From Streptomonospora nanhaiensis (GTDB lineage Bacteria > Actinomycetota > Actinomycetes > Streptosporangiales > Streptosporangiaceae), in NCBI RefSeq assembly GCF_013410565.1, contig NZ_JACCFO010000001.1, forward strand, positions 372,001 through 436,000: a stretch of DNA of 64,000 bases, read 5' to 3'. Position numbers and translations under genes: made by a program. How positions within the stretch are numbered: position 1 is the stretch's first letter; every line of letters begins with the position of its first letter. Shown one piece after another: positions 1 to 64,000 of the stretch. A model generated the notes under the pieces. That model had not been told where the DNA came from and searched no databases. It saw only the letters and a program-made list of their open reading frames with translations.

Positions 1-10
1 CCGCCGCGCG

Positions 11-454
11 ATGATGAGCGACGAGCGCGACTCCTGCCGCGCCGCCCTCGACGGCGAGGTCCCGGTCGCGCCCAGCCCCACCGAGCACCTGCGCGCCCCC
101 CACCTGCCCTACGCGACCGGCCAGCAGCGCACGACCCGCTTCCTGCACGTGTGGGCGGCCCTGAGCACCCCGCTGCTGATCTGCGCGCTGGGCGCCATGC
201 TGTTCCTGCAGGGCACCTACACCGCGCCCGCGATGATCGGCGTGGTCCTGGTGTTCGCCATGGTCGACGCCATGGCCCGGCGCAAGCTCATGCCGTTCCT
301 GACCGGCCTGGCGGTGCTCGTACTGGCCGTGGGGGTGGTGGCGGGCATCATCGCCGCCTTCGCCGCGGACTGGCGCATCGCGCTGCTGGTGCCCACCGGT
401 GTGGTGGTGGCCATCCTGCTGTGGGTCAACGTCCGCGACCTCATCCGCGGCTGA
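11..454 (+). CDS. Small multi-pass membrane protein, possibly 5'-truncated by the window edge
   Basis: The product is 147 aa. A hydrophilic N-terminus of about 45 residues is followed by roughly four hydrophobic segments (about 48-66, 70-88, 95-118 and 122-143) that end in a short charged tail, so it should be an integral membrane protein. A basic ARRK stretch between segments two and three suggests a cytoplasmic loop. I recognise no family motif. Two consecutive ATG codons (11 and 14) can serve as starts, but the frame is open to the left edge, so the true start may lie outside the window. No neighbour on the same strand helps to assign a role. Confidence 0.65.
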   Translation: MMSDERDSCRAALDGEVPVAPSPTEHLRAPHLPYATGQQRTTRFLHVWAALSTPLLICALGAMLFLQGTYTAPAMIGVVLVFAMVDAMARRKLMPFLTGLAVLVLAVGVVAGIIAAFAADWRIALLVPTGVVVAILLWVNVRDLIRG

Positions 455-533
455 ACCGCCCGTCCAGCCGCGTCCCGCCCGCGCCGCCCCGCCGAGCCCG
501 GCCCGGCCGGCCCCGGGCGGGGCCGCGCGCCGC

Positions 534-1223
534 TCAGCCCTCGGCGCCGGGCAGGCCCGAGGCGCGGACCGTGATGTTGAGCCGGCCCGCCTCCAGCCCG
601 ATACCGGGCGGGGCGGTGCCCGGCCGGGTGCGCGGCACCCCGTGGTAGGCCAGCCGCGAGGGGCCGCCGAAGACGAACAGGTCGCCGCTTGCCAGCTCCA
701 CGTCGGTGTAGGGGCGGGTGCGGGTCTCGGTGTTGCCGAACCGGAACACGCACGTGTCGCCCAGGCTCAGCGACACCACCGGGGCGTCGGCGCGCTCGTC
801 GCGGTCCTGGTGCATGCCCATTTTCGCCTCGGCGTCGTAGAAGTTGACGAGCGCGACGTCGTAGGGCGGGCTCCCGGGCGCGGGCGGGCTCCCGTAGGCG
901 GCGGCCACGCCCTCGCGCGCCAGGCGGCCCAGCAGGTCGGGGAAGGGCCGCACCGGGCTGCCGTCGGGCAGCGTCCGGGAGTACCGGTAGGGCTCCCAGT
1001 ACCAGCCCAGCGCCGCCATGCGCACGCTCATCAGCCCGCCGCGCGGCATGCGGTGGCGGCGCATGCCGGCCGGGCCGCTCGCCCACTCCCGGCACAGCGC
1101 CACCAGGTCGCGCTGGGCGGCGGTGTCGAGCCACCCCGGCACGTGCACCGCGCCGGGCGCCACCTCCCGGGGCGCGCCGCCGAACAGGTCGAGGCTCCCA
1201 CCTGCGGCGTTCATCCCGTCCAT
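534..1223 (-). CDS. alkB: AlkB-type 2-oxoglutarate/Fe(II)-dependent DNA dealkylase
   Basis: The protein is 229 aa, close to E. coli AlkB. It carries the Fe(II) site HxD (H138, D140) in the context NFYDAEAKMGMHQDRDE, the distal His (H194, in LAYHGV) and the 2-oxoglutarate-binding arginines in RLNITVR (R214, R220). AlkB enzymes remove alkyl groups such as 1-methyladenine and 3-methylcytosine from DNA by oxidative demethylation. Two in-frame ATGs exist, at 1223 and 1214; the later one has better spacing from GGAGG, so the start could be nine bases shorter. A perfect palindrome lies 7 bp upstream of the first start. The gene is divergent from corA and appears to be monocistronic. Confidence 0.9.
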   Translation of the reverse strand: MDGMNAAGGSLDLFGGAPREVAPGAVHVPGWLDTAAQRDLVALCREWASGPAGMRRHRMPRGGLMSVRMAALGWYWEPYRYSRTLPDGSPVRPFPDLLGRLAREGVAAAYGSPPAPGSPPYDVALVNFYDAEAKMGMHQDRDERADAPVVSLSLGDTCVFRFGNTETRTRPYTDVELASGDLFVFGGPSRLAYHGVPRTRPGTAPPGIGLEAGRLNITVRASGLPGAEG

Positions 1224-1229
1224 GCCTCC

Positions 1230-1246
1230 ATCCGACCACGTCGGAT
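1230..1246. promoter_or_regulatory. Perfect palindrome upstream of alkB, candidate operator
   Basis: ATCCGAC-CAC-GTCGGAT has two perfect 7-bp arms around a 3-bp spacer and ends 7 bp before the first alkB ATG. That position suits a repressor site overlapping the transcription start. The binding protein is unknown; no regulator is encoded next to it. Confidence 0.45.
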
Positions 1247-1486
1247 TGCTCCTCCACAACACGGGTACCGGTCGGCCAGACGTCCGGGAGGCCGGAAAGG
1301 CCGGACAACAGGCAGTCCAGGTAGGATGGAGGCGCGTTGTGCACGTGAATGCGGAACCCCGGGAGGTGAGGCCGATGAGCCAACCTCCCAGTACGGCCTG
1401 AAGCCGCGCCAGATCCGCGCGGTCTCCGGGCCGCCGTGCGTCCCGAGGCCGCTGCCCGCCGACCTCGACACAGCAGGGGTGTTCCC

Positions 1487-2662
1487 ATGGCTCAACGCAA
1501 CCCACTCGCCTGGCTGCCCAGCATCCGCGACGCCCAGCAGGCCCGCCGCTCCGCCCGCCCCCAGCCCCCCGAGCAATCCATGGACCCCCGGGCCGACCAC
1601 CGGCGCCCGGCCGACGACACCCCTCCGGTGCAGGACAGCGTCATCGACGCCGCCGTCTACGTCGACGGCCGCCGCCAGGAGGGCCCCACCGACATCCTCG
1701 ACATCGCCGACCTCCACCGCCGCACCCCCAGCCACGCGGGCGCCCTGGCCTGGATCGGCCTGCTGCGCCCCTCCAGCTCCCAGCTCCTGGCGGTGGCCGA
1801 CGAGTTCGGCCTGCACGCCCTGGCCGTCGAGGACGCCATCGTCGCCCACCAGCGGCCCAAGCTGGAGCGCTACGACGACACCCTCTTCGTCGTCCTGAAG
1901 TCCGCCCGCTACCTGGACGCCGCCGAAGAGGTCGAGTTCGGCGAGATCCACCTGTTCGTCGGCAAGCACTTCGTCATCACGGTGCGGCACAACGACGCCC
2001 CCGACCTCTCGGTCGTGCGCAAGCGCCTTGAGGACGAGCCCGAACTTTTGGCGCGCGGCCCCGAGGCCGTGCTCTACGCCGTGCTCGACGCCGTGGTCGA
2101 CGGCTACGCCCCCGTCGTGGCCGGGCTGCAGAACGACATCGACGAGATCGAGACCCAGGTCTTCGCCGGCGACCCCGCGGTCTCCCGCCGCATCTACAAG
2201 CTCTCGCGCGAGGTCATCGAGTTCCAGCGGGCCGCCCAGCCGCTGCTGCCCATGCTGCGGTCGCTGGGCGAGGGCTTCGAGAAGTACGACACCGACGAGG
2301 AGCTGCGCCGCTACCTGCGCGACGTCGCCGACCACGCCACCACCGTCGCCGAGCGGGTCAGCGGGTTCCGCGACATGCTGCAGAACATCCTCACCGTCAA
2401 CGCCACCCTGGTCACCGAGGCCCAGAACGACGAGATGCGCCGCGTCACCGAGGCCAGCTACCTCCAGGGCGAGCAGGTCAAGAAGATCTCGGCGTGGGCG
2501 GCGATCCTGTTCGCGCCCAGCCTGATCACCGGCGTCTACGGCATGAACTTCACCCACATGCCCGAACTCGAGTGGGTCCTGGGCTACCCCTGGGCGCTGG
2601 TGCTCATGGTCGGCATCAGCGTCGCGCTCTACGTGGTCTTCAAGTGGCGCAAGTGGATGTGA
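1487..2662 (+). CDS. corA: CorA-family Mg2+/Co2+ transport protein
   Basis: The 391-aa protein has the CorA layout: a large acidic and helical cytoplasmic domain followed by two C-terminal transmembrane helices. The signature GMN motif is present in VYGMNFTHMPE at about residue 350, at the end of TM1, and TM2 runs into a basic tail ending KWRKWM. CorA forms a pentameric channel for Mg2+ (also Co2+ and Ni2+) uptake. The ATG at 1487 is preceded by AGGGG at good spacing; an upstream in-frame GTG would add 17 arginine-rich residues without family support. A strong hairpin follows directly, so the gene is probably transcribed alone. Confidence 0.93.
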   Translation: MAQRNPLAWLPSIRDAQQARRSARPQPPEQSMDPRADHRRPADDTPPVQDSVIDAAVYVDGRRQEGPTDILDIADLHRRTPSHAGALAWIGLLRPSSSQLLAVADEFGLHALAVEDAIVAHQRPKLERYDDTLFVVLKSARYLDAAEEVEFGEIHLFVGKHFVITVRHNDAPDLSVVRKRLEDEPELLARGPEAVLYAVLDAVVDGYAPVVAGLQNDIDEIETQVFAGDPAVSRRIYKLSREVIEFQRAAQPLLPMLRSLGEGFEKYDTDEELRRYLRDVADHATTVAERVSGFRDMLQNILTVNATLVTEAQNDEMRRVTEASYLQGEQVKKISAWAAILFAPSLITGVYGMNFTHMPELEWVLGYPWALVLMVGISVALYVVFKWRKWM

Positions 2663-2672
2663 CCGCGCCGGC

Positions 2673-2700
2673 GGTGCCCGCCGCCCGCGCGGCGGGCACC
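2673..2700 (+). terminator. Hairpin terminator after corA
   Basis: A 12-bp GC stem (GGTGCCCGCCGC / GCGGCGGGCACC) with a CCGC loop begins 10 bp after the corA stop codon. No U-tract follows, as is usual in high-GC actinobacteria. Confidence 0.7.
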
Positions 2701-2720
2701 GTGCCGACCGTGCCCGGCTA

Positions 2721-3653
2721 GGTCCTGTTTTTTGAAAGGTCTGCGGGGCGGGCTGGTCTTCGGTAATCCTTGGGATCCATGGTCCGACGCCATGAACTCA
2801 CCGACGCCGAGTGGGACCTGCTCGCCCCGCTCATGCCCGCCCACCCCCGCAAAGGCAAGCGGTGGGCCGACCACCGCCGCGTCATCAACGCCATCCTCTA
2901 CCGCACCAGGACAGGCATCCCCTGGCGCGACCTGCCCGAACGCTACGGCCCCTGGGAAACCGCCGCCGGACGCCACCGCCGCTGGTGCCTGGACGGCACC
3001 TGGCAGCGCATCGCCGACCGGCTGCGCATCGACGCCCTCACCGGCGCCGAACTCACCGCCGGTATCGACTCCACCGTGATCCGCGCCCACCACCACGCCG
3101 CCGGAGCCCCAAAAAAGGGGAGGCGGCCCGGGACGAAGGGGACAGGGCCCAAGCACTCGGGCGCTCGCGGGGCGGCTGGTCCACCAAGCTCCACCTGATC
3201 GCCGACACCCGCCGGCGGCCGCTGGTCCTGGCCCTCACCCCCGGCCAGCACGCCGACACGGTGATGCTGCGGCCTCTGCTGGAGCGGCTGCGCCTGGCGC
3301 GCTCCGGGGGGCGGGCGCGCACCCGCCTGGACCGGTTGCTGGGCGATAAGGCCTACTCCAGCCGCGCCAACCGGTCCTACCTGCGCCGGCGCAAGACCAA
3401 GGCGACCATCGCCGAGCCCGCCGACCAGCGGGCCAACCGGCTGCGGCGCGGTTCGGCGGGCGGCAGGCCCCCGTCCTTCGACCGGGAAGCCTACCGCTTG
3501 CGCAACACCGTCGAGCGCGCGATCAACCTGCTCAAGCAGAACCGCGCGGTGGCCACCCGCTATGACAAGCGGGCCGTGATCTTCGAGGGCACCGTCCAGG
3601 TGGCCTCGATCAGAATCTGGCTGCGCGACCTTACCCGTTCAACAAACACTGCC
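2721..3653 (+). mobile_element. IS5-family insertion sequence (IS427-like group)
   Basis: The element of about 933 bp is bounded by imperfect inverted repeats: left GGTCCTGTTTTTTGAA and right, reverse complement, GGCAGTGTTTGTTGAA. It sits in a CTAG tetranucleotide present on both sides (2718-2721 and 3653-3656), consistent with a TA or CTAG target duplication. It encodes one DDE transposase in two overlapping frames. It lies between corA and the VWA gene, and its right end coincides with the VWA stop codon. Both ends and the transposase motifs are intact, so the copy may be active. Confidence 0.85.
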
Positions 3654-3656
3654 TAG
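2779..3656 (+). CDS. IS5-family transposase made by -1 ribosomal frameshifting
   Basis: Frame one (2779-3198) begins MVRRHELTDAEWDLL, the usual IS5/DUF4096 N-terminus, and holds the first catalytic Asp in GIDSTVIRAH. The rest lies in the -1 frame and ends at 3656, with the second Asp in LLGDKAYS and the catalytic Glu in RNTVERAINLLKQ. The canonical slippery heptamer A_AAA_AAG lies at 3111-3117 in the correct phase, so slippage would give one transposase of about 292 aa. The stop codon TAG is formed by the flanking CTAG target rather than by the element itself. The upstream TTG at 2770 is an alternative start. Confidence 0.88.
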
Positions 3657-4870
3657 CCGCGGTCGGCGGCCTGCTCCTCCTCGACCCAGGCGGCCAGCGA
3701 CCGCCCCTGGATCGCGGCGGCCATCAGGTCGGGGAACCGGTCGGGGGTGCAGGCGAACGCCGGCACGCCCATGGCGGCCAGGGCGGCGGCGTTGTGGCGG
3801 TCGTAGGAGGGCGCGCCCTCGTCCGACAGCGCCAGCAGCACCACCACCTGCACGCCGGCGGCGGTCATGGCGGCCACCCGGCGCAGCATCTCCTCGCGGA
3901 CCCCGCCCTCGTAGAGGTCGCTGATCAGCACCAGCATCGACTGCGAGGGCCGGGTGATCAGCCCCTCGCAGTAGGCCAGGGCGCGGTTGATGTGGGTGCC
4001 CCCGCCCAGCTGGGTGCCGAACAGCACCTCGACGGGGTCGCTGAGCTGCTCGGTGAGGTCCACGACCGAGGTGTCGAACACCACCATCGAGGTGCGCAGC
4101 GACCGGATGGAGGCCAGCACCGCGCCGAACACCCCGGCGTAGACCACCGAGGCCGCCATCGAGCCGCTCTGGTCGATGCACAGCACCACGTCGCGCTGGA
4201 CGCCCCGGCTGCGCCGGGCGTAGCCCACGAGGTTCTGCGGCACCACCGTGCGGTGCTCGGGCAGGTAGTGCTGGAGGTTGCGGCGGATGGTGCGGTCCCA
4301 GTCGATGTCGGCCACCCGGCGCGGCCGGTGGGTGCGCGCCGAGCGGTCCAGCGCGCCCTGCACCACCGCGCGGGTGCGCTGGGCCAGGCGCTTCTCCAGG
4401 TCCTCCACGACCTTGCGCACGACCATGCGCGCGGTCTCGCGCGCCTGCTCGGGCATGACCTGGTTGAGGGAGAGCAGGGTGCCCACCAGGTGGACGTCGG
4501 GCTCCACCGCCTCCATCATCTCCGGCTCCAGTAGCAGCCGGTCCAGGCCCAGCCGCTCCATGGCGTCGGCCTGCATCACCCGCACCACGCTGGTGGGGAA
4601 GTACCGGCGGATGTCGCCCAGCCAGTTGGCCACGGCCGGGGCCGACCCGCCCAGGCCGGCGGAGCGCGGCCCGCCGCGCCCGGCGGGTGCGCCGCCGGAG
4701 CCCTGGTCGTAGAGGGCGGCCAGCGCGCCGTCCATGCGCTGGTCGGCCGCGTTCAGCTCGGCGAAGGCGGGCGCGGCGGCGCCGCCCAGGACCAGCCGCC
4801 ACCGGCGCAGCCGCTCGGGCTGGTCCTCGGGTGGGGCGAGGGCGGTCGAGGTGTCGCTGTGGTCGGTCAT
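3653..4870 (-). CDS. VWA (CoxE-like) domain protein of the MoxR/SWIM cluster
   Basis: This 405-aa cytosolic protein has a helical N-terminal half and a C-terminal von Willebrand A domain. Its MIDAS motif is visible as VVLCIDQSGSM (DxSxS, near residue 230), with the downstream GGGTHINRA threonine motif and an LISDLYEGG aspartate. VWA proteins of this type pair with MoxR ATPases, as with YehP beside YehL in E. coli, and are thought to act in metal-dependent protein assembly. The gene is last in the five-gene minus-strand run, 87 bp after the DUF5682 gene. Its TAG stop overlaps the CTAG where the IS5 element inserted. Confidence 0.85.
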   Translation of the reverse strand: MTDHSDTSTALAPPEDQPERLRRWRLVLGGAAAPAFAELNAADQRMDGALAALYDQGSGGAPAGRGGPRSAGLGGSAPAVANWLGDIRRYFPTSVVRVMQADAMERLGLDRLLLEPEMMEAVEPDVHLVGTLLSLNQVMPEQARETARMVVRKVVEDLEKRLAQRTRAVVQGALDRSARTHRPRRVADIDWDRTIRRNLQHYLPEHRTVVPQNLVGYARRSRGVQRDVVLCIDQSGSMAASVVYAGVFGAVLASIRSLRTSMVVFDTSVVDLTEQLSDPVEVLFGTQLGGGTHINRALAYCEGLITRPSQSMLVLISDLYEGGVREEMLRRVAAMTAAGVQVVVLLALSDEGAPSYDRHNAAALAAMGVPAFACTPDRFPDLMAAAIQGRSLAAWVEEEQAADRG

Positions 4871-4957
4871 CGGGGGGTGCGCGGCGGCCGGCGGGGCGTG
4901 CCGGCCGCCGCTGCCTCCTCTCGGGGTCGGCGGGGCGAAGGGGCGGGGGAGGGGCGG

Positions 4958-7330
4958 TCAGGCCGGGACGGGTGCGGTCACGCCGAGCAGTTCGGCCACC
5001 GCGGCCACCGCGGGCGCGGCGCGCGCGGGGTCGAGGTCGTCGGCGGGGTCGTCCTCGACGGAGCCGGCGGCCTCGCCCAGGCGGCTCACCTGGTCGCCGA
5101 TGGCGCGGCGCTCGGGCGCGGCGAACGATCCGAAGGTGCGCCGCACCAGCGGCAGGACCTCGGTGAACGCCTCGCCGGACAGGCCGGCGAGCCAGGTGTC
5201 CACCACCTCCAGCAGCGCGGTGTCGTGCACCAGCAGCAGCCCGCTGCCCGAGAGGAAGCCCTCCAGCCAGGCGGCGGCGCGCGCCGGCTCCACCCCGCGC
5301 GAGGTGGCCCGCGTCATGCGCAGCGCCAGCGCGGAGTCGTCGAGCCGGCCGGCGTCGTGCAGGATGCGGTTGGCCCGCCCCGCCACCCGGCCCGGCGCGG
5401 ACTCCCGCACCGCCACCGCGCCCAGGGCGTCCAGCCAGTCGGCCTCGGCCTGGCCGCCCAGCAGCACGGCGGCGCCCTGCACGGCGTCGACCGCCTTGAC
5501 CATGGCCGCCGCCGCGGCGTCGTCGAGCCCGGTGAGGGCCGGGACCAGCCCGGTGCACACCCGCGCCAGCAGTTGGGCGGCCACCCGGTGCAGCGCCGCG
5601 GAGTCGCTCTTGCGGACGTCGCCGTAGCGCACCGAGCGGGCCAGCGGCGGCAGGGCCGCCATCAGCCGTTCGATGTCGGTGTCCTCGGCGGCGCGCGCGG
5701 TCAGCGCGGCCAGGACCCCGCCGATGGCGTCGGTGAGGTCGGCGTGCAGGCACTTCTCGGCCAGTGCGGTGAGCGTGGGCAGGTCGGCCTCTGCCGCGCG
5801 GGCCCGCACGCGGGCGGTGGCGGCGGACTCCACGTCGGTGCCCCACACCCCGGCCTCGATCAGCGAGAGGTCGAGTTCGGGGGCCCACACCAGGTGCCAG
5901 GACTCCCGGAAGGTGCCCTTGGAGCCCGTGGCGCCGCGCTGGGGGGTGCCCCAGTTGACGCCCAGCAGCCGCAGCCGGTGCAGCAGCACGCTGCGCCGCC
6001 GGCCGTTGTCCTCGCGCAGGTCCAGGTCGAGGTCGCGCGGGGTGGCCGAGGGCTGCAGCCGCACCCGCTTCTGCTGGGCGGCGAGGTCGCGCTGCAGCGG
6101 CACCATGGGCGTGTGCTCGGGCACCGAGCCCAGCCGCTCGCCGACGACCATGTCGCGGTGCAGCACCTCGGCGCGCGTCCGCGCGCCCTCGCACAGCACC
6201 GACTCCACGGCGTCGGCGACCTCCTCCAGGCCGGCCAGCGGCCGACCGCGCAGCACGGCCAGGGTCTGGGTCAGCCGCACGGCCTCGATGACGTGGGCGG
6301 AGGACACCGCGTGGTCGCGCTCGCGCAGCAGCCGCCCGGCCTCGGCCAGCCACCTCTCCACCGGGCGGTCGGGCGCGGTGAAGAGGTGGTGGTACCAGCC
6401 GGGCGCCCGCACGCCGGCGCGGTAGCCCGACGCGGCGGCCAGCCGGCCGTGGGTCCAGGGGATCCACGTGGCCGCGACCTTGGCCTTGGGCAGCCCGCGC
6501 AGCACGGCGGTGTCGTCGGAGACGCGGGGGTGCTCCAGCAGCGCCGGCACGTGCCAGGCGCCGCAGACCACGGCGATGCGCCGGTGGTCCTCGCGCAGCG
6601 CCTTGCGCAGCACCTGGCGCATGTGGGCCTCGCGGCGGGCCTCGCGTTCGGCGGCGGCGCCGGTCAGGCCGGTGCCCAGTTCGGCCCGCACCGCCGCCAT
6701 GGCCTCGGCGATCGCGGGGAAGGGCGAGGGGGTGTCGGGGCCGGTCTCGCGGCCCTCGACCACCTCGTCCCACCACCGCTCGGGGTCGTCGTAGCCGGCG
6801 GCCTCGGCGAGGACGCCCAGCGGGTCGGTGACGCGGCGCTCGGCCTCGTCGCCGGAGTCGGGGGCCGCCGCCGGCAGCGGGGTGTCGGCGCCCTCGGGGG
6901 CCGGGACCTCCGCCGCGCCGGGGCCGGCCCCGCCCCCGCAGTCGGACGCCGCGCCGCCGGAGTCCTCGCCGGCCTCCGGCTTGGGCTCGGCCTCGGGCTC
7001 GGCGAGGGTGTGGGCCGCCGGAAGGTCGCAGAAGCGGACCTCGACGCCGTTGCGGGCGGCGTAGCTCAGCGCCACCCACTCCGGGGAGAACACCGCGAAC
7101 GGCCAGAACGCCGCCCGCGCCGGCTCCCCGGGCACGTAGGCCAGCAGCGCCACCGGCGGCTCCAGGCCCTCGCCGACCAGCCCGGTGAGCTGGTCGGCCT
7201 CGGGCGGACCCTCGATGAGCACGAGGTCGGGACGCAGCCGCTCAAGCTCGGCCGCCACCGCGCGCGCCGACCCCGGGCCGTGGTGGCGCACCCCCAGGAC
7301 GTGCACGCGGTCGGTGTCGACGCGCGCCAT
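4958..7330 (-). CDS. DUF5682-family protein
   Basis: The 790-aa protein starts MARVDTDRVHVLGVRHHGPG and fits DUF5682 proteins that accompany MoxR and VWA genes. Two His-containing motifs, VRHHGPGS near the N-terminus and VVCGAWHVPALL around residue 260, with LVLIEGPP between, recall the TraB/ChaN/EreA fold; that comparison is mine and is weak. An acidic low-complexity linker follows residue 100. The C-terminal two-thirds is helical, with no membrane segments. The ATG overlaps the stop of the MoxR gene by one base (TGATG), indicating translational coupling. The biochemical activity is not known. Confidence 0.8.
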   Translation of the reverse strand: MARVDTDRVHVLGVRHHGPGSARAVAAELERLRPDLVLIEGPPEADQLTGLVGEGLEPPVALLAYVPGEPARAAFWPFAVFSPEWVALSYAARNGVEVRFCDLPAAHTLAEPEAEPKPEAGEDSGGAASDCGGGAGPGAAEVPAPEGADTPLPAAAPDSGDEAERRVTDPLGVLAEAAGYDDPERWWDEVVEGRETGPDTPSPFPAIAEAMAAVRAELGTGLTGAAAEREARREAHMRQVLRKALREDHRRIAVVCGAWHVPALLEHPRVSDDTAVLRGLPKAKVAATWIPWTHGRLAAASGYRAGVRAPGWYHHLFTAPDRPVERWLAEAGRLLRERDHAVSSAHVIEAVRLTQTLAVLRGRPLAGLEEVADAVESVLCEGARTRAEVLHRDMVVGERLGSVPEHTPMVPLQRDLAAQQKRVRLQPSATPRDLDLDLREDNGRRRSVLLHRLRLLGVNWGTPQRGATGSKGTFRESWHLVWAPELDLSLIEAGVWGTDVESAATARVRARAAEADLPTLTALAEKCLHADLTDAIGGVLAALTARAAEDTDIERLMAALPPLARSVRYGDVRKSDSAALHRVAAQLLARVCTGLVPALTGLDDAAAAAMVKAVDAVQGAAVLLGGQAEADWLDALGAVAVRESAPGRVAGRANRILHDAGRLDDSALALRMTRATSRGVEPARAAAWLEGFLSGSGLLLVHDTALLEVVDTWLAGLSGEAFTEVLPLVRRTFGSFAAPERRAIGDQVSRLGEAAGSVEDDPADDLDPARAAPAVAAVAELLGVTAPVPA

Positions 7331-8427
7331 CAGCGGCTCACTTCGCGGCAGGCGCGGTAGAAGCCGTCCCACCCGTCGCGCTCGCGCGCCACGGTCTCCA
7401 GGTACTCCCGCCACACCACGGAGTCGGAGACGGGGTCCTGCACCACGGCGCCGTGGATGCCCGCGGCGACGTCGGCGGGGCGCAGGGTGCCGTCGCCGAA
7501 GTGCGCGGCCAGCGCGATGCCGTTGGTGACCACCGAGATCGCCTCGGCGGTGCTGAGCGTGCCGCTGGGCGACTTCACCTTGGCCTTGCCGTCGGTGGTG
7601 ACGCCCTGGCGCAGCTCGCGGAAGACGGTCACCACGCGGCGGATCTCGGCCAGGCTGGTGGGGACCTCGGGCAGCTCCAGCGAACGGCCGAGGTCGGCCA
7701 CGCGCCGGGTGACGATGTCGATCTCCTCGTCGATGGTGGCCGGGACCGGCAGCACCACGGTGTTGAAGCGGCGGCGCAGCGCGCTGGAGAGGTCGTTGAC
7801 GCCGCGGTCGCGGTCGTTGGCGGTGGCGATCACGTTGAACCCGCGCTGGGCCTGGACCTCCATGCTCAGCTCCGGGACCGGCAGCGCCTTCTCCGACAGG
7901 ACGGTGATCAGCGCGTCCTGGACGTCGGAGGGGATGCGGGTCAGCTCCTCGACGCGGGCCAGGCGGCCGTCGGCCATGGCGGTCATGACCGGGCTGGGCA
8001 CCAGCGCGGCCTCCGAGGGCCCCTCGGCCAGCAGCCGCGCGTAGTTCCAGCCGTAGCGGATGGCCTCCTCGGCGGTGCCGGCGGTGCCCTGGACCAGCAG
8101 GGTGGAGTCGCCGGAGATGGCCGCCGCCAGGTGCTCCGACAGCCAGGTCTTGGCGGTGCCGGGCACACCCAGCAGCAGCAGCGCGCGGTCGGTGGCCAGG
8201 GTGGCCACGGCGATCTCCACGACGCGGCGGTGGCCGATGTACTTGGGGGTGATCTCGGTGCCGTCGTCGAGCTTGCCGCCCAGGATGTACTGGGTGACGG
8301 CCCACGGCGACATCCGCCACCCCGGCGGGCGCGGGCGGGAGTCGGCGCGTTCGAGCGCGGCCAGCTCGTCGGCGTAGCTCTGCTCCGCGTGCGGCCGCAG
8401 CGCGGCCCCGGTGGCGGGGTGGCTCAA
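7330..8427 (-). CDS. MoxR-type AAA+ ATPase (YehL-like)
   Basis: The product is 365 aa. Walker A is GVPGTAKT at 87-94; the Walker B region is degenerate (RLARVEELTRIPSDVQ), and sensor 1 with the arginine cluster is seen in ATANDRDRGVNDLSSALRRRF. MoxR ATPases act as chaperone-like remodellers with VWA partners. The start is inferred as TTG at 8427: it overlaps the upstream stop in a TTGA junction and has AAGGAG at good spacing, while no ATG lies nearby in frame. The next internal candidate, in WRMSPWAV, would lose only an unstructured N-terminus. It is coupled to both neighbours. Confidence 0.87.
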   Translation of the reverse strand: MSHPATGAALRPHAEQSYADELAALERADSRPRPPGWRMSPWAVTQYILGGKLDDGTEITPKYIGHRRVVEIAVATLATDRALLLLGVPGTAKTWLSEHLAAAISGDSTLLVQGTAGTAEEAIRYGWNYARLLAEGPSEAALVPSPVMTAMADGRLARVEELTRIPSDVQDALITVLSEKALPVPELSMEVQAQRGFNVIATANDRDRGVNDLSSALRRRFNTVVLPVPATIDEEIDIVTRRVADLGRSLELPEVPTSLAEIRRVVTVFRELRQGVTTDGKAKVKSPSGTLSTAEAISVVTNGIALAAHFGDGTLRPADVAAGIHGAVVQDPVSDSVVWREYLETVARERDGWDGFYRACREVSR

Positions 8428-9875
8428 TGGAACTCCTTGTGCATCTCGTGGCGGACGCGCAGCTTCTCGGCGAGGCTGCGCAGGATCTCGGCGACGCGAA
8501 GCTCGTCGCTGGTGGGAGGGTCGGAGGGGGTGCCCTGGCGGGCGCGCGCGGCGTCGGTCATGCGCGGGTGCAGCTCGGGCGGCATGCGGTACTCGGCGGC
8601 GCGGGCCAGGCCGTGCAGGCCGCTGTCGTTGCCCGAGGCGGCGGCCAGCACGTCGGCCACGGCGCCGCCCAGCTCCAGGCTCCAGGGGCACTCCACGCAC
8701 TCGACCGCCGCGAGCAGGGCCGAGGCCGCGCCGCGCCCGGTGGGGGCCTGCTTGGCGTGCCCCATGGCCCAGGCGCACTGCTCGTCGGGCGGCAGCAGGC
8801 CGACCAGGGCGTGGGCGCGGCTGGCGCGCACGTGGTGGTGGCGGGAGAGGCTGCGGAACAGCAGGGGCAGCAGGGCCCGCGCCCAGTCCGGGCGCCGCTG
8901 CACGACCGCGGCGTTGCCCAGGGTGTCGAGCAGTTCGTTGTGGGCACAGGCGGCGGCCGCGACCTCGTCGGGGTCGGCGCCCAGGTGGCCCAGCCAGCAG
9001 TCGAGCGGGGCGTGGGTGACCAGCGCCCACAGGCGCTCCTCGCGGACCTCGGAGCGGGTTCCGGTGGCCGAGGCCAGGCCGAGTTCGCGGGGAATGTCGG
9101 GGTCGTCGGCCGCGGGCGGGCGGATCTCGACCGCGCCGTCGTGGAGCAGCACGTGGCGGCGGGCGAGGTCGGCCAGGCGCGCGCCGCGCTCGGTGCCCGG
9201 GAGTTGGGCCAGCAGTGCCAGGGCGATGCCGCGCACCCGCGCGCTGCGGTCGGCCATGGCCTCTTCGAGCAGGGGTTCGTCGGCGGCCGACAGCAGGGGT
9301 TCGCGGGCCTCCAGCAGGGCGCGGCGGCCCTCGGCGCCCTTGGCGCGCCACTCCTCGACGGTGAACTCCCCGCTCTGGGAGAGCCGGTCGAGGTAGGACC
9401 AGCGGTCGCTGACGGCGGCCAGCCAGCGGCCGCGCTCGCCCACCACGCGCACCATCAGCCGACCGAGGTCGTGGTCGCGGGCGCCGCGGTTCAGCAGGTC
9501 GGGCAGCACGTCGGGCGGGACGACCATGCCGCGTTCGGCGGCGAGGCCCAGCCACTCGCGCAGCAGCGGGGTGTCGGCGTTGAGGACCGAGGACAGGCGG
9601 AGCACGGCGGGGCCGGGGACCTCGGGCGCGGTGTCGGGCGCCGCCTGCGGCAGGCGGCCGGGGGAGTCGGGCGGTACGCGCAGGGCGGTCCGCCCGGCGC
9701 GCCGGCGCACCGCCGCCAGCGCGGCGCGGTCGAGCAGGGCCAGCGCGGGGTCGTCGCGCTCGACGGCCGGGAGGCCGGCGGGTTGGGGCACCGAGCGGCG
9801 GGCGGTGCCCACCAGGGCCGCGGAGACGAGGTCGCTCCAGGTGGCCGCGGGCGCGGTCGGGGAGTCGGGGGGCAC
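8424..9875 (-). CDS. DUF5691-family protein
   Basis: The 483-aa protein is rich in Ala, Leu and Arg and appears all-helical, in places like HEAT repeats (for example RSARVRGIALALLAQLPG), with no membrane segments. It matches DUF5691 proteins that sit between SWIM and MoxR genes in actinobacteria. The GTG at 9875 is chosen because GAGAGGAC precedes it and the protein begins PPDSPTAPAATWSDLVSAAL, like homologues. The gene is 50 bp downstream of the SWIM gene and overlaps the MoxR gene by 4 bp. It may be a scaffold or substrate adaptor for the ATPase, which is inference only. Confidence 0.78.
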   Translation of the reverse strand: MPPDSPTAPAATWSDLVSAALVGTARRSVPQPAGLPAVERDDPALALLDRAALAAVRRRAGRTALRVPPDSPGRLPQAAPDTAPEVPGPAVLRLSSVLNADTPLLREWLGLAAERGMVVPPDVLPDLLNRGARDHDLGRLMVRVVGERGRWLAAVSDRWSYLDRLSQSGEFTVEEWRAKGAEGRRALLEAREPLLSAADEPLLEEAMADRSARVRGIALALLAQLPGTERGARLADLARRHVLLHDGAVEIRPPAADDPDIPRELGLASATGTRSEVREERLWALVTHAPLDCWLGHLGADPDEVAAAACAHNELLDTLGNAAVVQRRPDWARALLPLLFRSLSRHHHVRASRAHALVGLLPPDEQCAWAMGHAKQAPTGRGAASALLAAVECVECPWSLELGGAVADVLAAASGNDSGLHGLARAAEYRMPPELHPRMTDAARARQGTPSDPPTSDELRVAEILRSLAEKLRVRHEMHKEFH

Positions 9876-9925
9876 AGAAGTCCTCTCACGTCGGGAGGCG
9901 GAGACGGGGGCGCGGCGCCGACGGC

Positions 9926-11245
9926 TCAGGCGCGGACGACCCGGGGGTCGAGGGAGACGGCGCGGCCGTCGGGGCCCCACACGGTCAGCGGCCGCAGGCC
10001 CGAGGGGGTCCACTCGCCGGCCACGGTGACCGGCCGCCCGCCGCTCACCGCCGCGGCCGTCAGCGGCGGGCAGCAGTCCTGGCGCAGCGGCAGCGCGGCG
10101 CCGCCGGGGTCGGCCAGCAGCCAGGGGGTGCCGCGCACGAGCACGGCGTCGGCGACCACCACCGGCCACGCGGTGCACCAGGGGTCGGCGGCCAGCGCGG
10201 CCGACCAGGCGGCGAGCGCGTCGTCGGCGCCGGTGCCGGCGGGCTCGGCGGGGGAGTCGGAGTGCAGGGCGACCAGGACCGCTCGGGACTCGGCGGGGTG
10301 GAAGGCGAGGTCGGCGTCGACGGCCGTGCCCACCCGCACGGGGGTTTCGGGCACCTGGCCCTCGGGGGCGAAGGACACCATCATGGCGGTGCGCCCGGTG
10401 GTGGCCCCGCGCAGCCAGATGCGGCGGCCCCGGACCTGCCCGGCGGGGAAGTCGCACCGGCCCAGGACGTGCCAGGTGTCGCGCACCGGCGCGGAGAGGT
10501 CGGGGCTGGAGGGCAGCCCCACCCGGGCGCGCACGGTGGCGCGCATGGGTTCGGGGAGGTGGTCGCGCCGCTGGTAGGCGGCGCTCAGCAGGCGCAGCAG
10601 GGAGTACTCGGTCAGCAGGCGCGCGGGCCAGTCGGGCAGGGAGGTGGTGCCGCTGAGGCCGCGCACGTGGTCGGCGAGGCGGCCCGCCTGGGCGTCGACC
10701 AGCCGGGCGGCCACGGAGTCGATCTCGCCGTAGCCGAGGTTGGGCGCCCCGGCCAGCCCGGATTCGACCTGGTCGCGCAGCCACAGTTCGAGTTCGGCCA
10801 GGCCCTCGGCCACGCGCTCCTCGCGGCGTTCGAGCCGGCGGGCGGCGGCCTCGGGGTCGGCGGGCGCGGCCGGTGCGGCGGGCGGGCGCTCGCGCGCGGC
10901 CTCGCGCTTGGCCAGCCACTCGGCGGCCCAGTCGGGAGGGTCGCCGGGGTCGACCGTGTTCTCCGACCACAGGTACAGCAGGGCCAGCGCGTGCTTGCAG
11001 GGGAACTTGCGGCTGGGGCAGGAGCACCGGGAGGCGGGGGTGCCCGCCAGGTCGACCACGACCTGGTAGGGCTTCGACCCGCTGCCGGAGCATTCGCCCC
11101 ACACCGCGCGGCCCGCACCGGAGTCGCCGGAGCGGAAGCCGCGCACCGGCCAGGAGGCCGGTTTGGCGGTCTTGACGGCGGCCTTGCGGGAGGATGCGTC
11201 GGGGGCGAGGGCCCAGACGTCGTCAGGGGTCCAGCGTTCGCTCAC
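9926..11245 (-). CDS. SWIM zinc-finger protein (YehQ-like)
   Basis: The 439-aa protein contains a SWIM zinc finger, CxCx6CxH, at C74, C76, C83 and H85 (CSCPSRKFPCKH), followed by HALALLYLW, the usual SWIM extension. The remainder is helical and charged. SWIM domains bind DNA or protein. The gene is first in the run SWIM-DUF5691-MoxR-DUF5682-VWA and corresponds to yehQ in the E. coli set. The GTG start at 11245 follows AGGGA closely; an out-of-frame ATG two bases upstream terminates at once (ATGTGA). A promoter probably lies in the 274-bp gap shared with the divergent methyltransferase. Confidence 0.82.
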   Translation of the reverse strand: MSERWTPDDVWALAPDASSRKAAVKTAKPASWPVRGFRSGDSGAGRAVWGECSGSGSKPYQVVVDLAGTPASRCSCPSRKFPCKHALALLYLWSENTVDPGDPPDWAAEWLAKREAARERPPAAPAAPADPEAAARRLERREERVAEGLAELELWLRDQVESGLAGAPNLGYGEIDSVAARLVDAQAGRLADHVRGLSGTTSLPDWPARLLTEYSLLRLLSAAYQRRDHLPEPMRATVRARVGLPSSPDLSAPVRDTWHVLGRCDFPAGQVRGRRIWLRGATTGRTAMMVSFAPEGQVPETPVRVGTAVDADLAFHPAESRAVLVALHSDSPAEPAGTGADDALAAWSAALAADPWCTAWPVVVADAVLVRGTPWLLADPGGAALPLRQDCCPPLTAAAVSGGRPVTVAGEWTPSGLRPLTVWGPDGRAVSLDPRVVRA

Positions 11246-11519
11246 ATCCCTGAATCTAGGGGGTGCCGCCGACAATTCCGGCCGGATGCGGGCGCCGCGC
11301 GCGGATCGGGGCGAAGTCGTGTCCCGGCCGGTGCGCGCCGGGCTCCGGGCGGCCCGGAGCGGTGGGTGGGGGCGGCTTCCAGGCGGTACGATGCGGGCCG
11401 CTGGTGGGGGAGGCCGGCGGCGCGAAGTGCCCCGCTGTGTCCGGTCGCGGGTGCTCTGGGTGTCGGCGTCTCCACGCGGCGTTACGGTGGTGTGGGGTCG
11501 AGGGGCGAGGAGGGCCGCG

Positions 11520-12527
11520 ATGGCCGGGCAGGAAGCCGAGAGCCGCGAGCTGCTGCGGCTGATGGTGGGGCCGTGGCTGGCCGAGGCCGTGGTCACGGCC
11601 GTGCGCACGGGGGTCGTCGACCGGCTCGGCGACGGCCCGTGCGGCGCCGACGAGCTGGCGGCCGCGCTGGACCTGCGCCCCGAGCCGCTGGTGCGGCTGC
11701 TGCGGCTGCTGGCCGCCCTGGGCCTGGTGGAGGAGCGCGGCGGCCGGTTCTCGCTGACCTCCATGGGCGAGCTGCTGCACAGCGACCACCCGTCGTCGAT
11801 GCGCGACCTGGCGCTGCTCTACAACAGCGACTTCTTCCTGCGGGCCTGGCGCGGGCTGCCCGAGGCCGTGCGCACGGGCGAGCAGGCGTTCCAGAGCGTG
11901 CACGGCACCGACGTCTACTCCTACCTGGCGGCCCACCACGACGACGCCGCGCTGTTCGACGCCGGCATGTCGGTGGGCAGCGGGTTCGCCGCCGGGCTGC
12001 CCGCGGCCTTCGACTTCGCCCGCGTCGGCCGGGTGGCCGACATCGGCGGCGGCGACGGCACCCGCCTGTCGGCGCTGCTGAGCGAGCACCCCCACCTGCA
12101 CGGCACCCTCCAGGAGCGCCCCCAGGCGCTGGAGAGCGCGCGCGAGCGGCTGGCGCCGTTCATCGAAGAGGGCCGCTGCGACCTCGTCGGCGCCGACTTC
12201 CGCGAGCGCGTGGTGCCCGGTGCCGACGTCTACCTGCTGTGCCGGGTGCTGCACAACTGGGACGACTCCACCAGCGGGCGGCTGCTGGCCAACTGCGCGG
12301 CGGTCATGGGCCCCAGATCGCGGCTGCTGATCGTGGAGCGGATCATGCCCGACGGCCGCCACCCGTGGCTGTCGCGGGCGTTCGACCTGCACATGATGGT
12401 CATGACCGCCGGCCGCGAGCGCACGGTGGGGGAGTACGAGGCGCTGCTGCGGCCCGCGGGACTGCGCACCCTGGAGGTGCGCGACCTCGCCGTGGAGATG
12501 CGGGTCCTGGTGGCCGGCCCGGCCTGA
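11520..12527 (+). CDS. SAM-dependent O-methyltransferase (TcmN/hydroxyneurosporene type)
   Basis: The protein is 335 aa. An N-terminal winged-helix dimerisation domain (LLRLLAALGLVEERGGRFSL) is followed by a Rossmann methyltransferase domain with SAM motif I VADIGGGDGT, the acidic loop after the second strand, and the VLHNWDD motif typical of class I plant-type and polyketide O-methyltransferases. Such enzymes methylate hydroxyl groups on secondary metabolites; no biosynthetic genes surround it, so the substrate is unknown. The ATG has AGGAGG upstream at good spacing. The frame is open further upstream, but the added residues show no conservation pattern. Confidence 0.88.
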   Translation: MAGQEAESRELLRLMVGPWLAEAVVTAVRTGVVDRLGDGPCGADELAAALDLRPEPLVRLLRLLAALGLVEERGGRFSLTSMGELLHSDHPSSMRDLALLYNSDFFLRAWRGLPEAVRTGEQAFQSVHGTDVYSYLAAHHDDAALFDAGMSVGSGFAAGLPAAFDFARVGRVADIGGGDGTRLSALLSEHPHLHGTLQERPQALESARERLAPFIEEGRCDLVGADFRERVVPGADVYLLCRVLHNWDDSTSGRLLANCAAVMGPRSRLLIVERIMPDGRHPWLSRAFDLHMMVMTAGRERTVGEYEALLRPAGLRTLEVRDLAVEMRVLVAGPA

Positions 12528-12723
12528 TCGGCGCGGCCCGGGACCGGGGGAGGTCGCCGGCGGGCCCGCGCACCCGCGGTCCTGAGCTGCAAGGGGGTCA
12601 GATGGTCACGGACGCGCGTCGATGGGCCCGGGCCCTACCGGCAACCCCCTGAAGTGTGGCCGATTCGCGGGAATTTAGCGAGGTCAGCCGTGAAATCGCA
12701 GGTCAGAGGGGTGCTGCGGGGGC

Positions 12724-12752
12724 GGCGAGGCAGCGGGTCAAGGCGCCTCGCC
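12724..12752 (-). terminator. Candidate hairpin terminator after the LURP-one gene
   Basis: An 8-bp stem (GGCGAGGC / GCCTCGCC) with a 13-base loop lies 28 bp past the minus-strand stop codon. It is of moderate strength and without a U-tract. The rest of the 250-bp gap shows nothing else. Confidence 0.4.
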
Positions 12753-12780
12753 CCCGGCGGAAACCCGTTGGGCCCGCGGG

Positions 12781-13353
12781 TCAGCGGCCCTGGAGGGCGT
12801 CGAGCGCGACGGCCATGGCGATGACCAGGCGGCGGTCGACGTTGGGGTCCTGGACGTGGACGGTGTAGCGGTCGCGCAGGCCCCACTTCTTGTCCACGGA
12901 GAAGATCGGGTGCTGGCCCGCGACGAAGTCGAAGTGGTAGGGGATGAACTGCGCGGCCTCGATGAAGCGGCGCAGGATGCCCAGCACCTGGTTGCGCTCC
13001 TGGCCCGTGGCGGTGAACAGGCCGGGCTGCTCCAGGTGCCACGTCGAGCGCAGCAGCGACTGCTTGAAGTCCTTGCGGAACAGGCCGATCGGCTGGCCGT
13101 TGTGGTCGGTGACGTCGTAGGTGGCGCCCAGGTCGATGGCCTGGCGGGCCTTGAAGCCGAGCACCGGGTACTGCTTGGTGTCGTCGGTGTAGAGCGTCAC
13201 CTGCTCCTTGAAGGCGAGGCGCTTCTGCTGGGCGAAGCAGATCAGGTCGCCTTCGCTGCCGTCGGGCAGCATGGCGCGGACCTCGTACTGGTTGACCATC
13301 ATCCGGATCCGCTGCCGCACGGCGAACTGGGTAAGCGTCTGCAACTGGTTCAT
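12781..13353 (-). CDS. LURP-one-related / scramblase-fold protein
   Basis: The 190-aa product has the beta-rich pattern of the LURP-one-related (LOR, Tubby-like) family: alternating strands with YPVLGFKARQAIDLGATYDVTDHNGQPIG as a typical LOR stretch and a C-terminal helix near LVIAMAVALDALQ. Bacterial members are small cytosolic proteins of unsettled role, possibly membrane or lipid associated. It is strikingly low in Gly and rich in Gln and Phe compared with its neighbours. The ATG at 13353 has AAGG ten bases upstream; the ATG at 13374 would add seven residues but has no ribosome site. It stands alone between terminator-like sequences. Confidence 0.8.
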   Translation of the reverse strand: MNQLQTLTQFAVRQRIRMMVNQYEVRAMLPDGSEGDLICFAQQKRLAFKEQVTLYTDDTKQYPVLGFKARQAIDLGATYDVTDHNGQPIGLFRKDFKQSLLRSTWHLEQPGLFTATGQERNQVLGILRRFIEAAQFIPYHFDFVAGQHPIFSVDKKWGLRDRYTVHVQDPNVDRRLVIAMAVALDALQGR

Positions 13354-13619
13354 TGAGTGACTACCTTGGGTCATTGGGAAACGGGGGGAGAACCCGGCTG
13401 ATCCTAGCGTTGAGCCAGGTCGCGGGGCGCCCGCGGACGGCCCGGGCGCCGAACCCGTGATCAGAGAGCAACCGGGTTCCGCGGGACAGGGGGCCTCCGC
13501 CTAGGCGCCGAGGGCAGGGCGACCGGAGCGGTGCCGGGGAGTGCGGCGGGCGGGAGCCCGGAGCGGACGGCGGCGAGCGGGACCGTCCGCGGCGCGGGTG
13601 CGCGCCGCCGCGGCGATCA

Positions 13620-13625
13620 TAGACT
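13620..13625 (+). promoter_or_regulatory. -10 element of a probable leaderless promoter
   Basis: The hexamer TAGACT ends 7 bp before the ATG of the TetR gene and there is no Shine-Dalgarno sequence between, so transcription should begin at or within a base or two of the start codon. No clear -35 is seen. Confidence 0.45.
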
Positions 13626-13632
13626 AGCGGCC

Positions 13633-14319
13633 ATGGACGGCGCGGCACGCATTCCCACCGGTTCCCCCCACACCGACCGCGCCGCGCGCCCGGTGCGGCG
13701 CGGGCGCCCGAGCGGGCGCACCGCCCAGGGCGACTCCGTGCGCGAACGCATCCTGGCCGCCGCCACCAGGCACTTCGCGGCCGCCGGCTACCACGGGTCC
13801 TCGCTGGCCCGCATCGCCGCCGACTGCGGGCTGTCCCAACCCGGCCTCCTGCACCACTTCCCCAGCAAGCGCCGGCTGCTGGAGGAGCTGCTGGCCGAGC
13901 GCGACCGGCGCGACGTGCTCGCCGTGGGCGGCTGGGCCGGGCAGAGCGGGGCGGCGGTGCTGGACTTCGTGCGCCGCCTGGTGGCCCACAACGCCCGCCA
14001 GCCCGACGTGGTCCGCGCCTTCGCGGTGCTGTCGGGCGAGGCCGTGGGCACCGACCACCCGGCCCGCGACTACTTCGCCGAGCGCTACCGCACCGGCGTC
14101 GCCGCCATGGCCGCGGGCCTGCGGCGCGGGGTGGAGGCCGGCGAGCTGCGCGCCGATCTGGACTGCGCCGCCGTGGCCGCCGAGGTGCTGGCGGTCATGG
14201 ACGGCATGCAGACCCAGTGGCTGCTGGCGCCCGAGGACTACGACATGGCCGCCGCGTTCGGCGCCTACGCCGACCGGCTGCGCGCGGCGATCGCCGCGCC
14301 CGCTCGCGCCGGGGGCTGA
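13633..14319 (+). CDS. TetR/AcrR-family transcriptional regulator
   Basis: The 228-aa protein has a TetR N-terminal domain at about 36-85: RERILAAATRHFAAAGYHGSS, with the recognition helix in IAADCGLSQPGLLHHFPSK. A helical ligand domain follows, with a MDGMQTQWLL stretch near the C-terminus as in the TetR_C_6 type. The first 30 residues are a basic, disordered extension (RRGRPSGR). The target and ligand are unknown. The gene is divergent from the LURP-one gene and is followed 58 bp later by the glycosyltransferase, which has its own promoter, so it may act elsewhere. A -10-like hexamer close to the ATG suggests a leaderless transcript. Confidence 0.88.
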   Translation: MDGAARIPTGSPHTDRAARPVRRGRPSGRTAQGDSVRERILAAATRHFAAAGYHGSSLARIAADCGLSQPGLLHHFPSKRRLLEELLAERDRRDVLAVGGWAGQSGAAVLDFVRRLVAHNARQPDVVRAFAVLSGEAVGTDHPARDYFAERYRTGVAAMAAGLRRGVEAGELRADLDCAAVAAEVLAVMDGMQTQWLLAPEDYDMAAAFGAYADRLRAAIAAPARAGG

Positions 14320-14365
14320 ATCCCCAGGCTCGCCAAGGGGGAGGTGCGCTCGGCACCCGGCCGCC

Positions 14366-14371
14366 TACAAT
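14366..14371 (+). promoter_or_regulatory. -10 element of a probable leaderless promoter
   Basis: TACAAT, close to the consensus -10, ends exactly 6 bp before the GTG of the glycosyltransferase gene, so the transcript probably starts at the start codon. This also supports the chosen GTG. Confidence 0.5.
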
Positions 14372-14377
14372 CACTCT

Positions 14378-15751
14378 GTGTTCATCGACCAGTACCGTGT
14401 GTCGCGGGCCGACGGCGTCTCCTTCCGGGGGCGCGTGGAGCGGCTGCCCCTGCGGGTCTTCCGCAACGACTGGCGGTCCCTGTGCCCGCCGCGCGTCGGC
14501 TCCTGGACGCCCCGGCTCACGGTGAGCGTCGTGGTGTGCGGCGCCGAGCCCGGACCGCTTTCGGCCACCCTCGGCGCGCTGGCCGCCCAGACCTACCCGG
14601 CCGCGCTGCTGGAGGTCGTGGTGGTCCACGACCACCTCCGCCCCGCGCCCCCCGGACCCCTGGGGCCCGGCCGCCGCGCCGCGGCCGTGCCCGCGCTGGG
14701 CGACGGCGGCCCGGCGCCCCAGGGCCGCCTGCGCGCCTACGGCGCCCACACCACCGGCGGCGACCTGCTGTGCTGGCTCGACTCCGGCGCCCGACCCGAC
14801 CCCGTCTTCGTGGAGTCCCACGCCCGCTGGCACCACCTGCACGCCGAGTGCGCCACCCTGGCCCGCACCGGCGCCGTGCGCGCCGCGCCCCTGGGCGGCC
14901 ACCCGCCGCGAGCGGGCTCCGCCCTGATGCTGCGGCGCTCCCTGTACGAGGCGGTCGGCGGCCTCGACCCCGACTCCGGCCCCGACTGCGAACGCGATCT
15001 CTGCGCGCGCCTGTGGCACGCGGGCGCGGTGCTGGTGCCCGAACGCGCGCTGGCGGGGCAGGCGGCCGGTGCCCGCGGCGCCGAACCCGACCCCCGCACC
15101 CCGGCCGCCCCCTCCGGGGCGCAGCGGGTCGAGGCGGTGGTCGAGGCCGGCGGGGTGCCCGCGCCGCTCGTGCGCGCCTGCGTCGACCGGCTGCTCGCCC
15201 AGACCGGGTGCGACCTCGCCGTCACCCTGGTCGGCGCCTGGGACCGCGCCGACGACCCCGGCCCGCCCTCGGGCGCCGGGCTGCGCGCCGTGCGCGACCA
15301 CTACCGGGGCCATCCCCGCGTCTCCTTCAGCACCGTCGTCCCGCGCACGGCGTTCCCCGCGCCCTGGCTGCTCCAGGTGCCGGTGCACTGGGGCCTGGCC
15401 CCGGGCGCCCTGAGCAGGCTCATCGCCCGCGCCGAGCGCGCGCGGGCCGGGGTTCTTGAGGCGGTGCCGGTGCGCGCGCCCGCGCGGGGCTGCGGGGTGC
15501 GGCTGTGGCGCACGCGGGCGCACACCCGCGCGCTGCGGGTCCGGGTGCGCGGCGAGGACCCCGCCGACGTCGTGGCCGAGGTCTACGGCCGCTACCGCCT
15601 CCAGGCGGGGGAGTCCGTGCTGGTCGACCTGCTGGGCCCGCCCGCGCCGCAGGCGCCCCGGCCGCCCGCTCCCCGGCCAGAGCCCGATCCCGGCGGTCGG
15701 CCCTCCCGGCTGGCCCGGCTCTACGCCGCCCTGCGCGCCCGCCGCTGCTGA
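14378..15751 (+). CDS. Family 2 (GT-A) glycosyltransferase
   Basis: The 457-aa protein has a short N-terminal extension (about 48 residues, starting with FIDQYRVSRADG) and then a GT2-like fold. LTVSVVVCGAEPG and ALAAQTYPAALLEVVVVHD form the first strands, LLCWLDSGARPDPVFVESH holds the acidic donor-site region, and YEAVGGLDPDSGPDCERDLCARLW is the acceptor-side motif with ED-like acids. No membrane segments are evident, so it is probably cytosolic. The C-terminal 190 residues carry no recognised domain. The sugar and acceptor are unknown; no cell-wall polysaccharide genes lie nearby. It converges with pstS, leaving a 22-bp gap. Confidence 0.78.
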   Translation: MFIDQYRVSRADGVSFRGRVERLPLRVFRNDWRSLCPPRVGSWTPRLTVSVVVCGAEPGPLSATLGALAAQTYPAALLEVVVVHDHLRPAPPGPLGPGRRAAAVPALGDGGPAPQGRLRAYGAHTTGGDLLCWLDSGARPDPVFVESHARWHHLHAECATLARTGAVRAAPLGGHPPRAGSALMLRRSLYEAVGGLDPDSGPDCERDLCARLWHAGAVLVPERALAGQAAGARGAEPDPRTPAAPSGAQRVEAVVEAGGVPAPLVRACVDRLLAQTGCDLAVTLVGAWDRADDPGPPSGAGLRAVRDHYRGHPRVSFSTVVPRTAFPAPWLLQVPVHWGLAPGALSRLIARAERARAGVLEAVPVRAPARGCGVRLWRTRAHTRALRVRVRGEDPADVVAEVYGRYRLQAGESVLVDLLGPPAPQAPRPPAPRPEPDPGGRPSRLARLYAALRARRC

Positions 15752-15773
15752 GCGCGGGCGCGCCCGGCGCGGG

Positions 15774-16907
15774 TCAGCCCGCGGCGCCGATGGCGGCCAC
15801 CGCGTCGAGCAGGTCGGCGCGCAGGCCCTCGGGCAGCGGCGCCGACCCGGTCTCCTGCGCGGCCGCGCGCTGGCCCGCCTCGCTGAACACGTAGCCCAGG
15901 AACGCGCGGACGCGCTCGGCCTCCTCGGGGGTGGGGTAGCGCAGGCAGGCGATCTCGTAGGTCACCAGCACGATCGGGTAGGTCCCCGGCTCGGTGGTGC
16001 CGTAGTCGATCTCCAGCGCGTGGTCGTGCTCGCCGCCGCCCTCGCGCTCGGGCGAGGCGGCCACCACGCGCGCGGCGGCCTCGGGGTCGACCCCGACGAA
16101 CTCGCCGTCGCCGTGGCCGATGGCGGCGGTGGACATCGAGCCGATGTGGGACGCCTCGACGTAGCCGATGGCGCCCTGGGCGCTCTCGACCGCCTCGGCG
16201 ATGCCGCTGTTGCCCTGGGCGGCCTCGACGGGCGGGCGCGGCCAGTTGCCGCTGGGCTCGTGCGGCCAGGCGTCGCCGGCCGCCGCCGCGAGGTAGGACG
16301 TGAAGTTCTCGGTGGTTCCGGACTCGTCGGAGCGGGTGACCGGGGTGATACGGGTGTCGGGCAGGTCGGTGCCGGGGTTGTCCTCGGCGATCTCGGGGTC
16401 GTTCCAGCGGGTGATGCGGCCGTCGAAGATCTTGGCGAGGACGGCCGGGCGCAGGTTCAGCGAGTCGACGCCCTCCAGGTGGAAGACGACGGCGATCGGC
16501 ACCACGTAGCCGGGCAGGTTGACGGCGGGCGCGCCGGAGCACCGCTCGCGCGCGTCTTGGTGCTCCTCGGGCTCCAGCGCGGAGTCGGACCCGGCGAAGT
16601 CCACGGCGCCGTCGATGAACTGGCTGCGCCCGCCGCCGGAGCCGATGGCGTCGTAGAGGACCAGCGCGTCGGAGCAGGCGATCTGGTAGGCGGCCACCCA
16701 GGTGTGCATGGCGTTCTCCTGGGCGCTGGACCCCGCACCGGAGAGGGCGCCGTCAAGGCAGGCGAGGTCGCCGGGCACGGGCGGGGGCTCCTCGCCCCGC
16801 AGGGCGTTGTCGCTGCCGCAGCCGGTTGCCAGCGCCACCACGGCGGCCAGAGCGGTCGCGGTCAGAGAGCGGGTACGGCGACGGTGCCGGAACCGGGACA
16901 GGGCCAC
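15774..16907 (-). CDS. pstS: Phosphate ABC transporter substrate-binding lipoprotein
   Basis: The 377-aa protein begins with a basic n-region and hydrophobic core ending in the lipobox LATGC, so it is a lipoprotein on the outer face of the membrane. PstS motifs are present: GAGSSAQENAM, YDAIGSGGGRSQFIDGAVDFAGSDSAL for phosphate binding, and TPVTRSDESGTTENFTSYL. It captures phosphate for PstCAB, but no pstC, pstA or pstB follows, so the permease must be encoded elsewhere or this is a stand-alone paralogue. The start is GTG with a GGGGGA ribosome site. A PHO-box-like repeat lies about 100 bp upstream. Confidence 0.9.
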   Translation of the reverse strand: MALSRFRHRRRTRSLTATALAAVVALATGCGSDNALRGEEPPPVPGDLACLDGALSGAGSSAQENAMHTWVAAYQIACSDALVLYDAIGSGGGRSQFIDGAVDFAGSDSALEPEEHQDARERCSGAPAVNLPGYVVPIAVVFHLEGVDSLNLRPAVLAKIFDGRITRWNDPEIAEDNPGTDLPDTRITPVTRSDESGTTENFTSYLAAAAGDAWPHEPSGNWPRPPVEAAQGNSGIAEAVESAQGAIGYVEASHIGSMSTAAIGHGDGEFVGVDPEAAARVVAASPEREGGGEHDHALEIDYGTTEPGTYPIVLVTYEIACLRYPTPEEAERVRAFLGYVFSEAGQRAAAQETGSAPLPEGLRADLLDAVAAIGAAG

Positions 16908-16980
16908 GAGGTGTCAGTCCCCCTTGTGATCGGACGGTAACCGCTCGCGGTCGAACCGCCCCAGGGGTGTCCCCCGGGCG

Positions 16981-17027
16981 GCTCACCGGTGAGCGGACGA
17001 CGGCGCAGAATCTAACAGCAGGTTAAC
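16981..17027 (-). promoter_or_regulatory. PHO-box-like repeat and palindrome upstream of pstS
   Basis: Reading on the minus strand, 17027-17006 holds two adjacent 11-bp units, GTTAACCTGCT and GTTAGATTCTG, which resemble the GTTCAYY direct repeats bound by PhoP in streptomycetes. Just inside lies a perfect 14-bp palindrome, GCTCACCGGTGAGC (16981-16994). Phosphate control is inferred from gene identity plus this pattern. Confidence 0.45.
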
Positions 17028-17059
17028 GTGCGTGGCAGCAGGGGGGTGCGGACAGCACA

Positions 17060-17088
17060 GCGGCCCCGAGGAGAGGACTCGGGGCCGC
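17060..17088 (-). terminator. Terminator of the XRE-DUF397 operon
   Basis: A perfect 11-bp stem (GCGGCCCCGAG / CTCGGGGCCGC) with a 7-base loop lies about 23 bp past the DUF397 stop on the minus strand. It also shields pstS from read-through. Confidence 0.7.
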
Positions 17089-17111
17089 CGGCGCGTGGGT
17101 GTGCGGAGGGG

Positions 17112-17288
17112 TCAGAGCCTGTCGGCGTCGGCGAGAAAGGCCGCCCACTCGGCGGCGGGGAAGGCGAGGAACCCGGCCTCGCGGTTCCGGGTGTCGCGCA
17201 CCAGGGCCGTCCCGTTGTCGCCAACGCGGGCCTCAAGGCAGTCGCCCCGGGGGCCGCTGTAAGTGCTTTTACGCCACTGCGAATCCAT
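17112..17288 (-). CDS. DUF397 small protein, partner of the XRE regulator
   Basis: This 58-aa protein has the DUF397 pattern: WRKSTYSGPRGDCLEARV near the N-terminus, then VRDTRNREAGFLAFPAAEWAAFL. DUF397 proteins are encoded beside DUF5753-type XRE regulators throughout actinobacteria (the WhiJ-type pairs), where the small protein is thought to modulate the regulator. The ATG at 17288 has a strong GGAGGAG site and overlaps the end of the regulator gene by 20 bp, so translation is probably coupled. A terminator follows. Confidence 0.88.
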   Translation of the reverse strand: MDSQWRKSTYSGPRGDCLEARVGDNGTALVRDTRNREAGFLAFPAAEWAAFLADADRL

Positions 17289-18069
17289 CTCGAATCTCCT
17301 CCAATGCGGCCAAACTCCGGTCTGGATCGTAGCCCCAGCTCGCAAGCTCGGAGAACACGGTCGTCAGCCTTCTGACCTCGGCGGTCCTGACCTCCACAAT
17401 CGAACCCGTGGCATGCTCGCATTCCACGCGGGGGACTCGATCGTCAAAGGACAGGATGCGGAATGAGCCCGCCAATCGGCCGTGGTAGCCGATGCCATCA
17501 GGGAGAACCTGGATGCGGACGCGCTCTGAGAGGTCGATGAGGTGCTGCAGCTGCCGGTGCATGGTCTCGGAGCCGCCAACCGCGTACCGCAGGACGAACT
17601 CCGGGATGATGACCCGCACTGCGGCCTCAAGCTGCCGGAGCCGGTCGCACCGCGCTTCCACCAGCGCTTCGATCGCTTCCGGGTTCTCACCCGGCGACGC
17701 GTCACTGAACACTATTCGCGCGTAGTCAGGGGTCTGCAGCAGTCCGGGGACGTACAGGGGATTGAACGCCCGGATCTCGGTGGCCCGCTCCTCGCTCTCC
17801 CTGATGCGGTTCAGCCAGTCGGGATCTGAGGCCCGGTCTCGCGACTCGCGCCAGGCCGTCACGACTTCGCCGTTGGCTTCCAGCAGGGAGTCGAGCCGTT
17901 CGACGTTGGCGAGCGTGGTCGAACGGTAGCCCGACTCAAGCTTGCTGATCGTACTCTTCGCCAGGCTTGTCGCTGAAGCGACCTGCTCAAGAGTCAATCC
18001 CTTGCTGTTACGCCATTTTCGGAGAGTGGTCCCGAACTGGCGGTGATGCATGTTCATGTTGGCAAGCAT
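17269..18069 (-). CDS. XRE-family regulator with DUF5753 domain (WhiJ/Scr1 type)
   Basis: The 266-aa protein has an N-terminal helix-turn-helix at about 10-65 (GLTLEQVASATSLAKSTISKLESGYRS) and a DUF5753 C-terminal domain from about residue 90, with the hallmark FNPLYVPGLLQTPDYAR and later VLPDGIGYHGRLAGSFRILSF. This family includes WhiJ, which affects development in Streptomyces. Three nearby ATGs (18069, 18057, 18051) are possible starts and none has a clear ribosome site, so the exact N-terminus is uncertain by six residues. The gene faces two small plus-strand genes across 129 bp. GC is visibly lower here than in the flanks. Confidence 0.88.
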   Translation of the reverse strand: MLANMNMHHRQFGTTLRKWRNSKGLTLEQVASATSLAKSTISKLESGYRSTTLANVERLDSLLEANGEVVTAWRESRDRASDPDWLNRIRESEERATEIRAFNPLYVPGLLQTPDYARIVFSDASPGENPEAIEALVEARCDRLRQLEAAVRVIIPEFVLRYAVGGSETMHRQLQHLIDLSERVRIQVLPDGIGYHGRLAGSFRILSFDDRVPRVECEHATGSIVEVRTAEVRRLTTVFSELASWGYDPDRSLAALEEIRDGFAVA

Positions 18070-18198
18070 GTCACATGGTGTTGGCTTTTGGAGGCTACTT
18101 CTCCCAGTCCTTGCCCATCGCTGCCACCTGGCTTCTCCTGGCCGATTGACAGCGTGACCCTGGAGAGCGATGGGGATTTCCAGACAGGAGAAGAAACC

Positions 18199-18495
18199 AT
18201 GAGGCTGCCACCCGACCACATCATTGCCGCGCTTCCCTCAGATGTGGCAATACGGATCATCGACCTGAACGCGGTCAATCCGGCCTATTACGTCTGGCCG
18301 AGTATGGACAACGGGGAGTTCGGCGGTTCCTATTACGCCTCTCTCGATCCGGAAAAGATGCCCGCGGGGAAGAACTGGGCCCCGACTCTCGCTAGTCCCA
18401 CGCCCTGGCAGATGGAACGCCTTCTGGAGTACCCGCCGGACCGAGTGGAGGTGAAGAATTGGAAGGAAACGACAAAAATCACCCGCCGGGGCTAG
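18199..18495 (+). CDS. Small hypothetical protein divergent from the XRE regulator
   Basis: The 98-aa protein, MRLPPDHIIAALPSDVAIRI onward, is acidic, rich in Pro and aromatic residues, and has no membrane segment or recognised motif. The ATG at 18199 has GGAG at good spacing. It overlaps the next small gene by 37 bp in another frame. Position opposite an XRE/DUF397 pair suggests it is a target or third component of that locus, which is inference. Codon use is less GC-biased than that of neighbouring genes. Confidence 0.65.
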   Translation: MRLPPDHIIAALPSDVAIRIIDLNAVNPAYYVWPSMDNGEFGGSYYASLDPEKMPAGKNWAPTLASPTPWQMERLLEYPPDRVEVKNWKETTKITRRG

Positions 18496-18683
18496 CCGAC
18501 GAACTCCCCGAACCGCCCGGGAAATGGGCTTGCCGGCTGTGCGAGCGCGACGGCAACACCGGCCAGTGCTGCTCGTGGTGCGGCAACCCGCTGAGCGAGA
18601 ACGCCAACCTCCTCCCGCTCCCCGATGAGAGGCCCACACGGGTGCGGCCCTATCTCAACCGTCTCGACCACCTCGACGGCTGA
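18459..18683 (+). CDS. Small zinc-ribbon-like protein
   Basis: The 74-aa product carries paired cysteines, WACRLCERDGNTGQCCSWCGNP, that look like a CxxC/CxxC zinc ribbon, followed by a proline-rich tail ending RPYLNRLDHLDG. The start is TTG at 18459, preceded by GGAGG at 8-9 bases, and overlaps the previous gene by 37 bp, indicating coupling. No family is recognised. It probably works with the preceding small protein. The remaining gap to aroQ is 45 bp. Confidence 0.6.
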   Translation: MEGNDKNHPPGLADELPEPPGKWACRLCERDGNTGQCCSWCGNPLSENANLLPLPDERPTRVRPYLNRLDHLDG

Positions 18684-18728
18684 GACGGCCGAAGGGCCAC
18701 GGGAACCCCCGGTCCGCCGGGCCGGGGG

Positions 18729-19196
18729 TCACCCCCGCTCGGCGCGGCGCTCCTCGATGCGGGACAGGACCGCGCGCAGGCCCAGTTCGTAGCCGAACGG
18801 GCCGCATCCGGCGATGTAGCCCGCCGCCACCGGGGCCGTCACCGACGTGTGGCGGAACGGCTCGCGCGCGTAGACATTGGAGATGTGGACCTCGACGCAC
18901 GGGGTGTCCACGGCGTCGATCGCGTCGCGCAGGGCGATGCTGTAGTGGGCGAAGGCCCCGGGGTTGAGCACGATCCCGTCCAGGTCGCGCGCCCGGTGCA
19001 CGTGCTCCACCAGTTCGCCCTCGTGGTTGCTCTGCGCGCACTCCACCGCGACCCCCAGTTCGGCGCCCAGGTCGCGCACCCGGCGCTCGATGTCGGCCAG
19101 GGTCGCCGTGCCGTACTGGCCCGGATCGCGGGTGCCCAGCAGGTTGAGGTTGGGACCGTTGAGCAGCAGCACGGTGGTGGCGGCGGAGTCGGCCAT
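18729..19196 (-). CDS. aroQ: 3-dehydroquinate dehydratase, type II
   Basis: The 155-aa protein has type II features throughout: LLLNGPNLNLLGTRDPGQYG with the catalytic Tyr and lid Arg region, VECAQSNHEGELVEHVH, LNPGAFAHYSIALRDAI with the catalytic His, and EVHISNVYAREPFRHTS. It dehydrates 3-dehydroquinate to 3-dehydroshikimate, in the shikimate pathway or in quinate use. It stands alone, with no other aro genes beside it. The ATG at 19196 starts MADSAATTVLLLNG; upstream in-frame sequence is low-complexity and without support. Two direct copies of GGATCCGCGG (19225 and 19242) lie upstream. Confidence 0.95.
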   Translation of the reverse strand: MADSAATTVLLLNGPNLNLLGTRDPGQYGTATLADIERRVRDLGAELGVAVECAQSNHEGELVEHVHRARDLDGIVLNPGAFAHYSIALRDAIDAVDTPCVEVHISNVYAREPFRHTSVTAPVAAGYIAGCGPFGYELGLRAVLSRIEERRAERG

Positions 19197-19469
19197 CGCG
19201 GGCGGCCCTTTCTGGCTGCGGATCGGATCCGCGGACGACGTGGATCCGCGGAGGCGCAGGCGGCGCAGGGGCATCCTAGTGCCGCGCTCCCGCCGACCCG
19301 CCGGAAAGCGCCCCGGCGCCCCGGCGCTCCGTGCCGCGGCGCCCCGGCCCCGGAGCGCTCCGGCCGCCCGCGCCGCCGGAGCGCGCGGTCCCCCCGCAAC
19401 CCCCGCCCAACCCCGCCATCCGCCCGGAAACCACGGTTCAAGCCGCGCCGCACGGGCACATGATCCAAC

Positions 19470-21815
19470 GTGCGTGCCAAAGCCCCGACCTCCACCTACC
19501 GGCTCCAACTCGGTCCCGCCCTCACCCTCACCCGGGCCGCCGAACTCGTCGGCTACCTGCACCGCCTCGGCGTGGACACCGCCTACCTCTCGCCCATCCT
19601 CACCGCCGCCCCCGGCTCCGAGCACGGCTACGACGTGGTCGACCCCACCGAGGTCTCACCCGCCCTGGGCGGCGACCCCGCGCGCGCGGCACTGGTGGAG
19701 CGGCTGCGCGCGCACGGCATGGGCGTGGTGGTCGACATCGTGCCCAACCACATGTCGGTGGCCGCCCCGGCGGCCAACCCCTGGTGGTGGGACGTCCTGC
19801 GGCACGGCCGCGACTCCGCCTACGCGCGCTGCTTCGACATCGACTGGTCCCAGGACGTCCTCCAGCTCCCCGTCCTGGCCGACGACGGCGACGACGGCGC
19901 CGCCGCCCTGGCCAAGCTCGGGATCGCCGACGGCTGCCTCACCTACGAGGACCACCGGTTCCCGCTCGCCCCGGGCACCCACCGGGCCGGGGACAACCCC
20001 GCCGACGTGCACGCGCGCCAGCACTACCGGCTGGTGTCCTGGCGGCGCGCCCGCACCCGCCTGGACTACCGCCGCTTCTTCGACATCACCGGCCTGGCCG
20101 GGGTCCGCATGGAGGACCCCGACGTGTTCACCGCCGGCCACGCCGAGATCCTGCGCTGGGCCGAGCGCGGCGAACTCGACGGCCTGCGCGTGGACCACCC
20201 CGACGGCCTCGCCGACCCCGGCGCCTACCTGCGCCGCCTGCGCGAGCGCTTCCCCGGCTGGATCGTGGCCGAGAAGATCCTCGAACCCGGCGAGGACCTC
20301 CCCGCCTCCTGGCCCGTGGCCGGAACCACCGGCTACGACGCCCTGCGCGAGGTCTGCGGCGTGTTCGTGGACCCCGCCGGTGAGCCCGGCCTGACCGCGC
20401 TGGCCGACTCCCTGGGCGTGCCCACCGACCACGCCGCCGCCAAGGCCGAGGGGCGGCGCATGGCGGCGCGCGAACTGCTGCGCCCCGAGGTCGTGCGCAT
20501 CGCCGCCCTGCTGGACCACCCCGAGCCCGACCGGGCCGAGGACGCCGTGGCCGAACTCCTGGCGTCCTTCCCCGCCTACCGCAGCTACCTGCCCGAGGGC
20601 CGGGCCGCCTGGGACACCGCCCTGGCCCAGGCGCGCGCCGCCCGCCCCGACCTGGCCGACGTGCTGGCCGCCCTCGACGCCCGCGTGCGCGCCGAGCCCG
20701 AGGGCGAGCCGGCGCTGCGCGTGCAGCAGACCAGCGGCATGGTCATGGCCAAGGGCACCGAGGACACCGCCTTCTACCGGGCCACCCGCATGGTCGCGCT
20801 CAACGAGGTCGGCGGCGACCCCGCGCGCTTCGGCGTGCCCGTGGCCGAGTTCCACGCCGCCCAGGCCCGCCGCGAGTCCGCCTGGCCCCACACCATGACC
20901 ACGCTGTCCACCCACGACACCAAGCGCTCCGAGGACGTCCGCGCCCGCCTGGCCGTCCTCAGCGAGATCCCCGAGGAGTTCGCCGCCGCCGTGCGCCGCT
21001 GGCGCGAGCGCCGCGCCCTGCCCGACCCCGCCCTGGACCTGCTGGCCTGGCAGACCCTGGTGGGCACCTGGCCCATCAGCGCCGACCGCCTGCGCGACTA
21101 CCTGCTCAAGGCCGCACACGAGCAGAAGGTCCGCACGTCCTGGCTCGACCCCGACCCGGAGTTCGACGCCGAGGTCGCCGCCTGGCCCGAACGCGTGCTC
21201 TCCGACGACGACCTGTGCGCCGACGTCGCGGCGTTCGTGGGGCGCGTGCGCGCGGCGGGGTGGAGCAACGCGCTCGGCCAGAAGCTGCTCCAGTTGGTGG
21301 GACCGGGGGTGCCCGACGTCTACCAGGGCACCGAGCTGTGGGACCTCTCGCTGGTCGACCCCGACAACCGCCGCCCCGTCGACTTCACGCTGCGCGAGTG
21401 CCTGCTGGAGCGCCTGGAGCGCGGCCACGTGCCCGAGGTCGACGCCACCGGCGAGGCCAAGCTGCACGTGGTGCGCCAGGCGCTGCTGCTGCGCCGCGAC
21501 GGCGGCCGCGACCTGCGCGGCTACCTGCCGCTGGAGCCCAGCGGCCCGGCCGCCGCCCACGCCGTGGCGTTCGCGCGCGGCCCCGAGCGCGACGTGGCGG
21601 CCGTGGCCACCCGGCTGCCGCTGGGCCTGGCCCGCGCGGGGGGATGGCGCGACACCGTGCTGCCGCTGCCCACGGGCCCGGGCACCTGGACCGACCTGCT
21701 CACCGGGCAGGTCGTGGCCCCCGAGCGCACCGACGGCTTCTGCGCCGCCCGCCTGGAGTCGCTGCTCGCGCGCTACCCGGTGGCCCTGCTGGTGCGCCGG
21801 CAGCCCAGCGGGTGA
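19470..21815 (+). CDS. treY: Malto-oligosyltrehalose synthase
   Basis: The 781-aa GH13 enzyme rearranges the reducing-end alpha-1,4 linkage of maltodextrins to alpha,alpha-1,1, the first step of the TreYZ trehalose route. The conserved GH13 regions are visible: DIVPNHMS, GLRVDHPDGLADP with the nucleophile Asp, IVAEKILEPGE with the acid/base Glu, and TLSTHDTKRSEDVRARL. TreY-specific AKGTEDTAFYR and QKLLQLVGPGVPDVYQG are also present. The GTG at 19470 starts RAKAPTSTYRLQLG, the normal N-terminus of the family. treZ lies 1.7 kb downstream on the same strand; no treX is in the window. Confidence 0.96.
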   Translation: MRAKAPTSTYRLQLGPALTLTRAAELVGYLHRLGVDTAYLSPILTAAPGSEHGYDVVDPTEVSPALGGDPARAALVERLRAHGMGVVVDIVPNHMSVAAPAANPWWWDVLRHGRDSAYARCFDIDWSQDVLQLPVLADDGDDGAAALAKLGIADGCLTYEDHRFPLAPGTHRAGDNPADVHARQHYRLVSWRRARTRLDYRRFFDITGLAGVRMEDPDVFTAGHAEILRWAERGELDGLRVDHPDGLADPGAYLRRLRERFPGWIVAEKILEPGEDLPASWPVAGTTGYDALREVCGVFVDPAGEPGLTALADSLGVPTDHAAAKAEGRRMAARELLRPEVVRIAALLDHPEPDRAEDAVAELLASFPAYRSYLPEGRAAWDTALAQARAARPDLADVLAALDARVRAEPEGEPALRVQQTSGMVMAKGTEDTAFYRATRMVALNEVGGDPARFGVPVAEFHAAQARRESAWPHTMTTLSTHDTKRSEDVRARLAVLSEIPEEFAAAVRRWRERRALPDPALDLLAWQTLVGTWPISADRLRDYLLKAAHEQKVRTSWLDPDPEFDAEVAAWPERVLSDDDLCADVAAFVGRVRAAGWSNALGQKLLQLVGPGVPDVYQGTELWDLSLVDPDNRRPVDFTLRECLLERLERGHVPEVDATGEAKLHVVRQALLLRRDGGRDLRGYLPLEPSGPAAAHAVAFARGPERDVAAVATRLPLGLARAGGWRDTVLPLPTGPGTWTDLLTGQVVAPERTDGFCAARLESLLARYPVALLVRRQPSG

Positions 21816-22033
21816 CCGGTCTGCGGTGACCCGGCCGGCAGGTCGGCCGCCGCGGACGACGGTGGGAGGCCGTGCGCGGCGGCGGGTGCCGGGCCGGTGG
21901 GGGCGGCCTCACGGCCGGGTTCGCCCTCCGCGGCGTCGAACGCGGGCGCGAGCGCGGACAGCGCCGCGCGGAGCCGGTCGGGCAGGGCCCCGGAGGGCAC
22001 GACGCAGCGCGGCCCGGGCGGTGATCAGCGGCA

Positions 22034-22447
22034 GTGCCGCGTGTTCGCGCCCGCCGGCCGCTCGCCATCACCGGGTTCGGCACCGCGGCCTACCGGGGGG
22101 CGGGGGACCGGGGAGGGCGGGTGCTGGACGTGGTCGAGCACGACCCCCGCACCAGGGCCCCGATCCGGTTGAACGGCGTGTACGAGCGCGACGAGGCCGG
22201 CCAGGCCGCGTATCTGAGCGAACTGCTGGAGGTCTTCGAGACCGAGGGAGTGGACAGCGCGTTCGTGTTCCTGTTCGCCCAGCCCGGCTACCCGCACCGC
22301 CCGGACGGCGACCCCCAAGACGACCTGGACCGGGCCGGCCTGGGGATCGTCAAGTACCTCGACGGCCGCCGGGGGCGGACCTACCCCGACATGGAGTGGG
22401 AACCCAAGGCCGCCTTCGCGGCGGTGGCGCGGCGCTACCGGAGGTGA
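22034..22447 (+). pseudogene. 3' remnant of an 'abortive infection'-annotated hydrolase-like gene
   Basis: From about 22058 the frame reads ITGFGTAAYRGAGDRGGR, then LNGVYERDEAGQAAYLSELL, VDSAFVFLFAQPGYPHRP and YLDGRRGRTYPDMEWEPKAAF, and ends at 22447. This resembles, from memory, the C-terminal third of proteins of roughly 350-400 aa in streptomycetes that databases label abortive infection or glycosidase-like. The N-terminal part is absent: the preceding 240 bp to treY holds no compatible frame, and there is no good ribosome site before the GTG at 22034. I read it as a decayed gene fragment rather than a complete small protein. Confidence 0.5.
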
Positions 22448-22574
22448 CCGGCCCCGCGTACGGAGGCCGCGGCGCGGGGCCGGGCCGCGCCCCGGCGGCC
22501 CGCCCCCGACCGTCCGGTTGGCGGCCCCGGCCGTCCGCGCTGAGGGCGCGGCAGCGTCTAGGCTGGTAGCCGCC

Positions 22575-23459
22575 ATGACCTCCACCGACGGCTCCCGGCC
22601 CCCCGCACCGACCCGGCTGCGCATGCCCGCGCCCGTGCTCGCCGCCCTGGCCTGCCCCGTCTGCGGCGCCGGACTGGCCGCCGAGGGCGGCGGACTCGCC
22701 TGCGGCGCCGGCCACCGCTTCGACGTCGCCAAGGAGGGCTACGCCGGCCTGCTGACCGGCCACCGCCCCGCCACCACCGGCGACACCAAGGAGATGGTGC
22801 GCGCCCGCCAGGAGTTCCAGGAGGCCGGGCACTACGCCCCGCTGGCGGAGCGGCTCGCCGCCCTGGCCGCCCGGCACGCCCCCGCCGACGGGATCGTCGC
22901 CGACGCGGGCGCGGGCACCGGCTACTACCTGCGCGCGGTCCTGGACGCCCTGCCCGAGGCCGCCGGCCTGGCCCTGGACGTCTCCAAGTTCGCGCTGCGC
23001 CGCGCCGCCCGCGCCCACCCGCGCGCCGGGGCCGCCGCCTGCGACACCTGGCGCGGCCTGCCGCTGCGCCCGGCCAGCACCGCGCTGCTGCTCAACGTCT
23101 TCGCGCCCCGGCAGCCGGCCGAGTTCCACCGCGTCCTGGCCGCCTCGGGCGCCCTGGTCGTCGTCACCCCCACCGCCCGCCACCTCGCCGAACTGGTCAC
23201 CGCCCTGGACCTGGTCACCGTCGACGCGCGCAAGGAGGAGCGGCTGGAGGAGGGCCTGGCCGACCACTTCTCCCGCGCCCACCGCGAGGAGCTGGAGGTC
23301 GTCCTGCGCCTGGCCCCCGACCAGGCCCGCGCGCTGGTGGCCATGGGCCCCAGCGCCCGGCACCTGGACGCGGGCGGCCTCGACGCCCGGCTCGCGGCCC
23401 TGCCCGACCCCGTCGAGGTCACCGCCTCGTTCGCCCTCTCGGTGCACCGGCCCCGGTAG
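22575..23459 (+). CDS. RlmA-type 23S rRNA (guanine-N1)-methyltransferase
   Basis: The 294-aa protein has an N-terminal zinc-binding region (CPVCGAGL ... CGAGHRFD, about 28-50) and the linked KEGYAGLL motif. A Rossmann methyltransferase follows, with VADAGAGTGYYLRAV as motif I and LLLNVFAPRQPAEFHRVL in the middle. RlmA(I) and RlmA(II)/TlrB enzymes methylate G745 or G748 of 23S rRNA; the latter affects macrolide resistance. The sequence does not tell which site is used. It sits between treY and treZ, and a TAGGCT hexamer 10 bp before the ATG suggests its own promoter. Confidence 0.85.
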   Translation: MTSTDGSRPPAPTRLRMPAPVLAALACPVCGAGLAAEGGGLACGAGHRFDVAKEGYAGLLTGHRPATTGDTKEMVRARQEFQEAGHYAPLAERLAALAARHAPADGIVADAGAGTGYYLRAVLDALPEAAGLALDVSKFALRRAARAHPRAGAAACDTWRGLPLRPASTALLLNVFAPRQPAEFHRVLAASGALVVVTPTARHLAELVTALDLVTVDARKEERLEEGLADHFSRAHREELEVVLRLAPDQARALVAMGPSARHLDAGGLDARLAALPDPVEVTASFALSVHRPR

Positions 23460-23507
23460 CGCCGAACGCGGGCGTGAGCGGCCCGCCGCCGGGGTAGGAA
23501 CGGCGGC

Positions 23508-25286
23508 GTGACAACGCGCGAGGGGGATCCGTTCGAGGTCTGGGCGCCCGCCTGCGGGCGGGTGCGGGTGCGGGTGGGCGGGACCGACCACCCCCTGCGC
23601 CCCGTCGGCGGCGGCTGGTGGCGCTCGGCCGTCACCGCACGCACCGGCGACGACTACGCCTTCCTGCTGGACGACGACCCCACACCCCTGCCCGACCCCC
23701 GCTCGCTGCACCAGCCCTCCGGCGTGCACGGCCCCTCCCGCGTCTACGACCACGCCGCCCACACCTGGGGCGACTCCGCCTGGACCGGCCGCGCGCTGCC
23801 CGGGTCGGTCCTCTACGAACTGCACGTGGGCACCTTCACCCCCGAGGGCACCCTGGACGCCGCGATCGGCCGCCTGGACCACCTGGTCGACCTGGGCGTG
23901 GACCTGGTGGAGCTGATGCCGGTCAACGCCTTCGGCGGCGCCGACCACGGATGGGGCTACGACGGAGTGCTGTGGGGTGCCGTGCACGAGCCCTACGGCG
24001 GTCCCGACGCCCTCAAGCGGTTCGTGGACGCCTGCCACCGGCGCGGCCTGGGCGTGCTGCTCGACGTCGTGTACAACCACCTCGGCCCGGACGGCGCCTA
24101 CCTGCCCCGCTTCGGCCCCTACTTCGCGGGCGAGACCGCCTGGGGCCCCTCCCTCAACCTCGACGGCCCCGGCTCCGACGAGGTCCGCCGCTACGTGATC
24201 GCCAACGCCACCGGCTGGCTGCGCGACTTCCACCTCGACGGCCTGCGGCTGGACGCCGTGCACGCGCTCCGCGACTCCCGCGCACGCCACCTGCTCAGCG
24301 AGCTGAGCGCCGAGGTCGACGCGCTGGCGGCGGGCCTGCGCCGCCCGCTCAGCCTCATCGCGGAGTCCGACCTCAACGACCCCCGCATGGTCGCCCCGCG
24401 CGAGGCCGGGGGCCACGGCATGGCCGCCCAGTGGTCCGACGACCTCCACCACGCCCTGCACTGCGCCCTCACCGGCGAGGACCACGGCTACTACGCCGAC
24501 TTCCGCCCGCCCGAGGTGCTGGCGCACGTGCTGCGCCGGGTGTTCCTGCACGACGGCCGCTACTCCAGCTTCCGCGGCCGCGCCCACGGCGCGCCGGTCG
24601 ACACCGCCGCCACCCCCGGCCACCGGTTCCTGGCCTACCTGCAGAACCACGACCAGGTAGGCAACCGCGCCCGGGGCGACCGCATGGCGGCGGGCACCTC
24701 CACCGGCCTGCTGGCCTGCGGCGCCGCGCTGGTGCTGTGCTCGCCCTACACCCCGATGATCTTCATGGGCGAGGAGTGGGCGGCCGCCACGCCCTGGCCC
24801 TTCTTCGCCTCGTTCACCGACCCCGACCTGGCCGACGGCGTGCGCCGGGGGAGGCGCCGGGAGTTCGCCGCGATGGGATGGGCGGAGGAGGACGTCCCCG
24901 ACCCCATCGACCCCCGGACCCGGGAGAGGGCGGTGCTGTGCTGGGACGAACCCGAGCGCCCGCCGCACAAGGCCGTCCTCGGCCTCTACCGCGACCTGAT
25001 CGCGCTGCGCCGGGCCCGGCCCGAACTCGCCGACCCCCGCCTGGACCGCTTCGCCGTCGACGCCGACCCCGACGGCCGCGGCCTCGTGCTGCACCGGGGC
25101 GGCCTGCGCGTGGCCTGCAACCTGGGCGACGCCGAGCGCGAGCTCGGCCTGGACCGCCCGGCGCGCCGCGTGCTGCTGGCCTCGGCGCCTGATGAGGCAC
25201 TGGCGGGGGGCGCGGTGGTGCGCCTGCCGGCGGAGTCCTTCGCCGTGGTCGAGACCGGGGAGCCGACCCGGCATGACCGGAGTTGA
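23508..25286 (+). CDS. treZ: Malto-oligosyltrehalose trehalohydrolase
   Basis: The 592-aa protein has an N-terminal CBM48/E-set domain (FEVWAPACGRVRVRVGG) and a GH13 barrel with VVYNHLGPDG, LDGLRLDAVHAL (nucleophile Asp), LIAESDLND (acid/base Glu) and LQNHDQVGNRARGDR. The HGWGYDGV-like GADHGWGYDG is typical. It releases trehalose from the maltooligosyl-trehalose made by TreY. The start is GTG 48 bp after the methyltransferase; a -10-like TAGGAA lies just upstream. The pair gives a complete TreYZ pathway, needing only a debranching enzyme encoded elsewhere. Confidence 0.95.
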   Translation: MTTREGDPFEVWAPACGRVRVRVGGTDHPLRPVGGGWWRSAVTARTGDDYAFLLDDDPTPLPDPRSLHQPSGVHGPSRVYDHAAHTWGDSAWTGRALPGSVLYELHVGTFTPEGTLDAAIGRLDHLVDLGVDLVELMPVNAFGGADHGWGYDGVLWGAVHEPYGGPDALKRFVDACHRRGLGVLLDVVYNHLGPDGAYLPRFGPYFAGETAWGPSLNLDGPGSDEVRRYVIANATGWLRDFHLDGLRLDAVHALRDSRARHLLSELSAEVDALAAGLRRPLSLIAESDLNDPRMVAPREAGGHGMAAQWSDDLHHALHCALTGEDHGYYADFRPPEVLAHVLRRVFLHDGRYSSFRGRAHGAPVDTAATPGHRFLAYLQNHDQVGNRARGDRMAAGTSTGLLACGAALVLCSPYTPMIFMGEEWAAATPWPFFASFTDPDLADGVRRGRRREFAAMGWAEEDVPDPIDPRTRERAVLCWDEPERPPHKAVLGLYRDLIALRRARPELADPRLDRFAVDADPDGRGLVLHRGGLRVACNLGDAERELGLDRPARRVLLASAPDEALAGGAVVRLPAESFAVVETGEPTRHDRS

Positions 25287-26015
25287 CCGCCCCGGCCTCC
25301 GGCCCTCGGGATGTCATTCCGGGCCCGTGGGGAAGAGGGGCGACTCGCATGCTGGACGGTCGGAGTGGAGTGGGGCTCTGGGGCATCCGGTCGCCGGGCC
25401 TTGTCAACCGCTTAAGCGGACATAAGCCGCAACAGGGCGCCCTGTGGGCCGACGATCTGTCGTTTCTCGTCACCCGGGCCGTCCAGCCCGCAACCTCGCC
25501 CGGGCGATCGGCCACGGCGGGCCTGCTGCACCCTCGTCGGCTGCATCGCGGATACGGGTCGCCCGCCTCGGGCGCCGGTGACCGCAGGGCCGCGCGTCCC
25601 CCGCCGCCTTCGGCGCCCCGTCGCCGACCCCGCCGCACACGGCGGGTCCCGATGGCCGCCGAGCCCAGACACCCGCCGCCGTCGCCGCCCCGTCGCACCC
25701 TCAAGCCGCACGCGGGGAACCCGGTGATCGCCCGCCCCTGCCCGCCCGCCGGAGCCCGGCACCCCTCCTCCGGGCGCCGCCGGTTTCGCGATCCCGCTGC
25801 CGTTTTCCCGAGGCGCGGACGTTTCGGGTGATCCATTGCCGCATTGACGGGCTTGTCGCATTCTGCTTTGCTACACCATGCCCAATCCGGTGCCCATCCG
25901 CCCCTGACGGCGCTTCACCCCCCGGTGCCGACCCCCTGCGCCCCGGCGAGCACCCTCCGGCGCCCGGCGGACGCGGCCCCTCCCCGCCGCTCGCGAACGC
26001 GAAAGTGAGACTGGA
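25287..26015. other. 729-bp gap without a supported gene
   Basis: Several frames are open but none has a ribosome site with a plausible protein. The stretch 25380-25560 is less GC-rich and holds short palindromes such as CGCCCGGGCGA near 25498. The last 100 bp should carry the promoter of the FN3 gene. I see no terminator of note after treZ. Confidence 0.5.
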
Positions 26016-28295
26016 ATGGTGGACCAGCCGACCGGTCCCGCCGCGAACCCCCCTTCGCCCGCACCCTCACCCTCGGGCCGCTTCGACCTGCGCGGCGGCA
26101 TCGCCGCGCTGGGCCGCCGCACCCGGTCGGGTGCCGCCGGCCTGACCATCGTCGTACTGGCCGCCGCGCTCATCAGCACCGCGTTCGGTCTGGGCGCCAT
26201 GGGCCGCGCCGACGAGATGTCCGACGGCGCCGCGTGGCTGTGGAACAGCCCGGCCGGCGAACTCGCGCGCGTCAACGGCAACAACGCCGAGGTCGACCTG
26301 GTGACCTCCCTGCCCGACTCCAAGGGCGGCGCGGTCGAGGTCTCCCAGAACGACGAGTACCTGCTGCTGCACGACCCCTCCACCGGCAAGGTCACCTCGG
26401 TGGACCTGCGCGAGATGGGCTTCTCCGGCGTCCTCGACCTCGGCCGCAGCGGCGACTTCGGCGTGGTCCTGGGCAAGGAGTCCGCCGTGGTGATCGACCG
26501 GCTGGGCGGCGAGATCAAGGCCGTCGACCCCGCCACCCTCCAGCCCACCGGCGCCTCCCTGGAGATCCCCGCGCCCCTGGTCGGCGGCGCGTTCGACGAC
26601 TCCGACACCCTGTGGCTGGGCGTGCCCACCCAGGGCACCGCCGTCGGCGTGCGCGTGGAGGGCAAGGACGCCGCCATCGCCGAGACGGTCTCGGTGGCCG
26701 ACCCCGGCGCCGACCTGGCGCTGACCGTGCTCGACGAGGGCGCGCTGGCGGTGGACCGCGGCGGCGACCGCATCGTGCCCGTCAACGGCGAGGGCGAGGC
26801 CCGGGTGCTGGACGCGCCCGTCAAGCTCAAGGACGCCGAGGTCCCGCCGCGCACCCGCGGCGACCTCGCCGCCATCACCGTCCCCGGCAAGGGCCGCGTG
26901 GTCACCGTCTCCGACGCCGCCGGCGCCGCCGAGGTCGCCTCCTTCGCGACCGGCGGCGAGGGCGCCGGCGCGGCCGTCGCCTACGAGGGCCGTGTCTACG
27001 TCCCCTTCGCCGCCGACGGCAGGGTGCGCGTCTTCCAGCCCGACGGCACCGAACTGAACCCCATCAGCCTCCCCGGCGCCAAGGGCCCGATCGAGCTGGA
27101 GGCCCGCGAGGGGCACCTGTTCATCAACTCGCCCGACACCGGCGTGGCCGCGGTGGTCGATCCCTCCGGCCAGGCCAACCTGGTCGACAAGACCGACCCC
27201 CCGCCCGGCGACGGCGAGGGCCCCGGCGCCGGAGCGCCCGCCAGCGGCACCCCCGAGCCCAGCGCACCGCCGCAGACCCAGCCTCCGGGCGGGGCGCCCA
27301 GCACCCAGGCGCCGCCCGCGCCGGGCACCGGCGAGAGCCAGACGCCGCGGCCCGGTCCGCAGGACGAGGAGCCGCAGGAGCCCTCCAACCCGCCGCCCGC
27401 CGACAACGACGGTGACGGCGAGGGCGGCGGCGGTGAGGGCGACGGCGAGACCGAGGAGCCCGAGAGCACCGACGCCCCCGGCGCGCCCACCCCGGTCTCG
27501 GCCACCGCCGGCGACGGCAGCGTGACCCTGTCCTGGCCTGCGGCGTACTCCCCGGACGCACCCGTGGAGACCTACGAGATCACCTGGGAGGGCGGCAGCC
27601 GCACGGTCGACGGCTCGGAGCTGAGCGCCGAGATCACCGACCTCCGGAACGGCACCGCCTACCGGTTCCGGGTGCGCGCGGCCAACCGGTACGGCACCGG
27701 CCCGGCCGCCCAGACCCAGGAGGTCACCCCCGGCCCCGAGGCGCCGGGCGCCCCGGCCAACGTCACGGCCGAGGCCACCGGCGGCGACACCGCAACCGTG
27801 TCGTGGGACGCGGTCGAGGGGGCCGTGGACTACCAGGTGACGGCCTCGTCGTCGTCGGGGTCGGCGGTGCCCGCGCCGCGCACCACCGGCAGCGCGTCCG
27901 CCGAGATCACCGGACTGGAGCCCGGCGGCTCCTACACCTTCACGGTCGTGGCGCGCGGCGAGGGCGGGGTCAGCGGTGAGCCCTCCTCCAGCCAGGAGAT
28001 CACCATGCCCGAGGAGGAGTTGGGCGCGCCCGCGAGCGTCACCTGGCAGGCGTCGGGCGACACGGTCACCGTGTCGTGGGACGCGGTGGAGGGCGCGGCG
28101 GAGTACCGCGTCACCCCCGGCGGCGACGGTGCGGCGGCGCTGCAGGAGGCCACCGCGACGGGCACCTCCCACACCTACCAGCCGCGGGGGGCCGGGCGCT
28201 GCTACTCGTTCACGGTGACGGCGCTGGGCGCCGACGGCACCGCGGCCGAGAGCGGCACCACCAGCCAGGCCAGCTGCGTACGCGAGTTCAACTGA
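26016..28295 (+). CDS. Membrane-anchored extracellular protein with three FN3 domains
   Basis: The 759-aa protein has a disordered cytoplasmic N-terminus, one transmembrane helix at about 43-65 (LTIVVLAAALISTAFGLGAMG), a repetitive beta-rich region at about 70-390 that looks like a propeller (repeated blocks such as YLLLHDPSTGKVTSVDLRE), and a Pro/Gly/Glu-rich linker (about 390-485). Three fibronectin III domains then start near 487, 575 and 668, each with the SVTLSW or TVSWDAVEG strand. The C-terminus contains two cysteines. It is probably a surface receptor or adhesion-like scaffold. The FN3 pseudokinase 6.5 kb downstream has a similar extracellular tail, suggesting a shared context. Confidence 0.8.
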   Translation: MVDQPTGPAANPPSPAPSPSGRFDLRGGIAALGRRTRSGAAGLTIVVLAAALISTAFGLGAMGRADEMSDGAAWLWNSPAGELARVNGNNAEVDLVTSLPDSKGGAVEVSQNDEYLLLHDPSTGKVTSVDLREMGFSGVLDLGRSGDFGVVLGKESAVVIDRLGGEIKAVDPATLQPTGASLEIPAPLVGGAFDDSDTLWLGVPTQGTAVGVRVEGKDAAIAETVSVADPGADLALTVLDEGALAVDRGGDRIVPVNGEGEARVLDAPVKLKDAEVPPRTRGDLAAITVPGKGRVVTVSDAAGAAEVASFATGGEGAGAAVAYEGRVYVPFAADGRVRVFQPDGTELNPISLPGAKGPIELEAREGHLFINSPDTGVAAVVDPSGQANLVDKTDPPPGDGEGPGAGAPASGTPEPSAPPQTQPPGGAPSTQAPPAPGTGESQTPRPGPQDEEPQEPSNPPPADNDGDGEGGGGEGDGETEEPESTDAPGAPTPVSATAGDGSVTLSWPAAYSPDAPVETYEITWEGGSRTVDGSELSAEITDLRNGTAYRFRVRAANRYGTGPAAQTQEVTPGPEAPGAPANVTAEATGGDTATVSWDAVEGAVDYQVTASSSSGSAVPAPRTTGSASAEITGLEPGGSYTFTVVARGEGGVSGEPSSSQEITMPEEELGAPASVTWQASGDTVTVSWDAVEGAAEYRVTPGGDGAAALQEATATGTSHTYQPRGAGRCYSFTVTALGADGTAAESGTTSQASCVREFN

Positions 28296-28306
28296 CCACG
28301 CCGGCG

Positions 28307-28324
28307 GGCCGCCCGCGGGCGGCC
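28307..28324 (+). terminator. Palindromic terminator after the FN3 gene
   Basis: GGCCGCCCG-CGGGCGGCC is an 18-bp perfect palindrome beginning 11 bp after the stop codon. It has no U-tract. Confidence 0.5.
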
Positions 28325-28352
28325 CTGCTGAGGACGGCAGAAGGGAGCGACG

Positions 28353-28802
28353 GTGTCGCCCAGGAAGCACCGCACCAGGACCTGGATCACGGCGGCGGGC
28401 GCCGTGGCGGCCATCACCGCCTCGCTGTTCATGACGTCGGCGACGGCGGCTCAGGGCGCCGACCCCGCCCAGGTGTGCCGCAGCGGCGGAGGAGCCGACG
28501 GCAGCGCCTACACCCAGCCGGTCAACCAGGTGGCGGTGCCCGGCGGCAAGGGCACCGTGTACCTCTACTACGACTCCGCCACCGGTATCAACTGCGCCGT
28601 CACGATGGGATCCGTCTCGGGGGCCACCTACATGGACGTCGGGCTGCGCCGCACCCAGGAGGGCGCGGGCGAGTGGGACTCGGGCACCTTCTCCTCCTAC
28701 GCCGGGCCGGTCTACGTATCGGCCAAGGGCATCTGCGTCGACTTCACCGGCGCCGTCGGCGACCGCTCGGTCACCGTGATCGGCAAGAACTGCGGCGCCT
28801 GA
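28353..28802 (+). CDS. Secreted SapA-like (spore-associated protein A) protein
   Basis: The 149-aa product has an N-terminal signal peptide (basic start, hydrophobic core, probable cleavage after TSATAAQGA near residue 36). The mature part has four cysteines and the motifs GTVYLYYDSATGINCAV and SYAGPVYVSAKGICVDF. These match the pattern I know from spore-associated protein A of streptomycetes, a small exported protein found with spores and in culture fluid. The start is GTG with AAGGGAG upstream. The molecular role is not known. Confidence 0.75.
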   Translation: MSPRKHRTRTWITAAGAVAAITASLFMTSATAAQGADPAQVCRSGGGADGSAYTQPVNQVAVPGGKGTVYLYYDSATGINCAVTMGSVSGATYMDVGLRRTQEGAGEWDSGTFSSYAGPVYVSAKGICVDFTGAVGDRSVTVIGKNCGA

Positions 28803-28943
28803 GCCGCCCGGCCCGCGCCGCGCGCGTGCTGCGCGGCGGGTCCCGGGCACCGGTATAGGGTGCCGTGCGTGGCGGCCCGCCCGCGCCGCGTGGGGGCGGC
28901 GGCGCCGCGGCAGTCCCGCAGCCAGCACAGGGGGAGACCGCAG

Positions 28944-29405
28944 ATGAGTCCGTCCATCGCAACCACCACCAGGGTGTCGCGCGAGGAGCTGCTGGAGTTC
29001 GTCCGGCCGCGCCACCGCGCCGTCCTCCTCACCCGGCGCGCCGGCGGTGAACCGCAGATGTCGCCCGTGACCTGCGGGGTGGACGACTCGGGCCGGATCG
29101 TGGTCTCGACCTACCCCGAGCGCGCCAAGGCCCGCAACGCCGCCCGCGACCCCCGCGTGAGCGCGGTCGTGCTCTCCGACGAGTGGAACGGGCCCTGGGT
29201 GCAGGTGGACGGCACCGCCGAGGTGATCGAGGGCGAGGACGCCGTCGAGCCGCTGGTGGAGTACTTCCGCAACATCTCCGGTGAGCACCCCGACTGGGAG
29301 GAGTACCGCGCCGCCATGCGCCGCCAGGGCAAGGCCCTGCTGCGCCTCACGCCGGAGCGCTGGGGGCCGGTCGCCACCGGCGGGTTCCCCGCCCGGCTGG
29401 CCTGA
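28944..29405 (+). CDS. PPOX-class F420-dependent oxidoreductase
   Basis: The 153-aa protein is a split-barrel flavin/F420 fold: FVRPRHRAVLLTRRAGGEPQMSPVTCGVDD at the N-terminus, RAKARNAARDPRVSAVVLSDEW for cofactor phosphate binding, and VQVDGTAEVIEGEDAVEPL. Family members reduce small substrates with F420H2 or bind other cofactors; the natural substrate cannot be told from sequence. The ATG at 28944 has GGGGGAG upstream. It is monocistronic, between the SapA-like gene and the MoxR operon. Confidence 0.88.
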   Translation: MSPSIATTTRVSREELLEFVRPRHRAVLLTRRAGGEPQMSPVTCGVDDSGRIVVSTYPERAKARNAARDPRVSAVVLSDEWNGPWVQVDGTAEVIEGEDAVEPLVEYFRNISGEHPDWEEYRAAMRRQGKALLRLTPERWGPVATGGFPARLA

Positions 29406-29899
29406 CACATCCCGCCCGCCGCCGCACGCGGCACCGACCACCCGCACCCATCGCCCGCGACCACCACCCACCACAGCAACCCGCGACCACCGCGCGCCGG
29501 GCGGCCGACCGGACGGCCCCGCCCGGCGTCCGCGCCGACCACACAGGCGCCGACCACATCGGCGCCGGCGACGGGCGCACGCCGATCCGGCGCCCGGTCC
29601 CCGGCACCCCCCGCGGCCGCGAAGCGCCCCCGCCCCCGGCGCTCTCCGCCGCCCCGCAGCCCCCGGCCGCACCCCGCCGCACGCTGTCCCGCCCCGCACC
29701 CGCGCGACGCGGCGGCGACCCCGCGGTTCCCCGCTCGACGGCCGCTCCCGGTGGCCGCGCCGTCACCCGATCGGCGGGCCGAAAGCGACTATTTGGTCGA
29801 ACCGGAAGAATCCGCAGGGTACCGACGCGGACTTCGGGAACTTTGCGGCACAATGGCTGCGCTGTCCCTTCTTGATCAACTCATGCGGAAAGATTCCCA
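29406..29899. other. 494-bp gap upstream of the MoxR operon
   Basis: The first 350 bp is low-complexity Pro/Arg/Ala-coding-like sequence with no credible gene. The last 120 bp is less GC-rich (stretches such as GACTATTTGGTCGAAC and TTCTTGATCAACTCATG) and should hold the promoter of the downstream operon. No exact -35/-10 pair is convincing. Confidence 0.5.
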
Positions 29900-30934
29900 G
29901 TGAGCACCCATGTACCTCCCCATCCGTCCGGCGCACCCCACGGCGCCGCCGGAGCGGTGACAGCGGACGAGGCGGCACTTTTCGCGGACGAGTTCGACGG
30001 GATCGCCGCCTCCGTCGAATCGGCCCTCTTCGGCAAGACCGAGGTCGTGCGCCTGGCCCTGGTCGCGATGCTGGCCCGCGGCCACATCCTGCTGGAGGAC
30101 GTCCCCGGGACCGGCAAGACCACCCTGGCCCGCGCCATCGCCGCCTGCGTCAACGGGCACTGGCGCCGCGTGCAGTTCACGCCCGACCTGCTGCCCTCCG
30201 ACGTCACCGGGGTCACGGTGTTCAACCAGGGCACCCGGGAGTTCGAGTTCCACCCCGGACCCGTCTTCGCCAACGTCGTCGTCGCCGACGAGATCAACCG
30301 CGCCTCGCCCAAGACCCAGTCGGCCCTGCTGGAGGTCATGGAGGAGGGCATGGTCACCGTCGACGGCTCCCGCTACATGGTGCCCTCGCCGTTCCTGGTG
30401 GTGGCCACGCAGAACCCCGTCGAGATGGACGGCACCTACCGGCTCCCCGAGGCCCAGCTCGACCGGTTCCTCGTCCGGCTGTCCCTGGGCTACGCCGACC
30501 ACGCCGCCGAACTCGCCATCATCCGCGGCGACCGCCTCACCTCGCCCGAGGACCTCACCCCGCGCACCGGGGCCGAGCAGATGGACCGCATGGCCGAGGC
30601 CGCGCGGCGCGTCCACGTCCACGACTCCGTCTACGAGTACGTGCTGCGGATCGCCCACGCCACCCGCAACCACCCCGCGCTCAGCGTGGGCCTGTCCACC
30701 CGCTCCACGGTGGCCATGGCGCACGTGATGCGGATGCTCGCCCTCACCTCGGGGCGGCCCTTCGTCAGCCCCGAGGACGTCAAGCGGCTGGCGCCGCCGG
30801 TGTGGGCGCACCGCCTGGTGCTCTCGCCCGAGGCGGCGGTGGGCGGGCGCAGCGGCGCGGCCGTGCTGGAGGAGATCCTGGAGCAGGTCCCGGCACCCCA
30901 GCCGGGGTACACGGGGGCGGCGGCGGGCCGCTGA
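29900..30934 (+). CDS. MoxR-family AAA+ ATPase
   Basis: The 344-aa protein is a canonical MoxR ATPase: Walker A EDVPGTGKTT (66-75), Walker B VVVADEINRASPKTQSALL, sensor 1 VVATQNPVEMDGTYRLPEAQLDRF with arginine finger, and an AAA lid domain. It begins the operon MoxR-DUF58-(small ORF)-transglutaminase-like-pseudokinase; in other bacteria such operons are proposed to mature or assemble membrane or secreted complexes. The GTG at 29900 is followed by STHVPPHPSGA, and GGAAAG lies upstream. The stop overlaps the DUF58 start (TGATG). It is distinct in sequence from the YehL-like ATPase at 7.3-8.4 kb. Confidence 0.93.
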   Translation: MSTHVPPHPSGAPHGAAGAVTADEAALFADEFDGIAASVESALFGKTEVVRLALVAMLARGHILLEDVPGTGKTTLARAIAACVNGHWRRVQFTPDLLPSDVTGVTVFNQGTREFEFHPGPVFANVVVADEINRASPKTQSALLEVMEEGMVTVDGSRYMVPSPFLVVATQNPVEMDGTYRLPEAQLDRFLVRLSLGYADHAAELAIIRGDRLTSPEDLTPRTGAEQMDRMAEAARRVHVHDSVYEYVLRIAHATRNHPALSVGLSTRSTVAMAHVMRMLALTSGRPFVSPEDVKRLAPPVWAHRLVLSPEAAVGGRSGAAVLEEILEQVPAPQPGYTGAAAGR

Positions 30935-32061
30935 TGCCGACGACACGGGGATGGCTGGTCGCCGCCGCCGGCGCGCTGCTGCTCACTGCGGGGGTGGTGT
31001 CGCAGTACAAGGAGGTGGCGGTGCTGGGCGCCGTCGCGCTGCTGGCGGTCGCCGCCGCCGTCGCCGTGGTGGGCCGCCCCGCCGAGGTGGTCGCCGAACG
31101 CGCCATCCCGGCCGTCCGCACCACGCCGGGCTCCACCGTGCGGGTGCGCATCCGCGCGCGCAACACCGGACGGCGCGCCCTCCAGGTCAGCGAGCGCGTG
31201 GCCGGTGCCGACGGCGAGCGCCACGTGCCGCTGCCGCCGCTGGCCGCCCGCGCCACCGGGGAGTCCGGCTACCGGGTCGCGGCCGCGCGCCGCGGGGTGA
31301 TCGAGCTGGGTCCGCTGCGGGCGGGCCGCTCGGACCCCCTGGGCCTGGCCGAACTGCGGCGGGGCTACGGGCCGGCCGACCGCATCTGGGTGCACCCCCG
31401 CTGGGAGCACCTGCGCGCCATCCCCGTGGGCCGGGTGGCCGACCCCGACGGGGTCGTCGACAACGCCCGCGCCGGCACCCTCACCTTCCACACGCTGCGC
31501 GACTACGTGCCCGGCGACGACCTGCGGCACGTGCACTGGCGCAGCTCGGCGCGGCTGGACAAGCTCGTGGTGCGCGAGTACATCGACACCTCCCAGACGC
31601 GGGTGTGCGTGCTGCTGGACGACCGGCCCACGCCCGGCGGCGACACCCGGCTGGACGAGGCCGCCGGCGCCGCCGCCTCCATCCTGGCCACCGGCGTGCG
31701 GTCCTCGCTGCACTGCGAGCTGCGGCTGGTCAGCGGCCGGGGCCGGGAGAGCACGGCCGGACTCCCCACGCTGCTGGACCTGCTGGCCGAGGCGCGGCCC
31801 ACGCCCGAGGCCGACCTGCCCGCCGCGCTGCGCATGGCGCGCGCCCGGCCCGCCGGCGACACCGCCGTGCTGGTCAGCGGCGCGCTCACCGACGCCGACC
31901 TGCGGCTGTTCGCCCAGTTGCGCGACCGCTACGCGGGCCTGCTGGCGGTCCTGGTCGGCGCCGAGGAGCGCCCGGCCGCGCCCGCCGGGGTCACCCTGCT
32001 CGCCGCCGGCGACGCCGCTGGCTTCGCCGACCGCTGGAACGAGGCACCATGGTCGCGGTGA
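30934..32061 (+). CDS. DUF58-domain membrane protein
   Basis: The 375-aa protein has two N-terminal membrane helices (about 5-22 and 28-46), a beta-rich segment, and the DUF58 signature at about residues 189-207 (RDYVPGDDLRHVHWRSSAR). The C-terminal region resembles a VWA-like fold (CVLLDDRP, TAVLVSGALTD). DUF58 proteins are constant partners of MoxR ATPases and probable substrates or effectors. The ATG overlaps the MoxR stop by one base, giving tight coupling. Confidence 0.92.
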   Translation: MPTTRGWLVAAAGALLLTAGVVSQYKEVAVLGAVALLAVAAAVAVVGRPAEVVAERAIPAVRTTPGSTVRVRIRARNTGRRALQVSERVAGADGERHVPLPPLAARATGESGYRVAAARRGVIELGPLRAGRSDPLGLAELRRGYGPADRIWVHPRWEHLRAIPVGRVADPDGVVDNARAGTLTFHTLRDYVPGDDLRHVHWRSSARLDKLVVREYIDTSQTRVCVLLDDRPTPGGDTRLDEAAGAAASILATGVRSSLHCELRLVSGRGRESTAGLPTLLDLLAEARPTPEADLPAALRMARARPAGDTAVLVSGALTDADLRLFAQLRDRYAGLLAVLVGAEERPAAPAGVTLLAAGDAAGFADRWNEAPWSR

Positions 32062-32471
32062 CACCGCCGCCCCTTCCGCCTGCCGCCGACTCCGCCCCGC
32101 CCCGGGCGCGCCGTGCCCCGAAGCACCGCTCGGCGGGCGGGGACGCGTCCGCCGCCGGTGCGACCGCCTGTTCGCCCAACGCGGGCCGAGGAACCGCCGA
32201 CGGCCCCCAGAGCGCGGGCGGCGGGGCCGCGACCGGTCGGCTGGCCGATTCCGGCATTTCTTCGGCGGGAACCGGGCCGCGCGCGGGGGCCGTCGTAGGG
32301 GGTACTCCACCGGGCGGCCCGCCGCTGGGGCCGCCCCGCCCGGCAGCCGCCGCGCCGACCTCCGCCTCGACGAGGGGCGATCCGCCCGGCCGGCGGAGCC
32401 GCCGCGCCGGTGCCCGCACGACCACCACGACCGGAGCCGACCGCAGGAAGGAGGCGGCATGGCCGCGATGA
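32049..32471 (+). CDS. Doubtful low-complexity ORF between the DUF58 and transglutaminase-like genes
   Basis: This 140-aa frame, starting MVAVTPPPLPPAADSAPP, overlaps the end of the DUF58 gene by 13 bp and the start of the next gene by 13 bp, which is the spacing expected of a coupled operon member. The protein is almost entirely Pro, Ala, Gly, Arg and Thr, with no domain or membrane segment. It could be a real disordered linker protein or simply fill the 400-bp gap by chance. I find no second line of evidence. Confidence 0.25.
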   Translation: MVAVTPPPLPPAADSAPPRARRAPKHRSAGGDASAAGATACSPNAGRGTADGPQSAGGGAATGRLADSGISSAGTGPRAGAVVGGTPPGGPPLGPPRPAAAAPTSASTRGDPPGRRSRRAGARTTTTTGADRRKEAAWPR

Positions 32472-34744
32472 CCGCCCCCGCCGGGCCGGGCTCCGCCGCG
32501 CCCGAGCCGCCCGGCCGGCCCCCGGCGCCCCCGCGCCGCCCCGGCCCCCGGCCGCGCGCACTGGTGGCCGCCGCCGGACTCGTCCTGGCCGCCGCCGCGG
32601 GCGGCGTGGCGCTGGCGCCCGGCTACGCCCGGCCCGGAGTCCTCTACACGCTCCTGCCCGCCTGCGCCGTGGCCGCCGTGGCGGCCACCCTGCTGCTGCG
32701 GCGGCGCACCACCGCGTTCCGCACCGTCCTGGCCGGCCTGCCCGTGCCCCTGGCCGCCGTGGTGGCGGTGGCGGCGTGGCTGCCCGGCGAGGGTTCCGGA
32801 GTTCTCGGCGGCGCCGGCGAGGCGCTGCTGCACTCGGGCGCGCGCATCCTCACCAGCACCGCGCCCACGCCGCTGAGCGTCGACACCCTCACCCTCCCGC
32901 TGCTGGCCACCTGGCTCACCGGCACCGCCTCGGCGCTGGCCTGGCGCGCGCGCCGCGCCTCGCTGGCGCTGCTGCCGGGCCTGCTGCTGCTCGTCGGCGC
33001 GGTGGTGCTCAACGGGCCCGCGGCGCCGCCCGGGTTCGGGGCCATCGGCATGCTCGCCGTGGCCGCGGCGGCCCTGATGGCCGTGCCCCAGCCCGCCCCC
33101 GGCCCCGGCGGCGCCGACGGGCCCGCGCTGACCGTCGAGGTGGAGGCCGCCGACGCCCGCACCCGCGCCTCCGGCCTGCGGCGCGCGGTCACCACGGCGG
33201 TGATCACCGTCGTCGTCGCCGCGCTCACCGTCTTCGGCGGCCCCGCGCTGCTCGCGGGCTGGGACGCCACGCCCGGCGACCCGCGCACCGCCGTCACCCC
33301 GCCCATGGCGCCGCAGGCCGCGCTCAACCCGCTCAGCTACCTGTCCGGGTGGGCCGCCGACCCCGACGAACCGCTGCTGACGGTGACCGCCGAGCGGCCC
33401 GTGGACCTGCGCTGGGTCGTGCTCGCCGAGTTCACCGGCACCACCTGGCTGCCCGAGGGCGGCTACCGCGCCGCCGGGCAGACGCTGCCCGCGCCGGTGC
33501 CGCCCCCGCCGCACCCCACCGAGACCACCGCCCGCATCGCCGTCGGCGACGACCTGCCCGGCAACTGGGCGCCCGTGGTCGGCGCGCCCCAGCGGGTGGA
33601 GCTGTCCGACCTGGGCTACGACCCGGTGACCGGCACGGTGGTGCGGCGCGAGGGCGGCCTCGCGGGCAGCGAGTACAGCGTGACCGGCCAGGTGCCCGAC
33701 TGGCGGGCCGAGGAGCTGGCCGGGGCGAGCACCCCCGCCGAGGAGGTGTTCGACCGCTACCGCGAGCTGCCCGAGGGCGCGCCGCCCGTCCTCAACCAGA
33801 TCGTGGCCGCGGTCGCCGCCGAAGGGGCGCCCTACCAGCGGGCCGCGGCCATCGCCGAGTATCTGCGCGACTCCCACTCTTTCGACCCCGAGACCCCCGG
33901 CGGCCACGGCTACGCCAACGTCGCCGCGATCCTCGCCCCGCCCGGGGAGGAGGGCGGCGGCGGCACATCCGAGCAGTTCGCCAGCGCGTTCGCCATGCTG
34001 GCGCGCGCGGCGGGGCTGCCCAGCCGGGTCGCCGTCGGGTTCGGCCCCGGCACCGACGAAGGCGAGGGCCGCTTCTCCGTCCAGACCGGCGACGCCGTGG
34101 CCTGGGGAGAGGTCTACTTCGAGGGCGTCGGGTGGGTGCCGTTCTCGGTCACGCCCGGCGGCGAGGACGGCGACGACGCGGGCAGCGCCCCGCAGAGCGC
34201 CCCCGAACCCGAGGACGCCGAGCAGAACCAGGACGAGGACCCCGACTCCGACGCCCACGACGTGTCGGCGCCCCCGCGCGAGCGCGGCGGCGGCGGAGCC
34301 TGGGCGGCGCTGCTGTGGAGCGGCGGCGGCCTGCTCGCGCTGCTGCTCGCCGTCCCGGCGGCGCGCCTGGCCCGCGGCGCCCGGCGGCTGCGCGCGGGCA
34401 CCCCCGAGCGCCGGGTGCTGGGCGCCTGGCGGGAGCTGCGCGACGGCCTGCGGCAGAGCGGCGCGGACCTGCCGCCCGGCAGCACGGTCGGCGACACCCT
34501 CGCCGCCGCACGCGACCTGCTGCCCGAGGGCGCCCGCGCGGGAGCCCAGGCCGACCTGGACCGGCTGGGCCACGCCGTCAACAGCGTCGGGTTCGCCTCG
34601 GGGCCCGACGTCGACGCGGCCGCGGCGGCGCGCGTGGCCGACGGCGTCCGCCGCACCCTGCGGCTGCTGCGCGCCGGCCGGGACCGCCGCAAGCGGCTCA
34701 CCTGGTGGTTCGACCCCCGACCCCTGTTCTGGCGGACGCCGTGA
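32459..34744 (+). CDS. TgpA-type transglutaminase-like membrane protein without catalytic triad
   Basis: The 761-aa protein has five or six N-terminal membrane helices (about 30-235), an extracellular transglutaminase-core domain (about 430-570), another membrane helix near 618-636 and a cytoplasmic tail. In the core the usual catalytic Cys is Ser504 (GGTSEQFASAF), the usual His is Val547 (GDAVAWGEVYF) and the usual Asp is Ser563 (VPFSVTP). All three catalytic positions are changed while the surrounding fold motifs are kept, so it is probably a binding or structural domain. The ATG at 32459 has GGAGGC upstream. Confidence 0.88.
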   Translation: MAAMTAPAGPGSAAPEPPGRPPAPPRRPGPRPRALVAAAGLVLAAAAGGVALAPGYARPGVLYTLLPACAVAAVAATLLLRRRTTAFRTVLAGLPVPLAAVVAVAAWLPGEGSGVLGGAGEALLHSGARILTSTAPTPLSVDTLTLPLLATWLTGTASALAWRARRASLALLPGLLLLVGAVVLNGPAAPPGFGAIGMLAVAAAALMAVPQPAPGPGGADGPALTVEVEAADARTRASGLRRAVTTAVITVVVAALTVFGGPALLAGWDATPGDPRTAVTPPMAPQAALNPLSYLSGWAADPDEPLLTVTAERPVDLRWVVLAEFTGTTWLPEGGYRAAGQTLPAPVPPPPHPTETTARIAVGDDLPGNWAPVVGAPQRVELSDLGYDPVTGTVVRREGGLAGSEYSVTGQVPDWRAEELAGASTPAEEVFDRYRELPEGAPPVLNQIVAAVAAEGAPYQRAAAIAEYLRDSHSFDPETPGGHGYANVAAILAPPGEEGGGGTSEQFASAFAMLARAAGLPSRVAVGFGPGTDEGEGRFSVQTGDAVAWGEVYFEGVGWVPFSVTPGGEDGDDAGSAPQSAPEPEDAEQNQDEDPDSDAHDVSAPPRERGGGGAWAALLWSGGGLLALLLAVPAARLARGARRLRAGTPERRVLGAWRELRDGLRQSGADLPPGSTVGDTLAAARDLLPEGARAGAQADLDRLGHAVNSVGFASGPDVDAAAAARVADGVRRTLRLLRAGRDRRKRLTWWFDPRPLFWRTP

Positions 34745-34793
34745 ACGCGCGCACGCGGCCCGCCGCAGCCCACCCACGGACGAGAGGACGCCG

Positions 34794-37700
34794 ATGAGCG
34801 GCGCGGAGCACGAAAGCAGACTGGCCCCCGGGTTCCACTCCCTGGAGGTGCTGCATCGCGGCGCGGCCTCGACCCTGTACCGCGCGCTGCGCGACGGCAC
34901 CCGCGAGCCGGCCGCGCTGAAGGTGATGCGCGACGAGTCCGGCGCCGCCGAGATCGAGCGGCTGCGCGAACTGGCCCGCCTGCCCGGTGTGGTGCGGGTG
35001 CTGGGGCGGGGCCGCACCTTCTCGGGCCGCATCTTCGTGGCCATGGAGTACTGCACGGACGGCGACTACGCCATCAACCTGCGCCGGCGCCACCCGCTGC
35101 CGGTGGAGGAGGTGGTGCGCGTGGGCAGCGCCGTGGCCGCCGCGCTGGAGGCCGTGCACGCCAAAGGGCTGCTCTACCACGGCATCGAGCCGTCCAACAT
35201 GCTGAAGTTCGGCGACGCCGCCGTGCTGACCGACGCGGGCGACGTGCTGCCGATGGACACGGCGCCGCCGGTGCCCGAGCCCGACCCCGACGCGATCGTG
35301 CACGCGCCGCCGGAGGTGCTGCGCGGGGAGGGGGTGGGGCCGGCCTCCGACCTCTACCGGCTGGCCTCGTGCCTGTGGACGCTGCTGGCGGAGTACCCGC
35401 CGTTCGCCGACGGCGCGCACGCGCCCATCGACCCGTTCGCCTACCGCGACCGCGCGCTGGTCGATCCGCCGCCGGAGCCGCCGCGCGCCGACGTGCCCCG
35501 GGCGCTGTGGCCGGTGTTCGAGCGGGCGCTGGCCAAGGACCCGGCGGACCGGTTCGCCTCGGCGGCCGAGTTCCGCGCCGCGCTGCGCCTGGAGATCCGC
35601 GTGACCGCGCCGGCGCCGGTGCGCCGGCGGCCGGAGGAGCGGGCCGAGGACCCCGGCGCGGCGGTGGCGGCGGGAGCGGCCGCCGCTCCCGAGGCTGCCG
35701 CACCGGCGGGGCAGGAAACCGCGCCGACGGCGCCGGAGGCGCCCGCGCCCGCCGCGCCGGATGCCCCGGTAACCGCCGCGGTTCCCGAGGGCCAGGGCCC
35801 TGATGAGGCGGCCTACGGCCCGGTCCCCCAGGCGCCGGACGCGCACGGCGGCGCGGCGGGGGTGGGCGCGGACGTGGCCGCCACCGGCGGCCACGTGACC
35901 CGCGTCGACCCGGCCCCGCAGGAGAGCGCGGGCGGGGCGCCGACCGATCCGGGGCCGCACGCGCGGGCGGCGGACGCGGCCGAGGCGGAGCCCGAGCCGG
36001 CCGCCGCCTTTGACGGCGGCCCCCGGCCCGCCGAGGGGCCCGGCGCGGCCGGCCGGCCGCAGGAGGCGTACCAGACGCACGGGGCGCCGGCGCAGGAGGC
36101 CGACAGCGCGTCCGCGGGAGCGGCGGCCGTGGGGGAGTGGCCGCTTGCGACCGGGGACGGCGTCCCGCCGATCGGCGAGGTGCTGCCGGGGGACGACCTG
36201 GTGGCGGAGGCGACGTCGTGGCAGTCGGCGTGGGCGGTGCAGGAGGCCGAGGCGGCCGAGCCGGAGACCGCGGTGGAGGCCGCCTGGGCGGCCCCTGACG
36301 AGGGCGCGGACACGGCGCTCGGGAACGGCGTTTACGGCTCAGGCGCCGCGCCGGTGGCAGGGGACGGGCCCGCAGTCGCCGAGGACCCGCCGACCGGGGA
36401 GGGCGCGTCCGCGGTCGGCGCTTTCCCGGACAGCGAGGACGCCGGTCAGGCGGCCGGCACCGCTGAGGGTTTCGGGCAGGCGGACCAACCCGCCTCGGCG
36501 ACGGCTGAGGACCGGGAGCCGCCGGTCGGCGGCGCTCCGCCGGGCGAGGGGGCTCCCGGCGCCGGGGTGGAGGAGACGTGGGCGGATCCCCCGGGGGATT
36601 ACGCCTGGCCCGCGGGTGAGGGCGTCGCCCCGGACGGCGAGCCCGGCGGGCAGTCGGCGTCCGGGGGGTACGACACCCCGCCCGGGCAAGGCCGCGCCGT
36701 TTCGCCCGCCGCCGGCGCCGAGGACGACGAGCCCGTGCGGACGGCGGCGACCGGCGAGTACGCCGCGCCCGTGGGTGAGCCCGCCCCGGCTCGTGGTTCG
36801 GAGGTGGGGGACGACCGGAACCCGGCCGCCGAGACCGAAACCGATCCCGCCGACGCCTCCGGCCAGGAGGCGCCCGGCACTGGCGTGGAGGAGACCTGGG
36901 CGGATCCCTCGGCCGGCTACACCTCGCCCGCGAGTGAGCACAGCGCCGCGGACGACGAACCCGCGTGGCAGTCGGTGTCGGGGGAGTATGGCGCTCAGGC
37001 CGACGCGGAGCCGCCGGGTCCGGTCGCCGGTGGTGTCGAGGGCGAGGGCGCCTGGGCGGCCGCGTCCGAGTACGCCGCCCCCGTGCCCGATCCCGACCCG
37101 GGGGTTGGGGTGGAGCCGGAGGTGGACGCGGACCGGGACCCGGCCGCCGCGTCCGAAACCGGTTACGCCGACTCCACCGTCGAGCAGACCGCGATGTGGC
37201 CCGCCGAGGGCGCCGACGACGGCGCACACGTCGGTCGCGAGGCGGATTACGGCGCGGCCGAGGAGACCTCGGCCGCTGCCTCCGGTGGCTACGTGCTGCC
37301 CGCCGAGCCTCCCCGGCCCGGCGCGGACGGTGCTGACGCGCCGGTGGAGGGCCCCGGAGCCGTCCACGGCGCCGAGGAGGCGGCCGCGTGGGCCGCCGCC
37401 TCCGGCGGGCACGCCGTCGCCGCCGCCGCGCCGCCCGCCCCGCGTCTCGGGGAGACCCCCGCCGCGCCCGCGCCCACCGACCCCGCCGCGCCCGTCGGCG
37501 GCACCGGTCCGCAGTGGCCGATGGGGGAGCAGCACTCTGAAGGCGCCTGGACCGGTCCGCAGCGCCCCGGCGCCGCCGGCACGGGGCCGTACGCCGCCGG
37601 CGCGGCCGCCTCGGCGGCCGGCGGCGGCAGCGGCCCCTACCCGTCCTCGGGCGCCGGGACGCCGGGCCGGAACGCCGACCCCTACGCGCCGCCGCTCCCG

Positions 37701-38180
37701 CCCCTCCCGCCGCCCCCCTCGAAGCGGTCGGGGTCCTCGCGCGGCCCGCTCTACATCGCCGTGGGCGCGGCGGCCGTCACGGTCGTCGCCGTCGCGGTCG
37801 GCGCGGTCGCCGTGGTGGGGGCCGGAGGCGACGACGAGGCCGGGCAGTCCCCTCCGGCCGGCGGCGAGAGCGGTCCGCCCCCCTCGGCGGCCGACGTCGA
37901 GGAGTTGGCGCCCACCGACGTCACCATGGACGACAGCGGTACCACGGTCGTCCTGGAATGGACCGACAACACCGGCGGAACCGCCTCCCACCACGTGGTC
38001 GGCGGTCCCATCGGCACCACGCCGGTCAACCTCGCCGACGTCGAACCCGGCGAGACGACGGCCACCGTCAACGGGCTCAACGCCGGCCAGGAGTACTGCT
38101 TCGTGGTCTTGGCCGTCCTCAGCGTGGAGGAGATCGGCCGCTCCGAGGAGACCTGCACCCAGCGGGCGGAGGAGGGCTAG
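34794..38180 (+). CDS. Membrane pseudokinase with long acidic linker and extracellular FN3 domain
   Basis: The 1128-aa protein has a Ser/Thr kinase-like domain at 15-270: Lys43 of the VAIK motif is present (AALKVM), but the HRD motif reads HGI (129-131) with KPSN changed to EPSN, and DFG reads DAG (147-149), so the catalytic Asp is lost. Residues about 270-980 form an acidic Ala/Pro/Gly/Glu-rich linker with a tandem repeat of 106 residues. A transmembrane helix (about 985-1010) and one FN3 domain (about 1040-1125, with EYCFVVLAV) follow. It is the last gene of the MoxR-DUF58 operon, 49 bp after its neighbour. Confidence 0.88.
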   Translation: MSGAEHESRLAPGFHSLEVLHRGAASTLYRALRDGTREPAALKVMRDESGAAEIERLRELARLPGVVRVLGRGRTFSGRIFVAMEYCTDGDYAINLRRRHPLPVEEVVRVGSAVAAALEAVHAKGLLYHGIEPSNMLKFGDAAVLTDAGDVLPMDTAPPVPEPDPDAIVHAPPEVLRGEGVGPASDLYRLASCLWTLLAEYPPFADGAHAPIDPFAYRDRALVDPPPEPPRADVPRALWPVFERALAKDPADRFASAAEFRAALRLEIRVTAPAPVRRRPEERAEDPGAAVAAGAAAAPEAAAPAGQETAPTAPEAPAPAAPDAPVTAAVPEGQGPDEAAYGPVPQAPDAHGGAAGVGADVAATGGHVTRVDPAPQESAGGAPTDPGPHARAADAAEAEPEPAAAFDGGPRPAEGPGAAGRPQEAYQTHGAPAQEADSASAGAAAVGEWPLATGDGVPPIGEVLPGDDLVAEATSWQSAWAVQEAEAAEPETAVEAAWAAPDEGADTALGNGVYGSGAAPVAGDGPAVAEDPPTGEGASAVGAFPDSEDAGQAAGTAEGFGQADQPASATAEDREPPVGGAPPGEGAPGAGVEETWADPPGDYAWPAGEGVAPDGEPGGQSASGGYDTPPGQGRAVSPAAGAEDDEPVRTAATGEYAAPVGEPAPARGSEVGDDRNPAAETETDPADASGQEAPGTGVEETWADPSAGYTSPASEHSAADDEPAWQSVSGEYGAQADAEPPGPVAGGVEGEGAWAAASEYAAPVPDPDPGVGVEPEVDADRDPAAASETGYADSTVEQTAMWPAEGADDGAHVGREADYGAAEETSAAASGGYVLPAEPPRPGADGADAPVEGPGAVHGAEEAAAWAAASGGHAVAAAAPPAPRLGETPAAPAPTDPAAPVGGTGPQWPMGEQHSEGAWTGPQRPGAAGTGPYAAGAAASAAGGGSGPYPSSGAGTPGRNADPYAPPLPPLPPPPSKRSGSSRGPLYIAVGAAAVTVVAVAVGAVAVVGAGGDDEAGQSPPAGGESGPPPSAADVEELAPTDVTMDDSGTTVVLEWTDNTGGTASHHVVGGPIGTTPVNLADVEPGETTATVNGLNAGQEYCFVVLAVLSVEEIGRSEETCTQRAEEG
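36549..37184 (+). repeat. Two tandem 318-bp (106-residue) coding repeats
   Basis: Units 36549-36866 and 36867-37184 both begin with APG(A/T)GVEETWADP and share the block EYAAPV followed by a (D)D/R-N-PAA motif at the same offset. They are imperfect at DNA and protein level. They lie in the cytoplasmic linker of the pseudokinase. Confidence 0.65.
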
Positions 38181-38207
38181 GCCAAGACGCCGCTCCCCGT
38201 CTCGGCG

Positions 38208-38259
38208 AAGGGGACCGGCCGCCACCCGGCCAGGTGAGCGGGTGGGGGCCGGTCCCCTT
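38208..38259. terminator. Bidirectional hairpin between the pseudokinase and lutC
   Basis: A perfect 13-bp stem (AAGGGGACCGGCC / GGCCGGTCCCCTT) encloses a 26-base loop. On the plus strand it is followed by TTT, and it can serve the plus-strand operon and the minus-strand lut operon. Confidence 0.65.
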
Positions 38260-38467
38260 TGGTGCGGGCCTGGTCCCGCGGCCGCAGGACAGCCCGTGCG
38301 GGGCAGGAGAGCCAACGGCTGAGGCCGCGACGGCCGGTTCCCGGGTGGGGGGCGGGGTGGCCTCGGGGGCGCCGGCGACGGCGGTGGCCGGGCTCCACCA
38401 CCGCCGGTGCCGCGCGGTCTTGGCGGTCTTCGTTGCTGCCCGGCGGGTGGCCGGAGCCGGCGGGCGG

Positions 38468-39133
38468 CTACTCCACGATCACGACCTCCAGGGTGCGCGG
38501 TCCGTGCACGCCCTCGACCCGGTTCAGTTCGATGTCGCTGGTGGCCGAGGGGCCGCTGATCCAGGTCAGCGGGCGCGCGGGGTCGAGCCGGGGGAGGGCC
38601 TGCGGCACGCCGTCGACGATCTGGTCGGCCCGCACCACGCACAGGTGGTAGTCCGGAATCAGGGTGAGCGCCCGTCTGCCCTGCGCCGCCCCCGTGTCCA
38701 GGACGATCGTGCCGGTCTCGGCGATCGCCACGGCGCAGCCGGTCACCACGCCGTCCATCCCGTCCAGCTCCGCCACGTCCAGGCCGCCGCCGTCGCGCAC
38801 GATCGTGGTCGCCGTGCGGGCGAACCACTCCTCGGGCGCGTCGGCCGGCACCACCACCCGCTGGGCGCGCCGGTGGGCCAGCGCCAGACCGATCCGCTCG
38901 GCCAGTTCGCCCGGAGCCGCCCGGTGCACCTGCGCCCGGTAGTCCACCAGCCGGTCGACCAGCAGCTCCACGGTGGCGCCCTGCCCGTGGGCGGGAGTGT
39001 AGGCGCGCGGCACCGCGACGTCTTCGGGCGCCTCGTGCGCGGGGACGTCGGCCAGCGCCGCCCGCACCCGCGCCAGGATCCGCTCGCGCGACCCGCCGCC
39101 GGGCCGCGTTCCGCGCGTGGGCGACGTGCTCAT
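38468..39133 (-). CDS. lutC: Lactate utilisation protein C (LUD domain)
   Basis: The 221-aa LUD-domain protein contains VTGCAVAIAETGTIVLDTGAAQGRRALTL, the central motif of the family, and an acidic C-terminus ending LEVVIVE. LutC is part of the LutABC complex, which oxidises L-lactate to pyruvate in the cytoplasm. Its ATG overlaps the lutB stop in an ATGA junction, so it is the third gene of the lutABC operon. A bidirectional hairpin lies about 200 bp downstream. Confidence 0.93.
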   Translation of the reverse strand: MSTSPTRGTRPGGGSRERILARVRAALADVPAHEAPEDVAVPRAYTPAHGQGATVELLVDRLVDYRAQVHRAAPGELAERIGLALAHRRAQRVVVPADAPEEWFARTATTIVRDGGGLDVAELDGMDGVVTGCAVAIAETGTIVLDTGAAQGRRALTLIPDYHLCVVRADQIVDGVPQALPRLDPARPLTWISGPSATSDIELNRVEGVHGPRTLEVVIVE

Positions 39134-40734
39134 CGCCGGCCGTCCTCTCCCCGCTCCGACTGCTCCGGTCGCTCCGAACGCTCGGCCTGCTCCGACTGCT
39201 CCGGTCGCTCCCGGCGCACCTGGCCGGGCGCCGGGGCGTCGGTCTCCGCCCGCCCGTGCCGGCCTTCGCGGCGCCACCAGGAGCGGAACGACTCCTCGGG
39301 GATCGGGGGGATGTCGCGGGTGTCGGTCCAGGCCGCGCCCGGCCCCGGCAGGCGGCGCGGCACCAGGGAGCGGGCGGCCGAGACGGCCCGCTGCGCGGCG
39401 CCCAGCCGCCGCTCGCCCTCGAAGACCCAGCCGGCCGCGCCCATCGCCGCCTTCTCGCCGAGGTGACCGGGCCGCGCGGCGACCTCCTCGCGCAGGTGCA
39501 CCAGCACCTCGGGGATGTCGATGGCCACCGGGCACACCTCGTAGCAGGCGCCGCACAGCGACGACGCGTAGGGCAGCGCCGCGTCGGCCGCCGAACCGGT
39601 CCCGCGCAGCTGCGGGGTGAGGATCGCGCCGATGGGGCCGGGGTAGACCGAGCCGTAGGCGTGCCCGCCGGCGCGCTCGTAGACGGGGCAGATGTTCAGG
39701 CAGGCCGAGCAGCGGATGCAGCGCAGCGCCTGGCGCCCCACGGTGTCGGCCAGCACGTCGGTGCGCCCGTTGTCCAGCAGCACCAGGTGGAACTCCTGCG
39801 GGCCGTCGCCCGGGGTCACCCCGGTCCAGGTGGAGGTGTAGGGGTTCATCCGCTCGCCCGTGGAGGAGCGCGGCAGGAGCTGGAGGAACACCTCCAGGTC
39901 CGACCACGTCGGCACGACCTTCTCGATGCCGACCACCGAGATCAGCGTCCGCGGCAGGGTCAGGCACATCCGGCCGTTGCCCTCCGACTCCAGCACCACC
40001 AGCGTGCCGGTGTCGGCCACGGCGAAGTTGGCGCCCGAGACCGCCACCCTGGTGCGCAGGAACCGCTCGCGCAGGTGCACGCGGGCGGCCTCGGCCAGGG
40101 CGCGGGGGTCGTCGCCGAGGTCGTCGGGGGCCGGAACGCCCCACGCCGCCATCCGGTCGCGGAAGATCTCGCGGATCTCGGCGCGGTTGCGGTGGATCGC
40201 CGGCACCAGGATGTGGGACGGCAGGTCCTCGCTGAGCTGCACGATCAGCTCGGCCAGGTCGGTCTCGTAGGCGGTGATCCCGGCCTCGGCCAGCGCCTCG
40301 TTGAGTTCGATCTCCTGGGTGGCCATCGACTTCACCTTGACCACGTCGCGCTCGCCGGTGGCGCGCACCAGCCCGGTGACGATGGCGTTGGCCTCGGCGG
40401 CGTCGGCGGCCCAGTGCACGGTGCCCCCGGCGGCGGTCACCGACTCCTCCAGGCGCTCCAGGTAGTGGTCGAGGTGGCGCAGGGTGCGGTCCTTGATCGC
40501 CTTGCCCGCCGCCCGCAGCCGCGACCAGTCGTCGAGTTCGGCGACGACGGCGTCGCGCTTGTCGCGGATGGTGTGCGTGGCCTTGCGCAGGTTGTGCCGC
40601 AGTTGCGCGTCGCGGGTGGCGGTGCGGGCGGCCTCGGGGAAGGCGGGCATGCCCACGAACGTCGCGGAGCGGTGGGCGGGCACCGCCTCGGCGGGCACGG
40701 CGCTGTGCGGGCTCCTGGGGCTGACGGTGCTCAT
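39130..40734 (-). CDS. lutB: Lactate utilisation iron-sulfur protein B
   Basis: The 534-aa protein has an N-terminal LUD domain (SGANFAVADTGTLVVLESEGNGR) and a C-terminal ferredoxin-like part with two 4Fe-4S motifs, CIRCSACLNICPVY and CGACYEVCPV. It transfers electrons during lactate oxidation with LutA and LutC. The last 60 residues are an unusual charged tail rich in short SER/EQ repeats (EQSEQAERSERPEQSERGED), not normally seen in LutB. It overlaps lutA and lutC by 4 bp each. Confidence 0.95.
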   Translation of the reverse strand: MSTVSPRSPHSAVPAEAVPAHRSATFVGMPAFPEAARTATRDAQLRHNLRKATHTIRDKRDAVVAELDDWSRLRAAGKAIKDRTLRHLDHYLERLEESVTAAGGTVHWAADAAEANAIVTGLVRATGERDVVKVKSMATQEIELNEALAEAGITAYETDLAELIVQLSEDLPSHILVPAIHRNRAEIREIFRDRMAAWGVPAPDDLGDDPRALAEAARVHLRERFLRTRVAVSGANFAVADTGTLVVLESEGNGRMCLTLPRTLISVVGIEKVVPTWSDLEVFLQLLPRSSTGERMNPYTSTWTGVTPGDGPQEFHLVLLDNGRTDVLADTVGRQALRCIRCSACLNICPVYERAGGHAYGSVYPGPIGAILTPQLRGTGSAADAALPYASSLCGACYEVCPVAIDIPEVLVHLREEVAARPGHLGEKAAMGAAGWVFEGERRLGAAQRAVSAARSLVPRRLPGPGAAWTDTRDIPPIPEESFRSWWRREGRHGRAETDAPAPGQVRRERPEQSEQAERSERPEQSERGEDGRR

Positions 40735-41471
40735 AGCCGGGCCGGCTCCTGTTCGGTCGAGGCGAGGATCTCGGCGAGGTGGACGGCCTTGACCCCGGTG
40801 CGCCCGCGCTCCAGGGTGCCGCCGATGTGCATGAGGCAGGAGTTGTCCACCGCGCACAGCACCTCGGCGCCGGTGGCGGCGACGTTGCGGGCCTTGTCCG
40901 AGCCCATCGCGGCCGACACGTCGGGGTTCTTCACGGCGAAGGTGCCGCCGAACCCGCAGCACTCGGCCGCGCCGGGCAGCTCCCGCAGGTCGATGCCGCG
41001 CACCTCGCGCAGCAGCCGGTAGGGGCGGTCGCCCAGCTTGAGCAGCCGCAGGCCGTGGCAGGTGGGGTGGTAGGTGACGGTGTGCGGGAAGTAGGCGCCC
41101 ACGTCGGTCACCCCCAGCACGTCCACGAGCAGTTCGGACAGGTCGTAGACGCGCGGCGCGAGGTCGGCGACGGCGCGGTCCAGGCGGCTGCCGGGCTCGC
41201 CCAGGCGCGGGTAGTTGTCGCGGACCATCGCCGCGCAGGAGCCCGAGGGCGCGAGCACGGCGTCGGCGTCGGCGAACGTCTCGACGAACCGCACCGCCAG
41301 CCGCTGCGCCTCGCGCCGGTAGCCGGTGTTGTAGTGCATCTGCCCGCAGCAGGTCTGGGACTCCGGGAACACCACCTCGTGGCCCAGGCGGCGCAGCAGC
41401 CGCACCACCGCCTGCCCCGTCCGGGGGTAGAGGGTGTCGTTCACACAGGTGATGAATAACGCGATGCGCAT
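40731..41471 (-). CDS. lutA: Lactate utilisation protein A (CCG-domain subunit)
   Basis: The 246-aa protein contains two cysteine-rich CCG motifs, CCGQMHYNTG and CCGFGGTFAVK, each preceded by its other cysteine (PSGSCAAM and YHPTCHG), as in LutA/YkgE and heterodisulfide-reductase subunits. Start MRIALFITCVND has GAGGGAG 3-4 bases upstream. It is the first gene of lutABC, and the FadR-like regulator is divergent 368 bp away. Confidence 0.95.
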   Translation of the reverse strand: MRIALFITCVNDTLYPRTGQAVVRLLRRLGHEVVFPESQTCCGQMHYNTGYRREAQRLAVRFVETFADADAVLAPSGSCAAMVRDNYPRLGEPGSRLDRAVADLAPRVYDLSELLVDVLGVTDVGAYFPHTVTYHPTCHGLRLLKLGDRPYRLLREVRGIDLRELPGAAECCGFGGTFAVKNPDVSAAMGSDKARNVAATGAEVLCAVDNSCLMHIGGTLERGRTGVKAVHLAEILASTEQEPARL

Positions 41472-41628
41472 GCGCTCCCTCGCTTCCGGCGCCGGTCGCG
41501 CCGCCCGCCCCGGCCCGGGGCCGCCGACCACTCGACTCCAGGCCGCGCGGGCGCCCGCGCCCGGGACCCGGCCGGGCGAGTCGGGCCGCCGCGCGGACGG
41601 GACGAACGTTCGGCGGCCTCCCGGGCAG

Positions 41629-41726
41629 TGGTCCGACGACCGGTGTGTCACTGGTCACCGAATCGGGGTTCCGGTGCGGATGGTCCGGTCGATCGGCACC
41701 GCTGGATTCCCTATTGGTCCGATCAC
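41629..41726. promoter_or_regulatory. Repeated TGGTCCG sites between lutA and its regulator
   Basis: TGGTCCG occurs at 41629, 41681 and 41715. The last, TTGGTCCGATCAC, is close to the TTGGTCNGACCAA-type palindrome bound by LldR/FadR regulators. The three sites lie in the divergent promoter region, about 115 to 245 bp from the two start codons, and are probable operators. Confidence 0.5.
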
Positions 41727-41839
41727 TTCTACGCTGGAGGCGGCTCGGTGTCAAGATGGGAGCCCGGCCGGCGCCCCGCCGCGCGGGGCGCCCGGGCGGC
41801 GCGCGGGGTGCCGCCGCCACCGGAGGAAGGCAGGCCCAC

Positions 41840-42604
41840 GTGACCACCCGCGAGACCGTCCACACCCCCGGCACGGTCGGCACCGCCGGCGCCACCGCGC
41901 CGGCGGCCGAGCGCATGCCGGTGACCCAGCGGGCGATCGAGCACGTCAAGCGGATGATCGCCGCGGGTGAGCTGCGGCCCGGCGACCGGCTGCCCACCGA
42001 GCGCGACCTCGCCGCCGGCCTCGGGGTCTCGCGCAGTTCCATGCGCGAGGCCATCCGGGCGCTGACCACCCTGGGCGTGCTGGAGGTGCGCCACGGTTCG
42101 GGCGTCTACGTGACCGCCCTGCGTCCCGGCGACCTGCTGGAGACGTTCTCCGTGCTGGCCGAGGTCTCCCAGGACGAGACCCTGATCGAAGTGCTCCAGG
42201 TGCGGCGCATGCTGGAGCCGGCGGCCACCGCCATGGCGGCGGCACGGGCCGACGACGCCGCCCTGCGGCGCCTGGGCGCCATCCTGGACCGCATCGAGAC
42301 CGGCGGCAGCGAGGGCGAGACCGTGGCGGCCGACATCTCCTTCCACCAGGCCATCGTGGAGATCACCGGCAACGCCACGCTGGTCGCCATCAACGACGGC
42401 CTGTCCTCGCGCACCTTCAACGCGCGGGTCTGGCGCGGCCACCGCGAGGCCGGACTCACCGCGCGGCTGCGGGAGGACCACGAGCGCATCTACCAGGCGC
42501 TGTGCGCCCGCGACCCCGACGCCGCCCGCGCGGCGGCCACCGTGCACGTGATGGAGGTCGAGCGCTGGCTGCGCGGCTCGCTGGAGCCGGGGGGCGAGTG
42601 CTGA
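41840..42604 (+). CDS. FadR-subfamily GntR regulator (LldR-like)
   Basis: The 254-aa protein has a GntR winged helix at about 27-95 (GELRPGDRLPTERDLAAGLGVSRSSMREAIRAL, then RHGSGVYV) and an FCD effector domain with metal or ligand histidines (ISFHQAIVEITGN, MEVERW). It is divergent from lutABC and, by analogy with LldR, should repress lactate use until lactate binds. The GTG at 41840 has GGAGGAAGG at good spacing. The first 24 residues are a Thr/Ala-rich extension. Confidence 0.9.
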   Translation: MTTRETVHTPGTVGTAGATAPAAERMPVTQRAIEHVKRMIAAGELRPGDRLPTERDLAAGLGVSRSSMREAIRALTTLGVLEVRHGSGVYVTALRPGDLLETFSVLAEVSQDETLIEVLQVRRMLEPAATAMAAARADDAALRRLGAILDRIETGGSEGETVAADISFHQAIVEITGNATLVAINDGLSSRTFNARVWRGHREAGLTARLREDHERIYQALCARDPDAARAAATVHVMEVERWLRGSLEPGGEC

Positions 42605-42752
42605 GGGGGCCGGGGCGGTCGGACGGCGGCCGTTTGCCACGGGGGTTGTGTGCCGACGGGCGTTCTCCGTATCCTGGGAGGCTTTCCACTCCGGTGGATC
42701 GCGCAGCGGTCCGATGTCGACGAGGGAGGTGTGCGGTGGCGAAACGGGCGAC

Positions 42753-43745
42753 CTAGCTGTACTGACCCGAGAGGTTGGGTACGCGGGTGGCGGGTGGGCC
42801 GCCGATCGCGGTGTGGAACCGGTGGTGATTGTAGTGGTGGAGCCAGCCCGGGAACGCTTCTCTGCGTTCGGCCTCTGAACGGTAGGGGCGGGCATAGGCC
42901 CATTCCTCGGCCAGGGTGCGGTGGAACCGCTCGACCTTGCCGTTGGTCTGGGGCCGGTAGGGCCGGGTGCGCTTGTGCGTGATCTGGGCCCGGGCCAGGG
43001 CTTCCCGCCACATCCGGGACTTGTAGCAGGACCCGTTGTCGGTCAGCACCCGCTCCACCGCGATGCCCACCGAGGCGAAGTAGGCGCCCGCCCGCGCCCA
43101 GAACGCGGTGGCGGTCTCCTTCTTCTCGTCGGTGAGGATCTCGGTGTAGGCCAGGCGGGTCCGGTCGTCGATGGCGGTGTGCAGGTAGCCGTGGCCGATC
43201 ACCGGTGAGCCGTGCTTGCGGGCGGCGGTCGTGGCCTGCTTGTTGCGCACTCCGGCGTAGCGGCCCACCGCGCGGTGGCCGCCGCCGTCGGGGATGTTGC
43301 CGAGCTTCTTGACGTCGACGTGGACGAGTTCGCCGGGGCGGGCGCGTTCGTAGCGGCGCACGGCAAGGCCGGTGGCGCGGTCGGTGCAGGACAGGCGGGG
43401 CATGCGGTAGCGGGTCAGGATGCGGTGGACGGTGGAGGCCTCCATGTGCAGGTGTCCGGCGATGCGGGCGGGCCCCCAGCGCTTGATGAGGCGGAGTTTG
43501 ACGACGCGGCGCTCGCGGCGGGCGGGGGTGCGCCGGGGCGAGCGGTGGGGGCGGCTGGAGCGGTCGCCCATGGCGGCCGCGCCGTGGGTGCGGTAGCGGC
43601 TCGCCCAGCGCTGGGCGGTGGCCACGCTGGTCTGGAAGCGTTCGGCGGCCCGGCGCAGCGGCCAGCCGTCCTCGACGACGCAGCGGGCCAGGGCCAGACG
43701 CCCGGCGGGGGTCAGGCGGGCGTTGGCGTGGGTAGTGTGGGGCAT
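42753..43745 (-). CDS. IS481-family DDE transposase
   Basis: The 330-aa protein has an N-terminal helix-turn-helix region (GWPLRRAAERFQTSVATAQRWASRYR), a second HTH-like part (WGPARIAGHLHMEASTVHRILTRY) and an rve integrase core with D in HVDVKKLG, D in VLTDNGSCYK and E in NGKVERFHRTLAEEW. It is full length. The TAG stop falls on the flanking CTAG target. The ATG at 43745 (MPHTTHANARL) is preferred; an upstream GTG at 43784 adds 13 residues. Confidence 0.93.
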   Translation of the reverse strand: MPHTTHANARLTPAGRLALARCVVEDGWPLRRAAERFQTSVATAQRWASRYRTHGAAAMGDRSSRPHRSPRRTPARRERRVVKLRLIKRWGPARIAGHLHMEASTVHRILTRYRMPRLSCTDRATGLAVRRYERARPGELVHVDVKKLGNIPDGGGHRAVGRYAGVRNKQATTAARKHGSPVIGHGYLHTAIDDRTRLAYTEILTDEKKETATAFWARAGAYFASVGIAVERVLTDNGSCYKSRMWREALARAQITHKRTRPYRPQTNGKVERFHRTLAEEWAYARPYRSEAERREAFPGWLHHYNHHRFHTAIGGPPATRVPNLSGQYS

Positions 43746-43850
43746 CGAGGGCCTTCCGGGCGGTGGGACGTCAGACATCCACACCGATACCGGAGGCCCT
43801 CTTCGTTGTTTTTGCCGGGGCCGGTGTTACCAACCTCCGTGGTCAGTACA
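42758..43850 (-). mobile_element. IS481-family insertion sequence, complete
   Basis: The element is 1093 bp and begins and ends with TGTACTGACC; the inverted repeats continue imperfectly for about 25 bp through GAGGTTGG. A 6-bp duplication flanks it and it encodes one intact transposase, so insertion is probably recent. It landed between the lut regulator and a small gene at 43909, in what looks like that gene's 5' region. Confidence 0.9.
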
Positions 43851-43908
43851 CCTAGCCGCCCGCCCGGATGGTCCGGGAGTACGGGCGGCGGGTTCCAGAA
43901 GGAACGAG

Positions 43909-44229
43909 ATGTCCCGTACCGACAAGACGAAACCGCTGTGGGTGCGCCACGCCGAGCACGGTCCGCGGCCCGTCCACGACCACAGCGACGGCCACGTCTG
44001 CGACCTGCCGCCGGGCCCCACCCCCCGGTGGCTGACCCCCGACACCCGCTGCCGCTGGGAGCACCCGGCCGCGCACCTGCTGTCCTTCAAGAAGCCGTGC
44101 TGCGCGGGGTGCAAGCGCCGCAGCCACATCCGGGAACGCCAGGACTGGGCCAAGGCCGGCAACCGACGCGACCGCTACGCGGCCCGCCTCCGCGCACGCC
44201 GCTACATCACCGGCCGCGACGACGACTGA
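43909..44229 (+). CDS. Small hypothetical Cys/His-containing protein
   Basis: The 106-aa protein begins MSRTDKTKPLWVRHAEHG and contains DGHVCDLPPG, TRCRWEH and CCAGCKRRSH, which could bind a metal, followed by a basic helical tail (RNRRDRYAARLRARR pattern). I have seen similar short actinobacterial proteins of unknown role starting SRTDKTRPxWV. AGAAGGAACGAG gives a clear ribosome site. The IS481 element ends 59 bp upstream and may have separated it from its promoter. Confidence 0.7.
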   Translation: MSRTDKTKPLWVRHAEHGPRPVHDHSDGHVCDLPPGPTPRWLTPDTRCRWEHPAAHLLSFKKPCCAGCKRRSHIRERQDWAKAGNRRDRYAARLRARRYITGRDDD

Positions 44230-44242
44230 CGACTGAACGCGA

Positions 44243-44278
44243 AGCCCGCCCGCCGAGAACCGTCTCGGTGCGGCGGGC
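44243..44278 (+). terminator. Hairpin terminator after the small Cys/His gene
   Basis: GCCCGCCG and CGGCGGGC pair around an inner stem-loop, starting 14 bp past the stop codon. No U-tract is seen. Confidence 0.55.
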
Positions 44279-44898
44279 CGTCTCATGGCGGGACGCTGAG
44301 TTGTGTGGCCGAGGTGGCAGGGCGGTCGCCACCCCGCGCGGGCGGCGGCTCATGGCCCCGGCTCTCCCCGAAGCGGTCGAGTGGCGCGGGTGATGTCCCT
44401 TTCGCTGCTTTCAAAAACGGCCACAGTGGGGCGGTGAAGGCTCACGGGCCCGCGGTGTCCGCATGGCGGGACGCCCGAACCGCGCGCCACACTCGGTCGC
44501 CCTCAACGCCCGTTTCCGGGGGAGGCTAAGACGCTCTGAGCGTCGAAACGGCGAGCCGCGGCCGTGGCTCGCGGTGAAAGCGGCCGATTTTCTCTTACCA
44601 TGTGGGATTTCAGCGGGCCGATGCCTGACGCGCCCCGTTTTGAGATCGGGGCGGTCGCTCGCGCGCAGATGGCGGAACCGGCGACCACGAGGCCCCGCCG
44701 CCCGTGACCCGCGCCGCGTCCGCCCGCCGCCACGCCGAGCCCGCCCGAGCCGTTCCGCCGCCGCGGCCTCCGCCTCCCACACCGGCCGCTGGCGCGCGAT
44801 CCGTTCACCGCTTTCCAGGCCGCCGGCCGCCGTCGCCGCCCTTCGCGCCGCCCGCCGCCGCCCGCAGCCGCGAGCGGCGGCACCGGACGGACGAACAC
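44279..44898. other. 620-bp gap without a supported gene
   Basis: No frame has a ribosome site with a believable product. The stretch 44395-44680 includes less GC-rich patches (for example TTTCTCTTACCATGTGGG near 44590) and short inverted repeats such as GAGCCGCGGCCGTGGCTC. It might hold a small RNA or a remnant, but nothing decides this. Confidence 0.4.
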
Positions 44899-45846
44899 CT
44901 AGTCGGCGGCCAGCGCGCGCTCCAGCACGTCGCGGACGGTGCCGCTCAGCAGGGCCACCTTGTAGCCGGTGCCCGGCAGCGGCGCGCAGCGCTCGGCGAG
45001 CCCCGCGATCGCGTCGGGGACCGCCTCCGGGCCGGTGGCGCCGATCAGCGCCTCCTCCACCTCCGGCAGGCGCAGCGGCGTGCGCGCCACCGCGCCCACC
45101 GCCACGGCCGCGTCGACCACCGCGCCGTCGCGCCGCACCACGCGCGCGACCGCCTCCACCAGGGGCCACTCCGCGCGCGAGCGCGAGGTGGCGCGCCGGT
45201 AGGCCGCCGCCTCGCCCTCCACCGGCGCGGGCAGGCCCACCGCCGTCAGCAGTTCCCCGGGAGCCAGCACGTGGTCGCGGGTGGCGTCGGCGCCGTCGTA
45301 GAGATCGGCGACCGGACGCTGCGGCCCGCCCTCGACCTCCACCTCGGCGGCGTAGGCCAGCAGCGCCATGGCCAGCGATGACGGGTGCGGCGCCACGCAC
45401 GCCGAGCCCAGGTCCACGACGGTTCCCTCGGAGTGGTCGCCGGCGCGCGCCGGGCAGGTGTCGCCGCCGTTCTGGTGGCAGCTGAACAGCGGACTGCGGA
45501 AGTAGACGCAGCGGTTGCGCTGGAGCAGGTTGCCGCCCACCGTGCCCACCGCGCGGATCTGCGGGGTGGCCAGCGCCGCCGCCGTCTGGGCCAGCGCCGG
45601 GTAGGCGGCGCGCAGCCGGGGGTCGCCGGCCACCTCGGCGACCGTGGTCAGCGCGCCGATCCGGGCGGAGCCGTCGGCCCGCCACTCCACGCCGCGCAGC
45701 TCGGCCAGCCCCGACAGGTCGGTGACGGCCCCCGCGAAGCCGCGCTCGCGGCGGCGCGCCATGAGGTCGGTCCCGCCGGCGCGCGCCTCGGCGCCGGCCT
45801 CGCGCAGCGCCGCAGCGGCGGCGGCGACGTCCTGGGGTGCGTTCAT
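44899..45846 (-). CDS. FAD-binding subunit of a PaoB/YagS-like molybdenum hydroxylase
   Basis: The 315-aa protein has the FAD motifs ARAGGTDLM (21-29) and ATPQIRAVGTVGGNLLQ. It is followed by the extra cysteine cluster of PaoB-type subunits, RNRCVYFRSPLFSCHQNGGDTC with C113, C123 and C131, plus C150 in SAC. In E. coli PaoB such cysteines bind a 4Fe-4S cluster; ordinary xanthine dehydrogenase FAD subunits lack it. It passes electrons from the molybdenum subunit to an acceptor. Its ATG overlaps the upstream gene by 4 bp. An aldehyde oxidoreductase role is the best guess. Confidence 0.85.
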   Translation of the reverse strand: MNAPQDVAAAAAALREAGAEARAGGTDLMARRRERGFAGAVTDLSGLAELRGVEWRADGSARIGALTTVAEVAGDPRLRAAYPALAQTAAALATPQIRAVGTVGGNLLQRNRCVYFRSPLFSCHQNGGDTCPARAGDHSEGTVVDLGSACVAPHPSSLAMALLAYAAEVEVEGGPQRPVADLYDGADATRDHVLAPGELLTAVGLPAPVEGEAAAYRRATSRSRAEWPLVEAVARVVRRDGAVVDAAVAVGAVARTPLRLPEVEEALIGATGPEAVPDAIAGLAERCAPLPGTGYKVALLSGTVRDVLERALAAD

Positions 45847-48443
45847 CTTGAGCCGATCCCTTCGAGCAGCCGGTCGGGGCGGATGGGGACTTCGCGCGGG
45901 CGCCAGCCCGTGGCGTCGTGGACGGCGTTGCCCACCGCCGCCGCGACCCCGACGGTGGAGACCTCGCCGATCCCGACGCCGCCGCCCACCACGTGCTCCC
46001 AGCCCGCCTCGTGGAAGTGCACGGTGATCTCGGGGGTGTCGCCGATACCGGGTATCCGGTAGTCCTCCAGGGTGGTGCTCAGCACCGCGCCCGTGACGGG
46101 GTCGTCGCGGCGCTGCTCGTAGAGCGCGTAGCCGATGCCCTGGATGACACCGCCCTCGCACTGGTTGCGGGCGAGGCGGTCGGCGTACATCCGGCCCGCC
46201 GAGATCCCGGCCCAGCAGCGCAGCGGCCGCACCCGCCCGAGCAGGGTGTCGACCTCGACCTCCATGACGTGCACCGCGCCGGTCAGCCCCCGGCCCGGCG
46301 CGCCCATGCCCGGCAGCGCCACCGGCGTGAGGTAGCCGCCCCGGTCGCGCCGCCGGCGCCCGCTGACCCGGGTGCCCTCCAGCGACTTCAGCGCCTCGGG
46401 GTCCAGCGCGCCCGAGCCCGACACCGCGCCCGGCGCCCGGCGCCGCACCTCCTCGCGCAGCGCGCGGGCGGCGTCGCGGGCGGCCGGGCCGATCGAGGCG
46501 GTCGTGCGGCTGCCGTTGGAGCCGGGCGCGTAGGACCAGCCGCTGCGCCCCACCCCCACCCGCACGCGGTCGGCGGGCAGGCCCAGTTCGGTCCGCACGA
46601 CGTCGGTGATCACCGACCGCGATCCGGTGCCGATGTCCTGCACGGCACTGCGGGCCACCACGGCGCCGTCCTCCACCACCAGGTCGACCACCGTCGCGGG
46701 GTCGGTGAGGTAGAGCCAGTTGGCGGCGGCCACCCCCACGCCGCGCCGGAACCGGCCGGTGCCGGACCCGCGCGAGCGCTCGGCCCACACGGGCAGGGCG
46801 GCCGCCCAGTCGTAGAGCGCCCGCCGCTTGGGGTTGCCGTCCCAGCGGCGGCGCAGCGCGATGGGGTCCTCGCCCAGCCGCTCGGCCATCATGTCCACGC
46901 CCTGCTCCAGCGCCCAGTGGAACTGCGCGCCGCCGGGGCCGCGGAACGGCGCTCCGGGGGGCCGGTTGGTGAGGACGTCGAAGTCGCGCAGCCGCCGGGG
47001 CGCGTTGCCGTACATCAGCAGGCCCAGCGTCGCGACCATCCCGCCGGTGGACACGCCGCCGTCGTTGTAGGCGTCCAGGGTCAGCGCCGCGAGGTCGCCC
47101 TTGGCGTCGGCGAGCAGGCCCAGTTCGAGGCGGGCGCCGGGCCGGTGCCCGGCGTCGGTCAGCTCCTCGGCCCGGTCGAACACCAGCCGCACCGGCGCGC
47201 CGGCCGCACGGGCGAGTTCGGCGGCGGCGACCACCTCGACGCGCAGGCCGCCCTTGGCGCCGAACCCGCCGCCGACGTGCTCGGCGGTGACGTGCACGCG
47301 CTCGCGGGGCAGGTTCCACCGCTTGGCGGCCGCCTCGGCCACGGCCACGACCGCCTGGGTGGAGGTGTGCAGGTGCAGGTCGCCGTGCTCGTCCCAGCGG
47401 GCCACGCAGGAGTGCGGCTCCAGCGCGGTGTGCACCTGCGGCCCGGTGCGGAACACCGCGGCGACCAGGCGGCGGTCGCCGCGGTTGGCGGCGTCCTTGA
47501 CACGGCGCACGGCGGTGCCCCCGCGCCAGCCGAAGCCCGAAGGGCCTCGCAGGTTGCCGCGCCAGCGCCCGGGCAGCGGCGGACCCTCGTTGTTGGAGGG
47601 CGCCGCGTTCTGGGCTTCGCGCGTGGGGTAGACGACGGGCGCGCCCGGAGCGTGCGCGGCCGCCGGGTCGAGCGAGGCGGGCAGGTCGCGGTAGTCCACG
47701 GCCACCCGCGCGGCGGCCGCGCGGGCCAGGGCGCGGGTGGGCGCGGCCACGGCCAGCACCGGCTGGCCCACGTAGCGCACCGTGCGGTCGGCGCCGAGCA
47801 GGTCGACGTGCACGGCGTCCCCGGCCTCGACCGAGACGATCCGCGCGTGGGCGCGGGCCGAGCGCACGATCACCGCCTCCCAGCAGCCCTCGGGCCGGAT
47901 GTCGGTGGTGTAGCGGGCGCGGCCGGTGACCTTGTCCTCGGCCTCGGCGCGCGGCGGGGGCAGGGGGGAGTCGGTGTCGTGCTCGCCCGCGCACGCGGCG
48001 GCGACGGCGGCGTAGATGCCCTCGTAGGCGCCGCAGCGGCACAGGTGGCCGGCGAGCGCGTCGGCGATGGTGTCGCGGTCGGGGCGCAGGTCGCCGTGCT
48101 CGGCGCGGTAGCGGTCGACGAAGGCCGCGGCCTCCACGACGAAGCCGGGGGTGCAGTAGCCGCACTGCATGGCGTCGTGGGCGGCGAAGGCGCGCTGCAC
48201 CGGGTGCGGGCCGTCGGGACCGGCCAGGCCCTCGACGGTGGTGACGGTGCGCCCGGCCAGCGCCGTGGCGGGCAGCAGGCAGGAGGCGGTGGGAGTGCCG
48301 TCGACCAAAAGCGTGCAGGCGCCGCAGACGCCCGCTCCGCAGGCGAGCTTGGTTCCGGTCAGGCCGAGTTCGTCGCGGACGAGTTCGGCGGCGGTGGTGT
48401 CGGAATCGGGGCCGGCCTCAGCCGCCGCTCCGTTGAGGGTCAT
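45843..48443 (-). CDS. Fused 2Fe-2S and molybdopterin subunit of an aldehyde oxidoreductase-like enzyme
   Basis: The protein is 866 aa. Residues 1-155 are the two-cluster 2Fe-2S domain: C35, C40, C43 and C55, then QCGYCTPGF and HLCRCGAYEG. From about 165 it is the molybdopterin subunit, with VGGGFGAKGG, GAPFRGPGG, GSNGSRTTA and GVGIGEVST, the last holding the catalytic Glu. In most relatives (PaoA and PaoC, or XdhA/C sets) these are separate proteins; Desulfovibrio aldehyde oxidoreductase shows a comparable fusion. The start is ATG at 48443 or TTG at 48449, the latter with better GGAG spacing. Confidence 0.85.
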   Translation of the reverse strand: MTLNGAAAEAGPDSDTTAAELVRDELGLTGTKLACGAGVCGACTLLVDGTPTASCLLPATALAGRTVTTVEGLAGPDGPHPVQRAFAAHDAMQCGYCTPGFVVEAAAFVDRYRAEHGDLRPDRDTIADALAGHLCRCGAYEGIYAAVAAACAGEHDTDSPLPPPRAEAEDKVTGRARYTTDIRPEGCWEAVIVRSARAHARIVSVEAGDAVHVDLLGADRTVRYVGQPVLAVAAPTRALARAAAARVAVDYRDLPASLDPAAAHAPGAPVVYPTREAQNAAPSNNEGPPLPGRWRGNLRGPSGFGWRGGTAVRRVKDAANRGDRRLVAAVFRTGPQVHTALEPHSCVARWDEHGDLHLHTSTQAVVAVAEAAAKRWNLPRERVHVTAEHVGGGFGAKGGLRVEVVAAAELARAAGAPVRLVFDRAEELTDAGHRPGARLELGLLADAKGDLAALTLDAYNDGGVSTGGMVATLGLLMYGNAPRRLRDFDVLTNRPPGAPFRGPGGAQFHWALEQGVDMMAERLGEDPIALRRRWDGNPKRRALYDWAAALPVWAERSRGSGTGRFRRGVGVAAANWLYLTDPATVVDLVVEDGAVVARSAVQDIGTGSRSVITDVVRTELGLPADRVRVGVGRSGWSYAPGSNGSRTTASIGPAARDAARALREEVRRRAPGAVSGSGALDPEALKSLEGTRVSGRRRRDRGGYLTPVALPGMGAPGRGLTGAVHVMEVEVDTLLGRVRPLRCWAGISAGRMYADRLARNQCEGGVIQGIGYALYEQRRDDPVTGAVLSTTLEDYRIPGIGDTPEITVHFHEAGWEHVVGGGVGIGEVSTVGVAAAVGNAVHDATGWRPREVPIRPDRLLEGIGSR

Positions 48444-48472
48444 GTCCAACGTGGGGCTCCCCGGTGGATCGT

Positions 48473-48514
48473 GTTGACAACGTCAACCTAGGCAGTGAGG
48501 TTGACGCTGTCAAC
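48473..48514. promoter_or_regulatory. Two identical palindromic operators in a divergent promoter
   Basis: GTTGAC-AAC-GTCAAC (48473-48487) and GTTGAC-GCT-GTCAAC (48500-48514) have the same 6-bp arms and 3-bp spacers, with centres 27 bp apart. They overlap the -35 or -10 boxes of both divergent genes. They are the likely binding sites of the adjacent TetR protein. Confidence 0.75.
48485..48513 (-). promoter_or_regulatory. Promoter of the Pao-like operon
   Basis: On the minus strand TTGACA (48513-48508) and TAGGTT (48490-48485) are separated by 17 bp, a good vegetative sigma pattern. Both operators overlap it. Confidence 0.6.
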
Positions 48515-48529
48515 CGGGTCCCGTAGGCT
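48501..48529 (+). promoter_or_regulatory. Leaderless promoter of the TetR gene
   Basis: TTGACG (48501-48506) and TAGGCT (48524-48529) are separated by 17 bp, and the hexamer ends 6 bp before the ATG, so transcription should start at the start codon. The -35 lies inside the second operator, which implies autorepression. Confidence 0.6.
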
Positions 48530-48535
48530 CGGCGC

Positions 48536-49312
48536 ATGTCCGCAGCTCAGAGGCGCGCCGCCGCGGAAGCGGCACCTTCGGAGCCCGCCGACTCCGCCGC
48601 CCCGTCCACGACCGCCGCCGAGGGCGCGTCCGCCCCCACGGCCGGACCGCCCGAGTCCTCCGAGCCGCCCGAGGCGTCGGCGGCCGCCGACACCCGGCGC
48701 CGCCTCATCGACGCGGCCTGGGACATGCTGGCCGCCGGCGGCCCCGAGGCCGTCACCATGCGCGGGGTGGGCGAGCGCGTCGGCGTCTCGCGCACCGCCC
48801 CCTACCGGCACTTCCGCGACAAGGAGGACCTGCTGCGGGCGGTGGCCATGCGCATGATGGACCGCATGTGGGCCGAGATCGTCGGCAACCTGCCCGGGCC
48901 CGACGCCGCCCCCGAGGAGGTGCCCGGCGCGCTGCTGCGCGCCTTCTCCGGCTACGTCCGCCTCGGCCTGGAGGCGCCCGAGCACTACCGGCTGGCCCAC
49001 GGCGAGTACCAGGGCCACGGCGGCGGCGACGAACTCCACGCCGCCGCCGCCCGGATGATGGAGGAGAGCGTGCGCGCGGTGGCCCACGGCCAGCGGATCG
49101 GCGCGATCCGCCCCGGCGACCCCTGGCGCATGGTGCTGCTGAGCACCGCGGCGGTCCACGGCGTGATCAGCCTGGCGCTGTCGGGCCACCTGGTCAAGAA
49201 GCTGTCGGGCCGCGACGGCGCCGGCGAGCCCGCCGACGTGGAGACCGAACTGGACCTGCTGCTGGCCGACCTCGTGGCGGGCCTGACCGCCCCGGGCCTG
49301 CGCCCGGAGTGA
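48536..49312 (+). CDS. TetR-family regulator of the Pao-like operon
   Basis: The 258-aa protein has a Ser/Pro/Ala-rich N-terminal extension of about 50 residues, then a TetR domain (TRRRLIDAAWDMLAAGGPEAVTMRGVGERVGVSRTAPYRHF split over about 54-95) and a TetR_C_33-like ligand domain. It is divergent from the aldehyde oxidoreductase-like genes, and two identical palindromes lie between. It probably represses both directions and is released by a substrate-like ligand. ATG at 48536 is supported by the leaderless promoter. Confidence 0.88.
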   Translation: MSAAQRRAAAEAAPSEPADSAAPSTTAAEGASAPTAGPPESSEPPEASAAADTRRRLIDAAWDMLAAGGPEAVTMRGVGERVGVSRTAPYRHFRDKEDLLRAVAMRMMDRMWAEIVGNLPGPDAAPEEVPGALLRAFSGYVRLGLEAPEHYRLAHGEYQGHGGGDELHAAAARMMEESVRAVAHGQRIGAIRPGDPWRMVLLSTAAVHGVISLALSGHLVKKLSGRDGAGEPADVETELDLLLADLVAGLTAPGLRPE

Positions 49313-49368
49313 CGCGCGCCTCCTCACCAGGGCGGACCTCGCCTTCCCGCACGAAAGCGGCGCACCCC

Positions 49369-49374
49369 TACAAT
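49369..49374 (+). promoter_or_regulatory. -10 element of a probable leaderless promoter
   Basis: TACAAT ends 6 bp before the ATG of the L7/L12-like gene and no ribosome site intervenes, the same arrangement as at the glycosyltransferase gene. Confidence 0.5.
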
Positions 49375-49380
49375 CCCTGC

Positions 49381-49836
49381 ATGTCCCTCGGCACCTCTGA
49401 CCTGATCCTCTACGCCGTCGTGGTCCTCGTCGCCGTCCTGGTGGTCGCCAACACGGTCACCGCGCGGCGCCGCAGGGCGGACCGCCCCGCTCCCGTGCGC
49501 CCCGCCGCGCCGCTGCTCCAGCCCCTGCCGCGCGACCTGGTCGAGCGTGCCACCGCCCTCGTCCGCCAGGGCAAGCAGATCGCCGCCGTCAAGCTCATCC
49601 GCGACCGCACCGGATACGACCTGCGCAGCGCCAAGGAGGTGAGCGACGCCCTCGCCCAGGGCCGGAGCATCCCCACCCTCCCCGAGCCCGGCGCGGGCCC
49701 CGCCGGCGGCTCCCTGGCCGACCGGGCGCGCGCGCTGCGCGACCAGGACCGCATGGCCGACGCCATCCGGCTGGTCGCGACCGAGACCGGCATGAGCGAG
49801 ACCGAGGCCACCCGGTTCGTCACCGGACTGGACTGA
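49381..49836 (+). CDS. Membrane protein with ribosomal L7/L12 C-terminal-like domain
   Basis: The 151-aa protein has one N-terminal transmembrane helix (about 7-28, LILYAVVVLVAVLVVANTV) and then AVKLIRDRTGYDLRSAKEVSDAL, which matches the helical signature of the L7/L12 C-terminal domain. A second similar helix pair (ADAIRLVATETGMSETEATRFV) closes the protein. Such proteins occur singly in actinobacteria without a defined role; they may use the L12 fold for protein binding. It stands alone with its own promoter-like hexamer. Confidence 0.75.
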   Translation: MSLGTSDLILYAVVVLVAVLVVANTVTARRRRADRPAPVRPAAPLLQPLPRDLVERATALVRQGKQIAAVKLIRDRTGYDLRSAKEVSDALAQGRSIPTLPEPGAGPAGGSLADRARALRDQDRMADAIRLVATETGMSETEATRFVTGLD

Positions 49837-49883
49837 GACACCCGGCCGGCCACCCGCCGCGCGCCACCTCTAGGCTCGTGATC

Positions 49884-50645
49884 ATGGAGTACACAACCGC
49901 TTTCGTGACCGGCGCGAGCACCGGTTTCGGCGCCGAGATCACCCGCCGCCTCGTGGAGTCGGGGCTGCGCGTGGCGGCCGCCGCCCGCCGCGCCGACCGG
50001 CTCGCCAAGCTGGCCGACGAACTGGGCCCGGCCGTGCTGCCGGTGGAACTGGACGTGCGCGACCGCGCGGCGGTGGAGCGCGCGCTGGCCGGCCTCCCCG
50101 GCGACTTCGCCGACGTCGACGTGCTCGTCAACAACGCCGGCCTGGCGCTGGGCCTGTCGAGCGCGGCCGAGGCCGACCTGGAGGACTGGCAGCGGATGGT
50201 CGACACCAACGTCACCGGTCTGCTCTACGTCACGCGGGCGCTGCTGCCGGGCATGGTGGAGCGCGGCCGGGGCCACGTCGTCAACATCGGCTCGGTGGCC
50301 GGCAACTGGCCCTACCCCGGCGGCAACGTCTACGGGGCGACCAAGGCCTTCGTGCGCCAGTTCAGCCTCAACCTGCGCGCCGACCTGCACGGCACCGGAG
50401 TGCGCGTGACCAACGTCGAGCCCGGCCTGGCCGGCGGCACGGAGTTCTCCCAGGTGCGGTTCCACGGCGACAGCGAGCGCGCCTCGGCGGTCTACGCCGA
50501 CACGCAGCCGCTGAGCCCCGGGGACGTCGCCGAGGCGGTGCGCTGGGTCGTGGACCAGCCCGCCCACGTCAACGTCAACACCCTGGAGCTGATGCCGGTG
50601 GCGCAGAGCTTCGCGCCGCTGAGCGTGCACCGCGACAGCGCCTGA
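49884..50645 (+). CDS. SDR-family NADP-dependent dehydrogenase (YdfG-like)
   Basis: The 253-aa short-chain dehydrogenase has TGASTGFGAEI for cofactor binding, with the RRADRL arginines favouring NADP, then VNNAGLALG, VNIGSVAGNWPYPGGNVYGATKAFV with the Ser, Tyr and Lys catalytic residues, and VEPGLAGGTEF. This pattern is that of YdfG, which oxidises 3-hydroxy acids such as L-allo-threonine or reduces malonic semialdehyde. ATG at 49884 is preferred because a TAGGCT hexamer ends 7 bp before it, whereas the GTG at 49878 would leave one base. Confidence 0.9.
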   Translation: MEYTTAFVTGASTGFGAEITRRLVESGLRVAAAARRADRLAKLADELGPAVLPVELDVRDRAAVERALAGLPGDFADVDVLVNNAGLALGLSSAAEADLEDWQRMVDTNVTGLLYVTRALLPGMVERGRGHVVNIGSVAGNWPYPGGNVYGATKAFVRQFSLNLRADLHGTGVRVTNVEPGLAGGTEFSQVRFHGDSERASAVYADTQPLSPGDVAEAVRWVVDQPAHVNVNTLELMPVAQSFAPLSVHRDSA

Positions 50646-50710
50646 CCACCTCGGCGGCCGCCGCGCACCGGAGGCGGACGCCTCGCCCCGCGCCGCCCCC
50701 GCCGGGCCGC

Positions 50711-53134
50711 TCAGGGCAGGGCGATGTCCTCCGGACGCAGCGGCACGCGGGTCAGCGGGCGGCCGGTGGCGGCGCGCACCGCCGCCACCACCGCCGGGGT
50801 GGCCGACAGCGTCGGCGGTTCGCCCGCGCCGCGCAGGCCGTAGGGCGCCCGGGGGTCGGCGTGCTCCAGCACCTCCACGCGCATGGGCGGGACGTCCAGC
50901 ACCGTGGGGATCAGGTAATCGGTGAACGACGGGTTGCGGATCACGCCGTCGGCCACCTGCACCTCCTCCATCAGCGCCAGCCCCAGCCCCTGCGTGGCGC
51001 CGCCCTGGATCTGGCCGACGAGCTGGCGCGGGTGCAGCGCGCGGCCGACGTCCTGCACGGCGTCCAGCGCCACCACCCGCACCAGGCCCAGCTCCACGTC
51101 CACGTCCACCACCGCGCGGTGCACGCACATGCCCAGCTGGGCGTGGGAGGAGCCCTGGCCGGTGGCGGGGTCCAGCGGGGCGGTCGGACGGTGCCGGAAC
51201 TCCCGCGTCTCCTCCACCGCCGCCCCGCCCAGCACCTCGGCCAGCGGCACCGGCGGGGCGCCGCCCGGCGGCACCAGGCAGTCCCCCGCCAGCCGCGCGC
51301 CCCCGTCGGGGTCGCCGCCGTCGTCGCCGGAGAGGAACCCGCGCGCGCGGGCCAGCGCGACCACGCGGGCCCGCACCGCCTCGCACGCCGCCTTCACCGC
51401 GCCGCCGGTCATGTGCGACTGGCGCGAGGCCGACGACGACCCCGCCGAGCCCACCGACGTGTCGGCCGGGTGCAGCGCCACCCGCCGCACCCCCAGTTCG
51501 GTGCGGGCGATCTGCTCCTGCAGCGTGACCAGCCCCTGCCCGACCTCCACCGCCGCGGTGTGCACCAGTGCCACCGGCACCCCGCCGACCACCTCCAGGC
51601 GCACCCGCGCGGTGGAGTGGTCGTCGAAGCCCTCCGAGAAGCACAGGTTCTTCAGGCCCACCCCGTAGCCCACCCCGCGCACCACGGCGGCGCCGATCCC
51701 GGCGCCGCCCGCGCCGCCGGGCAGGGCGAGGGGGTCGGCGCCCTCGGCCGCGGGGTCGGGGCGGGGCGGCAGGGGCAGCGCGCGGGCCCGCTCCAGCATC
51801 TCGGCCATGGGCAGCGGCGCGTCGATCCGCTGGCCGGTGGGCAGCACCGACCCCTGCCCGACCGCGTTGCGCAGCCGGACCTCCACCGGGTCCATGCCCA
51901 GCGCGGCGGCGAGCCGGTCCATCTGCGACTCGTAGCCGAAGCACGCCTGCACCGCGCCGAAGCCGCGCATCGCCCCGCACGGCGGGTTGGTGGTGTAGAC
52001 CCCGTAGGCGTCCACGGCCGCGTGCGGGATCTCGTAGGGCCCCAGGCCCAGCGACGCCGCGACCCCCACCACCGCCGGCGTGGTGGAGGCGTAGGCGCCG
52101 CCGTCGAGCACGATCTCCAGCGCCGCGTAGAGCAGCCGCCCGTCGGCACCGGCCCCGTGCTCGAACCGCAGGTGCGCCGGATGCCGGTGCACGTGGCCGT
52201 GGAAGGACTCCTCGCGGTTGTAGACGATCTTCACCGGGCGGCCGGTGCGCAGCGCCAGCAGGCAGGCGTGGACCTGCATGGACAGATCCTCGCGGGCGCC
52301 GAACGCCCCGCCCACCCCGGCCAGGGTCACCCGCACCAGCTCCGGCGGCAGCCCCAGGCACGGCGCGATCTGGCGCCGGTCGGCGTGCAGCCACTGGGTG
52401 GCGACGTAGAGGTCCACCCCGCCGTCCTCGGCGGGCACCGCCAGGCCCGACTCCGGGCCCAGGCACGCCTGGTCCTGCATGCCGACCTCGTATTCGCCGG
52501 TGACGACCACGTCGGCGCGGGCCCGCAGGTCGGCGACCGTGCTCCCGCGCGCGAGGTCGCCGGTGCGGATCGGCTGGTGGCGCAGCACGTTGCCGCGCGG
52601 GTTGTGCTCGGGGCGCAGCGGCACCGAGCCCGGCGGGTGCACCAGCGGGCACCCGGGGTCGAACGCGGCGCGTCGGGCGTCGCACACCGGCTCCAGGACC
52701 TCGTAGTCCACAACGACGCGCTCAAGGGCGCGCCGCGCGGTCTCGGGGTGGTCGGCGGCCACCACCGCCACCGGCTCGCCCCGGTAGCGCACGGTGCCGG
52801 CCGCCAGCACCGGCTGGTCGCGCACCTCCAGCCCGTAGCGGGGCTCGCCGGGGACGTCCTCGTGGGTCAGCACCGCGTGCACCCCGGGCAGCGCCAGCGC
52901 CGGCGCGGTGTCCAGGCGCAGGAGGCGCGCGTGCGGGTGCGGGCTGCGCAGCGTCATGCCCCACAGCATGTCCTCGGCCCACAGGTCGGAGGAGTAGGCG
53001 AACTCCCCGGTGACCTTGAGCGTGCCGTCGGGGCGCGGCGGGCTGTCGCCCACGCCGCCGACCACCTCGCCCGCCCGCGCCGAAGCGGGCGGGGCCGCGG
53101 CGGGCGGCGCGGTGCCCGCCCCCCGGGCCGTCAT
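50711..53134 (-). CDS. Molybdopterin-binding subunit of a xanthine dehydrogenase-like enzyme
   Basis: The 807-aa protein begins with a Pro/Ala-rich segment and the usual DGTLKVTGEFAYSSDL entry. Conserved Mo-subunit motifs include GVGGAFGARED, CGAMRGFGAVQACF, GSAGSSSASRQSHM, and GLRGAGEPPTLSATPAV with the catalytic Glu. It matches XdhD/XdhA-type large subunits for purine oxidation. Its ATG overlaps the deaminase stop by 4 bp. The separate FAD and 2Fe-2S genes lie upstream in the same run, so the three would form one enzyme if the 2Fe-2S gene is functional. Confidence 0.9.
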   Translation of the reverse strand: MTARGAGTAPPAAAPPASARAGEVVGGVGDSPPRPDGTLKVTGEFAYSSDLWAEDMLWGMTLRSPHPHARLLRLDTAPALALPGVHAVLTHEDVPGEPRYGLEVRDQPVLAAGTVRYRGEPVAVVAADHPETARRALERVVVDYEVLEPVCDARRAAFDPGCPLVHPPGSVPLRPEHNPRGNVLRHQPIRTGDLARGSTVADLRARADVVVTGEYEVGMQDQACLGPESGLAVPAEDGGVDLYVATQWLHADRRQIAPCLGLPPELVRVTLAGVGGAFGAREDLSMQVHACLLALRTGRPVKIVYNREESFHGHVHRHPAHLRFEHGAGADGRLLYAALEIVLDGGAYASTTPAVVGVAASLGLGPYEIPHAAVDAYGVYTTNPPCGAMRGFGAVQACFGYESQMDRLAAALGMDPVEVRLRNAVGQGSVLPTGQRIDAPLPMAEMLERARALPLPPRPDPAAEGADPLALPGGAGGAGIGAAVVRGVGYGVGLKNLCFSEGFDDHSTARVRLEVVGGVPVALVHTAAVEVGQGLVTLQEQIARTELGVRRVALHPADTSVGSAGSSSASRQSHMTGGAVKAACEAVRARVVALARARGFLSGDDGGDPDGGARLAGDCLVPPGGAPPVPLAEVLGGAAVEETREFRHRPTAPLDPATGQGSSHAQLGMCVHRAVVDVDVELGLVRVVALDAVQDVGRALHPRQLVGQIQGGATQGLGLALMEEVQVADGVIRNPSFTDYLIPTVLDVPPMRVEVLEHADPRAPYGLRGAGEPPTLSATPAVVAAVRAATGRPLTRVPLRPEDIALP

Positions 53135-54525
53135 CGGTCCACCACCAGGCGGCGGTGCGCGCGGCGGCCGGCCGCCGCGGCCTCCTCGGCCGAGACGGTG
53201 CGCGGCTCGCCGCGCTCCACCACTGTGGCGCCGCCCACCAGCAGGTGCTCCAGCGGCGCGTCGGGGCCGAACACCAGCGCCACCACCGGGTCGTCGACGG
53301 AGTCGTGGCCGAAGCCGTCCACCCGCCACAGCGCGATGTCGGCGAGCCTGCCCGGCTCCAGCGAGCCGAGGTGGTCGTCGCGGCCCAGGCAGCGGGCCCC
53401 GCCCAGCGTGGCCATGTGCAGGGCCTGGCGCGCGCTCAGGGCGCGCGGCCCCTTGCGGGCGCGGGCCGTCAGCACCGCCTGGCGCAGTTCGCCCACCAGC
53501 CGCGTCAGCTCGCTGGAGGCCGCGCCGTCCACGCCCAGGCCCACGGCCACGCCCGCCTCCAGCAGTTCGGTGGCGCGGCACACCCCCGCGCCCAGGCGGG
53601 CGTTGGAGGACGGGCAGTGCGCCACCCCGGTGCCCGAGGCGCTGATGCGCGCGATCGCGGTGTCGGACAGGTGCACGGCGTGGGCCACCCACACGTCGTC
53701 GCCCAGCCAGCCCAGCTTGTCGGCGTACTCCACCGGCGTGCAGCCGTACTCGGCCCGGCACTGCTCCTCCTCGTCGCGGGTCTCGGCGAGGTGGGTGTGC
53801 AGCCGCACCCCGGCGGCGCGGGCCAGCCGCGCCGACTCGCTCATCAGCTCCGGGCTCACGGTGAAGGGGGAGCACGGCGCCACGGCCACCCGCGTCATCG
53901 CGGCGGGGGAGGGGTCGTGGTGGGCGTCGAGGGTGGCGGCGGTGCGGGCGAGCGCGGCGTCGGTGTCCTCCACCACGGAGTCGGGCGGCAGGCCGCCCGC
54001 CGAGCGGCCCCGGTCCATGGCGCCGCACGCCAACTCCAGGCGCAGCCCCACGGCGCGGGCCGCCGCGACCTCGGCGTCGGCGATCCCCTCGCGCCCCCGC
54101 GGGAAGAGGTAGTGGTGGTCGGCGGCGGTGGTGCAGCCCGACAGCGCCAGCCAGGTCAGCCCGGCCGTGGTGGTGTCGGCCACCGTCTCGGCGTCCAGGC
54201 GGCTCCAGACCTCGTAGGAGCCGGCCAGCCACTCGAACAGCGTCGCGTCGGCGAACATCCCCTGGGTGGCCCACTGGAACAGGTGGTGGTGGGCGTTGAC
54301 CAGGCCGGGGGTGGCCAGGCAGCCGCGCCCGTCGATGACCCGGGCGCCCGGAACACCGGGGGCCGGGCCCGGCCCCACGTGCGTGATGATCCCGCCCGAG
54401 GCCACGACGTGGCCGACCGGGTACTCCGCGCCGCCGACCGTGACGACGTGCGCCCCGTCGACGACGACCGTGCCGGCCTCCGCCACCGCCTGCCTGCCCG
54501 CGCGCGTGCCCGTCTCCGTGGCCAC
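53131..54525 (-). CDS. 8-oxoguanine deaminase-like amidohydrolase
   Basis: The 464-aa member of the amidohydrolase superfamily has the metal-binding HxH-type motif NAHHHLFQW, the following HTHLAETRDEEE, HAVHLSDT and GVDGAASSE as in ATZ/TRZ deaminases. Residues such as LFQWATQGMFADATLFEWL match 8-oxoguanine deaminases. Converting 8-oxoguanine or guanine to urate or xanthine fits an operon with xanthine dehydrogenase-like subunits. The GTG at 54525 has GGAAGGAGG six bases upstream. Overlap with the Mo-subunit gene is 4 bp. Confidence 0.88.
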   Translation of the reverse strand: MATETGTRAGRQAVAEAGTVVVDGAHVVTVGGAEYPVGHVVASGGIITHVGPGPAPGVPGARVIDGRGCLATPGLVNAHHHLFQWATQGMFADATLFEWLAGSYEVWSRLDAETVADTTTAGLTWLALSGCTTAADHHYLFPRGREGIADAEVAAARAVGLRLELACGAMDRGRSAGGLPPDSVVEDTDAALARTAATLDAHHDPSPAAMTRVAVAPCSPFTVSPELMSESARLARAAGVRLHTHLAETRDEEEQCRAEYGCTPVEYADKLGWLGDDVWVAHAVHLSDTAIARISASGTGVAHCPSSNARLGAGVCRATELLEAGVAVGLGVDGAASSELTRLVGELRQAVLTARARKGPRALSARQALHMATLGGARCLGRDDHLGSLEPGRLADIALWRVDGFGHDSVDDPVVALVFGPDAPLEHLLVGGATVVERGEPRTVSAEEAAAAGRRAHRRLVVDR

Positions 54526-54641
54526 CGACCGCCTCCTTCCGTCCTCCGCGCCCCGGCGCGGTCCGCGTGTGTCCCGCCGTGTCCGCCTACCCATCCGCGC
54601 CCCGCCGCCGACGCGGGCGCCCCCTCCGGCGCGCCCGCCGC

Positions 54642-55201
54642 TCAGGGCCCATCCGGCCGGAGCCGGCGGGCGTGGGCGTGCTCGGCGGCCCGCCGCACGG
54701 CCGCCTGGTAGCCGGTGCAGCGGCACAGGTTGCCCGCCAGCGCCTCCCGGATCTCCGCCTCGCCGGGCACCGGCCCGCCCGCGCCGACCGTGCGGGCGAT
54801 CAGGTCGTCGGCCTGCACCAGCAGGCCGGGCGTGCAGAACCCGCACTGCACCGCCCCCTCCTCAAGGAAGGCCCGCTGCACGGGGGCGAGCCGCTCGGTG
54901 CCCGCACCCGGCTGCCCGGCACGGGTCGGCGGGCCCCCGCCCGCGCCCCGGCGGGACCGGGCGCCGCCAGGCCCTCCACCGTGCGCACCCGCCGCCCGGC
55001 CGCCTGGCCGGCGGCCACCAGGCACGCGCACACCGTCACGTCGTCCAGGCAGACCGTGCACGACCCGCACTCGCCCTGCTCGCAGGCGTTCTTGCTGCCC
55101 GGCAGGCCCAGCCGCTCGCGCAGCACATACAGCAGGCTCTCGCCGGGCCACACGTCGTCGGCCGCCACGGCGGCGCCGTTCACGGTGAACTCCACGCGCA
55201 T
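54642..55201 (-). pseudogene. Frameshifted 2Fe-2S subunit of the xanthine dehydrogenase-like enzyme
   Basis: From the ATG at 55201 the frame encodes [16 protein letters not shown] and [28 protein letters not shown], the first 2Fe-2S cluster. After [11 protein letters not shown] the sense shifts to the -1 frame, where [26 protein letters not shown] and [16 protein letters not shown], the second cluster, run to the stop at 54642. The break lies in a G/C run near 54910-54980. One added base would restore a normal protein of about 186 aa. It is either a real mutation or a sequencing error. The start overlaps the FAD-subunit stop by one base. Confidence 0.8.
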
Positions 55202-56061
55202 CAGGTCCCGCCCCTTCGCAGTTGGGCCGCGCACCGCACCCAGGCGCGCCGGGCCAGCACCGCCAGCGCGTGCCGGCGGTAGGCGGCGCTGCCGCGCACG
55301 TCGTCGATCGGCCGGGCGGCGCCGGCCACCAGTTCGCCGAAGCGCCGCGCCGCCGCCTCGGCGGGGGCCGCGCCGCCCGCCCAGTCGAACTCCGCCGCCA
55401 GGAACTCCTCGGCGGCCTCGGCCCGCAGCGGGGTGGGTCCGGCCGACCCGATGCCCGTGCCCACCCGGCGCGCGCCCGTGTCCAGCGCCAAGGCGAACGA
55501 CACCACGGCGATCACCATGGCGTTGCGCGGTCCGACCTTGGCGAACACCTGCGGTCCGGCGGGCCGGGGCAGCAGCACGGCCGCCACCAGTTCGTCGTCG
55601 CGCCGCACGGTCCGGCCCGGTCCCAGGTAGAACTCCCGCGCGGGCACCCGCCGCACGCCGCCCGCCGAGGCCAGCTCCACCAGCGCGCCGGTGGCCAGCA
55701 GCGGGGGATGGCAGTCCCCGGCCGGAGAGGCGCCGCCGAGGTTGCCCCCAACCGAGCCCCGGTTGCGGATCTGCGGCGAGGCCACCGAGCGGGCGGCGTC
55801 GGCCAGCGCCGGGGCGTGCCCGCGCAGGTCGCCGGCCAGCCGGGTGTAGCAGACGCCGGCGCCCACGCGGGTGTAGCCGCCCTCGGCATGCCACCGGGCG
55901 AGCTCGGGCACGCGCGTGAGGTCCAGCAGCGCCGGCGGCCGCCGCCGGCCCAGGTTCAGCTCCACCATCACGTCGGTGCCGCCCATGATCGGCACCGCAT
56001 CGGGCCGCGCCGCCTTGGCCGCCAGCGCCTCGGGCCAGGCCGCCGGGCTCACAAAGTCCAT
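55201..56061 (-). CDS. FAD-binding subunit of the xanthine dehydrogenase-like enzyme
   Basis: The 286-aa protein has [13 protein letters not shown] and [22 protein letters not shown] for FAD, and a CO_deh_flav_C end. There is no extra cysteine cluster, unlike the PaoB-like FAD subunit 10 kb away, so this belongs to the ordinary xanthine dehydrogenase type. It is first in the FAD, 2Fe-2S, deaminase and Mo-subunit run. The ATG at 56061 starts [13 protein letters not shown]; no strong ribosome site is visible. Confidence 0.88.
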
Positions 56062-56246
56062 ACGCTGCCCCCATTGACGGCGCCGGAGTGCTCGGCCGCG
56101 GCGGCGGGCGCCCCGGGACCCGTCTTCCCGTCCGTCTCCCCGGGCCGCGCACCGCCGCCGCGGCCGGTTATGGCAGTGAACCCCCGCGCACCCGCCCAAG
56201 GCCAGCGCCCGAACCCCTGAAGTCGCGAGCACTCCGCGGCGGTTCC

Positions 56247-56262
56247 TTGTAGTTTTCTACAA
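56247..56262. promoter_or_regulatory. TTGTAG-TTTT-CTACAA palindrome between xdh-like genes and pucR
   Basis: Perfect 6-bp arms flank a TTTT spacer in an otherwise GC-rich divergent promoter. It is a likely PucR operator for both directions. Confidence 0.5.
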
Positions 56263-56353
56263 TTCCGGCGTGGGCTAACGTTGTCCGCCACGCGGCGCGA
56301 TGCCGACCCCGCGCCGCGGCGGGCGGCCGAACGAGGCGGGGAGGAGGGCGCCG

Positions 56354-57970
56354 ATGCGCATCAGCGACCTGGTCGCGGTCCCGCACCTGCGGCTGCGGCT
56401 GCTGGGCGGCGGCGAAGACGCCGACCGCGCCCTCTCCGGTGTCGCCACCACCGACCTGCTGCACCCCGAGCGCTACCTCTCCGGCGGCGAACTCGTCCTG
56501 ACCGGCATGATGTGGCGGCGCCGCCCCGAGGACTCCGCGGAGTTCGCCGCCGCGCTCGCCGCGGCCGGCGCGGCCTGCGTGGGGGCGGGCACCGCCCTCG
56601 GCGAGGTCCCGCCCGACCTGGCCGCCGCCTGCGCCCGGCACGGCCTGCCGCTGATCGAGGTCCCCGCCGAGACCTCGTTCGCCGCCGTCACCGAGGAGGT
56701 CCGCCGGGCGCTCGACGCCGAACGCGACGACGGCGCCGCCCGCACCCGCGAGCGGCACCGCCGCCTGCTCGCCGACCTCGCCGGCGGCGCCGACCTGCCC
56801 GGCGTCTTCGCGGCCGCCGCCGCCCAGGCGCGGCTGTCCTGCTGGGTGGTCTCCGGCACCGGCCGCCCCGTCGCCTCCGGCGGCCCCGCCCTGGGCGCCC
56901 GCGAGCGGCTGCGCGTGGCCGCCCAGACCCTGCTCCGCCCCGGCCCGCGCGTCCTGGACCTCGCCGCCGCCGAGGGCGCCCCCGCCCGCCGCCTCGCCGT
57001 GCTGCCCGTGCGCACCCGCGCATGGCACCCCCTGACGGGGTGGCTGCTGGTCTGCGCGGGCGACCCCGCCCGCTGGCCCGCCGACGTGCGCGAGTCGGTC
57101 GACCACCTCGCCGCCATCGCCGCCCTGGCCCGCAACCGCGCGGAGCAGCGCGCCGCCGACGACGCGCGGCACCTGGCGGGCCTGCCCCGGCTGCTGGCCG
57201 CCCAGCGGTTCGACGAGGCGGCGGCGCTGCTGCACGTGGCCGGCACCCCCGACGAGGAGGAGCGCGCCCGCACGCCCCACGCCGTGGTCGAGGCCGCGCT
57301 GCTGCCCGCGCCCGCCGAGCCCGACCTCGCGCGGCGGGTCCTGGCCGAACTGCTGGCCGAGTGGCCCGGCGCGGCGGTGACCGGCGCCGACCCCGCCTTC
57401 GCCGTCGTCCCGCTCACCGGCGGCCCGCCCGGCGCGGCCCCGGCCGATGCCGAGGAGGCGCCCGCGCCCGGCGGCGCCGACGCGCTGCGCCGGCACCTCG
57501 CCGAGGGCGCGGCGGCGCTGGAGCCCAAGCTGCTCGACCACCGCCTGGCCGTGGGGGTCAGCACCGCCGCCACCGGGGTCGCCGACCTGCGCGGCGCCGC
57601 CGCCGAGGCCCGCAACGCCCGCCGCCTCGCCGAGATGCGCCGGGGCCGGGCCGCGATCGCCACCGGCGCCGAACTCGACTCCCACGAACTCCTGCTGGCC
57701 GCCGTGCCCGAGGAGGTCCGCTCCGTCTACCGCGACCGCCTGCTGGGCCCGCTGCTGGAGTACGACCGCGCGCACCGCTCGGACCTGCTGGCCACCCTGG
57801 AGCGGTTCCTGCGCTACTCCGGCTCCTGGCAGCGGTGCGCCTCGGCCATGCACATCCACGTCAACACCCTGCGCTACCGCATCGGCCGCATCGAGGAGCT
57901 GACCGGGCGCGACCTCAGCAGCCTGGAGCACCGCGTGGACCTGTTCCTGGCGCTGCGCCTGCACCGCTGA
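56354..57970 (+). CDS. PucR-family transcriptional regulator
   Basis: The 538-aa protein has an N-terminal PucR/PUR domain (MRISDLVAVPHLRLRLLGGG, LLHPERYLSGGELVLTGMMW), a GGDEF-like middle region, and a C-terminal HTH_30 with MHIHVNTLRYRIGRIEELTGRDL. In Bacillus PucR controls purine catabolism; here it is divergent from a xanthine dehydrogenase and guanine-type deaminase set, so the same role is probable. GGGGAGGAGG precedes the ATG. No other regulator in the window suits that operon. Confidence 0.92.
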   Translation: MRISDLVAVPHLRLRLLGGGEDADRALSGVATTDLLHPERYLSGGELVLTGMMWRRRPEDSAEFAAALAAAGAACVGAGTALGEVPPDLAAACARHGLPLIEVPAETSFAAVTEEVRRALDAERDDGAARTRERHRRLLADLAGGADLPGVFAAAAAQARLSCWVVSGTGRPVASGGPALGARERLRVAAQTLLRPGPRVLDLAAAEGAPARRLAVLPVRTRAWHPLTGWLLVCAGDPARWPADVRESVDHLAAIAALARNRAEQRAADDARHLAGLPRLLAAQRFDEAAALLHVAGTPDEEERARTPHAVVEAALLPAPAEPDLARRVLAELLAEWPGAAVTGADPAFAVVPLTGGPPGAAPADAEEAPAPGGADALRRHLAEGAAALEPKLLDHRLAVGVSTAATGVADLRGAAAEARNARRLAEMRRGRAAIATGAELDSHELLLAAVPEEVRSVYRDRLLGPLLEYDRAHRSDLLATLERFLRYSGSWQRCASAMHIHVNTLRYRIGRIEELTGRDLSSLEHRVDLFLALRLHR

Positions 57971-58021
57971 CGCCCCCTGCGCCGGGCCCGCGCGCGGACC
58001 GGACGTGTCGGCCGCGGCCGA

Positions 58022-58027
58022 TAGCGT
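58022..58027 (+). promoter_or_regulatory. -10-like element of a probable leaderless promoter
   Basis: TAGCGT ends 6 bp before the ATG of the pentapeptide gene with no ribosome site between. It is a weaker match to consensus than the other cases. Confidence 0.35.
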
Positions 58028-58033
58028 GCCGCC

Positions 58034-58750
58034 ATGACCGACCTTGACCTGAGCACCGGCGGCGAGGTGAGCGGCGCCGACCTCGCGGGGCGCGACCTGC
58101 GCGACGCCCTCGCCGACGCGCCCGCCCGGCCCCGCGCCTTCATCGGCTGCGACCTGCGCGAGGCCGACCTGAGCGGTGCGCACCTCATCGACGCCGTGTT
58201 CACCGACTGCTGGCTCGACGGCGCGCGGCTGGACGGCGCCGCCCTCGACGGCTCCCGGTGGTCGGGCGGGGGCGCGCCCGGGGCCGGGTTCGCCGGCGCC
58301 GAGTGCGCCGAGGCCGCCTTCGACCGCGTCGACCTCGCCAACACCGGGTGGGCCGGCGCGGTCATCACCGACACCGTGTTCACCGGCTGCCGCCTCACCG
58401 GCGCGGCCCTGACCGGCACCCGGGGCCTGGGCTACGCCTTCGTCCGCTGCAACCTGATGCTGGCCCGCCTCAAGGGCGTCAACCTGCGCGGCCAGGAGCT
58501 GCACGGCCTGCGGCTGGACGACACCGACCTCACCAAGGCCGACCTGCGCGCCACCGTGTGGCACGACAGCCGCCTGCGCGGCGCGGTGCTCACGGGGGCC
58601 GACCTCGACGGCGCCGACCTGCGCGGCGCCGACCTCGGCCAGGTCCGCCTCTCCGACGCCGTGGCCCTGCGCGGCGCCACCGTCTCGCCCGAGCAGGCCG
58701 GGATGCTGCTGGGCTCGCTGGGCATCCAGGTGGTGCCCCCGGGAGGCTAG
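58034..58750 (+). CDS. Pentapeptide-repeat protein
   Basis: The 238-aa protein is built of A(D/N)LxX repeats: GADLAGRDLRDAL, CDLREADLSGAHL, ARLDGAALDGS, then GADLDGADLRGADLGQV, interrupted mid-protein by shorter repeats. It would form a right-handed quadrilateral beta helix. Some members mimic DNA and protect gyrase from quinolones, but nothing specific shows that here. It is monocistronic and convergent with the efflux gene across a hairpin. Confidence 0.88.
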   Translation: MTDLDLSTGGEVSGADLAGRDLRDALADAPARPRAFIGCDLREADLSGAHLIDAVFTDCWLDGARLDGAALDGSRWSGGGAPGAGFAGAECAEAAFDRVDLANTGWAGAVITDTVFTGCRLTGAALTGTRGLGYAFVRCNLMLARLKGVNLRGQELHGLRLDDTDLTKADLRATVWHDSRLRGAVLTGADLDGADLRGADLGQVRLSDAVALRGATVSPEQAGMLLGSLGIQVVPPGG

Positions 58751-58800
58751 TTGGGGCCGCACGCGCGGCCGCCCGTAGCGGGCTTGCCCCCCCGACAGCA

Positions 58801-58846
58801 CAGCGCCCGCCCGGCGGGCCTGGGGCCCGGCGCCGGACGGGCGCTG
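58801..58846. terminator. Bidirectional hairpin between the pentapeptide and efflux genes
   Basis: CAGCGCCCG-C-CCGGCG pairs with CGCCGG-A-CGGGCGCTG, with one internal mismatch, around a loop of about 14 bases. It is placed to serve both convergent genes. Confidence 0.6.
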
Positions 58847-58902
58847 CGAGGGGGAGCCGGCCGGGGCGGCCGGCGGACGGGGCCGCGGCGGCGGCCCCGG
58901 GG

Positions 58903-60177
58903 CTACTTGGCGTGCCCGCGGGCCGCCACCACGACGAACACCGCGGTCGCGGCCACCGCCGTGCCCAGCATGACCAGGGTCATGCTCGTCATGGTCGTGC
59001 CGCCGTGCAGGCCGGCCGCCGCCGCGATCGTGCCGCCCAGCGCGAACTGGAGCGTGCCCAGCAGCGCCGAGGCGCTGCCCGCCGCCGAGGCCGGCTGGCT
59101 GACGATCGCCAGGGTGGTGGCGTTGGGCGAGATCAGGCCGGTGAAGAACATCATCACGAACAGCACGGCCGTGACCGTCACCAGCGTCGCCAGACCGGAG
59201 AGGTCCAGGGCCAGCAGCAGCGCCACGCTGGCCGCCGCGCCGAACAGCCCGTACAGCAGCCGGCGGGTGGTGTGCACCTTGCCGATCAGCGCGGCGTTGA
59301 CCTGGTTGCCCAGGATCATGCCGAGCGTGTTGATCCCGAAGATCAGGCTGAACTGCTGCGGGGTGGCCGCGAACTCCGACTGGGAGACGAAGGAGAACGC
59401 CGAGATGTAGGTGAAGCTCATGGCGAAGCTGAGCGCCATGGTCAGGGTCGGGCCGATGAACCGCGGGTCCACGATCAGGCGGCCGAACAGCCGCAGCATC
59501 TGGCCCGGGTGCTGGCGGGTGCGCTCCTCGACGGGCAGGCTCTCGGGCAGGCCGAACAGCACCAGGGCGAACCCGGCCAGGCCGGCGACGCCGAGCACGG
59601 CGAAGATGAGCTGCCAGGGGCCCATCAGCAGCAGCTGACCGCCCAGCAGCGGGCCGAGCATCGGGGCCAGGCCGACCAGCAGCACCAGGCGCGAGAAGAA
59701 CTTCGCGGCGGAGTCGCCGTCGAAGGTGTCGCGGACCACGGCGCGGGCGATCACCATTCCGGCGGCGGCCGCCAGGCCCTGCACGAACCGGACGAGGCTG
59801 AAGACCTCGGCGGTCTGCACGACCATGCAGAGGAAGGACGTGGCGGCGAACACCGCGATCCCCACCAGCAGGGGCTTGCGGCGGCCGAGCTGGTCGCTGA
59901 GCGGACCGATCACGAGCTGGCCGAGGGCCAGACCGACCATCACGGCGGTCAGCGTGAGCTGGATCTGCGACTCGGGCGCCTTCAGGTCCGCGGCGATCTC
60001 CGGGAACGCCGGCAGGTAGAGGTCGGTGGCCAGCGAGCTGGTCGCGGACAGGACCCCCAAAATGAACACGAGCAGCACGACCGAGCGGCGCGGACGGTCG
60101 GTGGACGGGTTGGCGCGCTGAGTCGGCACCTGGGCTCGGGTGGTCCCGAGGCGCGAACGCACAGCGGTAAGGCTCAC
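58903..60177 (-). CDS. Bcr/CflA-type multidrug efflux MFS transporter
   Basis: The 424-aa protein has 12 predicted membrane helices, the drug/H+ antiporter motif A GPLSDQLGRRKPLLVG, and DLYLPAFPEIAADL in helix 1, typical of Bcr/CflA proteins that export bicyclomycin, chloramphenicol and related drugs. The N-terminus has 30 basic residues before helix 1. The GTG at 60177 has GGAG five bases upstream; the frame stays open for another 1.2 kb upstream but that part is not transporter sequence. A long leader with tandem repeats precedes it, so expression may be controlled there. Confidence 0.9.
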   Translation of the reverse strand: MSLTAVRSRLGTTRAQVPTQRANPSTDRPRRSVVLLVFILGVLSATSSLATDLYLPAFPEIAADLKAPESQIQLTLTAVMVGLALGQLVIGPLSDQLGRRKPLLVGIAVFAATSFLCMVVQTAEVFSLVRFVQGLAAAAGMVIARAVVRDTFDGDSAAKFFSRLVLLVGLAPMLGPLLGGQLLLMGPWQLIFAVLGVAGLAGFALVLFGLPESLPVEERTRQHPGQMLRLFGRLIVDPRFIGPTLTMALSFAMSFTYISAFSFVSQSEFAATPQQFSLIFGINTLGMILGNQVNAALIGKVHTTRRLLYGLFGAAASVALLLALDLSGLATLVTVTAVLFVMMFFTGLISPNATTLAIVSQPASAAGSASALLGTLQFALGGTIAAAAGLHGGTTMTSMTLVMLGTAVAATAVFVVVAARGHAK

Positions 60178-61466
60178 TAAGACTCCAGCAGACAGGACGA
60201 GATGACTGCGAACGACGTGGAAGAGAAGCGGCACCGCGAGAGACCCGAGGGCCGGTGCCGGGCGCCCCAGAGCGGGGTCACCTGGCCTGCAACACGGCAT
60301 CCCCTTTGCGAAATCCCGAGGTGCCGTTGATCTTCCCGTGATGTGAATTACGTGCGGGAAAGCCCGTGAACGCGGGGATTTCCGGGGCCTGTGACGGCCC
60401 GCACGGGGCGATCCGCACCGTCCACCGGTCAGCGTCCGGTAAAGGCCGTCCGATGCCGGGTCACGGGAGGTGCCGCAAGCCCTCTGAAAAGGGCCACGCG
60501 CCCTCCAACACAAGGCCCCCTTTGCGAAATCCCGGGTATGCGTTGATCCTCCCGTGATCTGCGTTACGTGGGAAAAGTCCCGTGGCGGCAGGGGTTTGCG
60601 GGACCGGCGCCCGACCGGCCGGAGGAGAGGGCGCGCCCCGCGGGGGTCAGCGCCCGGTAAAACCCGGGGCGGGTGGCGCCGGCCCCGCCGCCCCCGGCCC
60701 GGTCGCGTCCGGGGCCGCCGGGTGAGGGGAGGGCCCGCACGGCGGGCGAAAGGGGAGGGCCCGGCATCCGCGAGGCCCGCCGCGGGGGTGCGGGGCCGCC
60801 CGCCGGCGCGCCCCGCCCGGCGGGCGCGCGGCGGCACCCCGGCAAAGCCCGGGTCACGCCCGTCTCCGCCGCGCGTCCGCTCCGCGCGCGCCGCGGGCGC
60901 GCGGGAATTCCGCGCTCCGCCGCAGGTGGCGGGCGGGTTGGGATTTTCTTGGCGTTTCCTGTGCATGATCGGGACCTCGGCGGTTAGCCGCCCCGGTGCA
61001 CGCACCAGTGGAGAGTCGAGGGCCTCTCCCCGCGTGCGGGTGTGAACCCCACAGGGGGCACCCGGACCGCCCCGGACGGCGGCGCGTCGAGGCGCCGCCC
61101 GTCCGCACGGCCGGTGCCGCACGGCTTCGGGGGGAGCCGCAGGCGCCGGCCCGGGGAGCAGCAGGACGCTCCCCCCGGTGGGCTGCCTGTCCGCCCGCCG
61201 GAGCGACACGGGGTACGGCCGGGGCGTGCGGCGCTTCCGTCCCGAATGGCGCCCGCCCCGGCCCGGGTCCACCGACCGGGGCGCGGGCCTCCCTGGCCGC
61301 CAGGAGCGTCCGCCCCCGACGTCCCCCCTGCCGCGCCTCCGCCGGGCTCCCGGAGGCTCCCCGGACACCACGACGGGCGCACTCCGATGCCCGCTGCGCA
61401 CCGGAGGGCGCCCGCCTTCGGCGGCGGCGGGGTGCCTTCCGCCGCCGCCCTCGGGGTGGTCCCTCG
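60178..61466. other. 1.3-kb gap between the efflux gene and chitinase
   Basis: Apart from the tandem repeat at 60305-60589, there is a less GC-rich patch at 60935-60990 (TTGGGATTTTCTTGGCG). The rest is low-complexity GC-rich sequence with open frames but no ribosome sites or domains. It probably includes the efflux gene's leader and promoter. Confidence 0.5.
60305..60589. repeat. Tandem imperfect repeat with about 216-bp period upstream of the efflux gene
   Basis: A block of about 70 bp starting TTTGCGAAATCCCG occurs at 60305 and again at 60521 with roughly 80% identity; a second block, GGTCAGCG(T/C)CCGGTAAA, occurs at 60427 and 60645. The order and spacing are kept, so one unit has been duplicated. 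Both copies also read in the same minus-strand frame. Confidence 0.7.
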
Positions 61467-61505
61467 CCGTCCGTGCGGCCGGCCCGGTGCCGGCCGCACG
61501 GACGG
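61467..61505 (-). terminator. Strong hairpin terminator after the chitinase gene
   Basis: A perfect 17-bp stem, CCGTCCGTGCGGCCGGC with its complement, surrounds a 5-base loop and begins 5 bp past the stop codon on the minus strand. Confidence 0.8.
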
Positions 61506-61510
61506 TTGCG

Positions 61511-63550
61511 CTAGTCGTCCAGCGCGGAGTCGATGGCCGTCATCAGGCTGCCCTGGGCGTCGTCGCCGTCCAGCGACCACGCCATGATGCCGCCGAGCCC
61601 CTGGTCCTGGGCCCACTCGACCTTCTGCCGCATGGCGGTGGGGTCGTCGTAGGTCCAGAACGTGGTGCCGTTGTAGAGCCAGGCGGTGCCGGCCGCGTCA
61701 TCGCGGTGCAGCGTGTAGCCCGTCAGGTTCTTGATGTTCTTGTAGTCGTCGATGCCGGCCTCGAACGGCCCGGGCGCGGGTCCCGTGGAGGACTGGAACA
61801 GGCCGTCGCCGTTGGGGCCGCCGGGCACGCCCGTCCAGCCCCGGCTGTAGAACGGCACGCCCATCACGAGGTCGGCCGGGTCCGCCCCGCGGTCGGTGTA
61901 GGCGGCGAGGGTCTCCGCCATGCTGTAGGTGCGGGGCCCCGGGTCGCCGGCCACGGGGGTGAGGTTGGACTGGTGGTTGGTCGTGGACTCCCACGCGCCG
62001 TGGAAGTCGTAGCCCTGCAGCGTGACGAAGTCGAAGTCCTCCATCAGCGGGCCCACCTCGTAGCCGGCCTCCACCTTGGCGGGGTCGGCGGCCATGAACG
62101 CCGTCAGCTCGTATTCGCGGCCGTTCTCGGCGCCCAGCGCGTCCAGCTGCTCGCGGAACTCCTGGACCAGCGCGGTGAAGTTCTGCTTGTCCTCGGGGCG
62201 GTAGGTGTTGTCCGGGTGGCCCTCCGAGCCCGGCCACTCCCAGTCGAGGTCGACGCCGTCGAACACCCCGGCCGCGGCACCCGTGCCGCCCGCGCCGTCG
62301 ATGACCGGCAGGTTGCCGCGCAGGTACATGTCCACGCAGGAGCGCACCAGCCGCTCCCGCGACTCCGCCGTCAGCGCGGCGTCGGAGAGGTTGCGCGACC
62401 AGGTCCAGCCGCCCAGCGAGATCAGCACCCGCAGCCCGGGGTGCTTCTCCTTCAGCTCGCGCAGCTGGTTGAAGTTGCCGCGCAGCGGCTGGTCCCAGGT
62501 GTCGCCCTGGCCGTCGACGCTGTCGGCCGCCGCGAAGGCGCGCCCGTAGTCGGCGTAGGCGTCGCCCTGGCCGGGCTGGTTGGCCATGAAGCACTGCCCG
62601 TCGGCCGAGACGTTGGCGAAGGCGTAGTTGATGTGGGTCAGCTTCTCGGCGCTTCCGCTGGTGTCGACGTCCTGCACCAGGTAGTCGCGGCCGTAGATGC
62701 CCCACTGGGTGAAGTAGCCCACGCGGCGGTCGCCGCCGGGACCGGGCCCTCCGCCGTCCTGGTCGGTGCGGGCGGTCACCGGTCCGCCGGCCGCGGACCG
62801 GTTGCCGGCCGCGTCGTAGGCGCGGACGGCGAAGGTGTACTCGGTGTCGGGCTCCAGGCCGCCGACGGTGGCCGAGGTCGCGCCGCCGGTGGTGGAGGCG
62901 ACCACCTCGCCACCGCGCAGCACCTCGTAGCCGGCCACGCCGACGTTGTCCCGCGCCGCGCTCCAGGCCAGGGTCAGGCTCGTCGCGGTGGTGGCGGAGA
63001 CCCGCAGACCGCTGGGCGCCGTGGGCGCCTCGGTGTCCTCCTCCGACCCGCCGCCGGTGCACGGGTCGCCGTTGAGGGTGCAGGTCAGCGGCTCGGTGTC
63101 GGTCGGCCCGGCGGAGAAGGAACCGTTGAACCCGATCCCGTAGCTGCCGCCCGCGGGCACGGCCGCGCCCCAGCTGGGCGGGGTCACGGTATAGGTGCCG
63201 CCGGAGCGGGACAGGCTCGCGTTCCACAGGGACGACACGGCGGTGCCCTCGGGCAGGGTGAACCGGATCGTCCAGTCCTCCAGCGCGGAGGACGTCTCGT
63301 TGATGATCGTGAACTGGCCGCTGTAGCCGGTCTCCCAGCTCTGGCCCTGGGTGTAGACCACGGTGACCTGGCCGGGCGCCGCTGCGGCGGGCGCGGTCGA
63401 GGCGGCCAGGAGCGAGGTGGCCGCCATCGCCAGCGCGAGCGCCGCGGCGGACAGGCGGGCGGTGGTGCGCGGGGACCGGGGAAAGCGCCGGTCAAAGGTG
63501 CGGGCGGACTTCCGAGGGGATCGCGCGAACAGTCTCAAGGGGGATCTCAC
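61511..63550 (-). CDS. Secreted chitinase: CBM2, FN3 and GH18 domains
   Basis: The 679-aa protein has a long Arg-rich signal peptide with core AALALAMAATSLLAAS (cleavage near 58, possibly twin-arginine-independent), a CBM2 chitin/cellulose-binding domain (about 58-160, GYSGQFTIINETSSALEDW, two cysteines), a short acidic linker, an FN3 domain (about 175-265) and a GH18 catalytic barrel (275-679) with SLGGWTWS and the active-site FDGVDLDWEW near residue 428. It hydrolyses chitin outside the cell. The start is GTG with AGGAGA upstream. A terminator follows at once. Confidence 0.94.
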   Translation of the reverse strand: MRSPLRLFARSPRKSARTFDRRFPRSPRTTARLSAAALALAMAATSLLAASTAPAAAAPGQVTVVYTQGQSWETGYSGQFTIINETSSALEDWTIRFTLPEGTAVSSLWNASLSRSGGTYTVTPPSWGAAVPAGGSYGIGFNGSFSAGPTDTEPLTCTLNGDPCTGGGSEEDTEAPTAPSGLRVSATTATSLTLAWSAARDNVGVAGYEVLRGGEVVASTTGGATSATVGGLEPDTEYTFAVRAYDAAGNRSAAGGPVTARTDQDGGGPGPGGDRRVGYFTQWGIYGRDYLVQDVDTSGSAEKLTHINYAFANVSADGQCFMANQPGQGDAYADYGRAFAAADSVDGQGDTWDQPLRGNFNQLRELKEKHPGLRVLISLGGWTWSRNLSDAALTAESRERLVRSCVDMYLRGNLPVIDGAGGTGAAAGVFDGVDLDWEWPGSEGHPDNTYRPEDKQNFTALVQEFREQLDALGAENGREYELTAFMAADPAKVEAGYEVGPLMEDFDFVTLQGYDFHGAWESTTNHQSNLTPVAGDPGPRTYSMAETLAAYTDRGADPADLVMGVPFYSRGWTGVPGGPNGDGLFQSSTGPAPGPFEAGIDDYKNIKNLTGYTLHRDDAAGTAWLYNGTTFWTYDDPTAMRQKVEWAQDQGLGGIMAWSLDGDDAQGSLMTAIDSALDD

Positions 63551-63934
63551 GGGGTCGGTCTCCTACTCCGCGGCAGGAAGGGGGAGGGCGGCGCCCGCGC
63601 GGGGGGCTGCGCCGCCGCGAGGGTGCCGGGGGACGGCGCGCGGGCCGTCACGAATTTTTTAGGAAACTTAACTGTCAGTTTTTGTGCCTGGCAAGGGCTC
63701 CGGGGCGGCAGGCGCGGGGGGCGCGGGCGCGGCCGGGGGCGCGTGGGACCGCTGTGACGGCCCCGGTACGGCCCGCCAACTGCGCAGGTCCGCGCGGCGG
63801 GGGCGGGGGTGAGGAGGGCGCGGGGGCGGGTGGCCGGATCCGGCCGCGGTGCGGGGATTGACGCGGGCGCCGGCGGCGGTGCGCAGGCCGGGGCAGGGCG
63901 GCCGGAGCGGCGCCGGCCCGGCGGCGGGCTCCGC
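63551..63934 (-). promoter_or_regulatory. Promoter region of the chitinase gene
   Basis: An AT-rich island at 63653-63688 stands out in GC-rich sequence. On the minus strand TTGCCA (63694-63689) and TTAAGT (63671-63666) are 17 bp apart and may be -35 and -10. TTAGGAAACTTAACTG next to it may be an operator. From 63760 to 63934 nothing is seen. Confidence 0.45.
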
Positions 63935-64000
63935 TCAGCGCCGGCCCAGCCGGTCGCGGAACCAGGTCATCGCCGCCCCGGTGACCTGCTCCAGGGCGCC
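63935..64000 (-). CDS. C-terminal end of a gene entering from the right edge
   Basis: The last 21 codons before the TGA at 63937-63935 read GALEQVTGAAMTWFRDRLGRR on the minus strand. The helical, charged ending is common in alpha/beta hydrolases, but 21 residues do not identify a family. The frame is open to the edge. Confidence 0.4.
   Translation of the reverse strand, partial: GALEQVTGAAMTWFRDRLGRR

Follow-up and report, generated by a model that had tools for sequence, protein, structure and literature searches.

The kinase-like protein encoded at 34794..38180 of the window, i.e., the 64,000-nucleotide stretch of Streptomonospora nanhaiensis DNA analyzed here, belongs to a single clade that has lost the catalytic-loop lysine of Ser/Thr kinases and keeps the kinase fold under purifying selection; its gene neighbors code for a MoxR ATPase, a DUF58 protein and a transglutaminase fold devoid of its catalytic cysteine. 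On balance, we lean towards the view that this protein acts by binding only, as a membrane adaptor in an envelope module tied to secretion; its manner of working would be akin to that of EssB/YukC, from which it differs in family.

Architecture and gene neighborhood

The features of the locus, all on the + strand, are as follows:

26016..28295, +, FN3-repeat protein, the FN3 member of operons of this kind (Pfam fn3, 102.1 bits in two stretches; syntenic in relatives)
28353..28802, +, small protein of 149 aa (tblastn)
29900..30934, +, MoxR-family AAA ATPase (Pfam AAA_3, 208.7 bits)
30934..32061, +, DUF58 protein (Pfam DUF58, 35.2 bits), with its ATG start at 30934
32459..34744, +, TgpA-like membrane protein with a Cys-less transglutaminase core, SVS triad (Pfam)
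34794..38180, +, pseudokinase ORF, a single frame of 1128 aa
34794..35603, +, pseudokinase domain, residues 1-270 (Pfam Pkinase, E 2e-14; model; Foldseek; profile search)
34920..34922, +, kept beta-3 Lys43 (alignments)
34950..34952, +, kept alpha-C Glu53 (alignments)
35175..35198, +, catalytic loop in degenerate form, Y128-H-G-I-E-P-S-N135 (alignments; active kinases have HRDxKPxN)
35232..35240, +, D147-A-G replacing DFG (alignments)
35604..37745, +, acidic Ala/Gly/Pro-rich linker, residues 271-984 (composition; comparison with S. mangrovi)
37746..37826, +, hydrophobic segment, about residues 985-1011 (read by eye from the sequence)
37884..38177, +, C-terminal FN3 domain, residues 1031-1128 (model, Foldseek and alignment)

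The Pfam scan recovers the Pkinase domain over residues 15-254 (53.9 bits against a cut-off of 31.7), and the predicted model of the N-terminal domain (pLDDT 90.7, pTM 0.89) is a complete bilobal kinase fold. Its best Foldseek matches are to PknB of M. tuberculosis (E 2e-18); PknB also tops the profile search, and the nearest sequences of solved structure are PknB-type kinases. The rest of the protein has the layout foreseen in the original prediction, namely an acidic linker of about 700 residues, a membrane helix and an FN3 domain: the linker, which varies in length among relatives, spans 714 residues with a net charge of -93, and the one hydrophobic segment after it is likely a single membrane helix, to judge from the sequence. 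The C-terminal domain scores 22.7 bits against the fn3 profile, under the cut-off of 25; however, a Foldseek search with its model (pLDDT 92.1) retrieves FN3 domains of solved structure, the best at E 4.6e-6. Cys1102 and Cys1121 are invariant in all 26 aligned sequences; this domain is probably extracytoplasmic and disulfide-bonded.

As regards the operon, the MoxR and DUF58 genes overlap by one base and 49 nt separate the transglutaminase from the kinase gene, whereas 397 nt lie between the DUF58 and transglutaminase genes and include one weak terminator-like stem at 32240 (the scan of 11 kb gave two sites of this kind, against an expectation of 0.8). On this basis, a single MoxR-DUF58-transglutaminase-kinase transcript is likely. 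Two other genes separate the FN3-repeat gene from that for MoxR; the N-terminal part of its product, which has an SGL (propeller) match of 15.3 bits, under the cut-off, may be a beta-propeller. The 149-aa protein, with no match in Pfam or NCBIfam, has tblastn matches near the cassette in L059 (the same as L039), L077, L104 and L106.

Loss of the catalytic loop in a single clade

In an alignment anchored on xPxN, the HRD motif corresponds to Y128-H129-G130 and KPSN to E132-P-S-N135. Hence, the earlier reading of HRD as HGI was right about the lost aspartate and one residue out of register, while those of EPSN for KPSN, DAG for DFG and a retained ATP-binding Lys43 stand. Asp147 of DAG is the metal-binding Asp of DFG, which is thus kept, as is Asn135; the glycine loop is likewise degenerate. 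Judged by its YHG/EPSN loop and the clade-wide absence of the KPxN lysine, the domain appears unfit for kinase activity; we infer both the loss of phosphotransfer and the nucleotide-binding state.

Our tree comprises 70 kinase domains, 11 of the 81 rows having been left out as identical to another locus (L039, L042, L043, L044, L045) or as partial or outlying (L055, L081, L099, L115, L116, L118), and extra kinase matches at L071, L079, L092 and L106 were excluded. As the 60 named loci were drawn by two peptide patterns of the pseudokinase, the sample is biased towards this family and is not a census. The window domain falls within a 54-member clade (support 100/98), all of whose members lack the KPxN lysine; the 16 domains outside it are all intact. 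Catalytic-loop loss is thus a family trait of a single clade. The two catalytic aspartates were lost in alternative ways: that of HRD is kept in 27 of the 54 and that of DFG in 25, with 22 members retaining the former only, 20 the latter only, five both and seven neither, and the full catalytic set is found in none. The KPxN lysine column has gone from invariant to conservation rank 238 of 256 within the clade. APE Glu174, alpha-F Asp186 and Arg253 are invariant in all 54; Glu53 (rank 20; E in 49/54) and Lys43 (rank 26; K in 50/54) are also well placed. Orthologues might have been expected to share the broken motifs, and the closest, from S. mangrovi, does (YHG/EPSN/DAG); but L076 (Micromonospora sp., 47% identity) has literal HRD and DFG motifs and is missing the loop lysine alone. 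Because they retain both aspartates, five clade members may still be active.

Across 10 pairs of pseudokinases, one sequence of which enters two pairs, kinase-domain dN/dS ranges from 0.17 to 0.47, with every upper bootstrap limit below 1; the window pair shows the weakest constraint (0.47 [0.25-0.81]). Such purifying selection in all ten pairs rules out a decaying pseudogene at the level of the family. C-terminal dN/dS values for L096-L103, L067-L083, L110-L088 and L111-L113 were left unused, these pairs having 20-36% identity and frames cut by contig ends or mismatched at the end. PP2C and FHA genes occur in none of the clade flanks read (0/54 each), as against 4/16 and 6/16 for intact kinases, an absence that represents one lineage rather than 54 events and was scored with HMMs seeded from one locus on flanks of which some are short.

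An older loss in the transglutaminase

The neighboring transglutaminase (Transglut_core 66.2 bits, TgpA_N 62.5 bits) has Ser/Val/Ser in place of Cys/His/Asp. The cysteine is missing from all 44 operon-linked versions (43 and L061, with the three repeat loci L039, L044 and L045 omitted from the count), some of which, e.g., at L048, L054 and L110, adjoin intact kinases. Thus, this enzyme is inactive for a reason older than the loss in the kinase, and a joint death of the two is ruled out. These proteins share TgpA_N and the transglutaminase core with TgpA-type transglutaminases, but differ at the active site: all six genus genomes searched also carry a GYCEQF copy (interrupted by an in-frame stop codon in G005), whereas the motif in the operon copies is GTSEQF or GTSGQF. 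The operon type is accessory, being present in only four of the six. The original prediction of an operon shared with a dead transglutaminase accordingly holds as to the dead enzyme and its closeness to the kinase gene, with a common transcript likely. Its further proposal of a complex of two inactive folds with MoxR and DUF58 that works by binding fares similarly: the two folds do lie next to MoxR and DUF58, and the kept fold residues, drifting loop and purifying selection of the kinase domain support its having a binding role; however, the two losses were not one event.

Association with type VII secretion genes

At least one type VII secretion system (T7SS) marker lies in the flanks of 35 of the 54 clade members. 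MoxR, DUF58 and transglutaminase genes together are found near 20, of which six (L060-L064, L104) also have a marker and 14 have none. In five Nocardiopsis species, WXG100-like genes are followed by MoxR-DUF58-transglutaminase-pseudokinase; these five belong to the window's own eight-row subclade and their loci encode EccD as well. The 30-row sister clade has a secretion marker in 29 of its members. Pfam confirms EccC, EccD and one WXG100 protein at L040; the WXG100-like protein of L060, at 24.8 bits, falls short of the 27.3-bit cut-off, and for its companion Pfam gives no match. Some operons with intact kinases also lie beside EccC/FtsK-type ATPases, and those at L171 and L115 beside WXG100 genes. 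No secretion genes were found in the operon flanks read from the window and S. mangrovi, for which reason we can only infer a secretion role in the window's strain. Elsewhere in its genome there are two full-length EccC matches (43% and 40%) and one partial one; a Nocardiopsis-type WXG100 query, in a search run without a positive control, had no match there.

Comparison with known systems

The combination had been thought undescribed; however, the same gene set makes up the PFNA operon of Bifidobacterium, which is described as pkb2, fn3, aaa-atp, duf58 and tgm, in some cases with prpC and fha, and discussed in terms of signal recognition (PMC8430577). Compared by description, the two link the same five kinds of protein (by Pfam and synteny), clustering a membrane kinase that has a C-terminal extracytoplasmic region with MoxR, DUF58 and a membrane transglutaminase-like protein. 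They differ in that the kinase gene is last in the window's operon and first in PFNA, in that Pkb2 is reported to be an active kinase with MoxR as a substrate whereas the window kinase has lost its catalytic loop, and in that the window flanks have no PP2C or FHA gene. Neither a pseudokinase version nor a T7SS link of a PFNA-type gene set was found in the open-licence literature; new here are the change from kinase to pseudokinase, the missing PP2C/FHA genes and the T7SS genes near 35 of 54 members.

EssB/YukC is the pseudokinase of type VIIb secretion (PMC9600267, PMC3694306, PMC12599244) and resembles the window protein in having a cytoplasmic pseudokinase, one TM and an extracytoplasmic domain, and probably in non-catalytic working; relatives of the window protein often adjoin secretion genes, which the stretch read around the window's own operon does not contain. 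However, its outside domain is helical, as against FN3 in the window protein, which further keeps Lys43, is nearest to PknB-type kinases and has no YukC match in Pfam at E 0.1, where Pkinase and fn3 alone are listed. TsdD and TscD of T7SSd and T7SSc are likewise membrane kinases encoded with WXG100 proteins and an FtsK-type ATPase in Gram-positives; TscD is described as having a conserved active site, TsdD is called a predicted kinase and their C-terminal regions are helical (PMC11217815). The text of that paper has no mention of MoxR, DUF58 or transglutaminase. ActPs1, ActPs2 and ActPs3 (MviN) are also actinobacterial pseudokinases derived from Ser/Thr kinases, the latter two often with a C-terminal TM (PMC12599244). 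These families have lost all three motifs, or have Arg in place of the Lys, Asn in place of the HRD Asp and long insertions: ActPs2 combines an Arg for the beta-3 Lys and an Asn for the HRD Asp with a DFG deletion and a long activation-loop insertion, whereas the window kinase has Lys43, Gly130 and Asp147 and no long insertion; ActPs3, compared by description, has all catalytic motifs degraded and an activation-loop deletion, whereas the window kinase keeps Lys43, Asn135 and Asp147. The antiphage kinase MAD6 (NCBIfam 61.4 against a cut-off of 460 bits) and BREX PglW (33.2 against 990 bits) were rejected.

Proposed function and its alternatives

Since the catalytic loop is lost, the fold is kept and close relatives lie in protein-secretion clusters, the protein is probably a docking platform rather than an enzyme. 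We advance the following mechanism. The ancestor of the N-terminal domain would be a membrane Ser/Thr kinase, still active and encoded in a PFNA-type operon; the fold and the N-lobe Lys-Glu pair would have been retained when the catalytic loop was lost. The acidic linker and single helix would tether it to the FN3 domain. The adaptor would likely connect the Cys-less transglutaminase fold on the envelope side, which would itself bind and not cross-link, with a partner in the cytoplasm, be it the MoxR ring, the DUF58 protein or a secretion ATPase. MoxR would supply an ATP-driven assembly step. In Nocardiopsis, where the module sits inside WXG100/EccC/EccD loci, it would most likely aid the assembly or gating of a complex for type VII-like secretion or of the envelope.

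The kinase domain could instead be a decaying passenger of a membrane-anchored FN3 domain that is the working, conserved part. L058, L105 and L109, with N-lobe gaps of 21-26 positions and a Lys to Arg change, would fit a dispensable domain, and they are closer to the window protein in the FN3 domain (55, 46 and 47% identity) than in the kinase domain (33, 40 and 35%); FN3 dN/dS in the window pair is 0.15 against 0.47, and FN3 leads by 1-6 points in six of the 16 other relatives compared. We nevertheless regard this as unlikely: kinase identity equals or exceeds that of FN3 in the other ten, the fold-locking residues are invariant in all 54 and selection is purifying in every pair. A comparably low probability attaches to a PFNA-type envelope sensor that signals by conformational change, with the secretion tie confined to other branches. 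The marker-free flanks of the window and S. mangrovi, the 14 cassettes with no marker and the signal recognition discussed for PFNA accord with it; the five Nocardiopsis loci within the window's own subclade, the sister clade and the intact-kinase operons beside secretion genes speak against it.

Much the least probable is an unusual transfer of phosphate or of another group, e.g., AMP as by the AMPylase SelO, via Lys43, Asn135 and Asp147. These residues and Glu53 are kept in seven of the eight members of the window's subclade, five clade members have both aspartates, and SelO is listed with Hgv replacing HRD (PMC12599244); but the alternative losses leave the clade no conserved catalytic set, and the glycine loop has decayed too.

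Evolutionary implications

Extending the adaptor interpretation, we tentatively raise a bolder scenario, itself rather doubtful: an EssB-like secretion pseudokinase may have evolved separately in Actinobacteria, a membrane kinase of the PFNA/PknB type having lost its loop lysine once, shed PP2C and FHA and become a structural ESX-type part alongside MoxR, DUF58 and the Cys-less transglutaminase fold. If so, the PFNA operon, hitherto discussed as a sensor of host signals, would be a type VII secretion module at root, and the cytoplasmic pseudokinase of secretion machines would have arisen at least two times from different kinases, in Bacillota and Actinomycetota. Such a double origin would be an argument for the dead kinase fold as a part well suited to docking in WXG100 export. 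Moreover, the stages represented in the family run from intact kinases, by way of a lost loop lysine, to alternative losses of the aspartates; this provides a natural test of what is essential to a pseudokinase. There is also reason to examine PFNA operons for a role in secretion.

Degeneration of the catalytic loop

The protein under study and the accompanying features of the window are:

34794-38180, + strand: pseudokinase frame, 1128 residues
Residues 15-254 of this frame: protein kinase domain (Pfam)
Residues 1039-1111 of this frame: fn3 domain (Pfam, weak match)
28935-29405, + strand: F420-dependent PPOX-class oxidoreductase (TIGR03618, 135.8 bits)
42753-43784, - strand: a frame that we take to resemble an IS481-type transposase, about 4.6 kb past the end of the kinase gene

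With the loop's PxN as anchor for the register, the kinase of the window reads Y128-H-G-I-E-P-S-N135 against H-R-D-x-K-P-x-N in active relatives, placing Gly at the catalytic Asp and Glu at the loop Lys position. The original prediction of HRD changing to HGI was thus right about the loss of the Asp and wrong in register, the PxN anchor giving Y128-H-G; its DAG for DFG (Phe replaced by Ala), EPSN for KPSN and intact Lys43 are all read in the anchored alignment. Also retained are the alpha-C Glu53, Asn135 and Asp147.

We gathered 81 kinase rows from 60 named loci plus further loci and placed 70 in a midpoint-rooted tree, in which one branch (support 100/98) splits a pseudokinase clade of 54 from 16 intact kinases retaining every scored catalytic residue. 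The loop Lys is gone in 54/54, its column being invariant in the 16 and ranking 238 of 256 in conservation within the clade. Lys43 (50), Glu53 (49) and Asn135 (49) are retained in most of the clade, and the APE Glu174, alpha-F Asp186 and Arg253 are invariant across it. The HRD Asp persists in 27 members and the DFG Asp in 25: 22 have the former alone, 20 the latter alone, 5 both and 7 neither. The simplest history is a single loss of the loop Lys, followed by differing Asp losses in each branch. Checked for conservation among orthologues, as originally suggested, the degenerate loop is shared in its lost Lys but not in its aspartates: both are present in L076 (Micromonospora sp.), where the HRD and DFG motifs are whole, in L101 (Dactylosporangium roseum), which reads HRD and DFD, and in the Nocardiopsis loci L095, L096 and L103, all three reading HND and DFG. 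Judged by these residues, the five may still possess kinase activity. L076 and L101 form one among several deep branches of the clade, the branching order of which is unsettled in the tree. Two Micromonosporaceae MAGs (L088, L110) have intact kinases outside the clade. The kinase recorded for Glycomyces fuscus TRM 49117 nests within Nocardiopsis on a very short branch, making the label doubtful; the record is likely mislabelled or contaminated, or else reflects a recent transfer.

Architecture and constraint

The genome carrying the window is 6.28 Mb, and the closest named relative for the pseudokinase is Streptomonospora mangrovi, with a 90% identical kinase domain. The kinase part, modelled with 30 aligned sequences (pLDDT 90.7), has PknB of M. 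tuberculosis as its top match in both Foldseek and profile searches, and the FN3-part model (pLDDT 92.1) matched solved FN3 domains. Two FN3 cysteines are invariant in 26/26 aligned sequences, which suggests that they form an extracytoplasmic disulfide. The 714-residue linker (net charge -93) is poorly conserved: 626 of its codons align with those of S. mangrovi at 56% identity, and 299 columns of the alignment are gapped.

Kinase-domain dN/dS lies between 0.17 and 0.47 in 10 pseudokinase pairs, with all upper bootstrap limits below 1; three intact-kinase pairs gave 0.10, 0.21 and 0.32. The least constrained pair is the window against S. mangrovi (0.47, 0.25-0.81), for which the FN3 domain is under tighter constraint (0.15, 0.03-0.38). 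L058 (from the window's genus), L105 and L109 have 21-26 N-lobe gap positions and Arg in place of Lys43. Hence, the kinase domain is maintained in most sampled lineages, not all. In L058 the N-lobe is heavily deleted, yet the FN3 domain is well kept (55% identity).

Gene neighborhoods and type VII secretion

The original prediction held this gene combination to be undescribed; however, it is known from Bifidobacterium as PFNA, where the kinase Pkb2 is active and phosphorylates MoxR (PMC8430577), whereas the window kinase has lost the Asp and Lys of its catalytic loop. Scanning flanks with HMMs built from the fetched loci, we found MoxR, DUF58 and transglutaminase together near 20/54 clade members, and at least one secretion marker (EccC, EccD, WXG100 or the 116-residue protein next to it) near 35/54; 6/54 have both sets and 5/54 neither. 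As the loss of the loop Lys was one event, these counts are not independent observations. PP2C and FHA were each found in 0/54 flanks, several contigs being short; of the 16 intact kinases, 4 have PP2C nearby and 6 have FHA.

The 8-row clade of the window has as its sister a clade of 30 rows (joint support 96/88), of which 29 have a marker, 27 WXG100 and 22 EccC or EccD. In five Nocardiopsis loci (L060-L064: listeri, terrae, ganjiahuensis, metallicus and prasina) the genes on one strand run in the order EccD, small ORF, WXG100-like ORF, 116-residue protein, MoxR, DUF58, transglutaminase and pseudokinase, with opposite-strand ORFs separating EccD from the small ORFs in L060. Of the five, L063 and L064 alone have sequence extending as far as EccC, and only there is it seen. 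The L060 WXG100 match (24.8 bits) falls below the cut-off of 27.3, and its first small ORF has no Pfam match; in L040, Pfam backs both EccC and EccD and assigns one of the two small proteins to WXG100. L104 (Actinomadura physcomitrii) groups a WXG100 gene above the cut-off (28.7 bits), an FN3 protein, a small protein, MoxR, DUF58 and transglutaminase with the kinase. Intact-kinase loci L054, L158, L171, L115 and L117 combine a PFNA-like gene set with an EccC/FtsK-type ATPase, that of L054 bearing an FHA domain (Pfam-checked in this locus only). WXG100 scores above the cut-off in L171, L115 and L162, the last lacking a kinase match.

The window's genome carries a second MoxR-DUF58-transglutaminase-pseudokinase operon (G000:C1:3225095-3225916; HHA/EPAN, DFG intact), and S. 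mangrovi also has both copies. No secretion genes adjoin either copy in the stretch read. Elsewhere it has full-length EccC-like genes at C1:3500585 and at C1:5461277, the latter adjoining EccD and putative WXG100-like small ORFs, while C1:2024104 matches EccC in part. The 116-residue protein is remotely matched at C1:3422638, where other small ORFs adjoin. A Nocardiopsis WXG100 query found no match in this genome, which, run without a positive control, shows little. The PPOX-class oxidoreductase sits between the FN3 protein and MoxR, as in S. mangrovi.

A survey of T7SS variants describes several subtypes with membrane kinases and PPM phosphatases and mentions none of MoxR, transglutaminase and DUF58 (PMC11217815). 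A pseudokinase review covers EssB and several actinobacterial families, among which ActPs1, ActPs2 and ActPs3 (MviN) lack the window kinase's features (PMC12599244). In the open-licence literature we found nothing joining Bifidobacterium PFNA to type VII secretion, no described Nocardiopsis pseudokinase, and no combination of type VII secretion, MoxR, transglutaminase and kinase; for DUF58 together with MoxR and WXG100 there was a single match, a paper about Mycobacterium chelonae prophages.

A probably older loss in the transglutaminase

The window transglutaminase has a Ser/Val/Ser core, in agreement with its original designation as dead. In a sample of 59 rows (three repeats dropped), Cys is absent from 44/44 with a kinase, PP2C, FHA, EccC or WXG100 match in the same sequenced stretch; of 15 without such a neighbor, 7 have it and 8 do not. 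Since Cys is also missing beside intact kinases (e.g., L048, L054, L110, L158), its loss, as read from these sequences, probably predates that in the kinase. All 6 Streptomonospora genomes searched have a separate Cys-bearing TgpA-like copy (G000:C1:1282670 in the window's genome; with an internal stop in G005), and 4/6 the operon type. In L177 (genome G140), two tandem MoxR-DUF58-transglutaminase sets near intact kinases (HRDVKPEN) have transglutaminases reading GYAEQH and GYSEQH.

Proposed mode of action

The pseudokinase is most likely an adaptor, which would dock one partner in the cytoplasm and another outside; this fits a protein that has kept its kinase fold, its N-lobe pair and its outer domain while the catalytic loop drifted. 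On gene position, a link to secretion is well supported in the sister branch and in the five Nocardiopsis members of the window's clade; for the window's own protein we only infer it. More broadly, the intact-kinase loci beside EccC/FtsK-type ATPases raise the possibility that PFNA is a module of type VII secretion.
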